Source: Rhodoferax ferrireducens (GTDB lineage Bacteria; Pseudomonadota; Gammaproteobacteria; Burkholderiales; Burkholderiaceae_C). From it: DNA of 64,000 bases. Position numbers and translations under genes: made by a program. The stretch lies in assembly GCF_003347515.1 (NCBI RefSeq), contig NZ_QEII01000298.1, positions 124,001-188,000 of the forward strand, read 5' to 3'. The notes under the pieces are model-generated. The model worked only from the letters and a program-made list of their open reading frames with translations, did not search any database and was not told the DNA's origin. Below, piece after piece: positions 1-64,000 of this stretch (its first letter is position 1; the number at the start of each line of letters is the position of its first letter).

Positions 1-418
1 GAGTTTGCAGCCGCCTATTCTCGCTTTGCAACTCAAACAACCTGAAGGCGCGCTCAATAGTCAGGTTGAGTAACTCGGGTTCGAACGGCTTCGCGAAAAA
101 ATCATAAGCACCCATTGCAACGGCACGCAAGGCATTGGCCTGATCGTTTTGTCCAGTCAGGACAATCACCTTGATGTCCGGGTCAAAAACCAACATTTGC
201 TCAAGAAGTCGAAAACCTTCAGAGACCGAGTCCGTATCAGGCGGCAGTCCCAAATCCATTGTGACGACCGCGGGCGCGCTCTTGCGCAATTGCAGCAATG
301 CGCTTTCCCTGTCATGGGCCATCACAGAGTCAAACCGGTCAAGCGACCACTTGATCTGCTTTTGCAGGGCCAGATCATCTTCAACAATCAGCAACGACCG
401 CGTTTTTTCAGATGTCAT
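1..418 (-). CDS. prsR: PEP-CTERM-box response regulator PrsR (5' part, runs off window)
   Basis: This is the N-terminal receiver domain of an NtrC-like response regulator; the sigma-54 ATPase and DNA-binding domains would lie outside the window. The frame is open from an ATG at 418 to the window edge and reads MTSEKTRSLLIVEDD, then TMDLGLPPDTDSVSEGF with the phospho-acceptor Asp, then VLTGQND and the conserved Lys in DFFAKPFEPE. The spacing after the acceptor Asp (LPPDTDSVSEG) is typical of PrsR of exosortase A systems. The start overlaps the stop of prsK by ATGA, so the two are translationally coupled. The role in activating EPS and PEP-CTERM genes comes from family knowledge. Confidence 0.9.
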   Translation of the reverse strand, partial: MTSEKTRSLLIVEDDLALQKQIKWSLDRFDSVMAHDRESALLQLRKSAPAVVTMDLGLPPDTDSVSEGFRLLEQMLVFDPDIKVIVLTGQNDQANALRAVAMGAYDFFAKPFEPELLNLTIERAFRLFELQSENRRLQT

Positions 419-2526
419 GAAACCTCCAGCGAGTGAAGGTCTGATTCCTTCTGGATTTCAAACAAAGGCAGGAGCATCTTCACCGTGGTGCCTTGACCGA
501 GTTGGCTGTCAACCTCAATTCGTCCACCCAGCTCCTGCACATACTGGAAGCTCTCATAAGCGCCAATGCCCATCCCGGCTTGCTTCGTCGTCTGGAAGGG
601 TTTAAACAGGCGATCCCGAATGAAATCCGCGGACATACCCTGCCCTGTGTCACCAACCACAATTCTGGCCTGTCCACTCACACGATCGAGATTTACCCAG
701 ACGCGTCCGCCAGGGTCTGTAGCATCAAAGGCGTTTTGCACAACATGTCCGATAATTCGCTCCAATCGTTCCTCATGACCACGCGTCAGGACCGGCTCCG
801 ATACTTGAACTTCAAGCGTTCTGCCACGCCCTGCGGCGACAGCCTCTATGCGTTGAATTATTCCGCCAAGATTCACCCCGAATGCCATCCCAGGTGGCGT
901 GGCCCCTTCACGCAACTGAAGCATGAGCTGCCGCATTCTGTCCAGTGAATTCTCGACCGTCATCAACATGTCTTGCTGAAACTCCGGGTTATCGCCCAAG
1001 CGTTTAGCATTTTTCATCATCAAGGAAAGTTGGGTCACGATATTCTTCAGATCATGCACGACAAAGGCCGACATGCGATTGAACGCATCAAACTTGCGCA
1101 CCTCCAGCAGCGCCTCCGTCGCCTGCATTTGCGCCAGGAAACTGGCCGCCTGCTGACCCGCAGTTTTCAACAAATCATTGACTTCCCAGTTCACATCAAC
1201 GCGTGTACGCGCGCTGGCCAACACACAAAATCCAATCAGCTCATCACCCACCATCAGGGGCACCACCAGCCAGGCCTTCGCAATTCCTTGCAGCCATTCC
1301 GGCACTTTGAGTTGCCCGTAGCGCCGGGGGAAAGAGCGGTACTCTTCCAGATTGACCACCCAGCCACTGGTCACCATGAACTGGCACAGTGGCGAGTCGG
1401 CGTCTTCTTTTTTCTGGGTGTGCGCCATATTCCAGCGCGCCGTTTGACTGAACGCAGCCTCGCCCTTTGCCTTCATCCAAAGCCCCCCCGCCGGACTTTC
1501 AAGCATGTCTGCCAGTCCACGAATCACCTGCTGCCCCATTTCCTGGGGGGAATTCCTGGCGGTTAACGTGTGAGTAAATTTGAGCCATTCCTCTCGGTAG
1601 TCAAAACGATAGCGGAAGAAATGTTTACCCAAAAAAACCCGGAGCTTGGCGCGTACGGTACCGGACAGCACCAAGACCACCAGTAAGACCAAGGCAATGA
1701 ATACCAACCCCAACTGCAACGCCCGACCCCACTCACCACCAAAGTAGCGAACGTAGTAACCAACACTCGATATGAAGATCAAATACACACCGGCCATCAG
1801 CAGGGTTGCCGAATGAAATGCAGCCCGGGGTGAAAGGCGGATCTTTGAAACCCAGTCACTGCGCCGCGTCATCGAAAGCAGCAACAGCGGTACGATCAGT
1901 GTGTGCACAGCACCACGGATGCTGAGGGCGTCACTGTCCAGGCGGTTGAACAAAACAGCTTCTGAAAATAAGTACAAATCAAACAAAAATGCCCCGGCCA
2001 GGCCAAGACACAAGGGCTTGATATTCCAGCGCGAATCTTCCGTCACGTTTCGGAATACCTGTTCAAGCAAGACCATGGCCAAAACCGGGAAAGCCATTGA
2101 ACTGAACAAGATCAACCTTGTCGCGTCGCCCAACAGGTTGATATGCAAAGCGGCCAATGTGTTTGCCATCAGTCCAAAGACCAAGACGGCCGCAGTCACT
2201 GGCGCTATCCAGGTCATCCCTGCAGGGCTGGCCTCCACCCGCTTCGGCTGAAGCAGGATTAACAATAAGGCACACCAAAAACTGTATCGAAGCAGGTCAG
2301 ACACGGCGCTGAAATATAAGAACAGCGGTTTCCCCGTCAGTATGAGCGCCAGCCCAAACCATCCCCACAGCGCACTGCAAGTCACCGCCGCAAGCTCCGT
2401 GGCTTTGGACCACTCGCGCACAGAGCGCCAATAGCCGAGTTGGAGCAGCCGCAACGCAAAGGCCGAATAAGCCAAACCGACCAACCCATAACTCCAGGCG
2501 GTCAAAACAAGATTGCTGCTATCCAT
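415..2526 (-). CDS. prsK: PEP-CTERM system histidine kinase PrsK
   Basis: This 703-residue membrane sensor kinase is the partner of PrsR. The N-terminal ~300 residues are hydrophobic, with about eight or more membrane segments, followed by a GAF-like region (about 320-470). The kinase core has an H-box FVVHDLKNIVTQL with the phospho-acceptor His near 491, an N-box HVVQNAFDATDPGG near 597, a G1 box GDTGQGMS, the segment LFKPFQTTK and G2 GMGIGAYE. Asp-Leu-Lys-Asn after the His is the usual PrsK form. The gene follows the sugar transferase after 52 bases and overlaps prsR by ATGA. The signal it senses cannot be read from sequence. Confidence 0.93.
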   Translation of the reverse strand: MDSSNLVLTAWSYGLVGLAYSAFALRLLQLGYWRSVREWSKATELAAVTCSALWGWFGLALILTGKPLFLYFSAVSDLLRYSFWCALLLILLQPKRVEASPAGMTWIAPVTAAVLVFGLMANTLAALHINLLGDATRLILFSSMAFPVLAMVLLEQVFRNVTEDSRWNIKPLCLGLAGAFLFDLYLFSEAVLFNRLDSDALSIRGAVHTLIVPLLLLSMTRRSDWVSKIRLSPRAAFHSATLLMAGVYLIFISSVGYYVRYFGGEWGRALQLGLVFIALVLLVVLVLSGTVRAKLRVFLGKHFFRYRFDYREEWLKFTHTLTARNSPQEMGQQVIRGLADMLESPAGGLWMKAKGEAAFSQTARWNMAHTQKKEDADSPLCQFMVTSGWVVNLEEYRSFPRRYGQLKVPEWLQGIAKAWLVVPLMVGDELIGFCVLASARTRVDVNWEVNDLLKTAGQQAASFLAQMQATEALLEVRKFDAFNRMSAFVVHDLKNIVTQLSLMMKNAKRLGDNPEFQQDMLMTVENSLDRMRQLMLQLREGATPPGMAFGVNLGGIIQRIEAVAAGRGRTLEVQVSEPVLTRGHEERLERIIGHVVQNAFDATDPGGRVWVNLDRVSGQARIVVGDTGQGMSADFIRDRLFKPFQTTKQAGMGIGAYESFQYVQELGGRIEVDSQLGQGTTVKMLLPLFEIQKESDLHSLEVS

Positions 2527-2578
2527 GGCTCAACAATTGCGGCATTGGACCCCACTCCCAGCCATAGTCAAATCCATC

Positions 2579-3961
2579 TTACTGCGCACCTTTACCCATC
2601 ACGACCACACCCACGGTTTCAAATAATACAACCAGGTCAAGAAACAAGGTATGGTTTTTGACGTAATAGAGGTCGTACTGGAGTTTTTCAGCGGCGTCTT
2701 CCACCGAAGCCCCATAGTGGTAGCGCACTTGTGCCCACCCCGTTACGCCAGGCTTGACACTCTGGCGTACCGCGTAATACGGAAGCTCTTGCGTGAGCTT
2801 GTCCACGAAATAGGGCCGCTCTGGACGTGGTCCCACCAGACTCATATCGCCCCCCAGTACACTGAACAATTGGGGCAACTCATCAATCCGGAGTTTGCGA
2901 ATCACCCGCCCGACCCGTGTGACCCGACTGTCTGCTGCTGACGCCCAACGAGGTTCGCCATCTTTTTCTGCATCGGTGCGCATGCTGCGGAACTTCACCA
3001 CATTGAATAGCCGACCGTTGAGTCCTACACGCTCCTGCAGGTACAGAATGGGGCCACCACTCTCCAGAAGAATCAAAATTCCTGTCATCAACATGACGGG
3101 CAATGCCAGCACAAGCAACAACGTCGCACACACAATGTCAAAAAGACGCTTGATCAGGGTTCGCACCAGCCCCTGCTCAAACCCATCCCCAAAAATGAGC
3201 CACCCCGCCGACACGGAATCGCGCCTGATCTGCCCCAAGGTCTTCTCGAAGTGGGTGGCAATGTCAACGACCCGAACGCCATGCAGTTTGCAGTCCAGCA
3301 ATTCGCGCAGAGGCATACTCCCGCCACGGCGCTCGCTTAAGGCGACCACGATCTCGTCAACCTGCTCTTCCAGGACAATGTCAGTCAACGACTTTTCGCG
3401 CGACAAAAGGCCCCATGCAGAAACCTCAGCGATATCCTCATTGGGGCTGGCGTAATACCCTACCAAATCAACATTGGGGTCTGCGTTTTTAAGCGTTTTC
3501 CCGACCAGCCTGGCCCGCGCACCCGAACCGTAGACCAAGACACGCTGTCGCATCATGGCTCTCGGCTTGGCATGTGTCACGTAAACACGATGCATCAGCA
3601 TGACAACCACGGCGCCGACCAATGCGAACACAATTACGCCTTCATTTTCCAGCCGAAGAGGAGAAAGACGAAAAACTCCGTAGCCCAATGGCAAAGAGAG
3701 GCACAGGGCCAGCACGGCGCGGGCGCGCGTCTGGCCCAACGTGCAACTGTGGACACGCTGGTAAAAACCGAGACCCGCATTGATGACCACAATGCCCATC
3801 GCCAACAGGAGAGACGTGGTCACAACCGTGGACGAAACCGAAGCCGGATTCGACACCTGAGACAAGACGGAAACGACCATGGCAGTAACAACCAAACCAA
3901 GATCGAAAAAGATTTGCAAAAGCGTGCGCTTGTGAAAATAGTGATTGAATATTTTGATCAT
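2579..3961 (-). CDS. EpsB-type initiating undecaprenyl-phosphate sugar phosphotransferase (XrtA-associated)
   Basis: A 460-residue bacterial sugar transferase of the WbaP/EpsB class that probably starts the repeat unit by moving a sugar-1-phosphate onto undecaprenyl phosphate at the inner membrane. Four N-terminal membrane segments are followed by a Rossmann-like CoA-binding-type domain (VLVYGSGARARLVGKTL). A fifth hydrophobic helix comes next, then the catalytic domain with VVKFRSMRTDAEKDGEPRW, DELPQLFSVLGGDMSLVGPRPERPYF split over the active site, and VKPGVTGWAQV. I place the start at ATG 3961 because GGAG lies 7 bases upstream; a TTG two codons earlier is less likely. The protein fits the PEP-CTERM TIGR03013 family. 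Substrate sugar is unknown. Confidence 0.92.
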   Translation of the reverse strand: MIKIFNHYFHKRTLLQIFFDLGLVVTAMVVSVLSQVSNPASVSSTVVTTSLLLAMGIVVINAGLGFYQRVHSCTLGQTRARAVLALCLSLPLGYGVFRLSPLRLENEGVIVFALVGAVVVMLMHRVYVTHAKPRAMMRQRVLVYGSGARARLVGKTLKNADPNVDLVGYYASPNEDIAEVSAWGLLSREKSLTDIVLEEQVDEIVVALSERRGGSMPLRELLDCKLHGVRVVDIATHFEKTLGQIRRDSVSAGWLIFGDGFEQGLVRTLIKRLFDIVCATLLLVLALPVMLMTGILILLESGGPILYLQERVGLNGRLFNVVKFRSMRTDAEKDGEPRWASAADSRVTRVGRVIRKLRIDELPQLFSVLGGDMSLVGPRPERPYFVDKLTQELPYYAVRQSVKPGVTGWAQVRYHYGASVEDAAEKLQYDLYYVKNHTLFLDLVVLFETVGVVVMGKGAQ

Positions 3962-4047
3962 GTACAAGCTCCGCAGACCATCGGCTCAAAATTGAGTCTG
4001 CACTGAGACGTTTTAAAGCTCTTGATTTTTCTCAAGGTCGCTGTAAC

Positions 4048-4074
4048 CAGCTGTATCAGCTGTATCAGCTGTCG
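4048..4074. repeat. Short tandem repeat, 9-nt unit x3
   Basis: CAGCTGTAT occurs twice in a row and is followed by CAGCTGTCG, in the gap between the O-antigen-ligase-like gene and the sugar transferase. Each unit contains the palindrome CAGCTG. It could be a small regulatory site or only a slippage product. Confidence 0.6.
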
Positions 4075-4081
4075 CAGGATT

Positions 4082-6118
4082 TCAAGCAATCGCGCTATCG
4101 GGGTGATTTTCTTGGGCGGCCTGAATTGAAAACAGTATCAAGAGATAAAACAGGAAGGCCACTCGAGGCACATCCATCACGCTGCTAACCAACCCGACCA
4201 ACAGTGCAGCACACAATGAGGCCGCCAGATACGGCGACAAAGCCTGTGACAAAGCCTGTGACCGGGCGCGCCCGAACACCAAGTGCCAAAGTGCATACCC
4301 CCACAGCACAGCGAGAAGCAGCAAGCCGGCCACGCCCCGTTCAATCAGCACTTCAAGAAACATGTTGTCGATGTGCCAAGGCAAAAAATAGCGCTGGGCA
4401 GCGGGAAACCAGTGCGACAACCCTTGAGAGAAGTTGCCGTTTCCAAGCAGTTCCTCCCGCTGTGGCCCGATCAGCCTGACATTGTCGAAATCCGCAACTC
4501 CACCCGCGTTGACAACGGACAGCGAGAACACGCCCATGCGTGGTGCATACCAAAAGCCACCTGCCAAAGCCGGGCCTATAAGCGGTAATACAAAGGTTTG
4601 CCATGAAGTTTGGGCTGGTAAGACTCGAATGAATGCCGCTTGGCAGCCTCCGTCGTACAGCAGATGTCTTTCACACAGCGCCAGATAAACATCCGTTTCC
4701 TTCTTCACCCGAACATCTAGACTGACACGCTGCCGCCCCGTCAGAAGCATCGGCACCCGTTGCGTCAACGCATACAGGCCGCCCAGTTCATTCATCGTTC
4801 CAGGACCTCGCACGGTCACAAAGGTGTTCACACGCCGCCCCGGCGCCCACTCACCGTGAAACTTCACATCACCCGAGAATTCGCCTTGAGAACCACGACT
4901 GGCATAGTTTTCCGGCAGACGCCCAAGGCCCTTACCCAGCAGCCAGTCGGAAGACCCCTTCAGCAGCGCAAGGCCATGCTGCCAATGCTCAGCGCGGCTA
5001 ACCAAGTCTCGGTCTGCTCTGGCCAGGCGCTCGGTCATGAATGAGCCTCCACCCAACACCGCTGCCACCTCGGCAGCCAGTGCAAGTATCAGCAGCAGGC
5101 CCGCCTTGGCGCGCCAGCCCTCAAGTTTGTAGCGTCGCCATGGGGAGCTGAAGAACGCCCGGGCATTGAAGTCACACTTTTGAGCCCAGAGCAACATGAC
5201 CAGCAACGCGAGGGAGGCCGCCACGGCAAAGTAGACCCCACGGGCAAAAGTCGTCAGGCAGGCATAAGCGGTAAGTAACGCCAAGGCGGCCGCAGCAGTC
5301 CAGGACACGGGACGACGGGCGGCGAGCACGGCCCATGCGACAAAAGGGGTCGTCAACGCCAGGTAAGCATCAATCGCAGCGCCCCCGACATGCATCTCCC
5401 AAAACAAAGCCACCGTGCGGTAGTGCCTTATAAAATCCAGTAGCCCGGGGAAGGCGGCACGCTCCCACAGAACCGCCAGCGCGACCACAGCGAGCCCCAC
5501 CACCATGCCGCTTGCCAGCCGCTGACTCGAATGCGTTCTGGAATTTTCAATTTCCTGCTGAAGCAAAGGAATAAAAAGCAGTGCAAAAGCCAGACTTTTG
5601 AACAAGCGCAAACTGTTCAATGCATCGGCATACCCGGCAAACCAGTCAAAGGCAAAGCCTCCGGCATCCACGAATCCGCGGTACAAGGACAACAGTCCAG
5701 AGCCAGCCAACAGGGCCGTCAGCGCCAACAAACGACATGGAATTCTTATCCCATTGCGTGCGTGGGACGACCAGGCCAAACGGCCATAGCCCCCCACCAA
5801 GGCGCCCAGCAACAGGAGGTCGAACTCCTCAAAGACAAGCCATCCCGTCCACGGAGAGAAATTCAAAAATGGAAGACAGGCGGGCACCACAAAGATCCAT
5901 AGACCCGGACGCCACGCCACCAGAAGACACCACAGCCCGAAGAGCAGCAATGCCGCCACAGGCCATAGCGGGTGGTGCCAGGCCAGCGCCGCCCCGGCAG
6001 AGAAGCTGCCCAAGACCACCAGCAGCCAAGTTGGATGCTTCAGTGGCCCACCCCTAAACAAGAACCTCAAGACAAACTGGATGCCCCAGGAACCCCTGCG
6101 GACTTGCGCTTGCGCCAT
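4082..6118 (-). CDS. O-antigen ligase/polymerase-like membrane protein with embedded beta-sandwich domain
   Basis: A 678-residue polytopic protein of the O-antigen ligase (Wzy/WaaL) superfamily, expected to polymerise or ligate lipid-linked glycan in the periplasm. About eight membrane segments precede LTTFARGVYFAVAAS, the Arg-containing ligase-type motif. A large periplasmic insert (about 390-590) contains a segment like a carbohydrate-binding jelly roll (FVTVRGPGTMNELGG to NGNFSQGLSHWFPAAQ). The protein ends in further membrane segments (MFLEVLIERGVAGLLLL). It is paralogous to the C-terminal half of the product at 29440-32628, sharing the W.G/EFD.LLLG.. block, FSRG/FARG and NGNFSQGL. The ATG at 6118 makes it overlap the upstream decarboxylase by 65 bases. 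A later start around LKHPTWLLVV, using a non-ATG codon near 6074, is possible. Confidence 0.8.
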   Translation of the reverse strand: MAQAQVRRGSWGIQFVLRFLFRGGPLKHPTWLLVVLGSFSAGAALAWHHPLWPVAALLLFGLWCLLVAWRPGLWIFVVPACLPFLNFSPWTGWLVFEEFDLLLLGALVGGYGRLAWSSHARNGIRIPCRLLALTALLAGSGLLSLYRGFVDAGGFAFDWFAGYADALNSLRLFKSLAFALLFIPLLQQEIENSRTHSSQRLASGMVVGLAVVALAVLWERAAFPGLLDFIRHYRTVALFWEMHVGGAAIDAYLALTTPFVAWAVLAARRPVSWTAAAALALLTAYACLTTFARGVYFAVAASLALLVMLLWAQKCDFNARAFFSSPWRRYKLEGWRAKAGLLLILALAAEVAAVLGGGSFMTERLARADRDLVSRAEHWQHGLALLKGSSDWLLGKGLGRLPENYASRGSQGEFSGDVKFHGEWAPGRRVNTFVTVRGPGTMNELGGLYALTQRVPMLLTGRQRVSLDVRVKKETDVYLALCERHLLYDGGCQAAFIRVLPAQTSWQTFVLPLIGPALAGGFWYAPRMGVFSLSVVNAGGVADFDNVRLIGPQREELLGNGNFSQGLSHWFPAAQRYFLPWHIDNMFLEVLIERGVAGLLLLAVLWGYALWHLVFGRARSQALSQALSPYLAASLCAALLVGLVSSVMDVPRVAFLFYLLILFSIQAAQENHPDSAIA

Positions 6119-7298
6119 AGGCGCCCGACTGGTAAACCACCACCAGGTCGCCCACCCGTGCCACGGGTAAGGTCATGCGGTCGGCCAGCAGGTCTAAAGG
6201 GGTACACAAGGGTCCTACCACCGATGCAGTTTCTTTTTCTGGCGAATCAACCTTGTTGCCGATCGTGACGGGATAGTTTTTGCGTATCACCTGTCCAAAA
6301 TTGCCAGATGCGGACAAGTGGTGATGCAGCCCACCGTCCGTCACCAGATACACCTGCCCGCGCGAGATCTTGCGGTCCACCAGGCGCGCCACATAAACAC
6401 CCGCCTCACCCACCAGGTAACGCCCCAGCTCGACTACCAACGAGGCCTCAGGCAGCTCGGCCTGCGCCCGTTGGGCAAGCCGGGCCAGGTTGTCGCCAAT
6501 CGGCCCCAAGTCAAGCCTTTGCTCACCGGGAAAGTAGGGAATGCCAAAGCCACCTCCCAAATTCAGAAAGCGCACCGGCGCGGGCGCATCCTGCGCCAGC
6601 CGCAGCGCCAATTCGAAAGATTTTTGCTGGGCTTCGCAGATAGACTCCGAACGCAAATTCTGTGAACCAGCGAACAAATGAAAGCCTTCAAAGGCCAAAC
6701 CAGCACGGCCAATGTCGGCCAGCAGCGTGGGCATCTGCTCCACATCCACGCCAAATTGTTTGGGGCCACCTCCCATTTTCATGCCCGAGCCTTTGAGTTC
6801 AAAGTCCGGATTGACACGCACCGCCACGCGGGCCGGCAGGCCCAGTTCACTGGAAATCGCCTCCAGTGCCACGACTTCGCGAAAGGATTCAACGTTGATC
6901 AGCACGCGGGACGCCACCGCTTGGCGTAACTCGGCGTCGCGCTTGCCTGGCCCGGCAAAGCTCACCTCCAGCGGGTTGGCGCCGGCATCCAGCGCAACCT
7001 TCAACTCCCCCGCCGAGGCCACATCAATCCCATCTACCAAGCCCGCCATGAACCCCACCACGGCCGGCATGGGGTTGGCCTTCATCGCGTAGTGCAGCTT
7101 GACGCCCTTGGGCAGCACATCACGCAACTCGGCCACCCGTGCCCGCAACAGCGAGCGGTCATAGGCATAAAAAGGCGTTTGCCCCACCCTGGCGGCGAGT
7201 AGAGACAAACGCTCGCCACCGAGCACCAGTTCCCCGTCGCTCACAGAGAACTGATTCATGGGGGCATGCACGGGCAGTTGGTGTTCGGTGACGGACAT
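6054..7298 (-). CDS. PLP-dependent decarboxylase, exosortase A system-associated
   Basis: A 414-residue protein of the fold-III ornithine/DAP/arginine decarboxylase superfamily, matching the XrtA-associated family TIGR03099. The PLP Lys is in LHYAMKANP (about residue 69). Other signatures are FHLFAGSQN, the Gly-rich phosphate loop LNLGGGFGIPYF, VELGRYLVGEAGVYV, and near the C-terminus the Cys of VGPLCTPLDLLADR, the substrate-side Cys of this family. It lies 9 bases downstream of the acyl ligase gene and close to the ACP and hydrolases, so it probably supplies an amine or modified amino acid to a carrier-protein pathway. Its substrate is not established. Confidence 0.9.
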   Translation of the reverse strand: MSVTEHQLPVHAPMNQFSVSDGELVLGGERLSLLAARVGQTPFYAYDRSLLRARVAELRDVLPKGVKLHYAMKANPMPAVVGFMAGLVDGIDVASAGELKVALDAGANPLEVSFAGPGKRDAELRQAVASRVLINVESFREVVALEAISSELGLPARVAVRVNPDFELKGSGMKMGGGPKQFGVDVEQMPTLLADIGRAGLAFEGFHLFAGSQNLRSESICEAQQKSFELALRLAQDAPAPVRFLNLGGGFGIPYFPGEQRLDLGPIGDNLARLAQRAQAELPEASLVVELGRYLVGEAGVYVARLVDRKISRGQVYLVTDGGLHHHLSASGNFGQVIRKNYPVTIGNKVDSPEKETASVVGPLCTPLDLLADRMTLPVARVGDLVVVYQSGAYGASASPQGFLGHPVCLEVLV

Positions 7299-7307
7299 GG
7301 ATTTTCT

Positions 7308-8969
7308 TCAGCCTTGAATTTCAGGTAGGGTGGAGGACTCAGCTGCATTGAGCCTTTCTCGATTGCGCTCAATCCACTCGGTGGATAGCAGCTTGCGATC
7401 GATCTTGCCATTGGGGTTGCGCGGCAGCGGCCCGGCGACGATCTCAATGCCTGCCGGTACCATGTACGTGGGCATCCGCGCACGGCATTCATTTATTAGG
7501 TCATTTAGACCTCTAGCCACCGCCCCTATTGCGTAAGTAGCTATTACTTGTATAGCATGCCCTAATGTGGGGTGATCTACACCAAAAGCCACACACTCGC
7601 CCACCAGTTGGGTGGCGTACAAAATTTCTTCCACCTCGGTGGGGCTCACCCGGTAGCCGGAGGTTTTCATCATTTCATCGCGTCGGCCAATGAAGTAAAA
7701 AAAACCTTCGGCGTCCATACGCACGGTATCGCCCGAGAAAACCGCATATTCGGGCAACTGCAAGCCCGACTGCCGCCCCGGCGCGTCTGAGGCCAATAAC
7801 TTGTAGCGCTCAGCCGTCTTTTCGGCATCGTTCCAGTAGCCCATGCCAACCAGGGCACCCCGGTGCACCAGTTCGCCCGGTTCTTCCGGACCACATGCCG
7901 ATCCATCTTCGCGCAACACCAAAATTTCAGCGTTAGGAATGGCCTTGCCAATTGAATCGGGGCGGCGGTCAACCTCTGCCGGTGGCAGGTAGGTTGAGCG
8001 AAACGCTTCTGTGAGGCCATACATCAGGAAGGGTTTGGCTTTGGGCACGCGCTGGCGCAACGAGGTGAGCGTTTCACGGGGCATGCGGCCGCCGGTGTTG
8101 GCGAAATAACGCAACTTTTCGTTAATGGCTTCGGGCCAGTCCAGTTGCGCCAACTGGATGTACAAGGGCGGCACGGCGGTCAGGCCGCTCACGCCTTCAA
8201 GAGCCATCGCTTTCAGTACATCGCGCGGCATCAGGTAGTTCAACAACACCACCCGCGCACCGGCATGAAAGGCGGTGGTGAGCTGGCTGAAGCCGGCATC
8301 AAACGACAAAGGCAGTGCCGCCAGCAACGTGTCTTGTGGATTATTCTCAAGATAGGAGGCCACGCTCTTCGCACCCGCCACCATATTGCGATGCGACAGC
8401 ACCACGCCTTTGGGCTTACCGGTGCTGCCCGAGGTGTACAGAATGGCGGCCATGTCGGTATCAATCACCCGGTGCCCGGACTGCAGGGGACCGTCAAGCA
8501 AGTCACGCCAGAAGGTCAACCCAAATCGGCCTGAGGCGGTCACGTTGGTGGGGACTGAATTCGCGACAGAATCGGTCACCACCACATGGCGCAAGTCATG
8601 GCACTCAGCCAACACATCTTTCATCAAGGCCAGACGCTCCGGCGAAGTCACCAACACGCGAACGTTGCAGTCGCGCAAGATGAAGGCCACCTGCTCCGGC
8701 TTGAGCAGCGGATTAACCGGCACAAAAACCGCCCCGGCCGCCGGCGCGCCAAAACTGGCAATAACGGTCTCGAAACGCTTTTCAAGGTAAATGGCGACAC
8801 GTTCACCGCGCGCCAGGCCCAGGCCCAACAGGCCGGAAGCAAACTGATTGACGCTGGCGCTCAGATCTGCGTAACTTAGATTGGAGGCACCGCTGGTCAG
8901 TGCAATCGCCTCCGGAGCACGGCGGGAAGTCAGGGCTATCAGTTCAGGCAAGAGTGTGGATTCAGTCAT
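7308..8969 (-). CDS. AMP-forming acyl-CoA/ACP ligase, exosortase A system-associated
   Basis: A 553-residue ANL-superfamily adenylating enzyme (TIGR03098-like). It carries the P-loop AILYTSGSTGKPKGVVLSH, the A5-type MYGLTEAFRSTYL, FSGDTVRMDAEGFFYFIGR, and the C-terminal A8-A10 region with MKTSGYRVSPTEVEEILY and PRNPNGKIDRKLL. The last Lys region is the catalytic Lys of adenylation. I choose ATG 8969 (MTESTLLPEL): the open frame extends upstream, but that part is hydrophobic and out of family. It is divergent to the ACP gene and heads a minus-strand operon with the decarboxylase. Likely role: activate an acid and load it onto the neighbouring ACP. The acid is unknown. Confidence 0.9.
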   Translation of the reverse strand: MTESTLLPELIALTSRRAPEAIALTSGASNLSYADLSASVNQFASGLLGLGLARGERVAIYLEKRFETVIASFGAPAAGAVFVPVNPLLKPEQVAFILRDCNVRVLVTSPERLALMKDVLAECHDLRHVVVTDSVANSVPTNVTASGRFGLTFWRDLLDGPLQSGHRVIDTDMAAILYTSGSTGKPKGVVLSHRNMVAGAKSVASYLENNPQDTLLAALPLSFDAGFSQLTTAFHAGARVVLLNYLMPRDVLKAMALEGVSGLTAVPPLYIQLAQLDWPEAINEKLRYFANTGGRMPRETLTSLRQRVPKAKPFLMYGLTEAFRSTYLPPAEVDRRPDSIGKAIPNAEILVLREDGSACGPEEPGELVHRGALVGMGYWNDAEKTAERYKLLASDAPGRQSGLQLPEYAVFSGDTVRMDAEGFFYFIGRRDEMMKTSGYRVSPTEVEEILYATQLVGECVAFGVDHPTLGHAIQVIATYAIGAVARGLNDLINECRARMPTYMVPAGIEIVAGPLPRNPNGKIDRKLLSTEWIERNRERLNAAESSTLPEIQG

Positions 8970-9095
8970 GGAAATACAACAAAGGCCGCAGCAGTTGAGA
9001 AAACGCAAGTGGATGAAAAGTACCAAAAGCTATACATGATTCCTTGGTTCCCAAAAGAATTTGGGTTGGGTCAGTCGCCACTCAGGAAGCTTGAA
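8970..9095. promoter_or_regulatory. Divergent intergenic region between acyl ligase and ACP genes
   Basis: This 126-base gap separates oppositely transcribed genes of one pathway and must hold promoters for both sides, or the ends of their leaders. It is more AT-rich than the flanks. I could not assign a convincing -10/-35 or -24/-12 box by eye. The Shine-Dalgarno AGGAAG of the ACP gene is at its right edge (9084-9089). Confidence 0.4.
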
Positions 9096-9347
9096 TTGAA
9101 CATATCACAAGAAGTACTTCGTGTTGTTGACGAAGTTCTCAGTTTGAATGGGCGCGCAGCCACCTTCACGCGCGACACACCGTTGCTGGGCGCCATTCCC
9201 GAATTGGACTCGATGGCTGTTGTTACGCTGATCACGACGCTTGAGGAACAGTTTGGCTTGGTGGTTGACGATGATGATATCGATGGGTCAACCTTTGCCA
9301 CGCTGGGCTCGCTAACCGACTTTGTCAGCGGCAAACTGGCGGCCTGA
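9096..9347 (+). CDS. Acyl carrier protein, exosortase A system-associated
   Basis: An 83-residue phosphopantetheine carrier protein. The attachment motif is PELDSMAVV, with the Ser at about residue 39, and the fold ends in DFVSGKLAA. I place the start at TTG 9096 (LNISQEVLRVVDEVL). Family ACPs begin at this point, and AGGAAG lies 6 bases upstream. The open frame continues to an ATG at 9009, but that part has a poor start context and is not ACP-like. The next gene, hydrolase 2, begins 6 bases after the stop. It is the probable acceptor of the acyl group activated by the ligase encoded divergently. Confidence 0.88.
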   Translation: MNISQEVLRVVDEVLSLNGRAATFTRDTPLLGAIPELDSMAVVTLITTLEEQFGLVVDDDDIDGSTFATLGSLTDFVSGKLAA

Positions 9348-9353
9348 CAACTC

Positions 9354-10253
9354 ATGCCGGTGCAACCCGAGGCTTTTTTTCTGTCTGCCGAGGCGGTGCA
9401 GACCATGCAAAGCGGTCAACGCTTTTGCCTGTTTTACCCGCCTCAAGGATACCGCGTCCGAGGCTTGGTGTTGTACATCCACCCCTTTGCCGAAGAGATG
9501 AACAAAGCCCGCCGTATGGCAGCACTACAAGCACGTGCGCTGGCCCAGGCGGGTTACTCTGTGCTGCAGATCGACCTGCGGGGCTGCGGCGACAGCTCTG
9601 GCGATTTTGGTGATGCCACCTGGAAAAGCTGGGTGAGCGACGTGGTGCAAGGCTGTCATTGGCTGCGTAACCAAAGCAATGCACCAGGCGCGGATTCGGG
9701 CCAAGTGCCGCTGTGGTTGTGGGGCCTGCGCGCCGGATGCCTGCTGGCTGTGGAGGCGGCCAGCCAACTTGGCGAGCCCTGCAACTTTCTCTTCTGGCAC
9801 CCCCCGTCAGCCGGCAAGCCGCTGCTGCAACAGTTCTTGCGCCTCAAAGTGGCGGGCGACATGCTGGGTGGCCAAGCAAAGGGAGTCATGGAGGGTATGC
9901 GCCAGCAGTTGGGCGTTGGCGTGGCAGTAGAGATCGCCGGCTATATGCTTTCACCCGGACTGGCATCTGGCCTGGAGCAAGCGGCCCTGGTGCCACCTGC
10001 CGACCAAGGCCTGGCGCAGCGCGTGGAATGGTTCGAGATTTCTACGCGGGACGATGCCAGTTTGAGCCCGATCTCAGCCAAAACCATTGCCCAGTGGCAG
10101 CAAGCGGGCTTTGCCGTTAACAGCCATGTCGTGCCAGGCCCGGCTTTCTGGCAAACCATGGAAATTGAAGACGCCCCGGCACTGATTTCAGCCACCACTG
10201 CCGCGGTTTTCGCGTCTGCGCCTAAAGCCATCGGCGAGGCATCCTTGGCATGA
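9354..10253 (+). CDS. Alpha/beta-hydrolase-fold protein 2, exosortase A system-associated
   Basis: A 299-residue alpha/beta-hydrolase-fold protein of the XrtA-associated hydrolase 2 type (TIGR03101). It shows LVLYIHPFAEEMNKARRM (oxyanion/cap region) and VLQIDLRGCGDSSGDF, typical of the fold. At the nucleophile elbow, however, the sequence is LWGLRAGCLLA: a Gly-x-Arg-x-Gly where esterases have Ser, so a classical Ser triad is absent. It may be non-catalytic or act differently. It sits 6 bases after the ACP gene and overlaps hydrolase 1 by ATGA, so the three are cotranscribed. It could release or transfer the ACP-bound group. Confidence 0.85.
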   Translation: MPVQPEAFFLSAEAVQTMQSGQRFCLFYPPQGYRVRGLVLYIHPFAEEMNKARRMAALQARALAQAGYSVLQIDLRGCGDSSGDFGDATWKSWVSDVVQGCHWLRNQSNAPGADSGQVPLWLWGLRAGCLLAVEAASQLGEPCNFLFWHPPSAGKPLLQQFLRLKVAGDMLGGQAKGVMEGMRQQLGVGVAVEIAGYMLSPGLASGLEQAALVPPADQGLAQRVEWFEISTRDDASLSPISAKTIAQWQQAGFAVNSHVVPGPAFWQTMEIEDAPALISATTAAVFASAPKAIGEASLA

Positions 10254-11113
10254 ACTACACCGAAGAGACCGCCCTCTTTGCATGCGCTGGTGACACGCTG
10301 ATGGGCATTCTGGCCAAACCAGAAATACCGGCACAGATCGGCGTAGTCGTGATTGTGGGTGGCCCGCAGTACCGGGTCGGCAGCCACCGGCAATTTGTGC
10401 TTTTGTCGCGTGCCTTGGCTGCGGCCGGTTATGCCGTTCTGCGGTTTGACTACCGGGGCATGGGCGATAGCGAAGGTGAACAAAGGGATTTTGAGGCGGT
10501 GAATGCAGACATTGCAGCAGCCATTGACGCGCTGCAAACACGCATTCCGTTCGTCAAGCAGGTGGCCCTGTGGGGCCTGTGCGACGGCGCATCTGCCGCC
10601 TTGCTGTACTGCCATGAAACCCAAGACCCACGTGTCAGTGGCCTGTGCCTGTTGAACCCCTGGGTTCGGTCCGAGATGAGCTTGGCGCGCACCCAAGTCA
10701 AGCACTACTACACACAGCGATTGATGCAAAAAGAGTTTTGGTTGAAATTGCTTGGCGGCAAAGTTGAGCTGGGTTCCGTGGGTAGTTTTGTCCAAAAAAT
10801 TCGCTTGTCGGTCTCAGGTTCAAGCCGACCAGCCATGGAAAAAGAACCCTTTCAGCAGCGCATGGCCACAAGCTGGCACAGCTTCCGGGGGCACATTTTG
10901 CTGCTGTTGAGTGGCGAAGATTACACAGCCAAAGAATTCATGGACTATGCAAGCAAAAACGCAGGATGGGGAAACGCGTTAGCGCATCCACGCTTGGTTC
11001 GACATGATCTACATGGGGCTGACCATACATTCTCTAACGAGGTTGCACGCGCCTTGGTTGTGAACTTATCCATTGACTGGTTTGATTGCCAAACCAGACA
11101 GCGGGAAGACTGA
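10250..11113 (+). CDS. Alpha/beta hydrolase 1, exosortase A system-associated
   Basis: A 287-residue alpha/beta hydrolase (TIGR03100-like). VVIVGGPQYRVGSHRQFVL and VLRFDYRGMGDSEG are the fold signatures. The nucleophile elbow is VALWGLCDGASAAL, which has a Cys where Ser is usual. An Asp in LLSGEDYTAKEF and a His in LHGADHTFSNEVA complete a plausible Cys-His-Asp triad. The start overlaps the previous stop (ATGA). It is probably a thioesterase or acyltransferase acting with the ACP, but this is inferred from neighbourhood only. Confidence 0.88.
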   Translation: MNYTEETALFACAGDTLMGILAKPEIPAQIGVVVIVGGPQYRVGSHRQFVLLSRALAAAGYAVLRFDYRGMGDSEGEQRDFEAVNADIAAAIDALQTRIPFVKQVALWGLCDGASAALLYCHETQDPRVSGLCLLNPWVRSEMSLARTQVKHYYTQRLMQKEFWLKLLGGKVELGSVGSFVQKIRLSVSGSSRPAMEKEPFQQRMATSWHSFRGHILLLLSGEDYTAKEFMDYASKNAGWGNALAHPRLVRHDLHGADHTFSNEVARALVVNLSIDWFDCQTRQRED

Positions 11114-11154
11114 AACAAGTTGGAATGTTGCTCAATTATTGCCGGGGAAAAGAT

Positions 11155-11910
11155 ATGATTTACAAAAGCCAGACTCGAAAAAATGCATTTGAGAACACAA
11201 TTTCTGTTCGCGCCCAACTCGGTCGAGAATTTATTGTTACATCAATCGGCCTGTTGGTCGCTATCTTCAGCGCCATGCCCCTGTATGCACAATCAGGCTA
11301 TTCGGCTTGTGGTTCGCTCAAAAACGGGTATGGCCCTTACGACTATCGCACCGACCGGGACAAACTCCCAATTGTTACGGGCGCTCATTTCACCGAGGTG
11401 GTTGAAGCCTTGATACGTGGCACCACCAACACGCGTCCTGGCGGTGACATTGACTACACCCTGAGGGCAATTCCCAACAACCACCGGGCACTCATGGCAA
11501 TGATGCGGCTGGGTGAAAAAGAAAAAACAACCCAGCCCAGCGGTTCAAGCTACTCCATCGAATGCTGGTTTGAGAGGGCCATTCTTTTTCGCCCTGACGA
11601 CGGCATTGTGCGCATGATCTATTCAACCTACCTCAACCGCAATGGGCGCATCCCAGATGCAACAAGACAATTGGAAATTGCCACTACCTACGCCAAAGAC
11701 AGTGCAGTCACCCACTACAACATCGGGCTGCACTACTTCGACCTGAAAAACTACGATAAGGCTATTATCCAGGCGCACAAAGCCATGGCTCTGGGATGGA
11801 TGCAAACAGAATTGCGGGACCAATTGCGCGGGGTTAGCAAATGGACTGAACCCGTGGATTTGCAGGCCACCCCGGCAACGGACAGCGCATCTGCACCTGC
11901 TTCCAAGTAG
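11155..11910 (+). CDS. Secreted TPR-containing protein
   Basis: A 251-residue protein with a long N-region followed by a Sec signal segment (FIVTSIGLLVAIFSAM) and a likely cleavage after PLYA. The mature part begins QSGYSACGSLKNGYGPYDYR. The C-terminal half has TPR-like helices: ILFRPDDGIVRMIYSTYLN, then TRQLEIATTYAKDSAVTHYN, then LKNYDKAIIQAHKAM. I choose ATG 11155 because GGGGAAAAG stands just upstream; the frame is open further back. It lies 41 bases after hydrolase 1 and 5 bases before the aminotransferase, so it is probably in the same transcript. TPR proteins in such loci often scaffold EPS assembly. The specific role is unknown. Confidence 0.75.
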   Translation: MIYKSQTRKNAFENTISVRAQLGREFIVTSIGLLVAIFSAMPLYAQSGYSACGSLKNGYGPYDYRTDRDKLPIVTGAHFTEVVEALIRGTTNTRPGGDIDYTLRAIPNNHRALMAMMRLGEKEKTTQPSGSSYSIECWFERAILFRPDDGIVRMIYSTYLNRNGRIPDATRQLEIATTYAKDSAVTHYNIGLHYFDLKNYDKAIIQAHKAMALGWMQTELRDQLRGVSKWTEPVDLQATPATDSASAPASK

Positions 11911-11915
11911 TCTTC

Positions 11916-13115
11916 ATGCCCGTGTCGCTGACACCCCTTCCACGCGGCCCCATCCTGGACTGGTCGAGCTTCAAGATTGTTGACTCCCCGGGCATCGCGA
12001 GTATTGAGAATCTGACTCACACCGAATTTACAACCAGCGGACGCGCTGCCATCTACCATGCCCTGTTGCAACTTCAACTCCCTCCGGAAAGTACCGTGCT
12101 GGTTCCAAGTTACCACTGCCCGACCATGGTTGCGCCAGTTTTGTTAGCTAACTTGACCGTCGCCTATTTTGGAATAGGGGCTGACGGGCTACCAAACCTT
12201 GACACCATTGATGCGGCCACGGCAAACAAAAGTAAAGCCATGATCGTATCGCACTATTTCGGGTTGGCGAGGTCACTCGCTGAAGTTCGTCAATGGTGCG
12301 ACGAGCGCGGGATTGCATTGATCGAAGACTGCGCCCATTGCTATTTTGGCGAGGCCGGCGAGCGACCGATTGGTGCTTGGGGCGATTTTTCGACCGCCAG
12401 CCTTTCGAAATTTTTGCCTGTGCCGGAAGGCGGACTTCTTGCCTCGGCGCATCGTCCTATCGTCCGCCTTCGGCTTTCACCCCCCAGTTTCAAAGCGCAG
12501 CTCAAAGGCTGGGTAGACGTACTTGAGTTGGCAACAAAGTACAACCGATTTGCCGGCATCAACCACGCACTGTCCCTGCTCTTCCAGCTTAAAAATTCGA
12601 ATTTTCTGCTTGAAACAAAGGCGGTGACTACGCCAGATACCACGGCGACCAACATGATGCGGGATTGCGACATGGCACGCATCTCTCAATCTCCACTTTG
12701 GGCCTCAATGACCTTGAAGTCGGTATTGCCCCGAGGACGAATGGTCGTCAGACGACAGGAAAATTTTGCCAGTTATGCCAAGTACTTTGAGGGCGTCCGC
12801 GGTGCAATACCACTTTTCCCCTTGAACACGACACCCTTTTCGAAGATCGCTCCTTACGTGTTTCCGCTCTGGGTCGACGATGCCGACCGTGTTTACCCCG
12901 CGCTTAGAGCCCTGGAACTGCCTGTATTTCGGTGGGACAGAATCTGGCCGGGAACACCCCGTCTTGACCGTGATGTGGGTCCACTGTGGAGCCAGCACGT
13001 ACTGCAATTGCTTTGCCACCAAGACCTTAGCGAAGCGGATATTGATCGAACGTCCCACTCCATACTGAGCTTGCTATCCCCCCATAACGTCCCGGCGACT
13101 GCCGTTGCACAGTAG
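11916..13115 (+). CDS. DegT/DnrJ/EryC1/StrS-family PLP aminotransferase
   Basis: A 399-residue fold-I PLP enzyme of the sugar aminotransferase family. Seen are FTTSGRAAIYHALLQLQL (cofactor pocket), VLVPSYHCPTMVAPVL, IALIEDCAHCYFGEAG with the Asp that pairs the PLP ring nitrogen, and FSTASLSKFLPVPEGG with the Schiff-base Lys. The C-terminus has VFPLWVDDADRVYPAL. It most likely adds an amino group to a keto-sugar nucleotide. It starts the island and is followed after 23 bases by a GNAT-like gene that could acylate the amine. It is more divergent than WecE-type enzymes, and its substrate is unknown. Confidence 0.83.
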   Translation: MPVSLTPLPRGPILDWSSFKIVDSPGIASIENLTHTEFTTSGRAAIYHALLQLQLPPESTVLVPSYHCPTMVAPVLLANLTVAYFGIGADGLPNLDTIDAATANKSKAMIVSHYFGLARSLAEVRQWCDERGIALIEDCAHCYFGEAGERPIGAWGDFSTASLSKFLPVPEGGLLASAHRPIVRLRLSPPSFKAQLKGWVDVLELATKYNRFAGINHALSLLFQLKNSNFLLETKAVTTPDTTATNMMRDCDMARISQSPLWASMTLKSVLPRGRMVVRRQENFASYAKYFEGVRGAIPLFPLNTTPFSKIAPYVFPLWVDDADRVYPALRALELPVFRWDRIWPGTPRLDRDVGPLWSQHVLQLLCHQDLSEADIDRTSHSILSLLSPHNVPATAVAQ

Positions 13116-13138
13116 CAACCCCAAAGAAATACCACGTA

Positions 13139-14209
13139 ATGTCAACCTCACGCATTCTCTGGAAGAACCTTCCAGCCTCATCCCTCCAACAAGACGGCCA
13201 ACTATTACTGGATTGGGACCGGCTGAACGCAGCGCGCGGCAACCTTCCTTTTCTGGCCGGCGACGCCATCGTTTCTGCGCTAAAAATTCTGGGCGATGGC
13301 AGCGAAAGGCTTCTCGTCGGGTATGACGGAACGACTGTGGTGACGATGGTCCTGCTTAGCCCTCAGGGCAAATTTCAATGGCGTACTTTTCAGCCCTCCC
13401 AACTGCCACTGGGCGCCTGGGTTGCAGAGGCTCGCTTGCAGTTAATGGACGTCACGCGTAGCCTGTTGCGGGGCCCACTGGGTTTTTGCCTCGGGCTTTC
13501 CATCACCCAGGTTGACCCGCACATCGCCCCACGCGCCGAAGACAACCCCGACAGCCAGCATACTGACTACATCGACACCGGCTGGATTGATATCCAAGGC
13601 AGCTTCGACGACTATTGGAGCGCGCGCGGGAAAAACCTCCGCCAAAACATGCGCAAACAGCGCGTCAAGCTGCTTGCCGACAACGTCAAATTAACCATGC
13701 AGGTATTGCGCGACCACGCTGACATGGCCCCTGCCATCGCACGCTACGGCAGCATGGAAAGCGCCGGCTGGAAAGCACAAAATGGCACGGCCATCCACCC
13801 CGACAATGCCCAGGGTCGCTACTACCGTGAGCTACTGGAGCACGCCAGTCTCCAGGGTGAAGCGGTCGTCTACCAGTATCTGTTCGACGACCGCGTCGTT
13901 GCCATGAATCTTTGCCTGATACGCCAAGGCACACTGGTTGTCCTCAAGACCACTTACGACGAATCGATTCAAACCTATTCACCTGCTTTTCTTTTGCGAG
14001 AAAACGAACTGCAAGAGATCCACCAGCAGGGCCAAATCAAGCGCGTGGAGTACTTCGGCCGCCTCATGGACTGGCACACCAAGCTGACCGACCAAAAGCG
14101 AACTGTTTATCACCTGACGGTCTACCGCTGGCCATTCATAAAAAAATGGGCCGAAGTCCGCCGTCGCAAGGCGGACACGACAAGCCCTAGCCCTAGCCCT
14201 AGCGCATGA
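13139..14209 (+). CDS. GNAT/FemAB-like acyltransferase
   Basis: A 356-residue protein with the architecture of BioF2/FemAB-like GNAT proteins: SFDDYWSARGKNLRQNMRKQ is the typical segment before the acyl-donor core, followed by YRELLEHASLQGEAVVYQYL, VVAMNLCLIRQGTLVVLKTT and YSPAFLLRENELQEIHQQG. It resembles the PEP-CTERM FemAB family in layout, but a distinct gene of that family occurs at 56347-57417. It probably transfers an acyl or aminoacyl group to an amino sugar made by the preceding aminotransferase. The C-terminus is a Ser-Pro repeat (SPSPSPSA) made by an AGCCCT hexamer repeat. It overlaps the next gene by ATGA. Confidence 0.75.
   Translation: MSTSRILWKNLPASSLQQDGQLLLDWDRLNAARGNLPFLAGDAIVSALKILGDGSERLLVGYDGTTVVTMVLLSPQGKFQWRTFQPSQLPLGAWVAEARLQLMDVTRSLLRGPLGFCLGLSITQVDPHIAPRAEDNPDSQHTDYIDTGWIDIQGSFDDYWSARGKNLRQNMRKQRVKLLADNVKLTMQVLRDHADMAPAIARYGSMESAGWKAQNGTAIHPDNAQGRYYRELLEHASLQGEAVVYQYLFDDRVVAMNLCLIRQGTLVVLKTTYDESIQTYSPAFLLRENELQEIHQQGQIKRVEYFGRLMDWHTKLTDQKRTVYHLTVYRWPFIKKWAEVRRRKADTTSPSPSPSA
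14183..14203. repeat. Hexanucleotide repeat AGCCCT x3.5 inside coding end
   Basis: AGCCCT is repeated three times plus AGC and encodes Ser-Pro pairs at the very end of the acyltransferase. Six is a multiple of three, so changes in copy number would lengthen or shorten the tail without a frameshift. Confidence 0.8.
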
Positions 14210-15168
14210 TTACCGTCATCATCCCCTACTATCAAAAATCGCCCGGCATTCTGGCCAAGGCGCTGGCCAGCATCGCGGCGCAGCAGGCTTGCCCGCTATC
14301 CGTGCATGTAATTGTTGTGGACGATGCATCACCCGCCCCAGCAGGCCCCGAGCTTGCCAGTGCGGGCCCCATCCCCCACCCAGTGCAAGTGATCGAGCAG
14401 CCCAACGCTGGCCCCGGTGCCGCCCGCAACACAGGGCTGGACAACGCCCCACCCGGCACCCGTTACGTCGCGTTTCTGGACTCTGACGATGAATGGACGC
14501 CAGACCATCTGGCGCGAGCAATTGCCGCACTTGACAGTGGCTATGACTTTTATTTTGCCGATCACTACCAACTGGGGCAAACCACCAACGCCTTTGAACG
14601 AGCAGGTCGAATCCAACTCACCCAGCATCCAGTTTTGCCTGGTTTACCTGCAGGTTTGCATGCCTACCAGGGCGATATGCTCGACCAGATCATGCGGGGC
14701 AATCTCATTGGCACCTCAACGGTTGTTTACAACTTCAACCGCTTTTCCAATCAGCGCTTCAAAGTCGAGTTCACGAACGCGGGGGAAGACTATTTATTCT
14801 GGATGGAGCTTGTTCACAAAGGCACAAAAATCGCATTTTCCAGTCAATCTGAAGCCCGCTACGGCAAGGGCGTTAATGTTTATGCCAGCGCCGGCTGGGG
14901 CAGCGAACAACATCTGCTGCGCATACACAATGAACTCAAGTATCGAAAAACTACAGCCAAACTGTTTACGCTAACGGCCCCCCAGCACACCCACATTCAA
15001 ACCTGTGTGCGTGATTTGCAAAGCGCATTTATCCGCGACCTGATTCATCGAATTACGCACCGGCAAAAACTGCCATTAGAGCTGCTCGCAAAGCACTTAA
15101 AAATGGATCCATTGACCTACCTGACTGCCCCGATTTCTCTTGTCAGAATACTGCTTGGAAAGTTGTGA
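14206..15168 (+). CDS. Family 2 glycosyltransferase
   Basis: A 320-residue GT-A fold enzyme. ITVIIPYYQKSPGILAKAL is the N-terminal nucleotide-binding strand. VIVVDDASPAP follows, then NAGPGAARNTGLD, then YVAFLDSDDEWTPDHL with the DxD-like metal-binding motif. GEDYLFWMELVHKGTKIAF supplies the ED general-base region. It has no membrane segments and is expected to be cytoplasmic. It overlaps the acyltransferase (ATGA) and the next glycosyltransferase (GTGA). Donor and acceptor are unknown. Confidence 0.88.
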   Translation: MITVIIPYYQKSPGILAKALASIAAQQACPLSVHVIVVDDASPAPAGPELASAGPIPHPVQVIEQPNAGPGAARNTGLDNAPPGTRYVAFLDSDDEWTPDHLARAIAALDSGYDFYFADHYQLGQTTNAFERAGRIQLTQHPVLPGLPAGLHAYQGDMLDQIMRGNLIGTSTVVYNFNRFSNQRFKVEFTNAGEDYLFWMELVHKGTKIAFSSQSEARYGKGVNVYASAGWGSEQHLLRIHNELKYRKTTAKLFTLTAPQHTHIQTCVRDLQSAFIRDLIHRITHRQKLPLELLAKHLKMDPLTYLTAPISLVRILLGKL

Positions 15169-16193
15169 AAAAATCACCCATCCAAAGTTGGATAAAACTC
15201 CATACCGATTTACTGGAAAAAATGAATAAACAAACCTTCCCATTGGTTTCAATCATCATGCCAGTCTTCAATACAGGTTCATTTTTGATTGAAGCAATCA
15301 ATTCTATTTTGAACCAAGAAGCCCTCTTCGATTGCGAGTTGCCATCATTCGAATTAATTGTTGTGGATGATCACAGCAATGATCCAAAAACGCTTGAAAT
15401 TCTCGGTGGAGCTACATGTTCAGACTCTCGAATTCACGTTATCTCGAATCAAAGGTGCAAAGGTGCTTCCGGCGCTCGAAACACCGGAATCGACAGGGCA
15501 CGTGGCATATGGATCGGGTTCCTGGATTCGGATGACATTTGGTTTCCACAGGCCCTGGCACTGCGATGGCGTTGCATTATGCAAAACGAAAATGTAAAGT
15601 GGACAGGCGCGCATTTTCGGTTGCTAAAACCGACAACCAGCATAGAAGGTAAGCCAGTTTTTGCAACCGCTGAAAATCTAATAGCGGATCTTGACCAAAA
15701 AAATAACATACCAGAAATAAAGTGCTTACCTCGGCCAGTCGAGGAATTTGGCGATAGCTGCATGATTCAAACCACAACGGTCCTGATCCTACGCACTCTA
15801 ATCGTTGAAAAGGGCATGTTCAACGAACAGTTGCTTCGCGCTGAAGACTACCATCTCTGGTTCAAATGTGCTTTTGATACTGACCTATGGATGACTAAGG
15901 CTGAGGTCTCTTTCTACCGCATACATTCAGGCAGTCTTACCCATGGCAACACTCCCAAATACCTCTACGAAGACGCCATGATTGAGTTGCTATTGAAAGA
16001 AACTTCCAGCAATATTTATAAAATCATATTGACCAGACGTTTCGATTTTGTGATGCAGGACCAATGTTATTTTTATCGCAGTCAAAAACTATTCGACTGT
16101 GCCTTAAAAAAAACATTTCAATGGATTATCAAAAGGCCACTTAATATGTCGGCTTGGAAGGAGTTACTAGCCTGTGGCTTACGAGTTGGGTAA
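15165..16193 (+). CDS. Family 2 glycosyltransferase
   Basis: A 342-residue GT-A enzyme. VSIIMPVFNTGSFLIEAIN, LIVVDDHSNDPKTL, GASGARNTGIDRARG and WIGFLDSDDIWFPQAL are the family motifs, and LRAEDYHLWFKCAF carries the ED motif. The frame starts at GTG 15165, overlapping the previous stop. ATG 15222 (MNKQTFPLVSIIM) is an alternative that would remove 19 residues. The coding is clearly more AT-rich than in its upstream neighbours, as in the following methyltransferase, suggesting a different origin for these two genes. Confidence 0.85.
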   Translation: MKKSPIQSWIKLHTDLLEKMNKQTFPLVSIIMPVFNTGSFLIEAINSILNQEALFDCELPSFELIVVDDHSNDPKTLEILGGATCSDSRIHVISNQRCKGASGARNTGIDRARGIWIGFLDSDDIWFPQALALRWRCIMQNENVKWTGAHFRLLKPTTSIEGKPVFATAENLIADLDQKNNIPEIKCLPRPVEEFGDSCMIQTTTVLILRTLIVEKGMFNEQLLRAEDYHLWFKCAFDTDLWMTKAEVSFYRIHSGSLTHGNTPKYLYEDAMIELLLKETSSNIYKIILTRRFDFVMQDQCYFYRSQKLFDCALKKTFQWIIKRPLNMSAWKELLACGLRVG

Positions 16194-16307
16194 TGCGATA
16201 CATCGAAACTATCCGAAATTAATTGAAGCTATCCTTTACGCCTGTTCATCATAGATTCTTCTCAAACAATATCAAACTATTCACTATAGTTGACCAAGGA
16301 TTCCGAA

Positions 16308-17090
16308 ATGGAAATAGATCCAGGACACGCCAGTACGGTCATTGTCGATTCATATCGAAATTTAAACCAACCACCATTATCAGAATCAAACAGTTATAAG
16401 GGATTAAGAATTCATGCGCTACCAGGGTTGCACGAATTTTTGGCAGCTGTCACACTCAAGCATATGAAAATTGGCAGTTCTTTATTGGATATCGCAGCAG
16501 GTAGCGGCGCTATGAGCCAACGACTAAGCGATATGGGGTATCAGGTTACTGCAACAGATTACGTTACAGAAAACTTTAAGCTTCACAGCTCCATACCATT
16601 TGTCACCTCAAATTTGAACGAATTATTTTCGAATGAATACTCGCTCTCTTTTGAAGCCATTATTGCCTCGGAAATCATCGAACATCTGGAAAATCCAAGA
16701 CATTTCGCACGCGAGTGTTTCAAGCTTCTTGCACCTGGTGGCAAGCTCGTCTTGTCTACCCCGAATATTGATAGCCCCGCGTCCATAGCGAGCTTCTTGC
16801 GCTCGGGCACATTTCTATGGTTTTCCGACACCGAGTACCAAGTCGATGGGCACATCACCCCCCTGAGCCAATGGCAATTGCATAAGTGTTTTTCAGAGGC
16901 CGGTTTCTTGTTCCGCTGGAAAGGATCTTTTGGCAAGTCTGAACAGAGAATACAGGGATCGCCACGGCTGATGCTTTTGACCAAAGGAGTCCAGCGACTG
17001 TCATGCCGAAGCAACGATCTAGAGGGTGAAATTTTTGTCGCAGTGTTGGAAAAACCAGAGGCAGGGACGTCTGCCTCTGGTTGCGTCTAG
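16308..17090 (+). CDS. Class I SAM-dependent methyltransferase
   Basis: A 260-residue methyltransferase. SSLLDIAAGSGAMSQRLSD is motif I (SAM-binding Gly loop), VTATDYVTENF is motif II, and ASEIIEHLENPRHFARECFK plus APGGKLVLSTPNIDSPA are the motif IV-V region typical of UbiG/Methyltransf_11 sugar O-methyltransferases. I choose ATG 16308 because AAGGA stands 8 bases upstream; a TTG six codons earlier keeps the frame. It is AT-rich relative to the locus. The first insertion sequence begins 35 bases after its stop. It may methylate a sugar in the EPS unit; the substrate is unknown. Confidence 0.82.
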   Translation: MEIDPGHASTVIVDSYRNLNQPPLSESNSYKGLRIHALPGLHEFLAAVTLKHMKIGSSLLDIAAGSGAMSQRLSDMGYQVTATDYVTENFKLHSSIPFVTSNLNELFSNEYSLSFEAIIASEIIEHLENPRHFARECFKLLAPGGKLVLSTPNIDSPASIASFLRSGTFLWFSDTEYQVDGHITPLSQWQLHKCFSEAGFLFRWKGSFGKSEQRIQGSPRLMLLTKGVQRLSCRSNDLEGEIFVAVLEKPEAGTSASGCV

Positions 17091-17191
17091 ACTTATTCGC
17101 TATTCAGCAGCGCGCTGATTAACTAGTCGGCCCGGCACCCCCCCCGCCAACCCGCATGAACACTAGATTTTTTGTGTGAATTGTGTGCACC

Positions 17192-17238
17192 AAATCCCTC
17201 AAGAAACGCTTTATCGGGAATCGATTTCTGAGGGATTT
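17192..17238 (+). promoter_or_regulatory. Hairpin covering the transposase ribosome binding site
   Basis: AAATCCCTCA (17192-17201) is perfectly complementary to TGAGGGATTT (17229-17238). The second arm contains the Shine-Dalgarno GAGGGA of the transposase, whose ATG is at 17243. In an RNA started upstream of the element both arms are present and the site would be hidden. This is a known way in which insertion sequences limit transposase made by read-through transcription. Confidence 0.6.
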
Positions 17239-17242
17239 GAAG

Positions 17243-18769
17243 ATGGAAACGAGTGACTTTTTCCGCAGCCACATTGACGCCATGATCAACCTGAACGACC
17301 CTTTGGCGGTGCTGGCAACTCGGCTGCCATGGAGTCAGATCGAAGCGGCCGTGGCGGCCAAGTTCGAACACCAGCATCGCACAGGTCAAGTCCTCAAAGA
17401 CCAGGACATGTTTGGCAGCACCGAGACTTTGGTGGGAGCAGGTCGCAGCAACGCCGGACGCCCCAAGCTGCCCGTTCGCTTGATGGCCAGCCTGCTGTAC
17501 CTCAAGCACAGCTTCAACCTCAGCGACGAAAAACTGGTGGTGCGCTGGAGCGAGAACATCCCGTGGCAGTTCTTCAGCGGCATGGCCTATTTTAAGCACC
17601 GCCTGCCCTGCGATGCCACACAGATTGGGCGCTTTCGCCGCGACTTGGGCGAAGATGGCCTGGAGCTGTTGCTCAAGGCAACCATCGACACGGCCGTCGC
17701 CATGGAGGCCGTCAAACCCAAAGATCTGGAGCGCGTGATTGTCGACACCACAGTCCAGGAGAAGGCCATCGCGCACCCGGTAGACAGCCGCTTGCTGGAG
17801 ATCGCCCGCCACAAGGTAGTCAGTGCCGCCAAGCGCGCAGGCATCCAACTCAAACAGACCTTTGCCAAAGAAGGCAAAGCCTTGCACTGGAAGGCCGGCG
17901 GTTACGCCCATGCCAAGCAGTTCCGGCGTCTTCGCCGCGTGCTCAAACGCCAGCGCACGATTCTGGGCATCGTCATGCGCGAGGTGCAACGCAAAACACA
18001 AGGCGCCGACTTCTCGTGCGACCAGCCCAAGGCTGTAAGCGATTTGTCAATGTGGATTGGGCGCGCTGAGCGCATCCGCACGCAACAGCGTCACAGCAAG
18101 AACAAGCTGTACGCGCTGCATGCACCGGAGGTCGAGTGCATTGGCAAGGGCAAGGCACGCAAACCCTACGAGTTTGGTGTCAAGAGCGCGGTGGTGGTCT
18201 CACACCAGCATGGCCTGATGCTGGGTGCACGCACCTTCCCCGCCAACCCCTACGACGGCCACATCCTGAGCGCTGTCCTGGAGCAGGCAACAAATTTGAT
18301 GCAGGACTTGCCGGTCAAGCTCAAGCACATCGTGGTCGATCTGGGCTTTCGCGGCGTGGACGCCGATAACCCCGACCAGCAAATCATTCATCGCGGCAAG
18401 TTCAAGCGCCTGAGCGCGCAGCAAAAGGGCTGGCTCAAACGGCGCCCAGCCATCGAGCCGGCCATTGGACATTTGAAGTCGGATCACCGCATGGAGCGCT
18501 GCTGGCTCAAAGGGTCGATTGGGGACGCCTTGCATTCCATCAGCTGTGCCGCGGGCTACAACCTACGCTGGCTGCTGCGCGCCATTGCTCGCCTGGGTAT
18601 AGGGGCGGGTTTTTTGCGCCTGTGGCAGGCCGCGTTGTTGCAGCAATGGGGCATGGCAGCGCTATACGGGACAACTGGGAGCGCGTGGACAGCACGCGTG
18701 AGAGATTGCTTGGACCGTACGACGAATGTCAAGAAACCGATTTTTGGCCCAAGCGTTTATGCCGCCTGA
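17243..18769 (+). CDS. IS5-superfamily DDE transposase
   Basis: A 508-residue transposase. The N-terminal region RPKLPVRLMASLLYLKHSF to IPWQFFSGMAYF is the DUF772-type domain. The catalytic DDE residues are visible as VIVDTTVQEKAI (first Asp), IVVDLGFRGVDADN (second Asp) and RPAIEPAIGHLKSDHRMERC (Glu in the Y/R-x2-E-type helix). The start at ATG 17243 follows GAGGGA. The frame is intact, so the gene may be active. A 292-residue reading on the opposite strand is only its shadow. Confidence 0.92.
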   Translation: METSDFFRSHIDAMINLNDPLAVLATRLPWSQIEAAVAAKFEHQHRTGQVLKDQDMFGSTETLVGAGRSNAGRPKLPVRLMASLLYLKHSFNLSDEKLVVRWSENIPWQFFSGMAYFKHRLPCDATQIGRFRRDLGEDGLELLLKATIDTAVAMEAVKPKDLERVIVDTTVQEKAIAHPVDSRLLEIARHKVVSAAKRAGIQLKQTFAKEGKALHWKAGGYAHAKQFRRLRRVLKRQRTILGIVMREVQRKTQGADFSCDQPKAVSDLSMWIGRAERIRTQQRHSKNKLYALHAPEVECIGKGKARKPYEFGVKSAVVVSHQHGLMLGARTFPANPYDGHILSAVLEQATNLMQDLPVKLKHIVVDLGFRGVDADNPDQQIIHRGKFKRLSAQQKGWLKRRPAIEPAIGHLKSDHRMERCWLKGSIGDALHSISCAAGYNLRWLLRAIARLGIGAGFLRLWQAALLQQWGMAALYGTTGSAWTARVRDCLDRTTNVKKPIFGPSVYAA

Positions 18770-18778
18770 TTGAAAAGC

Positions 18779-18829
18779 GAATTTTGCAGGGCCGACTAAA
18801 TAGTGAGTGAATTTTACAGGGCCGACTAA
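18779..18829. repeat. Direct repeat of the IS right end
   Basis: Two copies of GAATTTTRCAGGGCCGACTAA lie 30 bases apart (18779-18799 and 18809-18829) and differ at one base. Each contains the terminal sequence GGGCCGAC. The outer copy forms the end with the target repeat, so the inner one is a duplicated or earlier end. Confidence 0.75.
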
Positions 18830-18842
18830 CTAAGGTTTTACT

Positions 18843-18899
18843 ATGAACGATATTCTGGTCTCCGCAATAGTTTCCACCTACAACGCCGAGCGTTTAATG
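18843..18899 (+). pseudogene. N-terminal remnant of a family 2 glycosyltransferase
   Basis: Immediately right of the insertion sequence, an ATG preceded by AAGG opens MNDILVSAIVSTYNAERLM, the unmistakable first strand and P-loop-like turn of a GT2 enzyme (IVSTYNAERF in many homologues). Similarity stops at 18899, exactly where a 52-base palindrome begins, and the frame ends at 18993 without further GT2 features. The rest of the gene has been lost. Confidence 0.75.
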
Positions 18900-18951
18900 G
18901 TAAGCGACCGACGAATACCGTTCTTGCGGACGGTATTCGTCGATCGCTTAC
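18900..18951. repeat. 52-base inverted repeat (21-base arms, 10-base loop)
   Basis: The left arm 18900-18920 (GTAAGCGACCGACGAATACC plus G) pairs with 18931-18951, with one mismatch, around the loop TTCTTGCGGA. It replaces the body of the glycosyltransferase remnant. It could be the scar or end of a lost mobile element, a REP-like unit, or a chance product of inverted duplication. Confidence 0.8.
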
Positions 18952-18998
18952 GACTATTGGAGAAATTCAGCTGGAAATATTTTTGTGTGAATTGAGGT

Positions 18999-19149
18999 CA
19001 CGAATTCAGGTCTAAAACTTGTGTTGCCAAGGCCACGGACTTCAAATTCTTCAGAGTGCAGTGCTCAGCAAGCCAGCGGTAGGCATCTCGCAGTCTCACT
19101 TCCAGCCCAGCGACGTCAGGCGTTCAATGTCCATATCTGGTGTGTTGCA
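18999..19149 (-). pseudogene. C-terminal remnant resembling GDP-L-fucose synthase / NAD-dependent epimerase
   Basis: On the minus strand, NTPDMDIERLTSLGW is followed, after a frame change, by VRLRDAYRWLAEH. This matches the C-terminal pattern of GDP-fucose synthase (GTPRKLMDV.RL..LGW...I.L..G...Y.W). The pieces are in two frames, so no protein is made. It suggests that a deoxysugar pathway gene once stood here. It rests on a short match, so confidence is moderate. Confidence 0.45.
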
Positions 19150-19745
19150 CAGAGCGGCGAGCGTGTAGACGGCTGATTCTGCGGCGCGGTTAGGAAGTGA
19201 CTGTCGGTTGATTTGAAACCGATTATTCAAAGTTTGCGGCGACGCCTCTTCTACCTCAAAAAAACGCCTCGGGGCCACGGCCTGTGAACTGGAGTGAAGA
19301 TGTTTCACGCCAAGTTCGGCGAAGGCAAAGTGCAAACGCTCGAAAGCGTGCTCGACGATGCCACGACGCGCCAGCCGCTGGCACATGGCCCGGCGCCGCA
19401 TTGACGCCTGTCAACACCAGGCGGCGAGCCATATGTGATGATAAAGCTATAACGCTATACATTGAGGAGACTGTCATTCCCGCGTCCCCTTACATCCGCT
19501 GGTTTCACAAGTTGTCACTAGTCGATCTGCCTTTGCTCGATGGCAGGAATGTCTCGCTGGGCGTGCGGGTACCAGTCGGCTTTGCCGTTTTGACATTGCT
19601 GATATCGCGGCGCAGTTCGGCCACAGCCGAGGGTTTACCCAGCCCGCTTTGCCGACCAGCACGATACCTACCTCAACATCCAGGGCGAGGATATGTTGAT
19701 TGACACAGTCCAGCGCTGCCCTATCTCAATAACCCAGGACTTACC
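19150..19745. other. Gene-remnant region without an intact gene
   Basis: No convincing full gene is seen in this 596-base stretch. Short pieces look coding. At 19300-19404 a 34-codon frame starts MFHAKFGEGKVQTLES, like the C-terminal tail of UvrD/PcrA helicases (VFHAKFGEG), then stops. At about 19637-19745 the frame RFADQHDTYLNIQGEDMLID ends just at the next gene start and looks like a C-terminal tail of an unidentified protein. The region is a mosaic of eroded fragments between mobile elements. Confidence 0.4.
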
Positions 19746-20738
19746 ATGACTAGCGTGTTTATCAGCATCCTGAATTGGAACGATGCGGCGCGCACGCTCC
19801 ACTGTGTGCATGCCGTTCACAAAAGCGCCGTCTCCCGCAATGTAACCGTCACGCTCGTGGTACTTGACAACGGCTCTAACCCTGCCGACTGGGCCGTTCT
19901 GCAACAAGGGCTGGCCAATACAGCTATCACACTTATTCGCCAAGAGGCCAACACGGGATTCGCAGCGGGCCACAACGTAGTCATCCGGCAGGCCATTGAA
20001 CGGCAGGCCGACTACATCTGGTTGTTGAATAACGATGCCATCGTGAAGCCCGACACTTTGGCTGGCCTGCTCCAGGCCATTTCAGAATCTCCGGAGTGTG
20101 GGGTCGTGTCGCCCTTGATTTATGCCCACTACGACGAAGGAATTGTTGACTTTATTGGCGCAGTCCAGGACTGGAAAAAGCTCGAAACCAGGAACGCTGG
20201 TAATCCCGCCGAGGCGAAAGAAATGCAGGCGAGTCATCCAAGCGATTTTGTTGTTTGGGGGACAGCCCCTCTTTTCAAAGCCACTGCTCTGAAAGCTACC
20301 GGACTTCTGGCAGAGTCCCTGTTTGCCTATTGTGAAGATGGCGAACTTTGCGCTCGTCTTTCGAAAGCAGGCTGGTCCAGCAGAATGGCATTTTCAGTAT
20401 CTATTCAACACTTTCGGCGGAAGGCCGTCTTTGATGAGCGCCCACCTTATTGGTTCTATTTGATGACTCGTAACTCTCTATTAGTTTATCTGCTGCACAC
20501 TCCCCCAGAATTTCGACGCCGGATTCGGCTACGACTCCTCAGCCGGGCCATGATCTCGGCCGCTAATCTGCGCGAGCATGGACAGCCCGAGAAAAGCAAT
20601 GCCTGTCTGCTGGGGATTTGGGACGGATTACTTGGACGAGACGGCCCGCCCCGATTAAACGTTACGCCACCGGCGTTTCTAGGTTGGATATCGAGCGTCT
20701 TCCCATACCGTCTGCAACAGTGGCTGGATGCTGACTAG
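19746..20738 (+). CDS. Family 2 glycosyltransferase (rhamnosyltransferase-like)
   Basis: A 330-residue GT-A enzyme. VFISILNWNDAARTLHCVH, LVVLDNGSNPADW, EANTGFAAGHNVVIRQAI and YIWLLNNDAIVKPDTL (the NND metal-binding motif) are typical of the WcaA/WbbL rhamnosyltransferase-like GT2 group. The C-terminal part has FAYCEDGELCARLSKAGW. AGGA stands 6 bases before ATG 19746. The TAG stop (20736-20738) is also the insertion point of the IS630 element. The base after the TA target is G on both sides, so the stop was re-created and the protein is not truncated. Confidence 0.87.
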   Translation: MTSVFISILNWNDAARTLHCVHAVHKSAVSRNVTVTLVVLDNGSNPADWAVLQQGLANTAITLIRQEANTGFAAGHNVVIRQAIERQADYIWLLNNDAIVKPDTLAGLLQAISESPECGVVSPLIYAHYDEGIVDFIGAVQDWKKLETRNAGNPAEAKEMQASHPSDFVVWGTAPLFKATALKATGLLAESLFAYCEDGELCARLSKAGWSSRMAFSVSIQHFRRKAVFDERPPYWFYLMTRNSLLVYLLHTPPEFRRRIRLRLLSRAMISAANLREHGQPEKSNACLLGIWDGLLGRDGPPRLNVTPPAFLGWISSVFPYRLQQWLDAD

Positions 20739-20809
20739 TACAGTGACATGTAAATAACGAAACATGAATACACTCCAGTTATCGCCATCCGGCATACACG
20801 GGAGTGGTC

Positions 20810-21256
20810 ATGCGTCAGACGGAACTGAAGTTGAGCGAGGAGGATCGCTCGGTTATCGAAGCAATTCGCAGCAAGGGCGTGCATCAGGCGCGCGAGGTCA
20901 ATCGTGCTCATGTCCTGTCATGCCTGGACCGGGACATACCCGAAGCCCAGATCATGGAGGTTCTGGGAATTGGTCGTACCGCCGTATGGCGCGCCCGTGC
21001 CGCGTATTTGCAAGGTGGCTTGGAATTGGCGGTATTCGATATGGCACGTTCAGGACGCCCGCGTCAGTACGACACCGACGCCGCCGAGGCGCGTGTGATT
21101 GCCCTGGCCTGCTCAACCCCACCCAAGGGACACCAGCGATGGACCATGGTCGAACTTGAACAAGCCGCTCGCCAAGAGCCTGGCATGCAATCCGTGAGTC
21201 GGGAAACCGTGCGGCGCATGCTCAAAAAAACGATCTCAAGCCCTGGCGCCGAGTGA
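20810..21256 (+). CDS. IS630 transposase, N-terminal frame (orfA)
   Basis: A 148-residue helix-turn-helix part of an IS630 transposase: VIEAIRSKGVHQAREVNRAH, IMEVLGIGRTAVWRARAAYL, GRPRQYDTDAAEARVIALAC and QSVSRETVRRMLKK. It ends just after a run of seven A (21224-21230). The rest of the protein lies in the -1 frame, so the full transposase probably needs ribosomal slippage at that run, which is common in this family. Confidence 0.88.
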   Translation: MRQTELKLSEEDRSVIEAIRSKGVHQAREVNRAHVLSCLDRDIPEAQIMEVLGIGRTAVWRARAAYLQGGLELAVFDMARSGRPRQYDTDAAEARVIALACSTPPKGHQRWTMVELEQAARQEPGMQSVSRETVRRMLKKTISSPGAE

Positions 21257-21927
21257 TGTGGTGTATCGGGGCGTTGACCGAGGAGTACCGTGCCCGGATG
21301 TATGCTCTGCTCGAACTGTATGCGCGTCCCATATCCAAAGCCGAATCCGTCATCTGCATTGACGAGAAGAGCCTGCAACTTATTGCTCACAGCCACGAAC
21401 CGTTGCCCATGACGCAGCACAACCCAAGCAAGCAGGGCTACGAGTACGTGCGCAACGGCACCGCCAATCTGTTCGTTGCCGTCGAGCCCAAAGCAGGGCA
21501 GCGAATCGTCCCGGTCACCGAGCGGCGCGGCAAGATTGACTTCGTTGCCTTCATTGATGAGTTGCTCACTGGCGCATACGCCAAGGCACGACGAATTCAC
21601 TTGGTGCTCGATAACCTGAACACTCACTTCAGAAGGTGCTTTGACGATGTGCTTGGCAAGCGCGCGGCCGCGAAGCTCTTGCGTCGCGTGCAATTTCACT
21701 ACTCCCCGAAGCACGCAAGCTGGCTGAACATGGCGGAGATCGAGATCGGCATCCTCAGCCGCCAATGCCTGGATCGGCGCATTGCCAGTCGGGAACTTCT
21801 GGAATCCGAAGTCGAGGCCTGGCAGCAAGCGCGCAACGAAGACAAACAAACCATCGAGTGGAACTTCACTCGGCAGGATGCGGATCGAAAGCTGGGACGA
21901 CATTATGTTTCCAAACTTGCGTGTTGA
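21253..21927 (+). CDS. IS630 transposase, catalytic frame (orfB)
   Basis: The DDE domain of the IS630 transposase. VICIDEKSLQLI has the first Asp, HLVLDNLNTHF the second Asp, and HASWLNMAEIEIGIL the Glu. The frame is open upstream to the A7 run, where DLKPWRRVMWCIGAL would join the N-terminal part after a -1 shift. An internal ATG at 21253 overlaps the orfA stop and could also allow separate translation. The opposite-strand reading of 279 residues is a shadow. Confidence 0.9.
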   Translation: MMWCIGALTEEYRARMYALLELYARPISKAESVICIDEKSLQLIAHSHEPLPMTQHNPSKQGYEYVRNGTANLFVAVEPKAGQRIVPVTERRGKIDFVAFIDELLTGAYAKARRIHLVLDNLNTHFRRCFDDVLGKRAAAKLLRRVQFHYSPKHASWLNMAEIEIGILSRQCLDRRIASRELLESEVEAWQQARNEDKQTIEWNFTRQDADRKLGRHYVSKLAC

Positions 21928-21934
21928 TGTACTA

Positions 21935-22451
21935 GTAATGCGACAATCGACAATCTAGCATTGTCGTCCCGCACTACCACTCAGCACTAGCCGCAACGCG
22001 ACTAAAAATAGAGAAGCGCCAACTAATCCACCACGATCAGGGGGGGCCTCCGGCGGCCTGGCAGGGGCCCATTTGTTCAAAAATAAACCAACTCCAGACA
22101 ACGGAAAACAGCCGAAAAAGCAAGCCGGCATAAAATTAAAACGCGCAACACCGACCTTCGGTCACGTTCGCCGGAATACCGGTCACGTTGCCGGAATCAG
22201 TGGTCACGTTCACCGGAATACGCAGTCACGGATTCAGGAGTATGTTAGGCGGCGCGAAAGAAATCGCGCGATGCCTTTCCTGATGGAGGCATGGTGACCC
22301 GACCGCCTGAACTTTAAGTTTGCCAAGACCATTCTGCTTAGTGGATGGATGGGGCTTGAGGTGGGCCTCGACGGTACTTGACTCAGAATCTCGTGTAGTA
22401 CGCTTACGCCAGTCGTCAGGATTGCTCTTTGTGTCCAATGAAGTCTTCTAA
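21935..22451. other. Non-coding remnant region between IS630 and the IS5-type element
   Basis: No gene is supported here. The left part (21935-22080) contains a GC-rich stretch with several GGCC blocks. The middle holds three near-tandem copies of a 19-base unit, annotated separately. The right part (22223-22447) has only short frames on both strands that I do not recognise. Confidence 0.5.
22160..22220. repeat. Three near-tandem copies of GGTCACGTTCGCCGGAATA (IS end remnant?)
   Basis: Copies at 22160-22178, 22181-22197 and 22202-22220 repeat every 21 bases, and a further CAGTCACG follows at 22222. Multiple short repeats of this kind at a terminus are typical of IS21-family elements, and this unit resembles such ends from memory. 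No istA or istB gene is present, so only an end has survived. It is not a CRISPR: the gaps are 2-4 bases. Confidence 0.55.
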
Positions 22452-23781
22452 CAGGCTGCTGAAATACCTCGCTCCAAGGTCGACCCCTGCCACGCCTCAA
22501 ACGTTATAGACGAGGCAATATTGCAAGCCCCAAGACCACCAGACCATGCGCGGAGCCGATACCTTCACCGAGAGCTTGTTCACCATGCGTCGTCTGGATG
22601 ACTTCGTGCCGGCTAGCCATCCCCTGCGCGCCGTGCGCGAGATGGTAAATCTGGCATTGAAGAACATCGAGCCACTGCTGTCTGGCATGTACGCCGCCGA
22701 CGTCAAAGGTGGTCGTCCAAGCATTGCTCCGGAGAAGCTACTGCGCGCCATGCTCCTGCAAATCTTCTACAGCATTCGCTCGGAGCGCCTGCTGATGGAG
22801 CAGACCCAATACAACCGGCTGTTTCGCTGGTTCATAGGCCTGTCCATGGACGACACGGTCTGGGTGCCCACGGTATTTACCAAGAATCGTGAGCGCTTGA
22901 TTGCGCATGACGCTGTCATCGAACTCTTCAACGAAGTGCTGGCGATTGCCAACAAGAATGAATGGCTCTCAGGTGAACACTTCAGCGTGGACGGCACGCT
23001 GATTCAGGCCTGGGCCGGCCACAAGAGTTTCGCCCGCAAAGACGGCAGCGACGATGACACGGGAAACTTCAAAGGCAAGAGCCGCAGCAACGACACCCAC
23101 GAGTCCACCACCGATGCTGATGCACGGCTATACCGCAAGGGCAACACGGCCAGTGAGTTGCGCTTCATGGGGCACACCCTGAGCGACAACCGCCATGGCC
23201 TGATTGCCAGCGCTGTGGTCACCACAGCAGATGGCTATGCCGAGCGTGAAGCCGCCAAGGTAATGATTACCGATGCAAAGCAGGTTGCTGACGAGAAGGC
23301 GCAAATCACGCTGGGTGCCGACAAGGGTTACGACGCAGCAGAGTTCATTGAGGCGTTGACGGAGATGAAGGCGCTGCCCCATGTGGCGCAGAACACCAGC
23401 AACCGCAAGTCAGCGGTGCCAGACAGCGTCGCCCAGAGCGATGGCTACGCAATCTCGCAGCAAAAGCGCAAGCTCATCGAACAGGGAATTGGTTGGGCCA
23501 AGTTCATTGGCCCGATTCGCCAAGTCATGGTGCGTGGATTGAAAAGGGTAGACCAGCTATTTGTGCTGACGATGGCGGCCTACAACCTCACGCGTATGCG
23601 CACCCAGGAACAAATCCGTCTGCAGACGACATAGTGGCAGGAAAGCGATGCAAAACGACCTCAAAAGAGCCCGATATTGACCTCAAATGAGCCAAGTTTT
23701 CAAATTACGAAATCAGCTCCAAAATACTCCGCTCACCCGGGCGGCGAAGGACGTTATGCAGACTAATATTTCAGCAGCCTG
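22452..23781 (+). mobile_element. IS5-family insertion sequence
   Basis: Perfect 15-base terminal inverted repeats CAGGCTGCTGAAATA (22452-22466 and, complemented, 23767-23781) are flanked by CTAA on both sides (22448-22451 and 23782-23785). This agrees with the CTAR/YTAR target of the IS5 group. The element is 1330 bases and carries a single intact transposase gene with about 130 non-coding bases behind it. Confidence 0.92.
22546..23634 (+). CDS. IS5-family transposase
   Basis: A 362-residue DDE transposase. LFTMRRLDDFVPASHPLRAV and GGRPSIAPEKLLRAMLLQIF are the N-terminal DUF772 domain. The catalytic residues are FSVDGTLIQAWAGHKSF (Asp), ITLGADKGYDAAEFI (Asp) and RKLIEQGIGWAKFIGPIRQV (Glu). 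It is intact and fills most of the element. Confidence 0.94.
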   Translation: MRGADTFTESLFTMRRLDDFVPASHPLRAVREMVNLALKNIEPLLSGMYAADVKGGRPSIAPEKLLRAMLLQIFYSIRSERLLMEQTQYNRLFRWFIGLSMDDTVWVPTVFTKNRERLIAHDAVIELFNEVLAIANKNEWLSGEHFSVDGTLIQAWAGHKSFARKDGSDDDTGNFKGKSRSNDTHESTTDADARLYRKGNTASELRFMGHTLSDNRHGLIASAVVTTADGYAEREAAKVMITDAKQVADEKAQITLGADKGYDAAEFIEALTEMKALPHVAQNTSNRKSAVPDSVAQSDGYAISQQKRKLIEQGIGWAKFIGPIRQVMVRGLKRVDQLFVLTMAAYNLTRMRTQEQIRLQTT

Positions 23782-24002
23782 CTAACTCCGTGCCATGAAA
23801 CTGGCCGCCCATTCAGCTCCGGGATGGGCATGCTTGTACAGAATTCATTGATAGAACGCACTTCAATCTCAGAACTCAGTGATATGTTATAGGTGTCTTC
23901 TCATTTGTCATGGTCGCCTGAGATGCCGGCTCATGCCAGCCGATATACAAACATTTTAGACTTCTTACATTAGGTCTGAATGTCTACCAAAGGAAGTTAA
24001 GG

Positions 24003-24770
24003 ATGGTGCTGAAGAAGTATTTACGAACGACGCTGGTCAAGCTGGCGAACTCACGACATTATGAGTTGATTCCGTCCTGGAGATTCGGAATCCAACCCTT
24101 GGCCCGCCATTTGAAGGCGATTTTTGAAACGTACAAAATCGATTGTGCCTTCGATGTTGGAGGCAATCTCGGGCAGTATCACGACCTCTTGCGGGATGAA
24201 GTCGGTTTCAGGGGCTGGATCTTCTCATTTGAGCCTGTGAGCAAGTACGTCGACATTCTTAAAATGCGATCTTCATCGGACTCCAAATGGCGAATATTTG
24301 ATTTTGCTCTCGGGAGCACGCCCGGAATGGCTTCAATAAATGTCACAAAATCTCCGGGATTAAATTCTTTTCTTGAACCGCGTAAGGATGCCGTGCTGGA
24401 TTATTGGAGTGCCGATTCGGTGTCTGGAATGGAAGAAGTTTGTATTAAAACAATGGATGGTATATTTGAAGATTTAGTTAAGGAGCATGAATTTAGCGCT
24501 CCTTATCTAAAACTGGATACGCAAGGATTTGACCTTGAAGTTCTTAAAGGGTCAGCCAATTTTTTGAGGAATTTCCGGGCCATGCAAACTGAGGCAGCAA
24601 TCATGCCTTTGTATAAGGGTATGCCCGACTTTCGAGAGGTCATAGAGTATTTAATGCTCGCTAATTTTGAGTTGAGCGGCATGTTCCCGGTTTCTCACGA
24701 CAAATCGTTGAGACTGATTGAGTTTGATTGTCTTATGACCAATAAATTGTTCGCTGAAAAAAAACTCTAG
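24003..24770 (+). CDS. FkbM-family methyltransferase
   Basis: A 255-residue SAM-dependent O-methyltransferase of the FkbM family. CAFDVGGNLGQYHDLL is motif I, IFSFEPVSKYVDIL carries the acidic residue that binds the ribose, and YLKLDTQGFDLEVLKGS is the conserved FkbM block. GGAAGTTAAGG directly precedes ATG 24003. It is AT-rich like the genes near 15-17 kb. It stands alone between the IS5-type element and a convergent glycosyltransferase that ends 5 bases away. It probably methylates a sugar hydroxyl of the EPS unit. Confidence 0.86.
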   Translation: MVLKKYLRTTLVKLANSRHYELIPSWRFGIQPLARHLKAIFETYKIDCAFDVGGNLGQYHDLLRDEVGFRGWIFSFEPVSKYVDILKMRSSSDSKWRIFDFALGSTPGMASINVTKSPGLNSFLEPRKDAVLDYWSADSVSGMEEVCIKTMDGIFEDLVKEHEFSAPYLKLDTQGFDLEVLKGSANFLRNFRAMQTEAAIMPLYKGMPDFREVIEYLMLANFELSGMFPVSHDKSLRLIEFDCLMTNKLFAEKKL

Positions 24771-24775
24771 CCAGG

Positions 24776-26008
24776 TCATTTTCTGCTCACATTACGGTTT
24801 ATTCTTGCTTCATTTAGCAAAGCAGCATACTTTGTCAACGCGGCAGTCCAGGTAAAATTAGTAAGTACACGATATTGCAGGCGTCTACCCATGGCTTGGG
24901 CCGTTGCTGGGATGTCAAGAAGTGATCGAAGGCATAGCGCCAATTCAGCAGGATCGTCTGGCGCAACAAGCCGCCCTGTGACGCCATCAGTCAATATCTC
25001 CGGGATACCCCCTACACGTGAGGCGACTACCGGCAAGGCAAACGCACCAGCCTCCAGCAGCACAATGCCAAACGATTCTTGCCTGCTGGGGAGTGCAAAA
25101 ACTGTGGCCCGCTGAAAGAACTCAGCCATCCTGTAATGCGGCGTGTCTGGAAAAAAGTGAACCCGCTCGGCAACACCCTTACGACGGCATTGTTCCTGCA
25201 ATGACGTCAGTGCGTTGTCGGTCGCTCCGATAAAGACGAGGTCTACGTCAGCATATTCATCTGCAATGGCGGCATAGGCTTCGATCAGGACATCCTGGCC
25301 TTTCGTCTGCTCAAACTTGCCAACATTGAGGATAAACCGCTCACCAGTAGGTATCTGGGATCCCGCCATGGCAGTAAATGCCGATGCATCGATGCCGTTA
25401 TGAATTACGCGCGGAACCACTTCGATACCAAGAATTCTTGTAAGCCTTCTTGATAGCTCGTCTGAACACACGACCACTCCAGAGACACGCAGGAGTAGTC
25501 GCCGCCATTGTGCGATTGTATCGGCCGATGCACTTCGAAGACTATTCACGTCGGTCCCATGAAACGAAAGGATCAAGGGAATGAAAGTGTCAAAGCAATT
25601 CGTGATGCGATCTAATGCAAAGGCAGTAGATCCAGGGTAGTGCGGGTTAATTACAGCTACTCGGTGTTCGCGGCAAAATCGCCGAAACGCGGGGCAAAAT
25701 CGCTGCTCCCATAACCAGAATACAAGCCCCTCCTTTATACCCATTTTTGACGGGTAGGGTCGGATACGCCAACGTACTGTTTTCAAGCCGTTGACCTCCT
25801 CCCAAATGGGATCAATGGCACTCCAGTCGGCAATGAGCACTATCGGATCAAAAACGGCGGACTTCACCATTTCGCGAGCAAGATTGATGATCACTTGATT
25901 GACCCCGCCCAAATGGGCGAGGGACCAGGGTAGAACAAACAGATATGTTGAACGTTGGGAGGCCGCGCGGACAAGCGGCCTTACTGAGGGTGCGGTTGGA
26001 TGGCTCAT
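24776..26008 (-). CDS. Family 4 glycosyltransferase
   Basis: A 410-residue GT-B fold enzyme. The N-terminal domain has VLPWSLAHLGGVNQVIINLA (Gly loop), and the linker region has LILSFHGTDVNSL and RVIHNGIDASAF. The C-terminal domain has FILNVGKFEQTKGQDVLIEA and the EX7E motif as ALPSRQESFGIVLLEAGAFA, followed by ASRVGGIPEILTDGVTG. It lies 40 bases after the flippase gene and is last in a minus-strand operon starting near 32.6 kb. Donor sugar unknown. Confidence 0.88.
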   Translation of the reverse strand: MSHPTAPSVRPLVRAASQRSTYLFVLPWSLAHLGGVNQVIINLAREMVKSAVFDPIVLIADWSAIDPIWEEVNGLKTVRWRIRPYPSKMGIKEGLVFWLWEQRFCPAFRRFCREHRVAVINPHYPGSTAFALDRITNCFDTFIPLILSFHGTDVNSLRSASADTIAQWRRLLLRVSGVVVCSDELSRRLTRILGIEVVPRVIHNGIDASAFTAMAGSQIPTGERFILNVGKFEQTKGQDVLIEAYAAIADEYADVDLVFIGATDNALTSLQEQCRRKGVAERVHFFPDTPHYRMAEFFQRATVFALPSRQESFGIVLLEAGAFALPVVASRVGGIPEILTDGVTGRLVAPDDPAELALCLRSLLDIPATAQAMGRRLQYRVLTNFTWTAALTKYAALLNEARINRNVSRK

Positions 26009-26048
26009 CAGGATATAAAGATACGGCCAGAGTAAGGATGTTTACATC

Positions 26049-27500
26049 TCACGTGGTTTTAGCGGCTTGTTGTTTTGCTTTTGACCAGATTCCCACGATT
26101 TCATCCTGCAGCGGATGCTGAAAAATCATGATGCCGACGACAAAACCTGCCAGACCACCTGCGCCGCCCAGCACAAGTGGCATGACAACGGCGTCTGGGT
26201 AGGGTCCATAAGTTAGTAAAGCCACCACAGGCGCTATCGCCGCCAGCAAGGCAACCCACATGCTCCGGCGCAATGTGCGCAATAGCACAAGAAGTGGCAG
26301 GTCGATGTGCCTTAACGTTGCTCGCAGCCACAAGCCGGCACTCACCGCTGCGGATGCGATCATGGCAAAACCCAACGGCATAAGGCCATGCGAAGCGCTG
26401 AGTGCTACAAACACCACGCTCTGGAGCGAACTGAAAATCGTCACGCGGGCAATGGCCGTAACCGCGCCGGATGACAGCAGCGCGGTCTGGCACAAAGCAG
26501 TCGGCACGCTGAAAGCAATCGCTACAGCCAACAAACGCGCCAGATCAACGGATTGATCCCATTGATTACCGTACAAGACACGCACAATCGGATGCGCCAG
26601 ACAGACAACAGCGAAACAAAAAGACCAGCCAAATGCTGTGACATATGACGTCGCTTTCAGAAATGGGTCAACAAAGCTGTCCCGTTCACGCGATTGCCTG
26701 GCAAACCAGGGCAGGCACACTGCGCCTACGGCATCTACAAAAAGCCTGTAAAACATCTGCACCAGACCACTGGAGCGCGAATACAGGCCCACCGCAGTCA
26801 GGTCTTGCAACTTTCCAAGCAGAAGCTCCGGAGCGCTGCCCGACATAACACCAACGATGGAGCTGACGGTAAGTTGTGAGCCAAACACCAAAACGCGTCT
26901 GATTTCACCCACTCCCGGCAGCCATGGAAAACATTTGGGCCGAAAGTAAACCGCCATCAACGCATTGACAATCGTAGAAGCAAGTGATCCATACGCCAGA
27001 CTGATGGGGCCATAGTTCTTCCAGGCCAACCAGGTTGACACCAGCGCCCCGCTCAGTGCTGCGGAGAAACGCATTAACGCAATGCTCTCGAAACGCATTT
27101 CCCGCATTAACCAGGCATAGGTGAGCGAGCCAAAGGGATTGACAGCGTAATTCAAAGCGACCAGCAGCATGATGTCACGCATGCGGGGCTCGTTGTAAAA
27201 CACCGCGACGGGAAAACTGGCCAGCACCACCACGCACGCCAACCCAAGGCCCAGACCTAGCTGCACGGCCCATACCGCGCGGATTCGCTCGATCGTGAGA
27301 TTTTTCTCTTGCACAAGGTACTGCCCTGCACCCATGTCACGGACGGTGGCCACAAACATCAATAGCACCATAGTGACTGAAAAGACCCCGATCTCGGCCG
27401 GCGTCAACAGTCGCGCTATGACCATGGACGACACCACGCCGATCAGCAGACTCACATAGCGATCCAGAAAGGAGAATACCAACGATTTTCGAGTGGGCAT
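26049..27500 (-). CDS. Wzx-type oligosaccharide flippase (MOP superfamily)
   Basis: A 483-residue membrane protein with about 12-14 hydrophobic segments. The N-terminal SLVFSFLDRYVSLLIGVVS and LTPAEIGVFSV are the signature start of polysaccharide flippases, and VGLYSRSSGLVQMFYRL is the typical middle block. It is expected to move the lipid-linked repeat unit across the inner membrane. The start is ATG 27500; a GTG four codons earlier overlaps the previous gene by 7 bases and is also possible. It is the only Wzx candidate in the window and so may serve the whole locus. Confidence 0.88.
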   Translation of the reverse strand: MPTRKSLVFSFLDRYVSLLIGVVSSMVIARLLTPAEIGVFSVTMVLLMFVATVRDMGAGQYLVQEKNLTIERIRAVWAVQLGLGLGLACVVVLASFPVAVFYNEPRMRDIMLLVALNYAVNPFGSLTYAWLMREMRFESIALMRFSAALSGALVSTWLAWKNYGPISLAYGSLASTIVNALMAVYFRPKCFPWLPGVGEIRRVLVFGSQLTVSSIVGVMSGSAPELLLGKLQDLTAVGLYSRSSGLVQMFYRLFVDAVGAVCLPWFARQSRERDSFVDPFLKATSYVTAFGWSFCFAVVCLAHPIVRVLYGNQWDQSVDLARLLAVAIAFSVPTALCQTALLSSGAVTAIARVTIFSSLQSVVFVALSASHGLMPLGFAMIASAAVSAGLWLRATLRHIDLPLLVLLRTLRRSMWVALLAAIAPVVALLTYGPYPDAVVMPLVLGGAGGLAGFVVGIMIFQHPLQDEIVGIWSKAKQQAAKTT

Positions 27501-27505
27501 GAGGT

Positions 27506-28852
27506 TCAGCACGTGCTGGGCGCAACTATTGTTTGCGCCAGTAAAGCCGCTAGGGCCTGTGACCGACCGCGCCGGGATGCTTGTTGCACAGCCAAGGTAT
27601 GCGGAAGAACCGCTTTACCTTCACGCCAGCCACGCACCAACGCCGGTAACACCCGTGCGATCTCATCCACTGAGTCCAGCCGCGCCACGTTAGTCAAACC
27701 AGCCCCTCGAAGGACGCCAGCCGTGTCACCTTCGGGATCTGTCAGCCCCAAAATAGGTTTACCAGCCCGCAGATATTCATAAATCTTCGCCGGAATCTGG
27801 GCATTGCAGTTGCTCGCCTGCATGACCAGCAGCGCGTCAACCGCCAGCATTTCGGCCAGCGCCTCTCGGTAAGGGATCGCGGGGCAAAGCTCGATAAAGT
27901 CTTGTGCACCGTGGGTTCGCGCCAAACTTTGCAACAAGTCGTCATGCACCGAGGCCCGAAAGCGGATGCGCAAGTCAGCCGGGCCCAGCGCGCCGGTCTT
28001 TTGCAGCCGACCAAGTGCCCCGAAAAGTTGGGTGGGGTCACGCTCTGATGGGTAAACGATGCCGCTGTGCAACATAACAAGAGGGTGCCTGATAGCCCCC
28101 TCAGCGTAGGCACCGTTTGGAGGTGGCGCAACAGACGCAAAGCTTTCTTCGTCGTAGCCATTTTCCAGCACCACCATGCGGCTGGCCGCAGCTGGGTAGC
28201 GCTGCTGATACATGCGTGCCGCACCGGGAGTGGTGAACACGCAGTATCGTGCGTGCGCAGCAGCATCGGCCTCTATGTCCTGGTAGCTCTGCCAAGTCAG
28301 CGGGTCGGCCGGGTAACCCGCTTGCGCCATGGGGTCACGAAAATCGGCCACCCAAGGAATACTGGTCTTGCGGTGCAGTGCAGAGGCAATCACATGCGCG
28401 GTGGCGATGGGGTAGGTAGACCAAATCACATCCGGCTTGAACTCATCAATCAGCTTGAGCCCCTCGCGGATGGCGGCAAACTTCCAGCTGATCCAGCGGT
28501 CAGGGCGCGCCATCCAGCCCAGATAGCGCCCGGCGATTTGTAGGTGGCGGGCCGTGTCGAGCGCAAAAGCCCGGCGCACCACGGTACTGGCAGGCACGTC
28601 GGCCAGCAGATCATCGCTGGTTTTTTCATAGGCACGGGGATGGGCGCTGAGCACCAAGGGCTGCCAGCCAAGGGATGGCAAATGCTGTACAAAGCGCAGT
28701 GTGCGTTGAATGCCACTACTTCCAGCCAGCGGCGGGAAGTGGTAGGCAATCATCAAGATTCGTTTCAGGCGAGCTCCGTGCGGAAAAGCAATGCCACCGC
28801 CAACGTATAAACGCTGACGCAAGCTCGTGACATGGCTAACGTCAAGAGGCAC
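27506..28852 (-). CDS. Family 4-like glycosyltransferase
   Basis: A 448-residue (or shorter) GT-B protein. RILMIAYHFPPLAGSSGIQR is the N-terminal Gly loop, with IPWVADFRDPMAQAGY and VVLENGYDEESF at the domain border. EYLRAGKPILGLTDPEGDTA replaces the usual EX7E segment, as in the YfnE/WcaI-like group. The frame opens at GTG 28852, but family members begin at LKRILMIAY, so the true start may be a CTG at 28768 with GGAG 5 bases upstream, or the ATG at MIAYHF. It lies in the operon between the small secreted protein and the flippase. Confidence 0.82.
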   Translation of the reverse strand: MPLDVSHVTSLRQRLYVGGGIAFPHGARLKRILMIAYHFPPLAGSSGIQRTLRFVQHLPSLGWQPLVLSAHPRAYEKTSDDLLADVPASTVVRRAFALDTARHLQIAGRYLGWMARPDRWISWKFAAIREGLKLIDEFKPDVIWSTYPIATAHVIASALHRKTSIPWVADFRDPMAQAGYPADPLTWQSYQDIEADAAAHARYCVFTTPGAARMYQQRYPAAASRMVVLENGYDEESFASVAPPPNGAYAEGAIRHPLVMLHSGIVYPSERDPTQLFGALGRLQKTGALGPADLRIRFRASVHDDLLQSLARTHGAQDFIELCPAIPYREALAEMLAVDALLVMQASNCNAQIPAKIYEYLRAGKPILGLTDPEGDTAGVLRGAGLTNVARLDSVDEIARVLPALVRGWREGKAVLPHTLAVQQASRRGRSQALAALLAQTIVAPSTC

Positions 28853-28868
28853 TGCGGGTTGCTTGTCT

Positions 28869-29321
28869 TCAAGGGATAGGAGCCAGAGAACTACAGCTCC
28901 CCTGACCTATCTTGATTGTGGCCCCAATCTCAGGAGGAGTTCCGCCACAAAAACTGTACGTGGCAGTGGTTCCGGCTCCATTCTTGAAGACCGTGTAGGG
29001 GTAAGTGCCGCCGCCATTATAGGTATGGGTGACTATGTGATTACTTCCACTTCCCGAGACACTCCAGGTACCGACCGTCTCCGTAGGATCCATTGTGTTG
29101 GACCCGAGCTTCCAGTCGGTGAGGGCTCCCCCAGATCCAGTTGAATGAAACTCCTGCCAAGTCCATCCGCCAGTGCCATTGGTGACGCAAACAGTATTGC
29201 CTGTCAATAAACTGGCAAGATTACCTACCTGATTTACACCTGCGCCATTGCTACATGCCGCCATCGCGTCCCCTGAAAAAACGACAAACGCGATAGTGCT
29301 TGCAAGAACAAAAATTTTCAT
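28869..29321 (-). CDS. Small secreted Cys-containing protein of unknown function
   Basis: A 150-residue protein with a clear signal peptide (MKIFVLASTIAFVVFSGDAM, cleavage after AMA). The mature part is rich in Gly, Thr and Ser and has four Cys (in ACSNGAG, TVCVTNGT, SFCGG and GSCSS), suitable for two disulfides. Recognisable blocks are LLTGNTVCV, WTWQEFHSTGSGG, VGTWSVSGSGSN and HTYNGGGTYPYTV. These resemble a widespread uncharacterised secreted family as I remember it. It has no PEP-CTERM tail and no prepilin N-terminus. It lies in the minus-strand glycan operon, 118 bases downstream of the VanZ-ligase fusion gene. Confidence 0.72.
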   Translation of the reverse strand: MKIFVLASTIAFVVFSGDAMAACSNGAGVNQVGNLASLLTGNTVCVTNGTGGWTWQEFHSTGSGGALTDWKLGSNTMDPTETVGTWSVSGSGSNHIVTHTYNGGGTYPYTVFKNGAGTTATYSFCGGTPPEIGATIKIGQGSCSSLAPIP

Positions 29322-29439
29322 GCCATTTCTCCGAAAAATGAAATAGGACGCCTATTCAACTTCTTGATCGACTAAGCATGCCCGTTACTTGAAGTATCAA
29401 AATGCGAAATATCAAAGACGCACTCGTGTGTAATGTGTT

Positions 29440-32400
29440 TCATGACGGCAACCTGCCATTCGACCGCGCGACTGGATAAAAGCAGGCCCAAGCGAGTAGC
29501 AACAACAGCATCAAGAACCTGGGCGCGTCGATTTGGGTATCAAAAAGGCCACCCACCAAAAAACTACTAAGTGCGGCAAGTGCTGCACCCGATACAGCAT
29601 CGCCCCGCCAAGCCTTTTTAGCTGCCCGGGCTAACGCCAAGAAGAAGAAAATGCCTAATGCCATCACGCCAAACCAGCCTTGGTCAAACAGCACGCCGTA
29701 GTACAGACTGTGTACACGCCAGTGGGCATGCAGGGTGCCGACCGTGGCAAAAAACCAGCGGTCCAAGCCCTGTGAAAAATCGCCATTTCTTAGCAAATTG
29801 GTGTTGCTCCCGGACTCCAGCCTCACGTTGTCAATATCGATGGTCGATTGCGGCACGTCGTAGGAAAGCGAAAGTTTGATGGGCCTGTGGCGGTACCAAG
29901 GGCTGTCGGAAAGCCCGTTGGTGGTAAAGCGTGCTTCGACCCTGCGCCACGCACCAAACTCTTTGCCAAGGTCAAAAGACGGCGCTATACAGTTGGCAGA
30001 ATTCAACAGCCACTTCTCGCAAATGGGTACCGTCATTTTGGCGTCTGGGCGGCCGGGGCGCACATCAAGCGTGAGTACGTAGTGTTGTCCCGGCACCAAA
30101 GATACAAATTGATCTACGCCAATGGAATCCCCCGCGCCGAGACGCAAATAGGTGTTACCGGCTTCGTTTTTCAGCTGATAGGTTCCCACCTTGGGATGTA
30201 AGGTGCTGCGCCAGTATTTGGCTTCAGGAAAACGGCCGAGACCCATGCCAAAAAGCGACGTAGCCCAGCCGGGATCCCGAATATTGAGCACATCATCCCA
30301 ATGCGTCTGCCGAAAGCCCAGGTCGGCGCTCACGCTTGCCATACGCGCTTGCGCAAACTCGCCCTTGAAGATAGGCACGGCCAGCAGCAGCATGGCGCTT
30401 ACCAGCCCGGCAATGACGACATCGGCATGAACACGTTGCTTCGCTTTAAGTATCGTGGCCAGCAGCACGATGATAACGACAACCGCAAACGACAGGTAGC
30501 CGCCGCGAGAAAAAGTGACCATAAGTGCATAGGTTGAAGCCAGGATGAACGCCATGCCTGCAAGCCTGATCAGCCAGTGCCGTTTCTCCAGTGTCAGAAC
30601 TATCAAAAAGGGGATGGCCGCCGCAAGAAAGCAGTCAATGTAGGCGCCACCGGTGTGGGCGGCCGAAAAGGGCCCGGTAACGCGATAGCCGTCAGAGAAG
30701 TTCCAGAGTCCGCTAAACGCGACGCGCTCCCACACAACAACAGCCACCGTGAGCCCCAAACCCGCAGCCATGCCCCAGCAAAACGGGCGGCGCGCATCAA
30801 CGCCAGACGCGACAAACCGACTGGACAAGCCATAAACCAACAACGCCCAAAAGGCGCCTTTGACAATTCGCAAGGCGTTGTAATGGCTGTAGTAGTTGTT
30901 GAACGCGTTTGCGTCAGGTAGCGTAAACGGCCACAAGCCCTGGAGGGTGCTGATGACGAAGCTCAGTACAACGAGGGTAGTCGCCACGATAAAGAGGATA
31001 TCGGCCCGCGACCGACTGCGGGGCAGCGCTGGGGCACGACCGTAGGCAACTGCCAGGCAGACCAACAAGAGTGCGTCAAATTCATCCAGAAAGAAGCGCC
31101 CGCTCCACGGCGCCAGGTCAAATACCGGCAAGGCTGCCGGAATAATGGCAAACACCGACACAGGGCGATGCCAGACCGTGGCGGCGCATGTGATGAGTAC
31201 TGGACCCACGAGTAACGGGAAGGCCGGAAAGGTAGCAACCCAAACGCCCGTTGCAGCCAGGCAGAGGAGCAGCCAAATGGGAAGCCCCTTTTTATCTGCA
31301 ACGCTCGCTGCAACAATGTCAACGGGTTTGCGCTCCTTTTGGGAAAGTTGTCGTAGGAGACGCACGGTGAACCAGCTCGCAGCGCATGCCAGCAGGATGT
31401 TGGTAGGGTCGGGGTGAGCGCCCCGAATGAAAAGTTTGCTGCTTTCAATGCCCATCGCGCTAACTAAGGCCATGCCCAAGGCGAACTTGGGTGAGCGACC
31501 ATGTGCCCAAGCCAGCAGGGCAATGGGCATGTAGGAGATGGAAACTACCCCGAGACTAAACAGCGCCATAGCTTCGGTGGTGTAGTAATGGTAATAAAAA
31601 GGCATGAAATTGACTTGCGCCAGCTGCGCAGTTGCGGCGTTCAGCCCCTGCCAACTGGCGTTAAACCAGCCATTGATCTCAAGCAACGCGATCAGATAAG
31701 CCGTGACTATTAAGGTTGTGAAGCGGCGCAACACGAGAACAATCTGATGGGAAGTCCAGCGATCCCTATGCCTGCTCAGCACCAAGCCACCCCAAACACC
31801 GACCGCTCTGGTTAGCACTGACAAACCTTGCGAGACACCCGAGGCCATGAAGAATTGCACAAGCTCAATGAAACCGCCTAGCAGCAGACCGATGAGCACC
31901 GCTTGCTTGTGGTTGGCAAAGCCCGCAAGGCGTGCCAACAATAAGCCAAGGGGCAAGGTCAACGCAACTTCAACAGCCAATTGAAGGCTCACTAGCATGA
32001 GCCTGGGAGCACTGCTCGCAACCAACCAACCCCAGTTGCTCGAATCAATCTTGGTAGAAAGCTCCGGCCACGACACTAAAAAGTCGTAAGGAAAAAAGGC
32101 GAAAGCAAGGTACGCAAAGACATAGCCATCAAGGGTCAGCACCTTCAGTCGCTGCGGGTCATGGAGGAACGATTTGAGCAGCGTGTCGAACCAGTTCGCA
32201 TACCTGGTCGAGAGTGCAAGCCCCACAAGACTGCCGATGCACTCGGCCAGGATGTCGTTCAGAGACACCGTTCGCGGTGGAAAGAAGAGCTGGGTGAATT
32301 CAACCCCCACCGCCAGTGCCAATGAAAAAGCGCCGGCAGTGGCAAGCAACAGTGTGCGAGGCACTTTTTGGAAAGTTTGCATCAACAAGCAAGCCGTCAA

Positions 32401-32628
32401 GAACCCCACGGGGACGTAGAGCACGCCGTTAGCGACCCAGTCGGCACGAGAGTCAACACCAAGCACCAGAAATGGGATATTCTGAAACGCCAGGATGGCA
32501 TCATCCAATGAGCGATACACGTACTGCAATGGAACCAAACTGCCGTAAACCACAAACAGCACATAGAGCACGAAGAGCCATTTCACGATGGCGTGAGATG
32601 CTGGCGGGTGGTCGAAGGGATTCGTCAT
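29440..32628 (-). CDS. Giant fusion: triple VanZ-like repeats + O-antigen ligase-like domain with beta-sandwich insert
   Basis: A 1062-residue membrane protein. Residues about 20-425 hold three successive VanZ-like units. Their motif is clearest in the first (VEFTQLFFPPRTVSLNDI near 109), weaker in the second (IELVQFFMASGVSQGLSVL near 254) and third (MGIESSKLFIRGAHPDPTNI near 391). Residues about 450-1062 are an O-antigen ligase-like domain. They share APWSGRFFLDEFDALLLV, TFSRGGYLSF and a large periplasmic insert (about 800-965, ending LLRNGDFSQGLDRWF) with the ligase-like protein at 4082-6118. It heads the minus-strand operon and is divergent to the beta-helix gene. It probably polymerises, ligates or modifies glycan in the periplasm. 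Confidence 0.82.
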   Translation of the reverse strand: MTNPFDHPPASHAIVKWLFVLYVLFVVYGSLVPLQYVYRSLDDAILAFQNIPFLVLGVDSRADWVANGVLYVPVGFLTACLLMQTFQKVPRTLLLATAGAFSLALAVGVEFTQLFFPPRTVSLNDILAECIGSLVGLALSTRYANWFDTLLKSFLHDPQRLKVLTLDGYVFAYLAFAFFPYDFLVSWPELSTKIDSSNWGWLVASSAPRLMLVSLQLAVEVALTLPLGLLLARLAGFANHKQAVLIGLLLGGFIELVQFFMASGVSQGLSVLTRAVGVWGGLVLSRHRDRWTSHQIVLVLRRFTTLIVTAYLIALLEINGWFNASWQGLNAATAQLAQVNFMPFYYHYYTTEAMALFSLGVVSISYMPIALLAWAHGRSPKFALGMALVSAMGIESSKLFIRGAHPDPTNILLACAASWFTVRLLRQLSQKERKPVDIVAASVADKKGLPIWLLLCLAATGVWVATFPAFPLLVGPVLITCAATVWHRPVSVFAIIPAALPVFDLAPWSGRFFLDEFDALLLVCLAVAYGRAPALPRSRSRADILFIVATTLVVLSFVISTLQGLWPFTLPDANAFNNYYSHYNALRIVKGAFWALLVYGLSSRFVASGVDARRPFCWGMAAGLGLTVAVVVWERVAFSGLWNFSDGYRVTGPFSAAHTGGAYIDCFLAAAIPFLIVLTLEKRHWLIRLAGMAFILASTYALMVTFSRGGYLSFAVVVIIVLLATILKAKQRVHADVVIAGLVSAMLLLAVPIFKGEFAQARMASVSADLGFRQTHWDDVLNIRDPGWATSLFGMGLGRFPEAKYWRSTLHPKVGTYQLKNEAGNTYLRLGAGDSIGVDQFVSLVPGQHYVLTLDVRPGRPDAKMTVPICEKWLLNSANCIAPSFDLGKEFGAWRRVEARFTTNGLSDSPWYRHRPIKLSLSYDVPQSTIDIDNVRLESGSNTNLLRNGDFSQGLDRWFFATVGTLHAHWRVHSLYYGVLFDQGWFGVMALGIFFFLALARAAKKAWRGDAVSGAALAALSSFLVGGLFDTQIDAPRFLMLLLLLAWACFYPVARSNGRLPS

Positions 32629-32701
32629 GGCAAGGCTTTGGTTGTCATATGGTCAATGCTAACCGCGCAAATTGCCTGGCCGCAAACGAAAGACGCTCGG
32701 C
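32629..32701. promoter_or_regulatory. Divergent promoter region between VanZ-ligase fusion and beta-helix gene
   Basis: This 73-base gap separates genes on opposite strands, each of which starts an operon, so promoters must lie here or inside the gene starts. No convincing sigma-70 or sigma-54 box stands out by eye. Confidence 0.35.
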
Positions 32702-33751
32702 ATGATCGATAGGCAAGTGTTCACCAGGTCAGCCATGGTGCTGGCGGGTAGCGTTGTGCTCTGTGGCTACCGATCCTCTCTCCTGGCTCAGCCTCGAGAG
32801 CACTCTGGCAATCCCGGCGTCCTGCAAGTTGGCCCTACAAGAACTGTCAAAACAATAGCAGAATCCGCAAGGCAAGCAACGGCAGGAAACACAATTGAAG
32901 TGGATTCTGGCGACTACACCGCCGACGTAGCCGTCTGGGAGCATGACGATATAACTGTGCGCGGCGTGGGTGGCCGGGTGCGGCTGCTGGCTCATGGTGC
33001 GGCGGCCGAAGGCAAAGGCATCTGGGTGGTACGCGCCAACCGAATGCGGGTGGAGGGCTTTGACTTTGAAGGGGCTGCGGTGCCCAGCCGCAACGGTGCG
33101 GGCATCCGGCTGGAGAGGGGTTCTCTGCTGGTGCGCAACTGCCGCTTTATGCGCAACGAAATGGGACTACTCACCAGCAACGACCCGACTACCGTGCTGG
33201 AGGTGGAAAACAGTGAGTTTGCCTTCAACCAGCGCCCTGACGGCCACAACCACAATCTCTACGTGGGGCAGATTGCAAGGCTGTCGGTCAAGGGCAGCTA
33301 CTTTCACCACGCACACATTGGTCACCTGCTCAAGAGCCGAGCAGCGGTGAACCACATTTATCACAACCGGTTGACCGACGAGGAGGGTGGCACGGCCAGT
33401 TACGAACTGGAGTTTCCCAATGGCGGGGTAGCCCATGTGGTGGGCAACCTAATTGCGCAAAGCACTCACACTGATAACCCGCACCTGATCTCGTTTGGCG
33501 CCGAGGGCTACAAGTGGCCGCGCAATGAGATCCACCTGGAAAACAACACATTGGTGAACCCGCTGTCCCGCGGCGGTGTGTTTCTGCGGGCGGCACCGGG
33601 TGCAGACGTGATACGCGCCGTCAACAACCGGTTGGTGGGCCCGGGCACGCTGGAGTCGGCTGGCCCGGGGGAATACCGAAACAACGTCTCGGTATCATCC
33701 ACGCATGATCCCGAAGCAGTGAAGCGCATGGCGCCGCGCATACCCAACTGA
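32702..33751 (+). CDS. Secreted right-handed parallel beta-helix protein
   Basis: A 349-residue protein with an N-terminal signal-like segment (FTRSAMVLAGSVVLCGYRSS, cleavage near LLA) and then repeating beta-helix coils: DDITVRGVGGRVRLLAHG, GIWVVRANRMRVEGFDFEG, GSLLVRNCRFMRNEMGLL, LEVENSEFAFNQR, IARLSVKGSYFHHAHIG. Such folds are found in polysaccharide lyases, epimerases and acetyl hydrolases. No catalytic motif can be fixed by eye. The frame is open back to a TTG at 32672, but ATG 32702 gives a normal signal peptide. It ends 15 bases before the asparagine-synthase-like gene, so the two are probably cotranscribed. Confidence 0.78.
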   Translation: MIDRQVFTRSAMVLAGSVVLCGYRSSLLAQPREHSGNPGVLQVGPTRTVKTIAESARQATAGNTIEVDSGDYTADVAVWEHDDITVRGVGGRVRLLAHGAAAEGKGIWVVRANRMRVEGFDFEGAAVPSRNGAGIRLERGSLLVRNCRFMRNEMGLLTSNDPTTVLEVENSEFAFNQRPDGHNHNLYVGQIARLSVKGSYFHHAHIGHLLKSRAAVNHIYHNRLTDEEGGTASYELEFPNGGVAHVVGNLIAQSTHTDNPHLISFGAEGYKWPRNEIHLENNTLVNPLSRGGVFLRAAPGADVIRAVNNRLVGPGTLESAGPGEYRNNVSVSSTHDPEAVKRMAPRIPN

Positions 33752-33766
33752 ACCTTTAACGACCGT

Positions 33767-35446
33767 ATGGACGACCTTATGCCCGTGACTGACTCATCCC
33801 TTGCTCTTGGTTCACCCCATTTTTCTGATACGCGCCTGGCCGGACTGGCCAGCACTCAGGGACACCTGGTGGCTTGGCGTGAAGCGGTTGGTAAAGATGC
33901 CGACAAAGCTGCCATCGGGGTGACCGGTGACTTTGCTGTGGGACTGCACGAGCCTGGTGGCCGCTCCTTTCTGGCGGTGGACCGCTTTGCCATTCACACC
34001 CTGTGCTACCAAGTGGTGGATGGACAACTGCGCTTTGCCGCCCGTGCCGATGAACTGGCGAATGCTGGTACTGAGATTGATCCACAGGCAATTTTTGACT
34101 ACCTGTACTTTCACGTCATTCCGTCACCGCGCACCATTTACAAAGGCATCTACCGGCTGCCGCCCGGGCACTATGCCTTGTTTGAAAATGGACAGCTCAC
34201 CGTCGCGCCGTATTGGATGCCGATTTTTGAGGAACAGCGCAACCCTTCGTTCGACGCGCTAAAGGATGAGTTTAGACAGCTGCTGCGTGATTCGGTAGCT
34301 ACGCAACTGGATGGCAGTAAACCGGCCTGCTTTTTGAGCGGTGGCACCGACAGTTCGACCATTGCAGGTATGGTGGCCCTTGCCAGTGGAGAGGTGGCCG
34401 CCAGTTACTCGATTGGTTTTGACGCGCAGGGCTACGACGAAATGGAATATGCCCGTCTGGCAGCCAAACACTTTAAGACTGAGCACCACGAGTATTACGT
34501 AACGCCCGATGACCTGGTACGCAGCATTCCAGTCGTTGCGGCGCACTTTGACCAGCCCTTTGGCAATTCGTCCGCACTGCCCTCTTACTACTGCGCCAAG
34601 ATGGCGCGCGAAAACGGCGTCAACAAAATACTGGCGGGCGATGGCGGCGACGAGCTGTTTGGCGGCAACAGCCGCTATGCCAAGCAAAAAGTGTTTGGCT
34701 GGTATTGTCATCTGCCTGGTTTCCTTCAAAAGGGCCTGATGGAGCCGCTACTGGGCACCCGCGCCGCCGCGGCCTTTGCACTGACCCGCAAGGCTGGCAG
34801 TTACGTGGAGCAGGCCCGCGTGCCGATGCCTGATCGGCTGCAGATGTACAACCTGATTACTCGCCTGGGCGTGAGCGAGGTGCTGACACCGCAATTACTG
34901 GCACAAATTGACACTACCGGCCCGCTAAGTCTGCAACATGAGGTGTGGCACAGCCGCCAAGGCTGCAGCCACTTAAACAAGGAACTGGCCTTTGACTGGC
35001 GCTTTACCCTGGCCGAGAGTGACCTGCCCAAGGTACTTGGCGCCACCAGCTTTGCAGGGGTGGCCGTGGGCTTTCCGATGCTCGATGACCGGTTACTGGC
35101 TTTCTCACTCAAGCTGCCGACCGAGTACAAACTCAAGGGGCAAAAGCTACGGTGGTTTTTCAAGGAAGCGCTGCGCGGCTTTTTGCCCGACGAGATACTG
35201 ACCAAGAAAAAGCAGGGCTTTGGCCTGCCATTTGGCGTGTGGGTCAACACGCACCCTGAACTCAAGACGCTGGCCACCGACTCGCTGCACAGCCTGGCCC
35301 GACGTGGCGTGGTGCGAGCTGATTTTGTGCAGAGCCTGTTGATGCAAAGGCTGCCTGAGCACCCAGGATACTTCGGCGAGATGGTGTGGATCTTGATGAT
35401 GCTGGAGCAGTGGCTGCAAAGGCATGCTTCAACATTCAAGATGTAG
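33767..35446 (+). CDS. Asparagine synthase-like protein lacking the glutaminase Cys
   Basis: A 559-residue protein. The C-terminal synthetase domain is complete: PACFLSGGTDSSTIAGMVAL is the PP-loop ATP site, ILAGDGGDELFGGNSRYAKQ the second ATP motif, and KKKQGFGLPFGVW the C-terminal block. The N-terminal glutaminase domain is shortened and does not start with Met-Cys, so it cannot use glutamine in the usual way. Remnants such as FLAVDRFAIHTLCYQVVDG remain. It could use free ammonia or another nucleophile to form an amide on a sugar acid or peptide. Start at ATG 33767, with ATG 33779 as alternative. It follows the beta-helix gene. The canonical XrtA amidotransferase is a separate gene at 49067-50992. 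Confidence 0.82.
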   Translation: MDDLMPVTDSSLALGSPHFSDTRLAGLASTQGHLVAWREAVGKDADKAAIGVTGDFAVGLHEPGGRSFLAVDRFAIHTLCYQVVDGQLRFAARADELANAGTEIDPQAIFDYLYFHVIPSPRTIYKGIYRLPPGHYALFENGQLTVAPYWMPIFEEQRNPSFDALKDEFRQLLRDSVATQLDGSKPACFLSGGTDSSTIAGMVALASGEVAASYSIGFDAQGYDEMEYARLAAKHFKTEHHEYYVTPDDLVRSIPVVAAHFDQPFGNSSALPSYYCAKMARENGVNKILAGDGGDELFGGNSRYAKQKVFGWYCHLPGFLQKGLMEPLLGTRAAAAFALTRKAGSYVEQARVPMPDRLQMYNLITRLGVSEVLTPQLLAQIDTTGPLSLQHEVWHSRQGCSHLNKELAFDWRFTLAESDLPKVLGATSFAGVAVGFPMLDDRLLAFSLKLPTEYKLKGQKLRWFFKEALRGFLPDEILTKKKQGFGLPFGVWVNTHPELKTLATDSLHSLARRGVVRADFVQSLLMQRLPEHPGYFGEMVWILMMLEQWLQRHASTFKM

Positions 35447-35603
35447 CTTCACTGCGACGCCCGGCTCGTTATGTATTGTCTTAGCTATCGGGTCTTGCCG
35501 AGCTCCATAGCCGTGTCGCATCATGCTTGTTAGTTGACATTGAACAAAGGCCTGCATCCCTTCGCAGCCAACAATTCATCACGATGATTGTCAGGGAACA
35601 CGA

Positions 35604-35867
35604 ATGGCGGACACGCAAATGTATCGTAGGGGAATCGTCCTCGCAACTGGCGCGGGCACGCGTCTTCATCCTGCCACTGCTGCCATATCCAGGCAAATGC
35701 CGCCGGGCCACGACAAACCAGTGATCGCGTGTCCGGAAGAGCTTGCGTTTCGACTCGGCTATATTGACGCAGTCAAACTGGCCGCTTTGGCTGCACCATT
35801 GGGCAGGAGTATCTATGCACAGTACTTGTTTGACATTCTTCGTGAGCAAAGGGGTGTATATGCTTAA
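35604..35867 (+). pseudogene. rmlA: Internally deleted glucose-1-phosphate thymidylyltransferase (rmlA) remnant
   Basis: An 87-codon frame joins the two ends of RmlA. The start MYRRGIVLATGAGTRLHPAT to RQMPPGHDKPVI corresponds to the nucleotide-binding N-terminus (family: GG.GTRL.P.T...K...P..DKPM). The end ACPEELAFRLGYIDAVKLAA to APLGRSIYAQYLFDIL corresponds to the C-terminal tail. About 200 residues of the catalytic centre are missing, but the frame is kept. One Gly of the GGxGTRL signature is also changed. It cannot be an active enzyme. The remaining 35447-36003 gap has no other gene that I recognise. Confidence 0.85.
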
Positions 35868-36003
35868 AACGAAACACGTAGATCTTCTAACCGATGCAAG
35901 CTTGCAGTGTTCCACTGCGGGGGAAGCGACGGCCCGCTGGCCATTCGTGGTCATGCTTCGAGGTTCTGGTGTACTCGAACCCCTTTGAAGAGGAGAATCC
36001 GCT

Positions 36004-36936
36004 TTGACAAATTTACATTTGTCGGTCGTCATTCCGGTCTACAAGTCGGCTGCCACCCTCAAAGAGCTGCATCAGCGGATTTCTGCGACTCTGGATGCCG
36101 AAAAGATCCCATTCGAGTTGATTCTTGTCGAAGATTGTGGCGGCGATGATTCTTGGCTCGTCATTGAAGAGATCGCGGCGATAGATACACGCGTTAGAGG
36201 TTTCCAACTCAGTAGAAATTTTGGCCAGCATGCAGCCACGATATGTGGCTTTACGCAATCCCGCGGCGACTGGGTTGTGACTATGGATGACGACTTGGAG
36301 CAAATCCCTGAGCATTTGCCCAAGCTCATTAGCAAAGCAGCGGAAGGCTATGACTTGGTGTACGGCATTTATGCAGAGCGTAACCATAAAGCGTGGCGCA
36401 ACATTAGCTCCTCGATCGCGCGTTGGTTGTTCAATAAGGCGATCCCCTCGCTAAACTACACTTATACGAGTTACCGCGTAGTCCGTGGCGACATCGCGCG
36501 TGCATTGAGTCAATTTGACTCCCCTTTCCCCTTTGTTGATGGGTATCTTTCATGGCTTACCGGGCGTTATGCCTCCGTTGAAGTCCCGCACGGTACTCGA
36601 CTCCAGGGAGTTAGCAACTACACCCTGAAGAAACTCTTTACGCACACTGTCAATATCTTTGTTACGTTCTCTGATTTGCCTCTACGCATGGCAACATGGC
36701 TCGGGCTTGGTGCATTCATGTTCGGTGTGATCTGGATGCTTGCGATATTGGTTCGATATGCACTTGGTGGAGTGTCCGTTTCGGGTTTCACGTCGATCAT
36801 GGTTGGTACGTTGATGTTCGGAGGTGTGCAATTGCTGATGCTGGGGATTTTTGGAGAATATCTCGGCCGTATGAACTTCAAGTCATCCAAGAAACCGTTG
36901 TACCTAATTGGCAAGCGTGCAAGCAGGGATGAATGA
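36004..36936 (+). CDS. Polyprenyl-phosphate glycosyltransferase (GtrB/ArnC-like)
   Basis: A 310-residue GT2 enzyme of the polyprenol-phosphate sugar synthase group. LSVVIPVYKSAATLKELH, LILVEDCGGDDSW, LSRNFGQHAATICGF and VVTMDDDLEQIPEHLPKL (DDD metal motif) are typical. Two C-terminal membrane helices (about 225-275) and the tail YLGRMNFKSSKKPLYLI also fit ArnC/GtrB. It should move a sugar from a nucleotide to undecaprenyl phosphate. The start is TTG 36004 with GAGGAG upstream. It overlaps the next gene by ATGA and opens an operon running to 43.1 kb. Confidence 0.88.
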   Translation: MTNLHLSVVIPVYKSAATLKELHQRISATLDAEKIPFELILVEDCGGDDSWLVIEEIAAIDTRVRGFQLSRNFGQHAATICGFTQSRGDWVVTMDDDLEQIPEHLPKLISKAAEGYDLVYGIYAERNHKAWRNISSSIARWLFNKAIPSLNYTYTSYRVVRGDIARALSQFDSPFPFVDGYLSWLTGRYASVEVPHGTRLQGVSNYTLKKLFTHTVNIFVTFSDLPLRMATWLGLGAFMFGVIWMLAILVRYALGGVSVSGFTSIMVGTLMFGGVQLLMLGIFGEYLGRMNFKSSKKPLYLIGKRASRDE

Positions 36937-37595
36937 GTATGGTACCGTGCCGAGTGGTGATTCTTGGGGGGAAAGGGACGGCGGTGAATATCGCTGAGCA
37001 AATAGACCATGCGTATCGAAATTATCAATATCCCATGACCGTAGAGGGCTTTGGCATAGATGACCCTGGTCTCGGCAACAGCATTGCGGGTTTCCCAGTG
37101 ATATGCGGTCTGCACGATGCCTGGCCAAAATATCGAGATACGCAGGTACAGTTCATATTCGCACTGTATAAGCCTGATGTGATGGAGCGGAGAGTTGCGC
37201 TGCTAAGGCAACTAGGTATCCCAACCGAGCGCTACGCCAACTTCATCCATCCCACGGCCTATAGATCAGGCAGCGCCATCTTCGGGCACGGTAACGTCAT
37301 TCTTTCGAATGCCAGTCTGCAGCACAACGTCCGACTCGGAAATCACAACATCGTCAACTCGAATGTAGTGATCGAACACGAAGCCACTTTGAGCAACAGC
37401 GTATTCATAGCCGCCGCCGCTTGCATAGGTGCGCGAGTCGCGATTGGCGACGGCTCATTTGTTGGCTTATCAGCAACGGTCAGGGAGGACGTTTCGATTG
37501 GCGCATACTCATTCGTAGGCATGGCATCGGCAGTTTTGCACGATGTTGCTCCTCGAAACACTGTTTACGGTTTGCCCGCGTCCACCAAATCATGA
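36933..37595 (+). CDS. PglD/NeuD-like sugar acyltransferase (left-handed beta-helix)
   Basis: A 220-residue protein with a Rossmann-like N-terminal domain (CRVVILGGKGTAVNIAEQID) and hexapeptide repeats behind it: GSAIFGHGNVILSNASLQHN, LGNHNIVNSNVVIEHE, LSNSVFIAAAACIGARVAIG and DVSIGAYSFVGMASAVL. The His in the loop IEHEATL is where PglD-type enzymes have their catalytic His. It probably N-acetylates a 4-amino sugar nucleotide. It overlaps the GT2 before it and the PLP gene behind it by ATGA. Confidence 0.85.
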   Translation: MSMVPCRVVILGGKGTAVNIAEQIDHAYRNYQYPMTVEGFGIDDPGLGNSIAGFPVICGLHDAWPKYRDTQVQFIFALYKPDVMERRVALLRQLGIPTERYANFIHPTAYRSGSAIFGHGNVILSNASLQHNVRLGNHNIVNSNVVIEHEATLSNSVFIAAAACIGARVAIGDGSFVGLSATVREDVSIGAYSFVGMASAVLHDVAPRNTVYGLPASTKS

Positions 37596-38569
37596 TTGCC
37601 TACGAGCGCAGAGCGTGTACCGTTCTCCACAACTTGCTTGCTTGTCATCTACCCACTAAACCGATATTGCTGCCAGCAAATGTGTGTCCGATCGTACCTA
37701 TTACGTTGCACAAGGCACGTCGCAGCTTTGAGTTTGTGGATATTTCCCGCGCGACACTTTGCATCGATCATGAAAAGCTGCTTGCGCGCTGGACAGCTTC
37801 GGCAGAGCCGCCAGGGGGGCTCATTTATGTCCGAACCTATGGCGCAATATTCGAGACGGGCGGATTATTTGATGAGATTAAGCGCCTGACACCGGGAGCG
37901 TTGATCATTGATGACCGATGCGCGTGTGCGCCATCGTTTGCGGCAGATGCTTTGCTTGAGCATGTTGATGCGGTGATGTACAGCACCGGCTACGCAAAGC
38001 ATGCTGATATTGGATTCGGGGGCTACGCCTTACTAAAGGATGAGTCACTTTACAGGCGCATCAGATTGCCCTTTAACGTGCGTGACCTTGAATTTCAGAC
38101 AGCGCAACACAAAAAGGCGCTCTCAAGTCGACGGGAATTTAACTACATAGACAATGCCTGGCTGGATTTTTTAGAGCCTGAGGCAGACTGGGCTGCATAC
38201 CGCAAGATGGTGGAGGAAAAAGCCACCCAGGTCTCGCTAGCAAAACAAACAATCAACCGCATTTATTCCAGCAGACTGCCGCAAGAGATCCAATTGTCAT
38301 CGGAATTCCAGGAATGGCGTTTTAATATCCACGTAGCAGACAAGCCTGCCCTACTAACGGCCATTGGAGAAGCTGGCTTATTTGCTAGCGGTCATTATGA
38401 TTCCCTGGACGGATTGTTTGGGACCGGTACAGGCGAAAATGCACGCGCGCTGCATCGGCACGTGGTCAATCTCTTCAATGATCTACATTTTGATGTCGAC
38501 AGAGCCACGTTGCTTGCCAATCTAATTCGCAATACAACAGGCCTTGCACCGAGTCCCTTAGGCCTATGA
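37592..38569 (+). CDS. Divergent DegT/DnrJ-like PLP-fold protein
   Basis: A 325-residue protein with the outline of sugar aminotransferases: ILLPANVCPIVPITLHKARR resembles the PSYTF region, ALIIDDRCACAP the Asp that contacts PLP, and MYSTGYAKHADIGFGGYALL the Schiff-base Lys segment. The glycine-rich N-terminal cofactor loop is reduced, and the protein is shorter than the ~375 typical residues, so activity is uncertain. ATG 37592 overlaps the previous stop (ATGA); the longer open frame upstream is within the acyltransferase gene. It may be an accessory or specialised aminotransferase working with WbqC, which follows with another ATGA overlap. Confidence 0.72.
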   Translation: MIAYERRACTVLHNLLACHLPTKPILLPANVCPIVPITLHKARRSFEFVDISRATLCIDHEKLLARWTASAEPPGGLIYVRTYGAIFETGGLFDEIKRLTPGALIIDDRCACAPSFAADALLEHVDAVMYSTGYAKHADIGFGGYALLKDESLYRRIRLPFNVRDLEFQTAQHKKALSSRREFNYIDNAWLDFLEPEADWAAYRKMVEEKATQVSLAKQTINRIYSSRLPQEIQLSSEFQEWRFNIHVADKPALLTAIGEAGLFASGHYDSLDGLFGTGTGENARALHRHVVNLFNDLHFDVDRATLLANLIRNTTGLAPSPLGL

Positions 38570-39273
38570 AAACCGTCGTCGTTTTGCAGTCCAACTACAT
38601 CCCCTGGAAGGGGTACTTTGACTTGATACACGATGCCGACGTATTCATTTTTTATGACGACCTGCAATTCACCAAGAATGACTGGCGCAACCGCAACAAG
38701 ATTAAGACTGCCCAGGGCAGCAAATGGCTCAGCATACCGGTAGGTACCAGTGCCAATCGGCTCATATGCGAGGTTGCGATGGAGGATGCGCGTTGGCAGC
38801 GCTCGCATTGGGATAGCTTGCGGCAGCAATACGGAAAGTGCCCTTACTTCAAGCTGTATCAGCCATTTTTTGAGGAAGTCTATTTAGACAGGCGGTGGAC
38901 GAACTTGTCTGGACTGAACCAGCACTTGATTCGATACATCTCCCACGACATCCTGAAAATAACCACTCAATTTCGCGATTCGCGGGAATTTGAATTGGAG
39001 GGCCAGAAGCTGGACCGGCTGCTCGACTTGGTCGTTAGAAGCAACGCCACGCGCTATGTTTCGGGGCCGGCTGCCAAGGACTATATCAAGTCGGAACGAT
39101 TTGGCGAACTGGGTATTGAACTGGTGTGGAAAGATTATTCAAACTATCCAGAATATCCTCAACCATATCCACCATTCGGGCACGGCGTATCCATTCTCGA
39201 TTTGTTGTTCAACGTAGGCCCTGAGGCCCCACACTACATTTGGGGTTGGCGCGATGAAAAGGTTTCATCGTGA
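38566..39273 (+). CDS. wbqC: WbqC-family protein
   Basis: A 235-residue member of the WbqC family, named from an O-antigen locus. It starts MKTVVVLQSNYIPWKGYFDL, followed by FYDDLQFTKNDWRNRNKIK and KWLSIPVGTS, the family's most conserved blocks. WbqC proteins commonly stand beside DegT aminotransferases in polysaccharide loci, and an amide-forming step on amino sugars has been a suspected role. No activity can be read from the sequence. It overlaps both neighbours. Confidence 0.88.
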   Translation: MKTVVVLQSNYIPWKGYFDLIHDADVFIFYDDLQFTKNDWRNRNKIKTAQGSKWLSIPVGTSANRLICEVAMEDARWQRSHWDSLRQQYGKCPYFKLYQPFFEEVYLDRRWTNLSGLNQHLIRYISHDILKITTQFRDSREFELEGQKLDRLLDLVVRSNATRYVSGPAAKDYIKSERFGELGIELVWKDYSNYPEYPQPYPPFGHGVSILDLLFNVGPEAPHYIWGWRDEKVSS

Positions 39274-39677
39274 AGCGAGCGCTGACACAGCTTGTGCGCT
39301 ACACCATCGTGGGCTTGGCATCCAATGCGATTGGCTATGTACTCTACCTCGTGCTGACGCGTCTTGGTTTGGGCCCCAAGCTTGCAATGAGCTTGCTGTA
39401 TGGCATAGGCGTGCTGCAAACTTTTGTTTTCAACAAAAAATGGTCATTCCGGTTTAACGGCGCGGCGGCGCCGGCTCTTGTTCGCTACGCCACAGTCTAC
39501 GCGCTGGGTTACGTCATCAACTTTCTAGCGTTCATCCTGCTGGTCGATCAGGCCGGGCTACCGCATCAATGGGTAATGGCGGGCCTGGTCCTGTTCATGG
39601 CCGTATTCTTTTTTGCGGGGCAAAAGTTCTGGGTGTTTCGACAGACTCCTGTCCCGGGGTTGAGGGGCCGAGTTTGA
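39270..39677 (+). CDS. GtrA-like membrane protein (putative lipid-linked sugar flippase)
   Basis: A 135-residue protein with four hydrophobic segments. VRYTIVGLASNAIGYVLYLV is the typical N-terminal GtrA motif, GVLQTFVFNKKWSFRF the conserved middle, and MAVFFFAGQKFWVF the last helix. GtrA proteins are thought to flip undecaprenyl-phosphate sugars made by GtrB. It starts with GTG overlapping the previous stop (GTGA). With the GtrB-like gene at 36004 and the GT-C gene at 41418 it completes a Gtr-type trio. Confidence 0.88.
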   Translation: MKRALTQLVRYTIVGLASNAIGYVLYLVLTRLGLGPKLAMSLLYGIGVLQTFVFNKKWSFRFNGAAAPALVRYATVYALGYVINFLAFILLVDQAGLPHQWVMAGLVLFMAVFFFAGQKFWVFRQTPVPGLRGRV

Positions 39678-40243
39678 GCACGCCTTTGTTGCCGACTGGG
39701 TCAAATGTGGTTTTCAAGCGCTCGTTGTTCGGTACTTACTCGTTCATCGAAAACCTACTTCGGATATTTTTGGAGTTGCTTCCGCATCCATTGCGTTACT
39801 GGATCTTCAAGGCCCTGCTCGCACAGTTGGGCTCTGATTCGATGATCGACTATCAGACCTACTTCCGCTATCCATGGAAGATAAGCATCGGCAATGGGGT
39901 CTGGATCAACCGAGGCTGCGAGTTCTACGGCTCAATGCTGGGCGGCAACGCGCAAATCACTATCGGCGACCACTGTGCCTTGGGCCCGAGGGTGAGAGTA
40001 TTGAGTGCTACGCATAACTATCATCGGCTGGACCTGCCTGACGAGGCCGCGAGCGTGACCATAGGGCACCACGTTTGGGTTGGTGCGGGAGCAACGATTT
40101 TGCCAGGGGTAACCATAGGTGATGGCGCTGTGGTGGCCGCAGGCAGTGTGGTGACACGCGATGTAGCACCTTTTTCCATTGTGGCCGGCAACCCGGCGCG
40201 TTTCTTGAAATCCCGGGAGTTAGACGATGAATGTGCCATTTAA
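39674..40243 (+). CDS. Hexapeptide-repeat (left-handed beta-helix) acyltransferase
   Basis: A 189-residue protein. The start is TTG 39674, overlapping the GtrA stop, with GAGGGG 6 bases upstream; a longer ATG frame begins inside GtrA and is not likely. The C-terminal domain has WKISIGNGVWINRGCEFYGS, ITIGDHCALGPRVRVLSATH (catalytic His), VTIGHHVWVGAGATILPGVT and IGDGAVVAAGSVVTRDV. These are the signatures of WcaF/VatD-like O- or N-acetyltransferases. It overlaps the next gene by 17 bases. Confidence 0.84.
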   Translation: MSTPLLPTGSNVVFKRSLFGTYSFIENLLRIFLELLPHPLRYWIFKALLAQLGSDSMIDYQTYFRYPWKISIGNGVWINRGCEFYGSMLGGNAQITIGDHCALGPRVRVLSATHNYHRLDLPDEAASVTIGHHVWVGAGATILPGVTIGDGAVVAAGSVVTRDVAPFSIVAGNPARFLKSRELDDECAI

Positions 40244-41354
40244 CAAACCATATATGACCGGCAAGGAACTCTGGTACATCTCGCAAGCCCACGCAAGTGG
40301 TCACTTGGCGGGCGATGGCCAGTTCACCAAGAAATGCAGTGCCTGGCTGGAGCAGCGCATAGGCTGCCAAAAGGCGCTTCTCACCCAGTCTTGCACTGCT
40401 GCACTGGAGATGGCGGCAATCTTGGCTGACGTACAGCCTGGCGACGAAGTGATCATGCCGTCTTACACGTTTGTGTCCACCGCCAATGCGTTCGTGCTGC
40501 GTGGTGCCACACCCGTGTTTGTGGATATTCGGCCGGACACGCTCAATATCGACGAGACCAAGATCGAAAACGCCATCACGCCGCGCACCAAGGTAATCGT
40601 GCCGGTGCATTACGCGGGCGTCAGTTGCGAGATGGACACCATCATGGACATCGCGCGGCGCCACAATCTCCTTGTGATTGAGGATGCTGCCCAGGGCATC
40701 ATGTCCACCTACAAAGGGCGGCCTCTCGGCAGCATTGGCCATATGGCGGCATTGTCGTTTCATGAGACCAAAAACATCATCTCCGGCGAAGGCGGTGCAC
40801 TGCTAATCAATGACGCACGTTTTGTTGAACGCGCCGAAATGATCCGCGAAAAAGGAACCAACCGCAGTCAGTTCTTCAGGGGGCAGGTGGACAAATACAC
40901 GTGGGTAGATATCGGCTCGTCCTACTTGCCCGGTGAAATTGTCGCCGCATTCTTGTGGGCGCAAATGGAAGAGGCGGACGCCATCAACAAGCGGCGCCTG
41001 GATATCTGGGCCAACTACCATCAGTGGTTCGCCAGCCTGGAAAAGGCCGAAAGAGTGCGTCGGCCAACCCTGCCCCGTGAATGTGTTCACAACGCGCACA
41101 TGTACTACCTGATTTTGCCGAGCTTGGGCCTGCGCACCGCATTCATTGAGCGCCTAAAGGCTAGAGGCATTCATACCGTGTTTCATTACATTCCCTTGCA
41201 TTCGTCTCCTCGCGGCCAATCGATCGGTCGTGCGCATGGTGACATGACACATACCAACAACACTGGTGAGAGGCTGGTGCGGTTGCCGCTGTGGCTGGGA
41301 CTGGAAGAGCAGCTCGCAGATGTTATTGCCGAGGTGGTGGCCGCTGCGCAGTAG
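40227..41354 (+). CDS. WecE-like dTDP-4-keto-6-deoxyhexose aminotransferase
   Basis: A 375-residue DegT/StrS aminotransferase closest to WecE/RffA. FNKPYMTGKELWYISQAHAS and HLAGDGQFTKKCSAWL are the WecE-type start. TQSCTAALEMAAIL is the cofactor pocket, LLVIEDAAQGIMSTYKGRPL carries the PLP Asp, and LSFHETKNIISGEGGALLIN the Schiff-base Lys. It should convert a dTDP-4-keto-6-deoxyhexose to a 4-amino sugar. This needs dTDP-sugar made by RmlA/RmlB, but the local rmlA is deleted. It belongs to the 36.0-43.1 kb operon. Confidence 0.86.
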   Translation: MNVPFNKPYMTGKELWYISQAHASGHLAGDGQFTKKCSAWLEQRIGCQKALLTQSCTAALEMAAILADVQPGDEVIMPSYTFVSTANAFVLRGATPVFVDIRPDTLNIDETKIENAITPRTKVIVPVHYAGVSCEMDTIMDIARRHNLLVIEDAAQGIMSTYKGRPLGSIGHMAALSFHETKNIISGEGGALLINDARFVERAEMIREKGTNRSQFFRGQVDKYTWVDIGSSYLPGEIVAAFLWAQMEEADAINKRRLDIWANYHQWFASLEKAERVRRPTLPRECVHNAHMYYLILPSLGLRTAFIERLKARGIHTVFHYIPLHSSPRGQSIGRAHGDMTHTNNTGERLVRLPLWLGLEEQLADVIAEVVAAAQ

Positions 41355-41417
41355 CATTTTGGGTTGCACGGCTGCGCAGTTCGTGCATGTTTTATTGAAA
41401 AACGAGGGATTTGTGCT

Positions 41418-43064
41418 GTGGAAAATGTAAACACATCTTCATGGAGAACGGTGCAGATATCGGCTATGCAGAAAACCGACTGGCTCAGTCTTGTTGCGGT
41501 ACTTGCCCTTGCCATCGCGCTTCGGGTTCTGTTTTACACGGGATTTTTTGGGTCGGACGAGGTCACTTACGTGGAGACCGCTGCCAATATCGCGGCAGGT
41601 GACTGGCGTGCTTCCAACTACATTGGGGCCACGCGATACGGTATGAACCTGCCGGTGGCACTTTCCATCTCCCTTTTTGGATTATCGGAGGCCAGTGCCA
41701 ATGTCTGGCCACTATTTTGCTCGGTCGGCGAAGTGGCGATTGTGTTCACCGTTGCACGGTGGTTGTGGAATACCCGAACCGCGATTGTGTGCGCCAGCTT
41801 GCTCGCGTTATTGCCATTGCATGTGCATTTTGCTGGTCGCATGATGGCCGATCCGCCATTGGCCTTTTTCCTGTCGCTCAGTGTGGCGCTAATGCTGCGG
41901 GCTGCCTCTTCGAAGTATTGGTTGAATTATCTTGCGGCTGGCTTAGCTTGGGGCGGTGTGTTTTGGGTCAAGGAATCGGTTGCTTTGCTGTATTTGCCCG
42001 TGTTTCTTATCCTGGGTGCCTATCTCAATCGGATCAGTAGTCGGTGGCTCTGGTTATTCGCTGGAATGGCCTTAGCAGTGGCGGCAAACTGCGTGCTGAT
42101 GAATTTTGTAGCTGGCAACCCCATGTATTTGTTTGTTGTTATGAAGCAGAATGTAACAACCTACGCTGCCGGTGGCTTGTTTAGTTCCGCAATGGCGACC
42201 TCTCCTTGGTATTACCTCCGCTACCTGTTCTTGGACATCAGGCACACATTCTTGCTGGGGTTCCTGGTTGCGGCCGGATCCATCCTCTATGCGCGATATT
42301 TTATACGCGACAAACAGGTTGCATCCGGCGCTCAATTCGTCGTCTTGTGGATGTTATTGCTGGTTGGTATGTTTTCTTTTGCAGTCGTGTCTTTTTCGCC
42401 TGTGAAACTGATCACGAAGCAGACCAATTACATGTTGATCTTCGTTGGCCCGCTGGCGCTGCTGGCTGGCTGGTTTTTGGCCTCGCTGCCAAGGCGGGTC
42501 TTTGTACCTTTGGCTGCCCTGGTTGTCTGCGGATCGGTGGTGCTGGCTGCGCTTGAGCAGCAGGCGATTGCTGTGTTCACTGCCAACAGCAAAGCGGTTT
42601 ATTTTTTCCTGCGCGATCATCCAAGCGCCTACCTGGTAGGAACGACCAACAATGAACGGGCGATCAACTTTTTCTCGATGATGGAACACCGTCGAGAACT
42701 GCGTGAACGAATCATCTCGTTTGGCGAGCTGGCTGCCGTTGAGAGCTCCAATGCCACGGTCAATCTGGCTATCAGAACATCCGGAAAGAATGTGTTCACG
42801 GTGCTCGACTTGCAAAACATCGATTGGGGTAACAAGCCCGGCGGCATAAAGCGCCTTTCAGATGTACCCAAATGCTGGACATCAATGGGCACGTTGACTC
42901 CAGCTGCGCTGGGCAATGGACGCTGGGTAGCCAAGGGTCTCATCGCTGCAGGCGCTGTGCTTCCCGCGAGTCTGCAGCAACGTTATATGTCGGCCCTGCA
43001 ACCCGTGGCAGCGCCTGCCCCTGCGTATTTATTCAGAGTAGACCACTCATGTCTGGCGAGCTAA
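41418..43064 (+). CDS. GT-C membrane glycosyltransferase (PMT/ArnT-like, family 39)
   Basis: A membrane protein of about 548 residues with around ten hydrophobic segments. The first periplasmic loop has the acidic pair FFGSDEVTYVETA that is catalytic in GT-C enzymes, followed by ATRYGMNLPVALSISLFG and PLHVHFAGRMMADPPLAFF. It should transfer a sugar from a polyprenyl phosphate carrier to an acceptor outside the cytoplasm. The frame opens at TTG 41364. I prefer GTG 41418, preceded by GAGGGA, while ATG 41466 is a third option. It ends the plus-strand operon, and 43065-43163 has no gene. Confidence 0.82.
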   Translation: MENVNTSSWRTVQISAMQKTDWLSLVAVLALAIALRVLFYTGFFGSDEVTYVETAANIAAGDWRASNYIGATRYGMNLPVALSISLFGLSEASANVWPLFCSVGEVAIVFTVARWLWNTRTAIVCASLLALLPLHVHFAGRMMADPPLAFFLSLSVALMLRAASSKYWLNYLAAGLAWGGVFWVKESVALLYLPVFLILGAYLNRISSRWLWLFAGMALAVAANCVLMNFVAGNPMYLFVVMKQNVTTYAAGGLFSSAMATSPWYYLRYLFLDIRHTFLLGFLVAAGSILYARYFIRDKQVASGAQFVVLWMLLLVGMFSFAVVSFSPVKLITKQTNYMLIFVGPLALLAGWFLASLPRRVFVPLAALVVCGSVVLAALEQQAIAVFTANSKAVYFFLRDHPSAYLVGTTNNERAINFFSMMEHRRELRERIISFGELAAVESSNATVNLAIRTSGKNVFTVLDLQNIDWGNKPGGIKRLSDVPKCWTSMGTLTPAALGNGRWVAKGLIAAGAVLPASLQQRYMSALQPVAAPAPAYLFRVDHSCLAS

Positions 43065-43163
43065 GAATACTCCTATTTGTATAGCTACTTACGCATATTA
43101 GACGAGGACTAGAGCCCTATTTAGCAAAAAACTCCAACCAAGTTAAATCGGGAATTCTGATCT

Positions 43164-44108
43164 TCATGCGCTGCGCAAGTTGGCCAGCATGCGGGTCCCG
43201 AAGCTCAGACGGGTCTGATCCCAGGGCGTGAAGCGCCGGATCTGAAACAGGTCAGTTCCTACGCCCGAGGCACCCCACTGGGTGCTGACGGCGGCGTCAA
43301 AACCCAGGCTTCGTACCACGTCCACAGTCTGTGGTATGTAGTCTTCACCCGGCTTGCCGTTGGGGTAAGCGAACAGGCCCACGCGCTCGCCCAGCAGCTG
43401 CTCCAGAAAATGCTTACTGCCCTGGATTTCCTGTCGGGACTGCTCATCGGTGAGCCGGGCCAGGATAGGATGAGATACGGTGTGTGCGCCAATTTGCATG
43501 CCGGCCTGGCGTATGGCCTTGACCTCTTGCGAGGTCATCATCAAGTCATGGGGAAGCGGCACCCTTGCCTGATTTGCTATTTGCTCAGCGATGGTGATCC
43601 GCTCGTCAACGGGCCGATACTTGATCTGACCGATGAGTGCGGCAATAGCGGTTCTCTTTTCGTCGATGGAACCAACGGGGTGTTGGCCCAAATTCAAGAA
43701 AGACAGGTCGAGCACCGGCCCGGCGCAGGCGCGGACGGTCTCAATGATGGTGTCATTCCACATGCGGCCTCCGTCCAGAAAGCCGGTGGCAATAAAGAAT
43801 GTTGCCGTCAGGCCATGCCGCTGCAGGATGGGCATGGCCACATGGTGGTTGTCGGCATAGCCATCGTCAAACGTGATGCACGCCGCCCGCGCGGGCAGGG
43901 TACTGGCCTTCAGGTGGGCCACTGCCTCGCCCAGCGGACGCACGTTGAACCACGACTTGAGCCAACCGCAGACTTCATCGAAGCGCCTGGCATGCATTTC
44001 GTCGGGGAAGAGCGGGTCGGGCTCTGCCAGCACTCTGTGAAAGATCAGAACCGACAGGCGTGCCTTCGTGCCGCCTGGCGACATGCATGCCAAAATTTGT
44101 TTCAACAT
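43164..44108 (-). CDS. Polysaccharide deacetylase (CE4/NodB)
   Basis: A 314-residue CE4 enzyme. CITFDDGYADNHHVAMPIL carries the catalytic base and metal-binding Asp, and MQIGAHTVSHPILARLTDEQ has the metal-binding HxxxH motif. LFAYPNGKPGEDY and FQIRRFTPWDQTR are the C-terminal family blocks. It would remove N-acetyl groups from an EPS sugar. There is no clear signal peptide. It lies 3 bases after the O-glycosylation ligase gene. It is convergent with the Gtr-type operon and marks the left edge of the second conserved block. Confidence 0.88.
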   Translation of the reverse strand: MLKQILACMSPGGTKARLSVLIFHRVLAEPDPLFPDEMHARRFDEVCGWLKSWFNVRPLGEAVAHLKASTLPARAACITFDDGYADNHHVAMPILQRHGLTATFFIATGFLDGGRMWNDTIIETVRACAGPVLDLSFLNLGQHPVGSIDEKRTAIAALIGQIKYRPVDERITIAEQIANQARVPLPHDLMMTSQEVKAIRQAGMQIGAHTVSHPILARLTDEQSRQEIQGSKHFLEQLLGERVGLFAYPNGKPGEDYIPQTVDVVRSLGFDAAVSTQWGASGVGTDLFQIRRFTPWDQTRLSFGTRMLANLRSA

Positions 44109-44111
44109 GGG

Positions 44112-45416
44112 TTAACCTGGTTTGGTCAGTTTTGCCAGACCGGGAATGGTCCTCCAGCCAGGCGCATAGGCAGGCTCAGTCTTCCAGCTTTGTCTTTCGA
44201 CCCAAATGCGGGTCAATACCACCATCACCAAAATGTTGTAAGGCAAGTCAAAATAAGCCAGACTCAGAAAAGCCCCACCGACCGCGTAACCCACCAGAGA
44301 CACCTGACACATGGCACCCAAATCCGCCGTCCACTTAGCCTCTGGCACCAAGTCTTTCTGGGCGTGCATCGAGCCTGCCATGCGCCACGTGGCAAACCAG
44401 ATACCTAAAAACAGGAACAGCCCCACAAAACCATGGTTGCCCAGCACCTGAAAATAAATGCTGTGCGCCGCATGCACATCAGTGGGATTTGGAGAAAATC
44501 TGGCAAAAAGCGCTGGAGTGGCCGGGTCAAAGCCGACGCCAACTGGATAACGCCAAGCTATCCGCCATGCGACCCACCAGGCGTTGATACGCCCCATAGC
44601 CGAGCCATCCTCTTCGTATGTGTTGATGGTGGACATCCGCGCTGACCACTCGTCCGGCATGAAGGCCACCAGTGGCACGGCCGCCGCGACTAACAAAATA
44701 CTCATGCGCAGCTTGTTTTTACCGCGCCACCACAACATAAGCACCATGGCAGAAATACCCAGCAGTGCCCCACGGGATTGAGACCCCAACGCCGCCGCCG
44801 CGCATAACACCATGGAGCCTGTCATGGCGAGGCGCGCCCATGCGTTGGCAAGCTGAAGCTGCAAAAACCTGAGCAACGGAATCGTCACCACCAAGGCCAG
44901 CGCTATTTCATTGTTACCTTCAATGAATGAATCGGGTGGCCCCCAAACACGGTGGCTACCGCCAGTGGTTAGAGTGAAAATGCCACCCTTGATGCCCAAT
45001 AGGGCGAGCGAGCCCACGCTCACCCACATCAGTGCAAAGATATGCTTTTTGCTCTGTAGAACCATCAGTGCCAGCAGAATCATGAGGTCAATCTTCATGA
45101 CTTTTTTCCACTGCACATAGTCCCCCGCCACGTCCATCCCGGCCAACCATGATAGGGTCATCCAGAGCATAAATATCGCCAACCAAATGACAGGGCTCGC
45201 CTTGAAGGGCGATTCGCGCTCTTTAGTCATCAACAAGCCCAACATGACGCTTACCGCCGCCACAGCGGCCAGTGGCGCGTCGTAAGCCAAGCCCCAGGCG
45301 TAGCGGTGCGGGTTCATGATGCTGAGCCAGGTCCACAGCATGATGCCGATCCAGGGCTGTCGCAGCGCGGCCAGTGATCCTGCCATAACGATGGCGATAA
45401 TGAGGAGGTCACGCAT
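44112..45416 (-). CDS. Putative O-glycosylation ligase, exosortase A-associated
   Basis: A 434-residue membrane protein of the Wzy/WaaL superfamily matching TIGR03097. It begins MRDLLIIAIVMAGSLAALRQ and continues WLSIMNPHRYAWGLAYDAPL, a hallmark of this family. LGSQSRGALLGISAMVLML is the conserved Arg region and PTDVHAAHSIYFQVLGNHGF the periplasmic loop His motif. About 11 membrane segments. The start is ATG 45416, overlapping the CapK-like gene by 8 bases; the longer frame upstream is inside that gene. It might transfer finished glycan to a protein or lipid acceptor. Confidence 0.9.
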   Translation of the reverse strand: MRDLLIIAIVMAGSLAALRQPWIGIMLWTWLSIMNPHRYAWGLAYDAPLAAVAAVSVMLGLLMTKERESPFKASPVIWLAIFMLWMTLSWLAGMDVAGDYVQWKKVMKIDLMILLALMVLQSKKHIFALMWVSVGSLALLGIKGGIFTLTTGGSHRVWGPPDSFIEGNNEIALALVVTIPLLRFLQLQLANAWARLAMTGSMVLCAAAALGSQSRGALLGISAMVLMLWWRGKNKLRMSILLVAAAVPLVAFMPDEWSARMSTINTYEEDGSAMGRINAWWVAWRIAWRYPVGVGFDPATPALFARFSPNPTDVHAAHSIYFQVLGNHGFVGLFLFLGIWFATWRMAGSMHAQKDLVPEAKWTADLGAMCQVSLVGYAVGGAFLSLAYFDLPYNILVMVVLTRIWVERQSWKTEPAYAPGWRTIPGLAKLTKPG

Positions 45417-46752
45417 GGCTGATGATGTAGCGAAACTTGCCAGACTTCTCAGTGGGGATGCTGTCCACCAGCTCCACCACCACGGATACGTCAACCCCCA
45501 GCCGCCGCTTAAACCCGCTGACGATCTGGTCCAAAGCGTCTGGGGTAAAACCCTTATCGGTGACCAGCAGAACGCGGGTGAGCGCCCGGGTTTCCTGCAC
45601 TACTTTGAAAGCTTTGACACCCGGCAGGTCACGCAGGATGTAAATGAGTGACAGACCATGCATCACCGTGCCGTCTGCTGCCACAACAAAGTCAGTGCTG
45701 CGGCCCTGAATATCTTGAAGCAGTGGCAGGCCACGCCCACAGCTGCAGGGGGTTGCGCTCAGCACGCCAATATCGCCCGTGCGGTAGCGGATAAAGGGAA
45801 AATCGTTGGTGGATAGGTGGCTTACGACGATTTCACCTGCCACACCAGGGAGCTGAACCTGCCCTGCGTCGTTGACGATCTCCACTACGATGTCATCCGC
45901 TGTCAGATGCATGCCGCCGCCGGGGCATTCGTGAGCGATGAAACCGGCGTCTCGCCCGCCATAGCCGTTGGCCACCTTGCATCCAAATACCTGGCTAATG
46001 GTGCTGCGCTGCTCGTCATACAGGCGCTCGGATGTAACAAATGCCACCTTGATGCCCAGATCGGTCATGACCACGCCACGCTTTTGGGCATGCCGGGCAA
46101 TGTGGGTCAGGGCGGACGGATAGCCAAACAACATGCGGGGCTTGACCGCGCGGATGGTGGTGATGAATTGGTCGAGCTTGGGCTCGGACATTTCAAACGC
46201 GGGCAGTAACTGGGTGCGCAGTAGTTTGTCGCGCCAGCGCTTGATGCCGTCTTGTTTACCCAGCTCGATGGGCGAGCCCCAGACCACGATTTCAGGGTCG
46301 CCAATATCAACATCCCACCAGCGAGTGGCGCGCCATTTGGCGGCGACGTCATGGCTGACGCGCTTGTTGCCGATAAAAAAGACAAGTGGCTCACCTGAAG
46401 AGCCGCCGGTATTGAAGCGGGCAAGACCCCGCGCATGGGCATGTTTAAGCGTGTCGGTGTTGGTGCGGATGATGGACTTTGTCAAAAAGGGAAGGCGCTG
46501 CAGGTCGGCTGTGCTTTGGATACTGGATGGCACAAAGCCAAGCTGGGCAAACAAGTCACGGTAATAGGGCACATGCATTGCCACGTCTTGCAAGAGATCA
46601 CGCAGGCGCTGCAGCTGGAACGCAGCAATGCGATCGGCAGGCCACCACTGAACCTCTTCCATGCGGCGGCGCAGCGCCACCGTGTTGTGCCGTTTCAGGC
46701 GCTCATGCACAGGAAACAGGAATGAAGATACAAAAGAGGTGTACAGACCCAT
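45409..46752 (-). CDS. CapK/phenylacetate-CoA ligase-like adenylating enzyme
   Basis: A 447-residue ANL-superfamily protein of the PaaK/CapK type. ARFNTGGSSGEPLVFFIGNK is the ATP-binding loop, VANGYGGRDAGFIAHECPGG the A5-like region, and FPFIRYRTGDIGVLSATPCS the adenylate motif. Capsule-locus CapK proteins are thought to activate a carboxylic acid for transfer to sugar or lipid. It lies between two glycosyltransferase genes and the ligase. Its substrate is unknown. Confidence 0.86.
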   Translation of the reverse strand: MGLYTSFVSSFLFPVHERLKRHNTVALRRRMEEVQWWPADRIAAFQLQRLRDLLQDVAMHVPYYRDLFAQLGFVPSSIQSTADLQRLPFLTKSIIRTNTDTLKHAHARGLARFNTGGSSGEPLVFFIGNKRVSHDVAAKWRATRWWDVDIGDPEIVVWGSPIELGKQDGIKRWRDKLLRTQLLPAFEMSEPKLDQFITTIRAVKPRMLFGYPSALTHIARHAQKRGVVMTDLGIKVAFVTSERLYDEQRSTISQVFGCKVANGYGGRDAGFIAHECPGGGMHLTADDIVVEIVNDAGQVQLPGVAGEIVVSHLSTNDFPFIRYRTGDIGVLSATPCSCGRGLPLLQDIQGRSTDFVVAADGTVMHGLSLIYILRDLPGVKAFKVVQETRALTRVLLVTDKGFTPDALDQIVSGFKRRLGVDVSVVVELVDSIPTEKSGKFRYIISHA

Positions 46753-46767
46753 GTCACATCCAGTTAG

Positions 46768-47865
46768 TCAGGGCGTGGCCTGCTGCAAGGCTCGCCGATA
46801 AACAGCACCTAGCACGGGCTGCACGCAAAACCACGTGTAGCGTTGCGCCTCTTGCAGACCGGCCTTCGCCAGTTGCTGCCAAAGGGGCTCGTCTGACAAC
46901 AACACCATGCAAGCTTGCGCCATGGAAGCCGGATCAGCCGGTGGCACCAGTGAGGCGGTTACACCGTGTTGCGCAAGATGGGGAATACCGCCTACATTGG
47001 TGCTGACCACGGGCACACCGCTGGCCCAGGCTTCAAGCACTGAGTTTGGCATGTTGTCGGCCAGGCTTGGGTTGAGCATGAGGTCTGCACTGCGGTACAG
47101 CGCGGCCATGGCATCGCAGTCAAGGCGACCAGCGAACTGCACCGCATCGCCAAGGCCCTGCTCAAGAACGAACTGGCGCAGGCACTGCTCCTCGGGGCCA
47201 CTGCCGGCAATGGTGAGGCGTGACTGCTGAAAGCTTGCCCTGATGATTTGAAATGCACGGATGGCGGTTTCGTTGTCGTACAGCGGCTCCAGGTTTCGCG
47301 CGACGACCAGGTGGGGCGCTCCCTTGCGAACAGGGTCACGCGGATGAAATCTGCTGAGGTCAATGATGTTGGGGACAATGTCACTGTGCATGCCAAAGCG
47401 GGAAAACACACCCTGCAAGAAACCCGAAGGCACGACGAGTGCGCGAGTCCGACGCATGGTGAACCTGACCAGGTGCCCGGAGCGCTGGAGAAACTCCTCT
47501 GCCTCGCCGCCCCGATAGTTGACCACCACGGCTACACCGCGACAGCGAGCCACCCAGACGGCTGGGGCAGCAAACAAGTGCCATGACCAGCCGGAGTTGG
47601 CCATGATGTGAAAAATATCTGTACGGCCGGCGGCACGCCAAAGCGATACCAGGAAAGGGGCCAGTCTGAACAAGGAGCGTAGCACTGGCACGCTACCGAT
47701 CCAGCTTGGCCGATACGGTGGATTGACCTGCACAGTGGTGACGATGGCGCCACCTGCGGTCAATAGCTCAGCCAATTGCCGAGTCTGATTAGCCATGCCA
47801 CCCGATGGTGGCGGCAGCGGACCAATCAGGCCTATGCGCAGTCCGGGCAAGCAGGGCATGGTCAT
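46768..47865 (-). CDS. Family 4 glycosyltransferase
   Basis: A 365-residue GT-B enzyme. RIGLIGPLPPPSGGMANQTR is the N-terminal Gly loop, VPNIIDLSRFHPRDP the linker, LVVARNLEPLYDNETAIRAF and LNPSLADNMPNSVLEAWASG (EX7E site with Asn-Met-Pro-Asn-Ser, as in some EPS transferases), then STNVGGIPHLAQHGVTASL. It overlaps the next upstream gene by ATGA. The donor is unknown. Confidence 0.87.
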   Translation of the reverse strand: MTMPCLPGLRIGLIGPLPPPSGGMANQTRQLAELLTAGGAIVTTVQVNPPYRPSWIGSVPVLRSLFRLAPFLVSLWRAAGRTDIFHIMANSGWSWHLFAAPAVWVARCRGVAVVVNYRGGEAEEFLQRSGHLVRFTMRRTRALVVPSGFLQGVFSRFGMHSDIVPNIIDLSRFHPRDPVRKGAPHLVVARNLEPLYDNETAIRAFQIIRASFQQSRLTIAGSGPEEQCLRQFVLEQGLGDAVQFAGRLDCDAMAALYRSADLMLNPSLADNMPNSVLEAWASGVPVVSTNVGGIPHLAQHGVTASLVPPADPASMAQACMVLLSDEPLWQQLAKAGLQEAQRYTWFCVQPVLGAVYRRALQQATP

Positions 47866-49070
47866 GAGTTGCTCGCCAGCGCTGAGTAGGCCTTGGCGTA
47901 GTTGGCCACACTGTTGGTCCAGTTGCGTTCTGCTTCCACAAAGCGTCTGCCTGCCTCACGCATAGCTGGCCAGCGGGCTTGGGCAGCCAGCAGATCAAAC
48001 ACCGTTTGTGTCAATGCATCGGCACTGCCGGCCTTGAACAGCATGCCGGTCTCGCCATGGCGAATCAACTCTTTGTGACCGCCAACGTCAGACGCCACCA
48101 GCAACCTGCCTTGAGCCATGGCTTCGAGGGGTTTAAGCGGGGTAACCAGTTCAGTCAGGCGCATGGAGTGACGGGGGTAGACCAGCACGTCCACCAGATC
48201 GTAATAACGTTGCACCTGATCGTGCGGCACGCGACCGGTAAAGACCACCTTGTCGGCCACGCCCAAGCGCTGGGCTTGGGCCTTCAGCGCGGCGTCTTGC
48301 GGGCCACCGCCCACCAGAAGCACACGCACATCGGGTCGCTGTACCAGGATGCCCGGCAGCGCGTCAAGCAGCAGATCGAGCCCTTCGTAGGCATAAAACG
48401 AACCGATGAAACCAATGACACTGGCATCTTGCTGGCCTAGCTGGGCCTTGAGCGCCGCGTCGGGCTGGCCACCAGGCTCAAACGATTCGATGTCGACCGC
48501 GTTGGAAATGACAGTGACCTTGGCGACGGGGATACCACGGGCCACGATGTCGCTGCGCAGGCCTTCGCAAATGGTAAACACGTGGTGGGCGCGTTTGAGC
48601 GCCCGGGTTTCAAGCCAGTGGGTCAAGTCATAGCGCAGGCTGCCCTCAGAAGTGGTGCCGTGGTCCACGGCAGCATCTTCCCAAAAGGCGCGCACTTCAT
48701 AGACCACCGGAATGCCCAGTCGCTTGCCCACGCGCAGCGCAGGCAAGGCGTTAAGAACCGGGGAATGGGCGTGGATGATGTTAGGCCGCAGTTGTTCGGC
48801 CACCTGCTGCAGGCGACGCTCCAGTTGGCGCATAAGAGCGATTTCGCCCAGTCCGGGCAGCTGGCTTACGGGCTCAGGTGGGGTGCGGTAAAAGTGCCAG
48901 CCGTCTACATTTTCCTCCGGCACGTCGCAGTCAATTTGCTTGGGGCTGGTGAGGTGGAAGGTTTCCCACCCTAGCTTGCGCTGCTCGCGCAAAATAGAGA
49001 GCGTGCGAAAGGTGTAGCCGCTGTGCAGCGGGATGGAGTGATCAAGGACGTGGAGGATACGCAAGCTCAT
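47862..49070 (-). CDS. Family 4 glycosyltransferase, exosortase A-associated (Daro_2409 type)
   Basis: A 402-residue GT-B enzyme. It begins MSLRILHVLDHSIPLHSGYT, with FRTLSILREQRKLGWETFHL, the diagnostic start of the XrtA-associated family TIGR04063. VISNAVDIESFEP is the linker. VYPRHSMRLTELVTPLKPLE holds the region of the EX7E motif and is followed by ALEA-like ASDVGGHKELIRHGETG. It overlaps the amidotransferase (ATGA) and the other GT4. Confidence 0.9.
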   Translation of the reverse strand: MSLRILHVLDHSIPLHSGYTFRTLSILREQRKLGWETFHLTSPKQIDCDVPEENVDGWHFYRTPPEPVSQLPGLGEIALMRQLERRLQQVAEQLRPNIIHAHSPVLNALPALRVGKRLGIPVVYEVRAFWEDAAVDHGTTSEGSLRYDLTHWLETRALKRAHHVFTICEGLRSDIVARGIPVAKVTVISNAVDIESFEPGGQPDAALKAQLGQQDASVIGFIGSFYAYEGLDLLLDALPGILVQRPDVRVLLVGGGPQDAALKAQAQRLGVADKVVFTGRVPHDQVQRYYDLVDVLVYPRHSMRLTELVTPLKPLEAMAQGRLLVASDVGGHKELIRHGETGMLFKAGSADALTQTVFDLLAAQARWPAMREAGRRFVEAERNWTNSVANYAKAYSALASNS

Positions 49071-50992
49071 GCGGTCACCGCTACGGACTCAGCCTTACTG
49101 GTGTCTACCACTTGTCGCAAAAAGGCTTCAAACATCAGCAGCGTCCACAGCGGCGCGCTGTAGTCGCTAGCGCCAGACTGATGAGCCTCAACCAGATGAT
49201 GCAAGTAGGCCGGGTTGAACCAGCCGGTAGCGGCCAGCCGCTCACCCAGCACCGCGTCGCGCACGCGCTGCTTCAGAGGGCCGCGGAACCAGCGCGCCAA
49301 CGGCACAGAAAAACCCATCTTGGGTCGGTACAGCACATCTTGCGGCAGGTACGGCTCCATGGACTTTTTGAAGATGTATTTGCCTTCTTGGCCGCGAATT
49401 TTGTGACTGGATGGCAGTGTGGCCAGCCACTCTACAAGCTCATGGTCCATCAAGGGCTCGCGCACCTCGAGGGAATGAGCCATGCTGGCGCGGTCGACCT
49501 TGGTGTTGATGTCGCCAACCAAATAGGTTTTGAGGTCCACGTATTGAATGAGTGCGAGCGGGTCGTCGGTGTCGGCTTGGGCCGCGTGACGGTTGAATAC
49601 TTCTTTCGCGTTGTAGCCAGCTAGCTCAGTTTTAAAGCGCGGGCTGAACAACGCCTCCCGCATGGGGCCGCGCAGGATGGAGATCGTATGAAAATAGGCC
49701 CCTACCGAGCCGCGGGCCAGACCCTCGAAGGTAGTTTTGGCGCGAAACATGCGCGGCGCCCAGTCAGCTTTGGGGTAGAACCTGCCCAGCGTACCAAACA
49801 CCGGGCCGCGCACACTCTGGGGCAGCGCGGCGCGCATGCGCTCTTCCATCAGGTGCATGCGATAGCGGCGGTAGCCGCCTAACGATTCGTCGCCACCATC
49901 GCCGGATAGTGCCACAGTCACATGCTTGCGCGCCAGTTGGCAAACCCGGTAGGTGGGGATGGCAGAGCTGTCGGCATAGGGTTCGTCGTACAGGCGAGCC
50001 AGGGTGTCGATGAGGTCGAAGTCATCGCTTTTGACAACTTCAACACGATGGTTGGTGTGATAGCGATAGGCAACCGTTTGCGCAAAGGCAGACTCGTTGA
50101 AAGCCGGGTCGTCAAAGCCAATGGAGCAGGTGTTGACGGGCTCTTGGGATAAGCCGGCCATGACTGCGACGACGGCGCTACTGTCCACCCCGCCCGATAA
50201 AAAGGCACCGAGCGGCACCTCCGCGATCATGCGCAGGCGAACGGACTCCTTCAAACGTTGGACCAGTTCAGCTTGGGCGTCGGCCTCCGAGATCGGGTTG
50301 TCCAGACTAAAACGAACATCCCAGTACGCCACTGGCTCGCCAATCGGATGACCACGCCGAATGGCGAGGGTGTGGGCGGGCGACAGCTTACGGGCCTGTT
50401 TGAAGATGGTGCGAGGCTCGGCCACGTAACCCAATGCAAAATATTCTTCCACGGCCAGAGGATCAATGTCGCGACGCAGGCCGCCATGGGCCAGGATGGA
50501 CTTGAGTTCCGAGCCGAACAGCAGGGTGCCGTCGTCCAGCAGCGCGTAATACATGGGTTTGACGCCCAGGCGGTCACGCGCCATGAAGAAGATTTGCTGG
50601 TTGCGGTCCCACAAGGCGAAGGCAAACATGCCGCGAAAACGCTTGACGCAATCGGCACCCCAGGATTCCCAGGCATGGACAATGACCTCGGTGTCGCTTT
50701 TTGTGTGAAACACATGGCCCAGCGCCTGCAGCTCGGGAATGAGTTGCTGGTAGTTGTAGATTTCACCATTGAAGACGACCACCACAGAACCATCTTCGTT
50801 GAATAGGGGCTGCTGACCGGTGGCAATGTCGATGATGGACAGGCGCCGATGGCCCAAGCCCACGCCGGGCTCGATGTGCAGACTGCCCTCGTCCGGACCG
50901 CGGTGCAGTTGCGAGTCGTTCATGCGCTGAAGCACAGCGCGGCTGATGCCACAGCTGCCTCGGGTGTCAAAGATACCGGTAATGCCACACAT
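49067..50992 (-). CDS. Amidotransferase 1, exosortase A system-associated (asparagine synthase family)
   Basis: A 641-residue class II glutamine amidotransferase of type TIGR03108. The N-terminus MCGITGIFDTRGSCGISRAV has the catalytic Cys2, with VVFNGEIYNYQQLIPELQAL as the glutaminase core. The synthetase domain has VPLGAFLSGGVDSSAVVAVM (PP-loop), VALSGDGGDESLGGYRRYRM and PKMGFSVPLARWFRG. It could convert a uronic acid of the EPS to its amide or act on a peptide acid. The uronate-forming dehydrogenase is two genes upstream in the same operon. Confidence 0.93.
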   Translation of the reverse strand: MCGITGIFDTRGSCGISRAVLQRMNDSQLHRGPDEGSLHIEPGVGLGHRRLSIIDIATGQQPLFNEDGSVVVVFNGEIYNYQQLIPELQALGHVFHTKSDTEVIVHAWESWGADCVKRFRGMFAFALWDRNQQIFFMARDRLGVKPMYYALLDDGTLLFGSELKSILAHGGLRRDIDPLAVEEYFALGYVAEPRTIFKQARKLSPAHTLAIRRGHPIGEPVAYWDVRFSLDNPISEADAQAELVQRLKESVRLRMIAEVPLGAFLSGGVDSSAVVAVMAGLSQEPVNTCSIGFDDPAFNESAFAQTVAYRYHTNHRVEVVKSDDFDLIDTLARLYDEPYADSSAIPTYRVCQLARKHVTVALSGDGGDESLGGYRRYRMHLMEERMRAALPQSVRGPVFGTLGRFYPKADWAPRMFRAKTTFEGLARGSVGAYFHTISILRGPMREALFSPRFKTELAGYNAKEVFNRHAAQADTDDPLALIQYVDLKTYLVGDINTKVDRASMAHSLEVREPLMDHELVEWLATLPSSHKIRGQEGKYIFKKSMEPYLPQDVLYRPKMGFSVPLARWFRGPLKQRVRDAVLGERLAATGWFNPAYLHHLVEAHQSGASDYSAPLWTLLMFEAFLRQVVDTSKAESVAVTA

Positions 50993-50997
50993 GATGT

Positions 50998-52173
50998 TTA
51001 TTGATTTTGTTGGATGGGGTGCATGGGATGTATGCGGTGCAACTGCTGGTCATACACAGACTGGTAGGTGAACACCATGGACTGCATGCTGAATGAGGTC
51101 TGCACACGCTGGCGACCCGCCTGACCCATGTTGCGAGCCAGCTCGCGGTTGGAGGCCAGCGCCACCAACTGATGCGCCATGGTCTGCGGATTCGCAGAGG
51201 GAACGATATAACCGGTCTGCCCCGGCACAACGAGGTCGGCGTTACCGCCCACTGCCGTGGCGACTACGGCCAAGCCGCTGGCCATGGCCTCCAGAATGGT
51301 GTTGGAGATGCCCTCGGCCAGTGAGGGCAAGGCAAAGACGTGCAGGCCACGCATGATGTCGGACACGTCGCTTCGCTCGCCAGGCAACCAGGCCAAATGG
51401 GCCAAGCCTGCGGCCTGCAGCACAGCTTGGACCTGCGCACGCAAAGGTCCCTCTCCCACCATGGTGAGGCGCATACGGGACTGAAGTTCAGGGGCCAGGG
51501 CAAGGGCTTGCACAAAAGCATTCGCCAGCATGACCTGGTCTTTGACGGTTTGCATGCGGCCCACGGTACCGACCAGCCAATGCTGCGCCGGATCGAACGG
51601 GCAGCCGACAATGGGCTGCGGCCCAGCGGGAGCCGGGCAGAAGAGCGAGGTGTCGACCCCGTTGTAGGCCTGCGTGATTTTTTCTCGCGGAACACGTACC
51701 TTGTCCACCAGATAATCAGCCAGATCACGCGACAGAGCCGTGTAGTGGTGGACGAAGGGATTGTAGAAACGGCGTACGCGCTGATAGGTGACGTTGTTGC
51801 CATCCAGGTCTCCCACGTCGCGGCCGTGTTCACCGTGAATGCGAATCGGCACCCCGGCGGCCCAGGCGGGGGCCTGCACTTCGAGCGCAGCGAGGTTTCG
51901 GCTATGAACGATTGCGGGTCGCAGCTGACGGAACAGCTTGAACAGTTTGGGGTATTGCCAGACGCCGTGGCCCGGCGGCTTGCAGAGAGAGATGAACTCA
52001 ACGTCGCTGCGCTTGATGCGCTGGCCGAACTCCGACACTTCGGTCAGCGCGAGTACAGCATGTCGATAGGCGTGGGCGGGCATGTGGTTGATAAGGTTGA
52101 CAATGCCATTCTCCAGCCCGCCCGTGTCAAAGCGATACATCACATGGAGCACGAGGGGGCGATGGTCTGGCAT
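50998..52173 (-). CDS. Sugar transferase, PEP-CTERM/EpsH1 system associated (stp2 type)
   Basis: A 391-residue GT4 enzyme. It begins LVLHVMYRFDTGGLENGIVN, the start pattern of TIGR03088, with RIHGEHGRDVGDLDGNNVTY, QAYNGVDTSLFCP and LPSLAEGISNTILEAMASGL (EX7E). It lies 5 bases upstream of the amidotransferase and directly abuts the stop of the nucleotide-sugar dehydrogenase gene. Confidence 0.92.
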   Translation of the reverse strand: MPDHRPLVLHVMYRFDTGGLENGIVNLINHMPAHAYRHAVLALTEVSEFGQRIKRSDVEFISLCKPPGHGVWQYPKLFKLFRQLRPAIVHSRNLAALEVQAPAWAAGVPIRIHGEHGRDVGDLDGNNVTYQRVRRFYNPFVHHYTALSRDLADYLVDKVRVPREKITQAYNGVDTSLFCPAPAGPQPIVGCPFDPAQHWLVGTVGRMQTVKDQVMLANAFVQALALAPELQSRMRLTMVGEGPLRAQVQAVLQAAGLAHLAWLPGERSDVSDIMRGLHVFALPSLAEGISNTILEAMASGLAVVATAVGGNADLVVPGQTGYIVPSANPQTMAHQLVALASNRELARNMGQAGRQRVQTSFSMQSMVFTYQSVYDQQLHRIHPMHPIQQNQ

Positions 52174-53454
52174 TTACAGGCGCCAGAGTTTGTAACCAGC
52201 CTCTTCGATAGACCTGCGGTCGAAAGCGGCCTTGACGTCAATGAACGCCCCGCCCTTGACCAGTTTTTTGCCAAAGTCTTCCACGGTCAATGTGGCGTAT
52301 TCCCGGTGTGCTACCGCCGCCACGATAGCGTCAGCCCGGGGCAGATCAGCCCATGACAACAGAGGCACACCATATTCATGCATGGCTTCATCCGACTCGG
52401 CCCGTGGGTCGGTCACAAAAACTTCTACGCCGTACGACTTGAGTTCATTGATGATGTCAATCACTTTGGAGTTACGCAAGTCGCCACAGTCCTCCTTGAA
52501 GGTGAGCCCAAGCACATTCACTTTGGCACCTTTGATGTAACTGCCGGCCGCAATCATGTGCTTGATGGTCTGCTCTGCAATGAACTTTCCCATGCCGTCA
52601 TTGATGCGGCGGCCGGCCAAAATAACTTGTGGGTTGTAGCCCAGCATCTCGGCCTTGTGGGTCAGATAATAGGGGTCAACGCCGATGCAATGGCCGCCTA
52701 CCAGGCCCGGCTTGAATTTAAGAAAATTCCATTTGGTGCCCGCCGCTTCGAGCACCTCGGTGGTGTCGATGCCGAGCTTGTCGAAAATGATGGAGAGTTC
52801 GTTCATCAGGGATATATTCAGATCGCGCTGGGTGTTCTCAATCACCTTGGCTGCCTCTGCGGCCTTGATGCTGGAGGCGCGATGGACGCCGGGCACGATG
52901 ATGGTCTCATAGAGTTTGGCCACTTTATCCAGCGTGGCGGGGGTATCGCCTGACACAATTTTGAGAATTCTGGTGAGGGTGTGCTCTTTGTCACCGGGGT
53001 TGATTCGCTCAGGCGAATAGCCCACGAAAAAGTCTTTCCTCCACTTCAGACCGGACTCCCGCTCCAGTACGGGAATGCAAACCTCTTCTGTGGCGCCCGG
53101 ATAAACCGTGGATTCGTAAACAACGATGGCGCCCTTTTTCATATGACGACCGACGCTGGTGCTGGAGCCAATGAGCGGACGAAAATCAGGGATATGCGCG
53201 TTGTCTACCGGTGTGGGCACAGCCACCACGATGATGTCTGCCTCGGCCAGCATGCCGGGGTCTGCCGTGTACAACGCATGGGGCGAAGCCCGCATCTCAT
53301 CGTCCGACAATTCACGGGAAGGGTCAACGCCTTTGAGGCACGACTCAACCTTGGACGCCGCGATATCAAACCCGATGGTGCGAAAGTGTTTGCCAAACTC
53401 CACCACCAGAGGCAAACCCACATACCCTAAACCAATTACTGCAACGACATTCAT
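52174..53454 (-). CDS. tviB: Nucleotide-sugar 6-dehydrogenase (TviB/WbpA-like)
   Basis: A 426-residue UDP-sugar dehydrogenase. VAVIGLGYVGLPLVVEFGKH is the NAD site, VYESTVYPGATEEVCIPVLE and GYSPERINPGDKEHTLTRIL are typical of UDP-GlcNAc/GalNAc dehydrogenases of the Vi antigen type, and GLVGGHCIGVDPYYLTHKAE carries the catalytic Cys. It makes UDP-N-acetylaminouronate as a donor. The start is ATG 53454 with GGAGG 8 bases upstream; a GTG one codon earlier is also in frame. Together with WecB it indicates an aminouronic acid in the EPS. Confidence 0.93.
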   Translation of the reverse strand: MNVVAVIGLGYVGLPLVVEFGKHFRTIGFDIAASKVESCLKGVDPSRELSDDEMRASPHALYTADPGMLAEADIIVVAVPTPVDNAHIPDFRPLIGSSTSVGRHMKKGAIVVYESTVYPGATEEVCIPVLERESGLKWRKDFFVGYSPERINPGDKEHTLTRILKIVSGDTPATLDKVAKLYETIIVPGVHRASSIKAAEAAKVIENTQRDLNISLMNELSIIFDKLGIDTTEVLEAAGTKWNFLKFKPGLVGGHCIGVDPYYLTHKAEMLGYNPQVILAGRRINDGMGKFIAEQTIKHMIAAGSYIKGAKVNVLGLTFKEDCGDLRNSKVIDIINELKSYGVEVFVTDPRAESDEAMHEYGVPLLSWADLPRADAIVAAVAHREYATLTVEDFGKKLVKGGAFIDVKAAFDRRSIEEAGYKLWRL

Positions 53455-53519
53455 CACGAAACCTCCACAGCATTCATAAAATCAAAGAGCGCTCAAATTT
53501 CTTGTTTGTCACTTGTCCA

Positions 53520-55103
53520 TCACTTTTTTCCCCGCGTCTTCAGCAATAACTCATTGATGGCCGCGTAATTAGTAGCCCAAAAGGAGTCCAACACCGCTTC
53601 GGCGCCCCCGGCCTGGTCTTTAGGGGTATAGACGATGATGACTGCAGAGTCATCACCACGCCCCAATAGCCGGTGGAACGCGCCATAGGCCTTGGCAAGG
53701 TAATCGCTGGAAATCAGCGTTCCATTGATCCAGTAAACTTGAAAAACCATCATCCGACCTTCATGGGCTGTGTCGGTCAAGGCGGCACTACGCAGTTCTG
53801 CCGTGCGCAAGGCAAGCTGTTTGCCACCGAAAGTGACCTTCCGGGTACCGCTGTCCACCAGGACCCACTGCGGATCTTTACTCGTAACCAGCACATTGTT
53901 GGAACTGACCAACTTCCGGCTGTAATCCTGATGGCGGTAATAGCCCAGATACAGCCCCACGGTACGGCCCTGACTGGCGTAGCTGCTGTTCATTTCGGCG
54001 GATGGATTCTGGAAAGCCGGCTTAAAGTCAGCCACAGCCGGACTAACGGATAGCCAGCTTGGAGCCAGAGCCGTCGGCGCAGTGAACGAGACCGGATCGA
54101 GCCCTTTGCCCCGATCAGTAGCCCACAGAGCGATATGGGGCAATGTCACCAGTGCCACCAAACAAACCGTGCTTGTCCATAGCCTTGCAGTTGTCACCGG
54201 GTGCTTCTGCGCGGGGAACCCGGAGCCGCTCTCGCCCATCAATTTCTCGGGTTCTGCCCAACGGGCGCCGATGACGAACATCAGCATAATAACGACGCCA
54301 AAAAAGAGCCAGCCGTAAATCAGGTGATCAACGCCTGCTGCGAGTTTGTTGCCCGAGACGTGCCCCAGCATGACGATGATGTAGGCGCGCATCCAGTTGG
54401 CAACGACGGGGACAACAATAGAGACCATCACGAACAGGATGCGGCGCTTGTTGGATTGGTAGTTCAAGTAGGCAAACAGGGTGCCCACGGTGAGCGAGGC
54501 AATCAAGTACCGCACGCCGCTGCAAGCCTCCACCACCGACCAGTTACCGGAAGGAATGACAAACTGTAGCCCTTCACGATAGACGGGAATGCCACTCAGG
54601 CGCAAGGCGATCACGGTGAAATTTGCCGTCCACTCCATGAGCTGAGGCATGAGAAATTCACCAATAGGCACGGCAAAAAATAAGAAACCTAGCGGGAAAA
54701 TAATCACACGCGTAACAGTCCAACCCAGCACAGCAGGCACGGCCAAAACCAGCAGCGCTACAAACGCCAGTTGCGTAAGCGCATTGATAGCGGCCAAATC
54801 ACCCAGTAGCCAGACAAAGGCAGCACAAGCAATGAACAGAAATGATCCAAACGCTGGCTGGGGTGTCTGCACAGCAATTGCATGGCGCTGTCGCCAGACT
54901 AGCCACAACACAATCGGAGGCACCAGGAAGCCGTGGGTAAAGGTGTCAGACCGGGCCCAGATTGTCACGATGGCAGCGCCGGTCTCGCGGTACAAGAAAA
55001 TCGTCCAGACCACCAGCGAGGTCAATGCGGTAAGGGCCTGCCGCCATGGCTGCGCCACATGTGCATTGGCCGCAAAAACGTAGGGGGTCGCGACTGGGTT
55101 CAT
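53520..55103 (-). CDS. xrtA: Exosortase A (XrtA/EpsH) fused to EpsI domain
   Basis: A 527-residue membrane protease/transpeptidase. The N-terminal ~290 residues have about eight membrane segments and the catalytic trio Cys194 (WSVVEACSGVRYLIAS), Arg239 (VVANWMRAYIIVML) and His260 (AAGVDHLIYGWLFFG). It recognises and cuts PEP-CTERM tails of secreted proteins. The C-terminal ~220 residues are an EpsI-type domain (VGLYLGYYRHQDYSRKLVSS, then VYWINGTLISSDYLAKAYGA). The fused form is normal for XrtA. It overlaps the next gene by ATGA. No target protein is seen in the window. Confidence 0.95.
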   Translation of the reverse strand: MNPVATPYVFAANAHVAQPWRQALTALTSLVVWTIFLYRETGAAIVTIWARSDTFTHGFLVPPIVLWLVWRQRHAIAVQTPQPAFGSFLFIACAAFVWLLGDLAAINALTQLAFVALLVLAVPAVLGWTVTRVIIFPLGFLFFAVPIGEFLMPQLMEWTANFTVIALRLSGIPVYREGLQFVIPSGNWSVVEACSGVRYLIASLTVGTLFAYLNYQSNKRRILFVMVSIVVPVVANWMRAYIIVMLGHVSGNKLAAGVDHLIYGWLFFGVVIMLMFVIGARWAEPEKLMGESGSGFPAQKHPVTTARLWTSTVCLVALVTLPHIALWATDRGKGLDPVSFTAPTALAPSWLSVSPAVADFKPAFQNPSAEMNSSYASQGRTVGLYLGYYRHQDYSRKLVSSNNVLVTSKDPQWVLVDSGTRKVTFGGKQLALRTAELRSAALTDTAHEGRMMVFQVYWINGTLISSDYLAKAYGAFHRLLGRGDDSAVIIVYTPKDQAGGAEAVLDSFWATNYAAINELLLKTRGKK

Positions 55104-56338
55104 GCGTTTTCTCGTGCAGGCGTTTGATCACCCAAATAGCGGTCGATGCCGCCCAAGTGAGCGGTCCAGCTGTAGCTCTCGATCACCCGCAGTCTTGCGG
55201 ACTGTCCCACGGCAGCAGCCCGAGCCGGCGCTTTAAGCAAAGAATCAATTTCGCGTACAAAGCCGCCGACCCCTGAAGCACAAACCAATTCTTCGCTTCG
55301 TGCCGCGATCACCTGCGCGCATGAACGGGAGGCCACCACCGGCCTGCCCATCGCCATGGCCTCCAAAATTTTATTTTGAATACCACGCGCCACCCGCAAA
55401 GGCGCCACCACCAGCGCTGCATGCTGCAGATAAGGCCGGACATCAGGCACGGTTCCGGTGACCACCACCGAATAAGACGCCAGGGCCAAAACGGACTGCG
55501 GCGGATTGCGTCCTACGATATAGAAGCAGAGCTGCGGCCAGGACTGGCGCAACCGCGGCAGGATGTCACGTGCAAACCAGGTGACGGCATCGATGTTGGG
55601 CCAGTAATCCATGGCACCGGTGAACACCACGGGCATCTGCTCTGGCGGTAAGGCCGGCCTTGCAAAGGGTGAAGCCCGAAAGGGGTCAGGAGAGAAATAG
55701 TCGGTATCAACACCGTTGCTCATGGCAACGACCGTGTCGGCGCATTCAGGTGCCATTTTCTGAAACAAGGTCGTCTCATTCTCAGTCACAAAAAACGACT
55801 TTTGAGACCGCGCCGCCACCGTACGTTCGAAGCCCCTCAGTCGCTCGCCCTCTCGCCGATACAGCCATGAAAGAGGCCACCGGTGACTGGTCGCATATTC
55901 TGTCCACTTGGCCGAGTCGACATCGACAAAATCGACCACCATGGGTGGACGGGTGACTCCCGGCATGGCCGGCACATACTGTGCCATGACTGACGAAAAA
56001 ATCACTGTGGCATCAATTTTGTAGTCAGCTAGGGTCTGGTTGACCCATGCTTGCAGATGGGCATCCTGATAGTAATGCAGGCTCAAGGGCTGCTGCGTCA
56101 ACAATCCAGTGAGGCTACGCAATTTAGCCATTCGGGGGTTGAGCCGCGCAACATACAGATCAGGACACATTTCCCGCACGGTATCAATGTAGGCATCGTC
56201 GTCGGGATCGTCCACGAAGGTACCCAGAAAAACACGGTGCCGGGCAGTCAGGTGCTTTAACAAATGATAGGAACGAACTTTGTCACCCTTGTTTGGCGGA
56301 AAAGGCAGCCGGTGCACCAGGTAAAGCAAGTTACTCAT
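55100..56338 (-). CDS. Sugar transferase, PEP-CTERM/EpsH1 system associated (stp1 type)
   Basis: A 412-residue GT4 enzyme of type TIGR03087. LLYLVHRLPFPPNKGDKVRS is the diagnostic N-terminus, with VVDFVDVDSAKWTEYA, VVAMSNGVDTDYFSPDPFRA, VVFTGAMDYWPNIDAVTWFA and VAPLRVARGIQNKILEAMAM (EX7E-like site). I choose ATG 56338; a TTG four codons earlier overlaps the FemAB stop and would give 416 residues. Confidence 0.92.
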   Translation of the reverse strand: MSNLLYLVHRLPFPPNKGDKVRSYHLLKHLTARHRVFLGTFVDDPDDDAYIDTVREMCPDLYVARLNPRMAKLRSLTGLLTQQPLSLHYYQDAHLQAWVNQTLADYKIDATVIFSSVMAQYVPAMPGVTRPPMVVDFVDVDSAKWTEYATSHRWPLSWLYRREGERLRGFERTVAARSQKSFFVTENETTLFQKMAPECADTVVAMSNGVDTDYFSPDPFRASPFARPALPPEQMPVVFTGAMDYWPNIDAVTWFARDILPRLRQSWPQLCFYIVGRNPPQSVLALASYSVVVTGTVPDVRPYLQHAALVVAPLRVARGIQNKILEAMAMGRPVVASRSCAQVIAARSEELVCASGVGGFVREIDSLLKAPARAAAVGQSARLRVIESYSWTAHLGGIDRYLGDQTPARENA

Positions 56339-56346
56339 GATGGCTG

Positions 56347-57417
56347 TCAACCGAGGTTGCGCACAACAAAAGGCCCCAACCAGTTGGCCAGGACAATGGG
56401 CATGCGCCGCCAGGTTTCAATCAGCAGCTTGTATTTGGCGTTGGACGGGTTGTTTTGCGGAATGGCGTCGCGCTTGTAGAGGCAATACTCATAGTGCAGG
56501 GGCTTGGGCTCAAAGCCCCAGTTCTTCTTGAACGAGAACGAGCCGGTGCCTTGCTTGCTGCGGCCATAGTCAAACACCTTGAGTCCGCGCAGGCATGCGC
56601 GGCGCATTAACTCCCAGTATTTGAAATCATTGGCGGCCAGTTCACGCGCGGATTCATCGTCGCCCGCGTAGTAGGGCAAGACCTCATCACGAAAGTAAAA
56701 ACTCAACACGCTGCTAAGCGGGCGGCCGTCTGGCGCGGTGACGGTTAGCACTTCGCAATCAGCGCCAAACTCGGCGAGCAAAGACTTGAAGTACCGCTTG
56801 GGCATGGCGGGTGTGCCATGGCGGTGAACATTATCCGCATACAGGGCAAAGAAACGATCAACGTCATGGTCAATCTGGCTCACCAGACCATTCTTGATAC
56901 CTTTGCGAACCATAGCCCGCTGCTTGCGCGGAATGGCCAACATGTTAGCGTCCTCTTCAGGCTGGATTTCCTTTCGAAACGTAACATACAGGTCTTGCGT
57001 GGGCCAGTCTGAGTGACGCGGTTTCACGTTGCGCCATTCAAGATGGGCCACACCCAGGCGTTTGGCGATTTGCTGAGCTTCAAGTTCCAAGACGGCGGCA
57101 GCCGGCGCGTTGACCGCAGCAACGCCGCCATACACGGCAAAAGGTAGGGCCACCAGTGAGTTGCCAAACAGCCAGCTCTTGACATGGCCAAGAGGCAACA
57201 CGCCCTGGATACTGCCATCCGCCATGGCATACAAGAAATAGGTGTCGTGGCGAAAAACATCACGCACAATTCTTTGCCATCCAGCGCGATGAAAAAATGT
57301 CGCGTCGGGACACGCCATGACGAACTCATCCCACAGCACTGATGTAGCAATGTCTTGCATTGATAGGCGCTTGACGGTCAACACAGGGGTCTCAGGCGAC
57401 ACTGACATGCTTGGCAA
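56347..57417 (-). CDS. FemAB family protein, PEP-CTERM system-associated
   Basis: A 356-residue GNAT-fold aminoacyl/acyl transferase of type TIGR03019. FFHRAGWQRIVRDVFRHDTY, GVLPLGHVKSWLFGNSLVAL and FAVYGGVAA are the N-terminal family blocks. AIPRKQRAMVRKGIKNGLVS precedes the second half with RPLSSVLSFYFRDEVLPYYA and FDYGRSKQGTGSFSFKKNWG. It probably adds an amino-acid or acyl group to an EPS sugar. It overlaps the deacetylase gene by 26 bases; ATG 57408 is a near alternative start. Confidence 0.92.
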   Translation of the reverse strand: MPSMSVSPETPVLTVKRLSMQDIATSVLWDEFVMACPDATFFHRAGWQRIVRDVFRHDTYFLYAMADGSIQGVLPLGHVKSWLFGNSLVALPFAVYGGVAAVNAPAAAVLELEAQQIAKRLGVAHLEWRNVKPRHSDWPTQDLYVTFRKEIQPEEDANMLAIPRKQRAMVRKGIKNGLVSQIDHDVDRFFALYADNVHRHGTPAMPKRYFKSLLAEFGADCEVLTVTAPDGRPLSSVLSFYFRDEVLPYYAGDDESARELAANDFKYWELMRRACLRGLKVFDYGRSKQGTGSFSFKKNWGFEPKPLHYEYCLYKRDAIPQNNPSNAKYKLLIETWRRMPIVLANWLGPFVVRNLG

Positions 57418-58255
57418 TTCTGTTCAGAAAAATGTGATCCATACGTCCCCACTTGAAATCACCTAGCAGATGATTCAATCGAACTTGCATCCGGTCAATG
57501 TTGACGTAATGGCGAAAGCGCGTTTTCCGGCTGATACCCGCAATACGAGGTTGCCCGGTGTCAAGCTCCCACGGATGGAAATAGAAAATGCCTGACTCGC
57601 GGTCATGTCCGTTCACCCGATTGAGCATCCAACGTGACAGGAAGTAGGGCAACAATCTGAAGTATCCCCCACCGCTGGATGGCAAGTTACGGTTTAACAC
57701 CCGCAACGTCGTAATCGGGATTTCCATCAAACCCGGACGCACCTCGTAGGCAAAGCGAGGTGAGTCCGGCATGCCGTAGTGGTCGTGGCGAATAGGGTAA
57801 ATGCTTGAGCTGTAGCGGTAACCGGCCCGAGCCAGGCAGTCAAAGGCCCAGAGGTTCCCCGTACCGATCGAAAAACTGGGTGCGCGATAGCCATTGACCT
57901 CGCTGCCCGTCAAATCTTCCAGCACAATTTTGGCCAGATGAATATCGGAAAAAAAAGCGGCTTCGGTTTGTTCGCTGGCTCGCTCGTGACCATAGCCGTG
58001 GCTGGCTATTTCATGCCCTTCGTGCACGATCTGACGCACTAACTGAGGGTAACGCTCGGCAATCCAGCCCAAGGTAAAGAATGTTGCCTTGGTATCGTGA
58101 CGCGCCAGCATTTCAAGAATGCAGTTGATGTTGCGCTCTACGCGACATTCACGGGTGTTCCACTCGGAACGTGCAATGTACGGTGCAAATGCAGAGACTT
58201 GAAAATAGTCTTCAACATCGATCGTCAATGCGTTGGTAATGGCCGAGGCGGGCAT
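57392..58255 (-). CDS. XrtA system polysaccharide deacetylase (DUF3473)
   Basis: A 287-residue CE4 enzyme of type TIGR03006. ALTIDVEDYFQVSAFAPYI carries the catalytic Asp region, ATFFTLGWIAERYPQLVRQ and EIASHGYGHERASEQT the metal-binding His residues, and SSIYPIRHDHYGMPDSPRFA the substrate loop. The C-terminal DUF3473 part has GGGYFRLLPYFLSRWMLNRV and FYFHPWELDTGQPR. It should deacetylate N-acetylhexosamine in the exopolysaccharide. It lies 10 bases after wecB. Confidence 0.94.
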   Translation of the reverse strand: MPASAITNALTIDVEDYFQVSAFAPYIARSEWNTRECRVERNINCILEMLARHDTKATFFTLGWIAERYPQLVRQIVHEGHEIASHGYGHERASEQTEAAFFSDIHLAKIVLEDLTGSEVNGYRAPSFSIGTGNLWAFDCLARAGYRYSSSIYPIRHDHYGMPDSPRFAYEVRPGLMEIPITTLRVLNRNLPSSGGGYFRLLPYFLSRWMLNRVNGHDRESGIFYFHPWELDTGQPRIAGISRKTRFRHYVNIDRMQVRLNHLLGDFKWGRMDHIFLNRIAKHVSVA

Positions 58256-58265
58256 ACGGGTCTTC

Positions 58266-59432
58266 TTAGTTAGTGACCGTTCGCGAGGCGATTTCCGCTG
58301 GCCTATGTTTCAACCACCGGTACAAATCAGCCGTAATGCGTTCGGAGGCATGCCCATCCCAAAATTCAGGAACACGACCACGCTTGCCATTTCCAGTCAA
58401 GATATCGTGCACAGCACCAAGAATGGCATCACGGTCGCGTCCAACCAGGATATTGGTACCTTGCTCAACGGTAATAGGACGCTCAGTGTTTTCTCGCAGA
58501 GTCAAGCAAGGCACGCCGAGCGCCGTCGTTTCCTCCTGCAGACCACCCGAGTCGGTAAGTACGACAGTGGCTCCCGCCATAAGACCCAGCATTTCAAGGT
58601 ACCCCTGCGGTGGCAATAAAACCATGCGCGCAGAATCAATTAAGTCCATCAGACCGAATCGCTCGATATTGCTGCGGGTTCGCGGATGCAGGGCAATCAC
58701 CAAGGGCAAGCTGGCTGCAACCTCATCTAGCACTCCGAGTAGCGCACGCAGGGTTTCAGGATCATCCACATTGGAGGGCCGATGCAGGGTCACCACACCA
58801 TAGCCGAAGGGATGGCTTAATACCAAAGGATCGACATTGCAGGCTTGCAGGGTGTCCTTGGCGCCACGAGCGTTCGCCCGCCCAAATACCACCGAGTCAA
58901 TCATGACGTTACCCGCAAAACAAACCCTGTTCGACGGTATGCCCTCCCGTGTCAGGTTATCTTCAGCCGTGCGCTCCGTGGTGTAGAGCCTGTCAGATAT
59001 TTGGTCAGTGAGAATGCGATTGATTTCCTCCGGCATGGCGCGGTCATAGCTACGCAGGCCGGCCTCAATATGCACCACCGGCACACTTTTTTTGACGGCA
59101 ACCAGTGAACACGCTAGCGTTGAATTGACGTCTCCCACCACCGCCACACATGAAGGCGTGTGTGCATCAATAATGGGCTCGAACCGTCTCATGACTTCGG
59201 CCGTTTGGATGGCATGGGTGCCAGACCCCACTTCAAGATTAACGTCCGGCCGGGGCAGGCGCAGATCTTCGAACAGGCGGTCACTCATGTCTTTGTCATA
59301 GTGCTGACCGGTATGCACCAGCAACACTGGCAGGGGCGGAATATGTGCCGCCATAGCCCTGAGAATGGGGGCCATTTTCATAAAGTTGGGCCGAGCTCCC
59401 ACCACGCAAATGACAGGACGCAAGTTGCTCAT
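58266..59432 (-). CDS. wecB: UDP-N-acetylglucosamine 2-epimerase (non-hydrolysing)
   Basis: A 388-residue enzyme that converts UDP-GlcNAc to UDP-ManNAc. ICVVGARPNFMKMAPILRAM, VLLVHTGQHYDKDMSDRLFE, VAVVGDVNSTLACSLVAVKK, VVHIEAGLRSYDRAMPEEIN and LTDSGGLQEETTALGVPCLT are all present. These hold the UDP and active-site residues, including the Asp and Glu of the DVNSTLA and IEAGLR motifs. Full length. The start overlaps the ATPase gene's stop (ATGA). With the TviB-type dehydrogenase it supplies ManNAcA- or related donors. Confidence 0.96.
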   Translation of the reverse strand: MSNLRPVICVVGARPNFMKMAPILRAMAAHIPPLPVLLVHTGQHYDKDMSDRLFEDLRLPRPDVNLEVGSGTHAIQTAEVMRRFEPIIDAHTPSCVAVVGDVNSTLACSLVAVKKSVPVVHIEAGLRSYDRAMPEEINRILTDQISDRLYTTERTAEDNLTREGIPSNRVCFAGNVMIDSVVFGRANARGAKDTLQACNVDPLVLSHPFGYGVVTLHRPSNVDDPETLRALLGVLDEVAASLPLVIALHPRTRSNIERFGLMDLIDSARMVLLPPQGYLEMLGLMAGATVVLTDSGGLQEETTALGVPCLTLRENTERPITVEQGTNILVGRDRDAILGAVHDILTGNGKRGRVPEFWDGHASERITADLYRWLKHRPAEIASRTVTN

Positions 59433-60535
59433 TGAGTGCTCTCCTGGTTTGCCTTATTGACCGCCGAGACGAGTTTTTTCAGCATGACAAGAATTTCCAG
59501 GTTGATACGCTCAAGGCGAAGCACGCTTCCCTCCAGACGTCTCAAGCGACCGTCATATTGCTCAACGCCCAGGCCGTCAATTTGACTTGAAATTGCACCG
59601 GCCAAGCCGGGTGTAACCTGCAATTTAACAAGATCGATATCAACCAAATTGGCCGTTGTCAGATCCGCAATTTGTGAATCGGCCCAGTCCGATCGGTCCT
59701 CCTGGGTCTTGTTGGCGGGGGCCGCTGATTCATCATGAATCTCGCTCACGACCTCGTTGACATCTTCAAGGTCAAAGGCGTCTTTATTTCCCAAAAATCC
59801 AAGTAACAACAAGCGGTCACAAATCAAGTTGATACGGCGGGGAATGCCCCCTGAGGACTGGAAAATGCCTTCATATGCGCCCATATCGAAGCTAGGTCGA
59901 CCGGACGCACCGGCACATTTCAAACGATGTTCAATATAGCCCCGCGTTTCATCCAGATCCAATGGCCCAATATGGCAAGTGGCGGTGACGCGCTGCCTGA
60001 GTTGCTGCATGGTGGGACTTCGCAAAATCGTACGAAACTCGGGTTGCCCAACCAAAAACGTTTGTAGCAGCGCCTGCTGGCCAAACTGAAAGTTGGACAG
60101 CATACGTAATTCTTCCACCGCCCGGGATGTGAGGTTTTGAGCCTCATCAACAATCAGCAGGCAGCGTTTACCTTGACTTGCCTGGCTGACCAGATACGCC
60201 TCCAGCGCCATGAGCACGTCAGCTTTTGAAACGTCTTTGACACGCACACCAAAAGCCGCGCCCACCATGCGCAGGGTGTCTTCAGCATCGAGTTGCGTGG
60301 TGACGAGATTGGCGGCCACGACCTTGGTGGGGTCCAGACTGGCAAGCAAGCCCCGCACAATGGTGGTCTTGCCCGCGCCAACCTCGCCCGTGATAACTAT
60401 GAAACCTTCGTTTCTTTGCACACCGTACTCAAGGTAGGCCTTAGCTCGTCGGTGCTGCTTGCTGCCAAAATAAAAACTGGGATCAGGGTTCAGCTGAAAG
60501 GGTTTGCTGCTTAACCCGTAAAATGATTCGTACAT
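59429..60535 (-). CDS. XrtA/PEP-CTERM system-associated ATPase
   Basis: A 368-residue AAA+ protein of type TIGR03015, related to ExeA. MYESFYGLSSKPFQLNPDPS is the conserved start, GEVGAGKTTIVRG the Walker A with Lys56, CLLIVDEAQNLTSRAVEELR the Walker B, and GGIPRRINLICDRLLLLGFL the sensor region. The C-terminal ~100 residues (from about 260) are variable and end in a helical, probably coiled-coil segment. It may energise assembly of the export machinery. It is 3 bases upstream of the outer-membrane protein gene's stop. Confidence 0.95.
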   Translation of the reverse strand: MYESFYGLSSKPFQLNPDPSFYFGSKQHRRAKAYLEYGVQRNEGFIVITGEVGAGKTTIVRGLLASLDPTKVVAANLVTTQLDAEDTLRMVGAAFGVRVKDVSKADVLMALEAYLVSQASQGKRCLLIVDEAQNLTSRAVEELRMLSNFQFGQQALLQTFLVGQPEFRTILRSPTMQQLRQRVTATCHIGPLDLDETRGYIEHRLKCAGASGRPSFDMGAYEGIFQSSGGIPRRINLICDRLLLLGFLGNKDAFDLEDVNEVVSEIHDESAAPANKTQEDRSDWADSQIADLTTANLVDIDLVKLQVTPGLAGAISSQIDGLGVEQYDGRLRRLEGSVLRLERINLEILVMLKKLVSAVNKANQESTQ

Positions 60536-60538
60536 GGG

Positions 60539-62071
60539 TCAGAACTGCACAATCAAACTACCAATGACGGCGGTTTCGATATAAGACGACGTGTTGCCGC
60601 TAGAAACAACGCGACGCACCGCTATAGAAGCTGTGGCCTTTCTGCCTACTCTGCCAGTAACGTTGATGTTGAACGAACGCAATGTAATGTCTTGCTGACT
60701 TGAAACCCCAGAGGTGTTTTGCTGCGACACAAGGACACCCAATGAATAGTCGGGCGTTAGGCGATGCGCATAGTTGACCATAAAGCCGCGCTGGCGAACC
60801 AACGAAGAATTCGAGAAATCATCGACGCCTGTCGACACAGTGTCGAGCCTGCTGCCCTCGCTTCGCGTGGCAATAAATGTGACAGTATCGCGCACGCCAA
60901 GCAACGCCAAGGAAAAATCTTGCCGACGCTGCAATGACACTGCCGCCGTCAAAAAGCTGCTGACGACAATTGCATTTGGACTGATGCCATTTGCCTGCAA
61001 ATAGGCATTGACCAACCTTGCGCGGGCTGTCGGGTTGGGCTCAAGAGATTCGAACTGGCTGTACAACAGGTCATAGATGGATCCGAGACTGGCAATGCCG
61101 GTCTGGCTTGGTGTCGCTGAAACATCCTTGGAATCAGTAAATCGCCACATGGTGCGCGCCGTTCGGTGCGAAAAACTCAGGTTGTGCGCTTCTCCGAATG
61201 AACGGTGATCCCGCGATGCTGACAAACTGGTCAACTCTGACGGAAACCAGCTTGCTCCAAAGCCGCTTGTACCGTAACTTTTCTTCTCGATGCTTGTATA
61301 GTTATTGGATTCACGTCCTGCATTGGAAAATATGCGCAATTGGGGCGTGATCGAATATGACAAGCCAAGACTTAATCGATCATTTTCGGTGGGACGACCT
61401 GCGCTGTAGTTAACAGTTTGACGATTGCCATCTGCCGACCAGCCAAGGTTACGAAAGGCACTAGCACCGCTCAATCTAACGCTGCCATCGACCATACTGA
61501 CGCCCGATCCCTCAGCCGTATCGCTGTTAGTGACGGATCTGCTGTAACGAGCCTCATAGCTGGCCATATCGCCCAATCGCCCGCGCACGTAGGGCGAAAG
61601 CCGGTAGTGGGCAACCTCAGCTTTATTGGCGTTGATAGCGGCATTGTCGACGGACTGCGTACCAAAAGCAGAAACCGCCTGCTGCGAAATGGAGCCATTG
61701 AAATCGACAAAAGCCCAGCCATCAACCACCTCCAGCGTACCAAACGTATTGAGACCGTTTTGGAATTGAGTGCTGTCGGGTGATGAATTTTGCGCATACA
61801 TCACACTGGTTAAAGAATAGTCAAAAAACGTCTTAAGCGTTGCACCGTCAATATTGATGCGGACACCGGCACTGATTTCAGTAATCTGTTCCGACTGCTG
61901 TCCATCACTGGCCAGACGCACGTTGTCGGTCAAGGTTTCAGAAACCGAGACACTCGGCATGACAGTCACCTGACCATAGACGCCAGCCGACGCCATGAAC
62001 AGCATGGCTACCACAGGGCCTGCAACAGCAGGGATTTTCCGGGTTCCGAGAGAAGGCGGATTACAAATCAT
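60539..62071 (-). CDS. PEP-CTERM system-associated outer-membrane beta-barrel protein
   Basis: A 510-residue protein of type TIGR03016. A signal segment (VAGPVVAMLFMASAGVYG) is followed by VTVMPSVSVSETLTDNVRLA and repeated amphipathic strands rich in Ser, Tyr and Asn (LGWSADGNRQTVNYSAGRPT, RLSLGLSYSITPQLRIFSNA), ending in a Phe (IGSLIVQF), as expected for a barrel handled by the Bam machinery. It probably forms the outer-membrane exit or a structural partner for the EPS. Confidence 0.92.
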   Translation of the reverse strand: MICNPPSLGTRKIPAVAGPVVAMLFMASAGVYGQVTVMPSVSVSETLTDNVRLASDGQQSEQITEISAGVRINIDGATLKTFFDYSLTSVMYAQNSSPDSTQFQNGLNTFGTLEVVDGWAFVDFNGSISQQAVSAFGTQSVDNAAINANKAEVAHYRLSPYVRGRLGDMASYEARYSRSVTNSDTAEGSGVSMVDGSVRLSGASAFRNLGWSADGNRQTVNYSAGRPTENDRLSLGLSYSITPQLRIFSNAGRESNNYTSIEKKSYGTSGFGASWFPSELTSLSASRDHRSFGEAHNLSFSHRTARTMWRFTDSKDVSATPSQTGIASLGSIYDLLYSQFESLEPNPTARARLVNAYLQANGISPNAIVVSSFLTAAVSLQRRQDFSLALLGVRDTVTFIATRSEGSRLDTVSTGVDDFSNSSLVRQRGFMVNYAHRLTPDYSLGVLVSQQNTSGVSSQQDITLRSFNINVTGRVGRKATASIAVRRVVSSGNTSSYIETAVIGSLIVQF

Positions 62072-62095
62072 GACTGAACGTGACAGCGAATATAG

Positions 62096-63007
62096 TTAAG
62101 CTTGCGGCTGCTCATGCCCGTAGCCGTATCCCTGTCCGTATCCGCGTCCGTATCCATACTGCCCCATGAAGACAGCTTTTGCCTGATTAAGCAACATTAA
62201 CTTGACGGGGCATGCCTCAATAGTGGCGAGCGCTTGCCGAACTTCTGACTGCAAGGTTCTTTCAGCTTGTACCACCACCACAATCTGGCCCATATGAGAC
62301 GCGAGCACCCGCGCCTCCGTGGTGAGAAGAAGCGGTGGTGAATCAAAAACAATGATGCGGTCCGCATAGCGCTTTGCCATATCATCCAACAACCGAATCA
62401 TTGCATCGCTGGCCAACAACTCTGTGGCGCGCGCATGCGGTGTTCCACTGGGCAAAATGGTCAGCTTCTCAATGTTGGTTTTCAACAGCATGCTTGACAT
62501 ATCCTTTGACTCATCAAGCACCAGATCAAGCAACCCGGGGCCAGAGGGAAGCCCCAGCACGCGCATGACAGACGGACGCGCCACGTCGGCGTCCACGAGC
62601 ATGACTGTGTTATCCAACTCGGTGGCAATGCTCAGCGCCAAATTGATGGCATTGAAACTCTTGCCCTCGCCGGGCAGCGCGCTGGTAATCATGATCAGAT
62701 TGCCATTGACGATTATCGAGGCGCCCTTGCCCATGGCGTTTTGAATCAATGGCCGCTTGATCACCCGGAATTGATCTGCAATTTCGGACCGGGGCGCATT
62801 GGGGCTAACAATTCCCGCCGTAGCAAGTGCATCCAGGTCAATTTCAACACGCCTGGACAGCGGCGCAGGCTGCCCCTCAGGCGTTCCGATATCAGGATTT
62901 TTGGCCGTAATGGATGGAGTCGCAAGGGTCTGCGTAGCAGGCATATCTACACCCGCCTGGCGAAGCTGTTCCAAGCGTTGCGCCGCCTGTTCGATCAAGC
63001 TACTCAT
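62096..63007 (-). CDS. XrtA-associated tyrosine autokinase (BY-kinase, CpsD-like)
   Basis: A 303-residue cytoplasmic kinase. MITSALPGEGKSFNAINLAL is the Walker A with Lys116, VMLVDADVARPSVMRVLGLP the Walker A', and ADRIIVFDSPPLLLTTEARV the Walker B. The C-terminal tail is Tyr-Gly rich (YGYGRGYGQGYGYGHEQPQ), the usual autophosphorylation cluster. It partners the Wzc-like chain-length protein encoded just upstream and cycles phosphorylation to control polymer length. It matches the PEP-CTERM tyrosine kinase family TIGR03018. Confidence 0.95.
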   Translation of the reverse strand: MSSLIEQAAQRLEQLRQAGVDMPATQTLATPSITAKNPDIGTPEGQPAPLSRRVEIDLDALATAGIVSPNAPRSEIADQFRVIKRPLIQNAMGKGASIIVNGNLIMITSALPGEGKSFNAINLALSIATELDNTVMLVDADVARPSVMRVLGLPSGPGLLDLVLDESKDMSSMLLKTNIEKLTILPSGTPHARATELLASDAMIRLLDDMAKRYADRIIVFDSPPLLLTTEARVLASHMGQIVVVVQAERTLQSEVRQALATIEACPVKLMLLNQAKAVFMGQYGYGRGYGQGYGYGHEQPQA

Positions 63008-63014
63008 ATTTGAT

Positions 63015-64000
63015 TCATCCTGCCCGCCCCGACAAAAGGGAGAAAATAATCATTCCTCCAATAAAAACACCAACTAAGCCACCTGAAGCACCCAGAAACT
63101 TCTTCAAATCAGATTTTTCTTTCTGCACAGCCCCTTCACCCATTACCAGGGTAACCACACCAAGCAGCGGTAACCCAATCGCATCTCTCAGAGAACGTGC
63201 ATCGTAAAAAACGGCGCGCAACTGACTTGCGACAAAGGCGACCGCAAGCCCGGCACCCAACGCAGCCAACAAAGCAAGGGGCAGGAGCAGCAGACGATTG
63301 GGCGCCACCGGATTGGGAGACACGCGCGGCGGGTCTATCAGACGAAAATCGACAACGCCAGCGGAGCTCTCCAGCTCACCCGACATCGTTGCCGACTCTC
63401 TGCGGGACACAAGGTCGTTATAGTTTCTCTTGTTGATTTCGTAGTCACGATTCAACTGGGAGTATTCCGCTTCAATTTGCGGGGCTGTCTTCATCAACTC
63501 ACGAGCCCGGTTGAAACGCGCCTCGTACTCACCAACCCTTGCTCGCAGGGCAGCGACTTGCACCTCCGCGCTGGCCTGCATGCGATTGAGTTCCTGATAG
63601 GCCAAGCTGTTGGTCGCCCCCGACTCGGGGTTGGCCATTGCGGTCTTACGCAATTCTTGCACTTCTTTGCGCTTGATTTCTTCGAGCTCTTTAATCAGAC
63701 GCCTGGCGTTCGAAACATCAGGATGTTGCTCGGTAAAACGCTGTAGCAATCCATCAAGATATCGCTTCTGCGCGTCAATGCGCGCATCAATTTCAGGTGT
63801 CGAGATCGACATGGCTGATTCTTGCAGCAGGCTACGCGACGTTATATTGGCGTTTTGCGATTTTTCGGCGTCCAACTGACGCTTTGCTGCATCACGCGCG
63901 TTTTCTGCCTCACGCAATTCCAGTCGGGCTTGACTCAGTTGACTGCTCACGGCACTAAGCTGCCCGGCCATGTCTTTCCCGTCGGCGGCTTGAGTTTCAA
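63015..64000 (-). CDS. XrtA system polysaccharide chain-length determinant protein (C-terminal part)
   Basis: The C-terminal ~328 residues of a Wzz/GumC-like inner-membrane protein. The frame is open through the window edge (ETQAADGKDMAGQLSA), so the gene starts outside; the ATG at 63971 is internal. Long periplasmic coiled coils (ARLELREAENARDAAKRQLD, LNRMQASAEVQVAALRARVG, YSQLNRDYEINKRNYNDLVS) precede the proline-rich motif PPRVSPNPVAPNRL and the second membrane helix. It sets EPS chain length with the tyrosine kinase that follows after 7 bases. Confidence 0.93.
   Translation of the reverse strand, partial: ETQAADGKDMAGQLSAVSSQLSQARLELREAENARDAAKRQLDAEKSQNANITSRSLLQESAMSISTPEIDARIDAQKRYLDGLLQRFTEQHPDVSNARRLIKELEEIKRKEVQELRKTAMANPESGATNSLAYQELNRMQASAEVQVAALRARVGEYEARFNRARELMKTAPQIEAEYSQLNRDYEINKRNYNDLVSRRESATMSGELESSAGVVDFRLIDPPRVSPNPVAPNRLLLLPLALLAALGAGLAVAFVASQLRAVFYDARSLRDAIGLPLLGVVTLVMGEGAVQKEKSDLKKFLGASGGLVGVFIGGMIIFSLLSGRAG

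Follow-up and report, generated by a model that had tools for sequence, protein, structure and literature searches.

The eight genes at 36004..43064 of the 64,000-nucleotide stretch of the Rhodoferax ferrireducens contig analysed here (the window) raise the question of which sugar they handle, how that sugar is modified and where it is placed. The reading considered slightly better than even is that these genes produce an N-acylated Fuc4N on a lipid carrier, which is then attached to a surface glycan outside the cytoplasm.

Layout and surroundings of the cassette

All eight genes are open and lie on the + strand; they were annotated as follows.

g1, 36004..36936, +: GtrB/ArnC/PgfS-like GT2, proposed polyprenyl-phosphate sugar synthase (PF00535)
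g2, 36933..37595, +: NeuD/PglD/VioB-like hexapeptide N-acyltransferase (TIGR03570 below cut-off; Hexapep)
g3, 37592..38569, +: divergent protein of putative DegT fold, 325 aa, ATG at 37592 (phmmer to CalS13)
g4, 38566..39273, +: WbqC, proposed amino acid:aminosugar ligase (PF08889)
g5, 39270..39677, +: GtrA, proposed flippase for lipid-linked sugar, GTG start (PF04138)
g6, 39674..40243, +: WcaF-like hexapeptide O-acetyltransferase, start uncertain (TTG 39674) (Hexapep)
g7, 40227..41354, +: WecE, dTDP-4-amino-4,6-dideoxygalactose transaminase (NF008687, TIGR02379)
g8, 41466..43064, +: GT-C glycosyltransferase, PMT/PMT_2 (PF13231, PF02366)

The run of eight genes with mostly four-base overlaps given in the original prediction was recovered with every gene present: overlaps of exactly 4 bp were read from the sequence at four junctions (g1/g2, g2/g3, g3/g4 and g4/g5), and a fifth of the same length is present at g5/g6 provided that g6 starts at TTG 39674. 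The g6/g7 overlap is 17 bp. Genes g7 and g8 do not overlap, and are separated by 111 bp if g8 starts at ATG 41466, which is probably its start rather than TTG 41364 because relatives in loci L046 and L047 align from the first residue there. The G + C content is 51.4% across 36001-40000 and 55.5% across 40001-42000.

The cassette lies within an exosortase A (XrtA/PEP-CTERM) exopolysaccharide (EPS) locus, in which TIGR03109 (346.8 bits, cut-off 208) and the PrsK, EpsB_2, stp1, stp2, stp3, FemAB, TIGR03097, TIGR03098, TIGR03099 and TIGR03108 models exceeded their cut-offs; the genes so recognised include exosortase A, its associated decarboxylase and acyl-CoA ligase, and the XrtA amidotransferase. 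The cassette adjoins the putative O-glycosylation ligase (TIGR03097), and a remnant of RmlA lacking its middle part lies just upstream of it.

Transfer genes and donor sugar

Each part of a three-component transfer system, namely a GT2 of the polyprenyl-phosphate type, a GtrA-type small membrane protein and a GT-C transferase, was found by family match. The g1 product matched PF00535 at 87 bits (cut-off 23.3), and its best NCBIfam models, both full-length and below cut-off, were PgfS (172 bits, cut-off 500) and then ArnC (NF007986; 147 bits, cut-off 529). GtrA matched PF04138 at 63.5 bits (cut-off 26.1). The g8 product matched PMT_2 (PF13231) at 47.8 bits (cut-off 26.1) and PMT (PF02366) at 34.7 bits (cut-off 22.7), with no NCBIfam match at E 0.001; its Asp near the N-terminus, D31, is invariant across the 4 distinct sequences of GT-C alignment A1, in which one protein is present twice (L023, L026). 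In the cited passages on such systems, the GT2 loads polyprenyl phosphate, a small flippase follows and the GT-C enzyme transfers the sugar outside (PMC11127046, PMC8035078). The Shigella GtrA/GtrB/Gtr-type, Gram-positive CsbB/GtcA/YfhO and pentofuranose GT136 systems share this GT2, flippase and GT-C design and, in the same passages, use Glc, Gal, GlcNAc or pentofuranoses (PMC11127046, PMC8035078); unlike them, the operon described here also appears to make and acylate a 4-amino-6-deoxy sugar.

WecE cut-offs were passed by g7 (NF008687, 636 bits, cut-off 375; TIGR02379, 630 bits, cut-off 434.85), which stayed below the NCBIfam cut-offs for the ArnB, PseC and LegC families, and Fuc4N is the likely donor sugar given this family assignment. 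Intact rmlA (C298:107213-108070) and rmlB (C298:105187-106191) lie 52-55 kb upstream of g1 on this contig, so a supply of dTDP-4-keto-6-deoxyglucose is to be expected. The likeness to ArnB/ArnC/ArnT in the original prediction did not extend to membership: the Arn system was rejected since g7 scored 216.8 bits against ArnB (NF008658, cut-off 631) and g1 also fell short of the ArnC cut-off, and the assignment to WecE points to dTDP-Fuc4N instead. What is shared with the aminoarabinose pathway is the logic of an aminotransferase, a GT2 and a GT-C enzyme for a lipid-carried 4-amino sugar, but no ArnA or ArnD gene is found in the cassette and WecE replaces ArnB. WecE is also shared with the Fuc4NAc branch of enterobacterial common antigen (ECA). 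WecD is a GNAT, and sister cassettes carry a GNAT where ECA has WecD, whereas the window cassette is without a WecD-like gene; moreover, in contrast to the direct use of a dTDP-sugar in ECA, a polyprenyl-phosphate carrier and GT-C transfer would be employed here.

Recurrence of the cassette and the exchanged module next to WecE

The GT-C family was searched in an 84,980-species collection using two peptide patterns, which yielded at least 20 distinct loci; the pairs L026/L057, L027/L052 and L028/L063 each denote one place and entered the count once. Among 20 such loci, some of which are cut by contig ends (including L047), tblastn detected the GtrB-like gene in 16, WecE in 10, GtrA in 9 and WbqC in 3, and g6 at 68% identity or more in 4. 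The grouping of these genes is more than chance, as subsets of them recur together in other genomes, and the case in which homologues never co-occur, named in the original prediction as fatal to it, was not encountered. Both the GtrA, GtrB and GT-C trio that it had recognised and the coupling of this trio to a 4-amino sugar gain support from the family matches and from this joint recurrence. A wholly unique cassette was rejected because its frame recurs in other genomes; the eight-gene set, described as an unfamiliar exact combination, was indeed not found elsewhere, but it represents one form of a modular cassette that is recurrent.

The closest counterparts are those of L046, L047 and L048, to which the window WecE is 87-92% identical, g6 78-83% (over the whole length or nearly so), GT-C 64-69% and GtrA 61-76% (tblastn), whereas g1 is only 42-43% identical to its counterparts in L046 and L048. 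Judged from these identities (low for g1, high for WecE and g6), the left part of the cassette seems to have a different history.

Each of the 10 WecE loci carries one further module, which may be a GNAT (L046, L048, L053, L057, L064), a formyltransferase (L060), a methyltransferase (L049) or WbqC (L047, L058, L065); WbqC and a GNAT were found together in none of the 10, L047 being cut by a contig end. L057, from the same genus, carries a parallel cassette by the same amidotransferase-like gene (80% identical). In L058, WbqC has a neighbour with an L-amino acid ligase domain and an EamA-type protein is present, with no GtrA or GtrB found on the contig. In L065, from Pelomonas sp. CA6, an ATP-grasp protein with a PylC-like domain lies beside WbqC; an ATP-grasp gene is also found in the GNAT-bearing L064 of Methylotuvimicrobium buryatense 5G, so ATP-grasp does not mark WbqC alone. 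Alignment A6 comprised 31 of 34 sequences, L077, L093 and L096 being left out as look-alikes of others.

WbqC was also present in 61 plasmid records, 5 of which were opened. WbqC, a GT2, a PglD-like gene and WecE occur together on a plasmid of Rhizobium sp. Q54, with GtrA, rfbB and an rmlA-type gene, and on plasmids of Azospirillum brasilense and Rhizobium sp. N731, with EamA-type transporters. The Solidesulfovibrio plasmid carries WbqC with a different DegT gene, and no WecE was found in the stretch read of the Peteryoungia WbqC plasmid.

WbqC, its neighbours and the proposed product

WbqC (PF08889, 257 bits, cut-off 21.3) is the sole Pfam match of g4. The predicted WbqC model matched BshC well above all other structures compared and was assigned to the BshC fold on this basis; in Foldseek, BshC ranked second at E 0.045, with no match at E 0.001. 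A profile search of the WbqC sequence against solved structures did not find BshC, and WbqC is thus no BshC member by sequence. Joining of an amino acid to an amino sugar, here proposed for WbqC, is likewise proposed for BshC and MshC, the cysteine ligases of bacillithiol and mycothiol synthesis, and the predicted fold matches BshC; WbqC is shorter (235 aa versus 540 for BshC chain 4wbd), and no sequence match between the two was found. The cited passages of a 2015 review state that the cysteine added in mycothiol synthesis is subsequently acetylated, and that BshC activity had not been shown in vitro (PMC4360819).

Fifteen bacterial WbqC places were found outside the window, of which 14 were read in wide windows: a DegT gene is present in all 14 and adjacent in 10, while no DegT match was found within the 3.6 kb window of the L020 WbqC locus. 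This linkage is partly expected because both are glycan genes, and suggests amino sugars as the substrates of WbqC itself. In the cited passages, WbqC occurs in O-antigen, EPS and phage clusters and is called functionally uncharacterised or possibly O-antigen-related (PMC5532660, PMC7848895, PMC5507510); our literature search, which covered few subscription journals, found no paper on WbqC activity or on this gene combination. We tentatively propose, as a reading that falls somewhat short of even, that WbqC, which was given no role in the original prediction, is a compact BshC-fold ligase that would couple the 4-amino group of nucleotide-activated 4-amino-4,6-dideoxy sugars to an amino acid; the cassette would then be a three-component system for placing aminoacylated Fuc4N outside the cell. 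A comparable modification is described, in the cited passages, for the Wbp/Vim linking-sugar pathway of type IX secretion, where seryl or glycyl is carried on an amino sugar and to which pepcterm_femAB and eps_aminotran_1 of this locus are related; the amino acid transfer is ascribed there to VimA (compared with N-acetyltransferases and pepcterm_femAB) and not to WbqC, the sugar there being a uronic acid or the corresponding amide (PMC7468200). By analogy with the type IX aminoacyl linking sugar, PEP-CTERM proteins could, in exosortase A loci, be anchored at the exposed amine of a sugar of this kind.

The g3 protein has no match in Pfam or NCBIfam; phmmer matched it to the sugar aminotransferase CalS13 (E 3.4e-5) and to DegT proteins of other genomes. 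In alignments with DegT proteins it retains the PLP Lys, one Asp and one Ser position and is without His or Gln at a site where the compared proteins carry one; it starts near residue 50 of the DegT fold, the first ~50 residues being missing, and does not present a complete DegT/DnrJ/EryC1/StrS catalytic site. Its structure model, guided by DegT sequences, is of moderate confidence (69.5). Relatives were sought in genome contigs, plasmids, viral contigs and the genomes of 60 relatives, 369 class members, 7 sister-cassette bearers, 89 genus members and 398 phylum members. No close relative was found across the genome, plasmid and viral-contig searches, the scans of genome contigs and viral contigs requiring exact 8-residue matches, which relatives can escape. 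Besides its own copy, matches at E ≤ 0.001 numbered 1 among the 60 relatives, 2 among the 369 class genomes and 2 among the 398 phylum genomes, all 28-31% identical over partial length and one phylum match being the same place as that of the 60 relatives; the 7 sister-cassette genomes, searched at a threshold of E 1, gave a single match (E 0.15). Viral contigs were also scanned twice with distant DegT proteins to widen the g3 alignment, without a match. With His/Gln absent, the N-terminal part missing and no close relative, g3 may be a DegT-fold accessory or, equally, a decaying gene. In some viral contigs a mini-DegT is found next to WbqC, and the position of g3, which immediately precedes wbqC and overlaps it by 4 bp, is similar; the mini-DegT profile, however, does not recognise g3 (best domain 0.5 bits).

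The g2 product scored 141.5 bits against the NeuD/PglD-like model TIGR03570, below the cut-off of 160.8, and exceeded the cut-off of Hexapep; g6 matched Hexapep at 59 bits and scored 107 bits against the WcaF-like NF007797, below its cut-off of 192. In tblastn searches of the 20 sister GT-C loci (some cut by contig ends), g2 and g3 were both absent from all 20, so no comparison backs their role.

From the computed family memberships, gene linkage, exchange of modules beside WecE and predicted WbqC fold, we infer the individual reactions, their order, the substrates of WbqC and g2, and the acceptor. RmlA and RmlB, whose genes lie elsewhere on the contig, would supply dTDP-4-keto-6-deoxyglucose, which WecE would convert to dTDP-Fuc4N; WbqC would couple the 4-amino group to an amino acid, which would in turn be acetylated by the PglD-like g2. 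The sugar would then be moved onto polyprenyl phosphate by g1, flipped by GtrA and transferred by the GT-C enzyme; the most likely acceptor is the exopolysaccharide of the exosortase A locus around the cassette. In this scheme g6 is a putative O-acetylating enzyme and g3 a possible DegT-fold accessory.

A plain Fuc4NAc cassette is considered fairly unlikely; in this reading the 4-amino group of dTDP-Fuc4N would be acetylated by g2 without an intervening amino acid, WbqC and g3 would have other targets or be passengers, and transfer would be the same. NeuD/PglD/VioB-type enzymes acetylate amino sugars directly, and sister loci perform this step with a single GNAT acetyltransferase; against this, WbqC stands beside WecE in 3 of the 10 WecE loci, with a g2 homologue detected in none of these 3 (tblastn; L047 cut), and the WbqC-DegT linkage suggests action on amino sugars. 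The same modified sugar could instead be delivered to lipid A, the LPS core or a secreted protein, since the PMT and PMT_2 families matched by g8 also include protein and lipid A transferases and ArnC comes second among the NCBIfam models for g1. Such an acceptor is judged unlikely: the cassette lies in an exosortase A EPS locus next to the putative ligase TIGR03097, location being weak evidence, and several GT-C relatives (for example in L046, L052, L058 and L061) are also in such loci.

It is quite improbable that g3 is a second sugar aminotransferase or a dehydratase and that the end product is a sugar other than Fuc4N that carries two modifications. The putative DegT fold and the retained PLP Lys, Asp and Ser positions would accord with such activity, but they must be set against the absent His/Gln, the truncated fold and the want of a close relative, which fit decay equally well.

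The frame of the original prediction was mostly right: the genes form a probable three-component transfer cassette that also produces and modifies the 4-amino sugar it transfers. The proposed role of WbqC is the part most worth pursuing, as it gives the family a function that can be tested. If true, the three-component route would be able to deliver N-acylated 4-amino sugars, N-aminoacylated ones included, the swappable N-acyl module would be a simple genetic source of surface-glycan variety, and the side chains of exosortase-associated exopolysaccharides would become easier to predict.

Genes in the window outside the cassette

Three features of the window outside the cassette were noted, among them an rmlA remnant just upstream of it:

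33767-35446, asparagine synthase-like relative of the XrtA amidotransferase (TIGR03108, 238 of 816.9 bits)
35604-35867, rmlA remnant (RmlA model match)
11916-13115, second divergent DegT-family protein of 399 aa (PF01041, 66 bits)

The N-terminal glutaminase part of the asparagine synthase-like protein looks to be missing, since its match to TIGR03108 begins at profile position 118. Homologues of this protein (66-82% identity) are encoded near three sister cassettes from the loci found with the GT-C family (L026, L028 and L048). In the rmlA remnant, the match to the RmlA model is reduced to its initial 33 and final ~39 positions, and an intact rmlA is present at another place on the same contig.

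DegT-family genes in wbqC loci on viral contigs

A conserved mini-DegT protein of ~205 aa was found in 22 of the 30 WbqC loci on viral contigs (L071-L100), and lies no more than 50 bp from wbqC in 8 of them, for example:

L071:4351-5004, mini-DegT
L071:5001-5714, adjoining wbqC

The DegT fold is incomplete in these proteins, with a middle piece and the C-terminal section absent, and the SFHxKK lysine region is retained; to our knowledge, they have not been described. On three viral-collection contigs (L074, L077 and L078), WbqC is accompanied by a WecE gene at a spacing of 150-692 bp, whose product shares 61-62% identity with the WecE of the window.

Split WecE genes and neighbours of a GNAT-type cassette

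WecE was found in two pieces, in different frames, on two metagenome contigs:

L049:2020-3151, split WecE
L060:2490-3571, split WecE

Either the genes are broken or the contigs are misassembled. Close to a parallel cassette of the GNAT type, the following was detected, possibly serving an unusual acyl group:

L026:717-3259, Antibiotic_NAT-family protein and MaoC/short-chain dehydrogenase fusion
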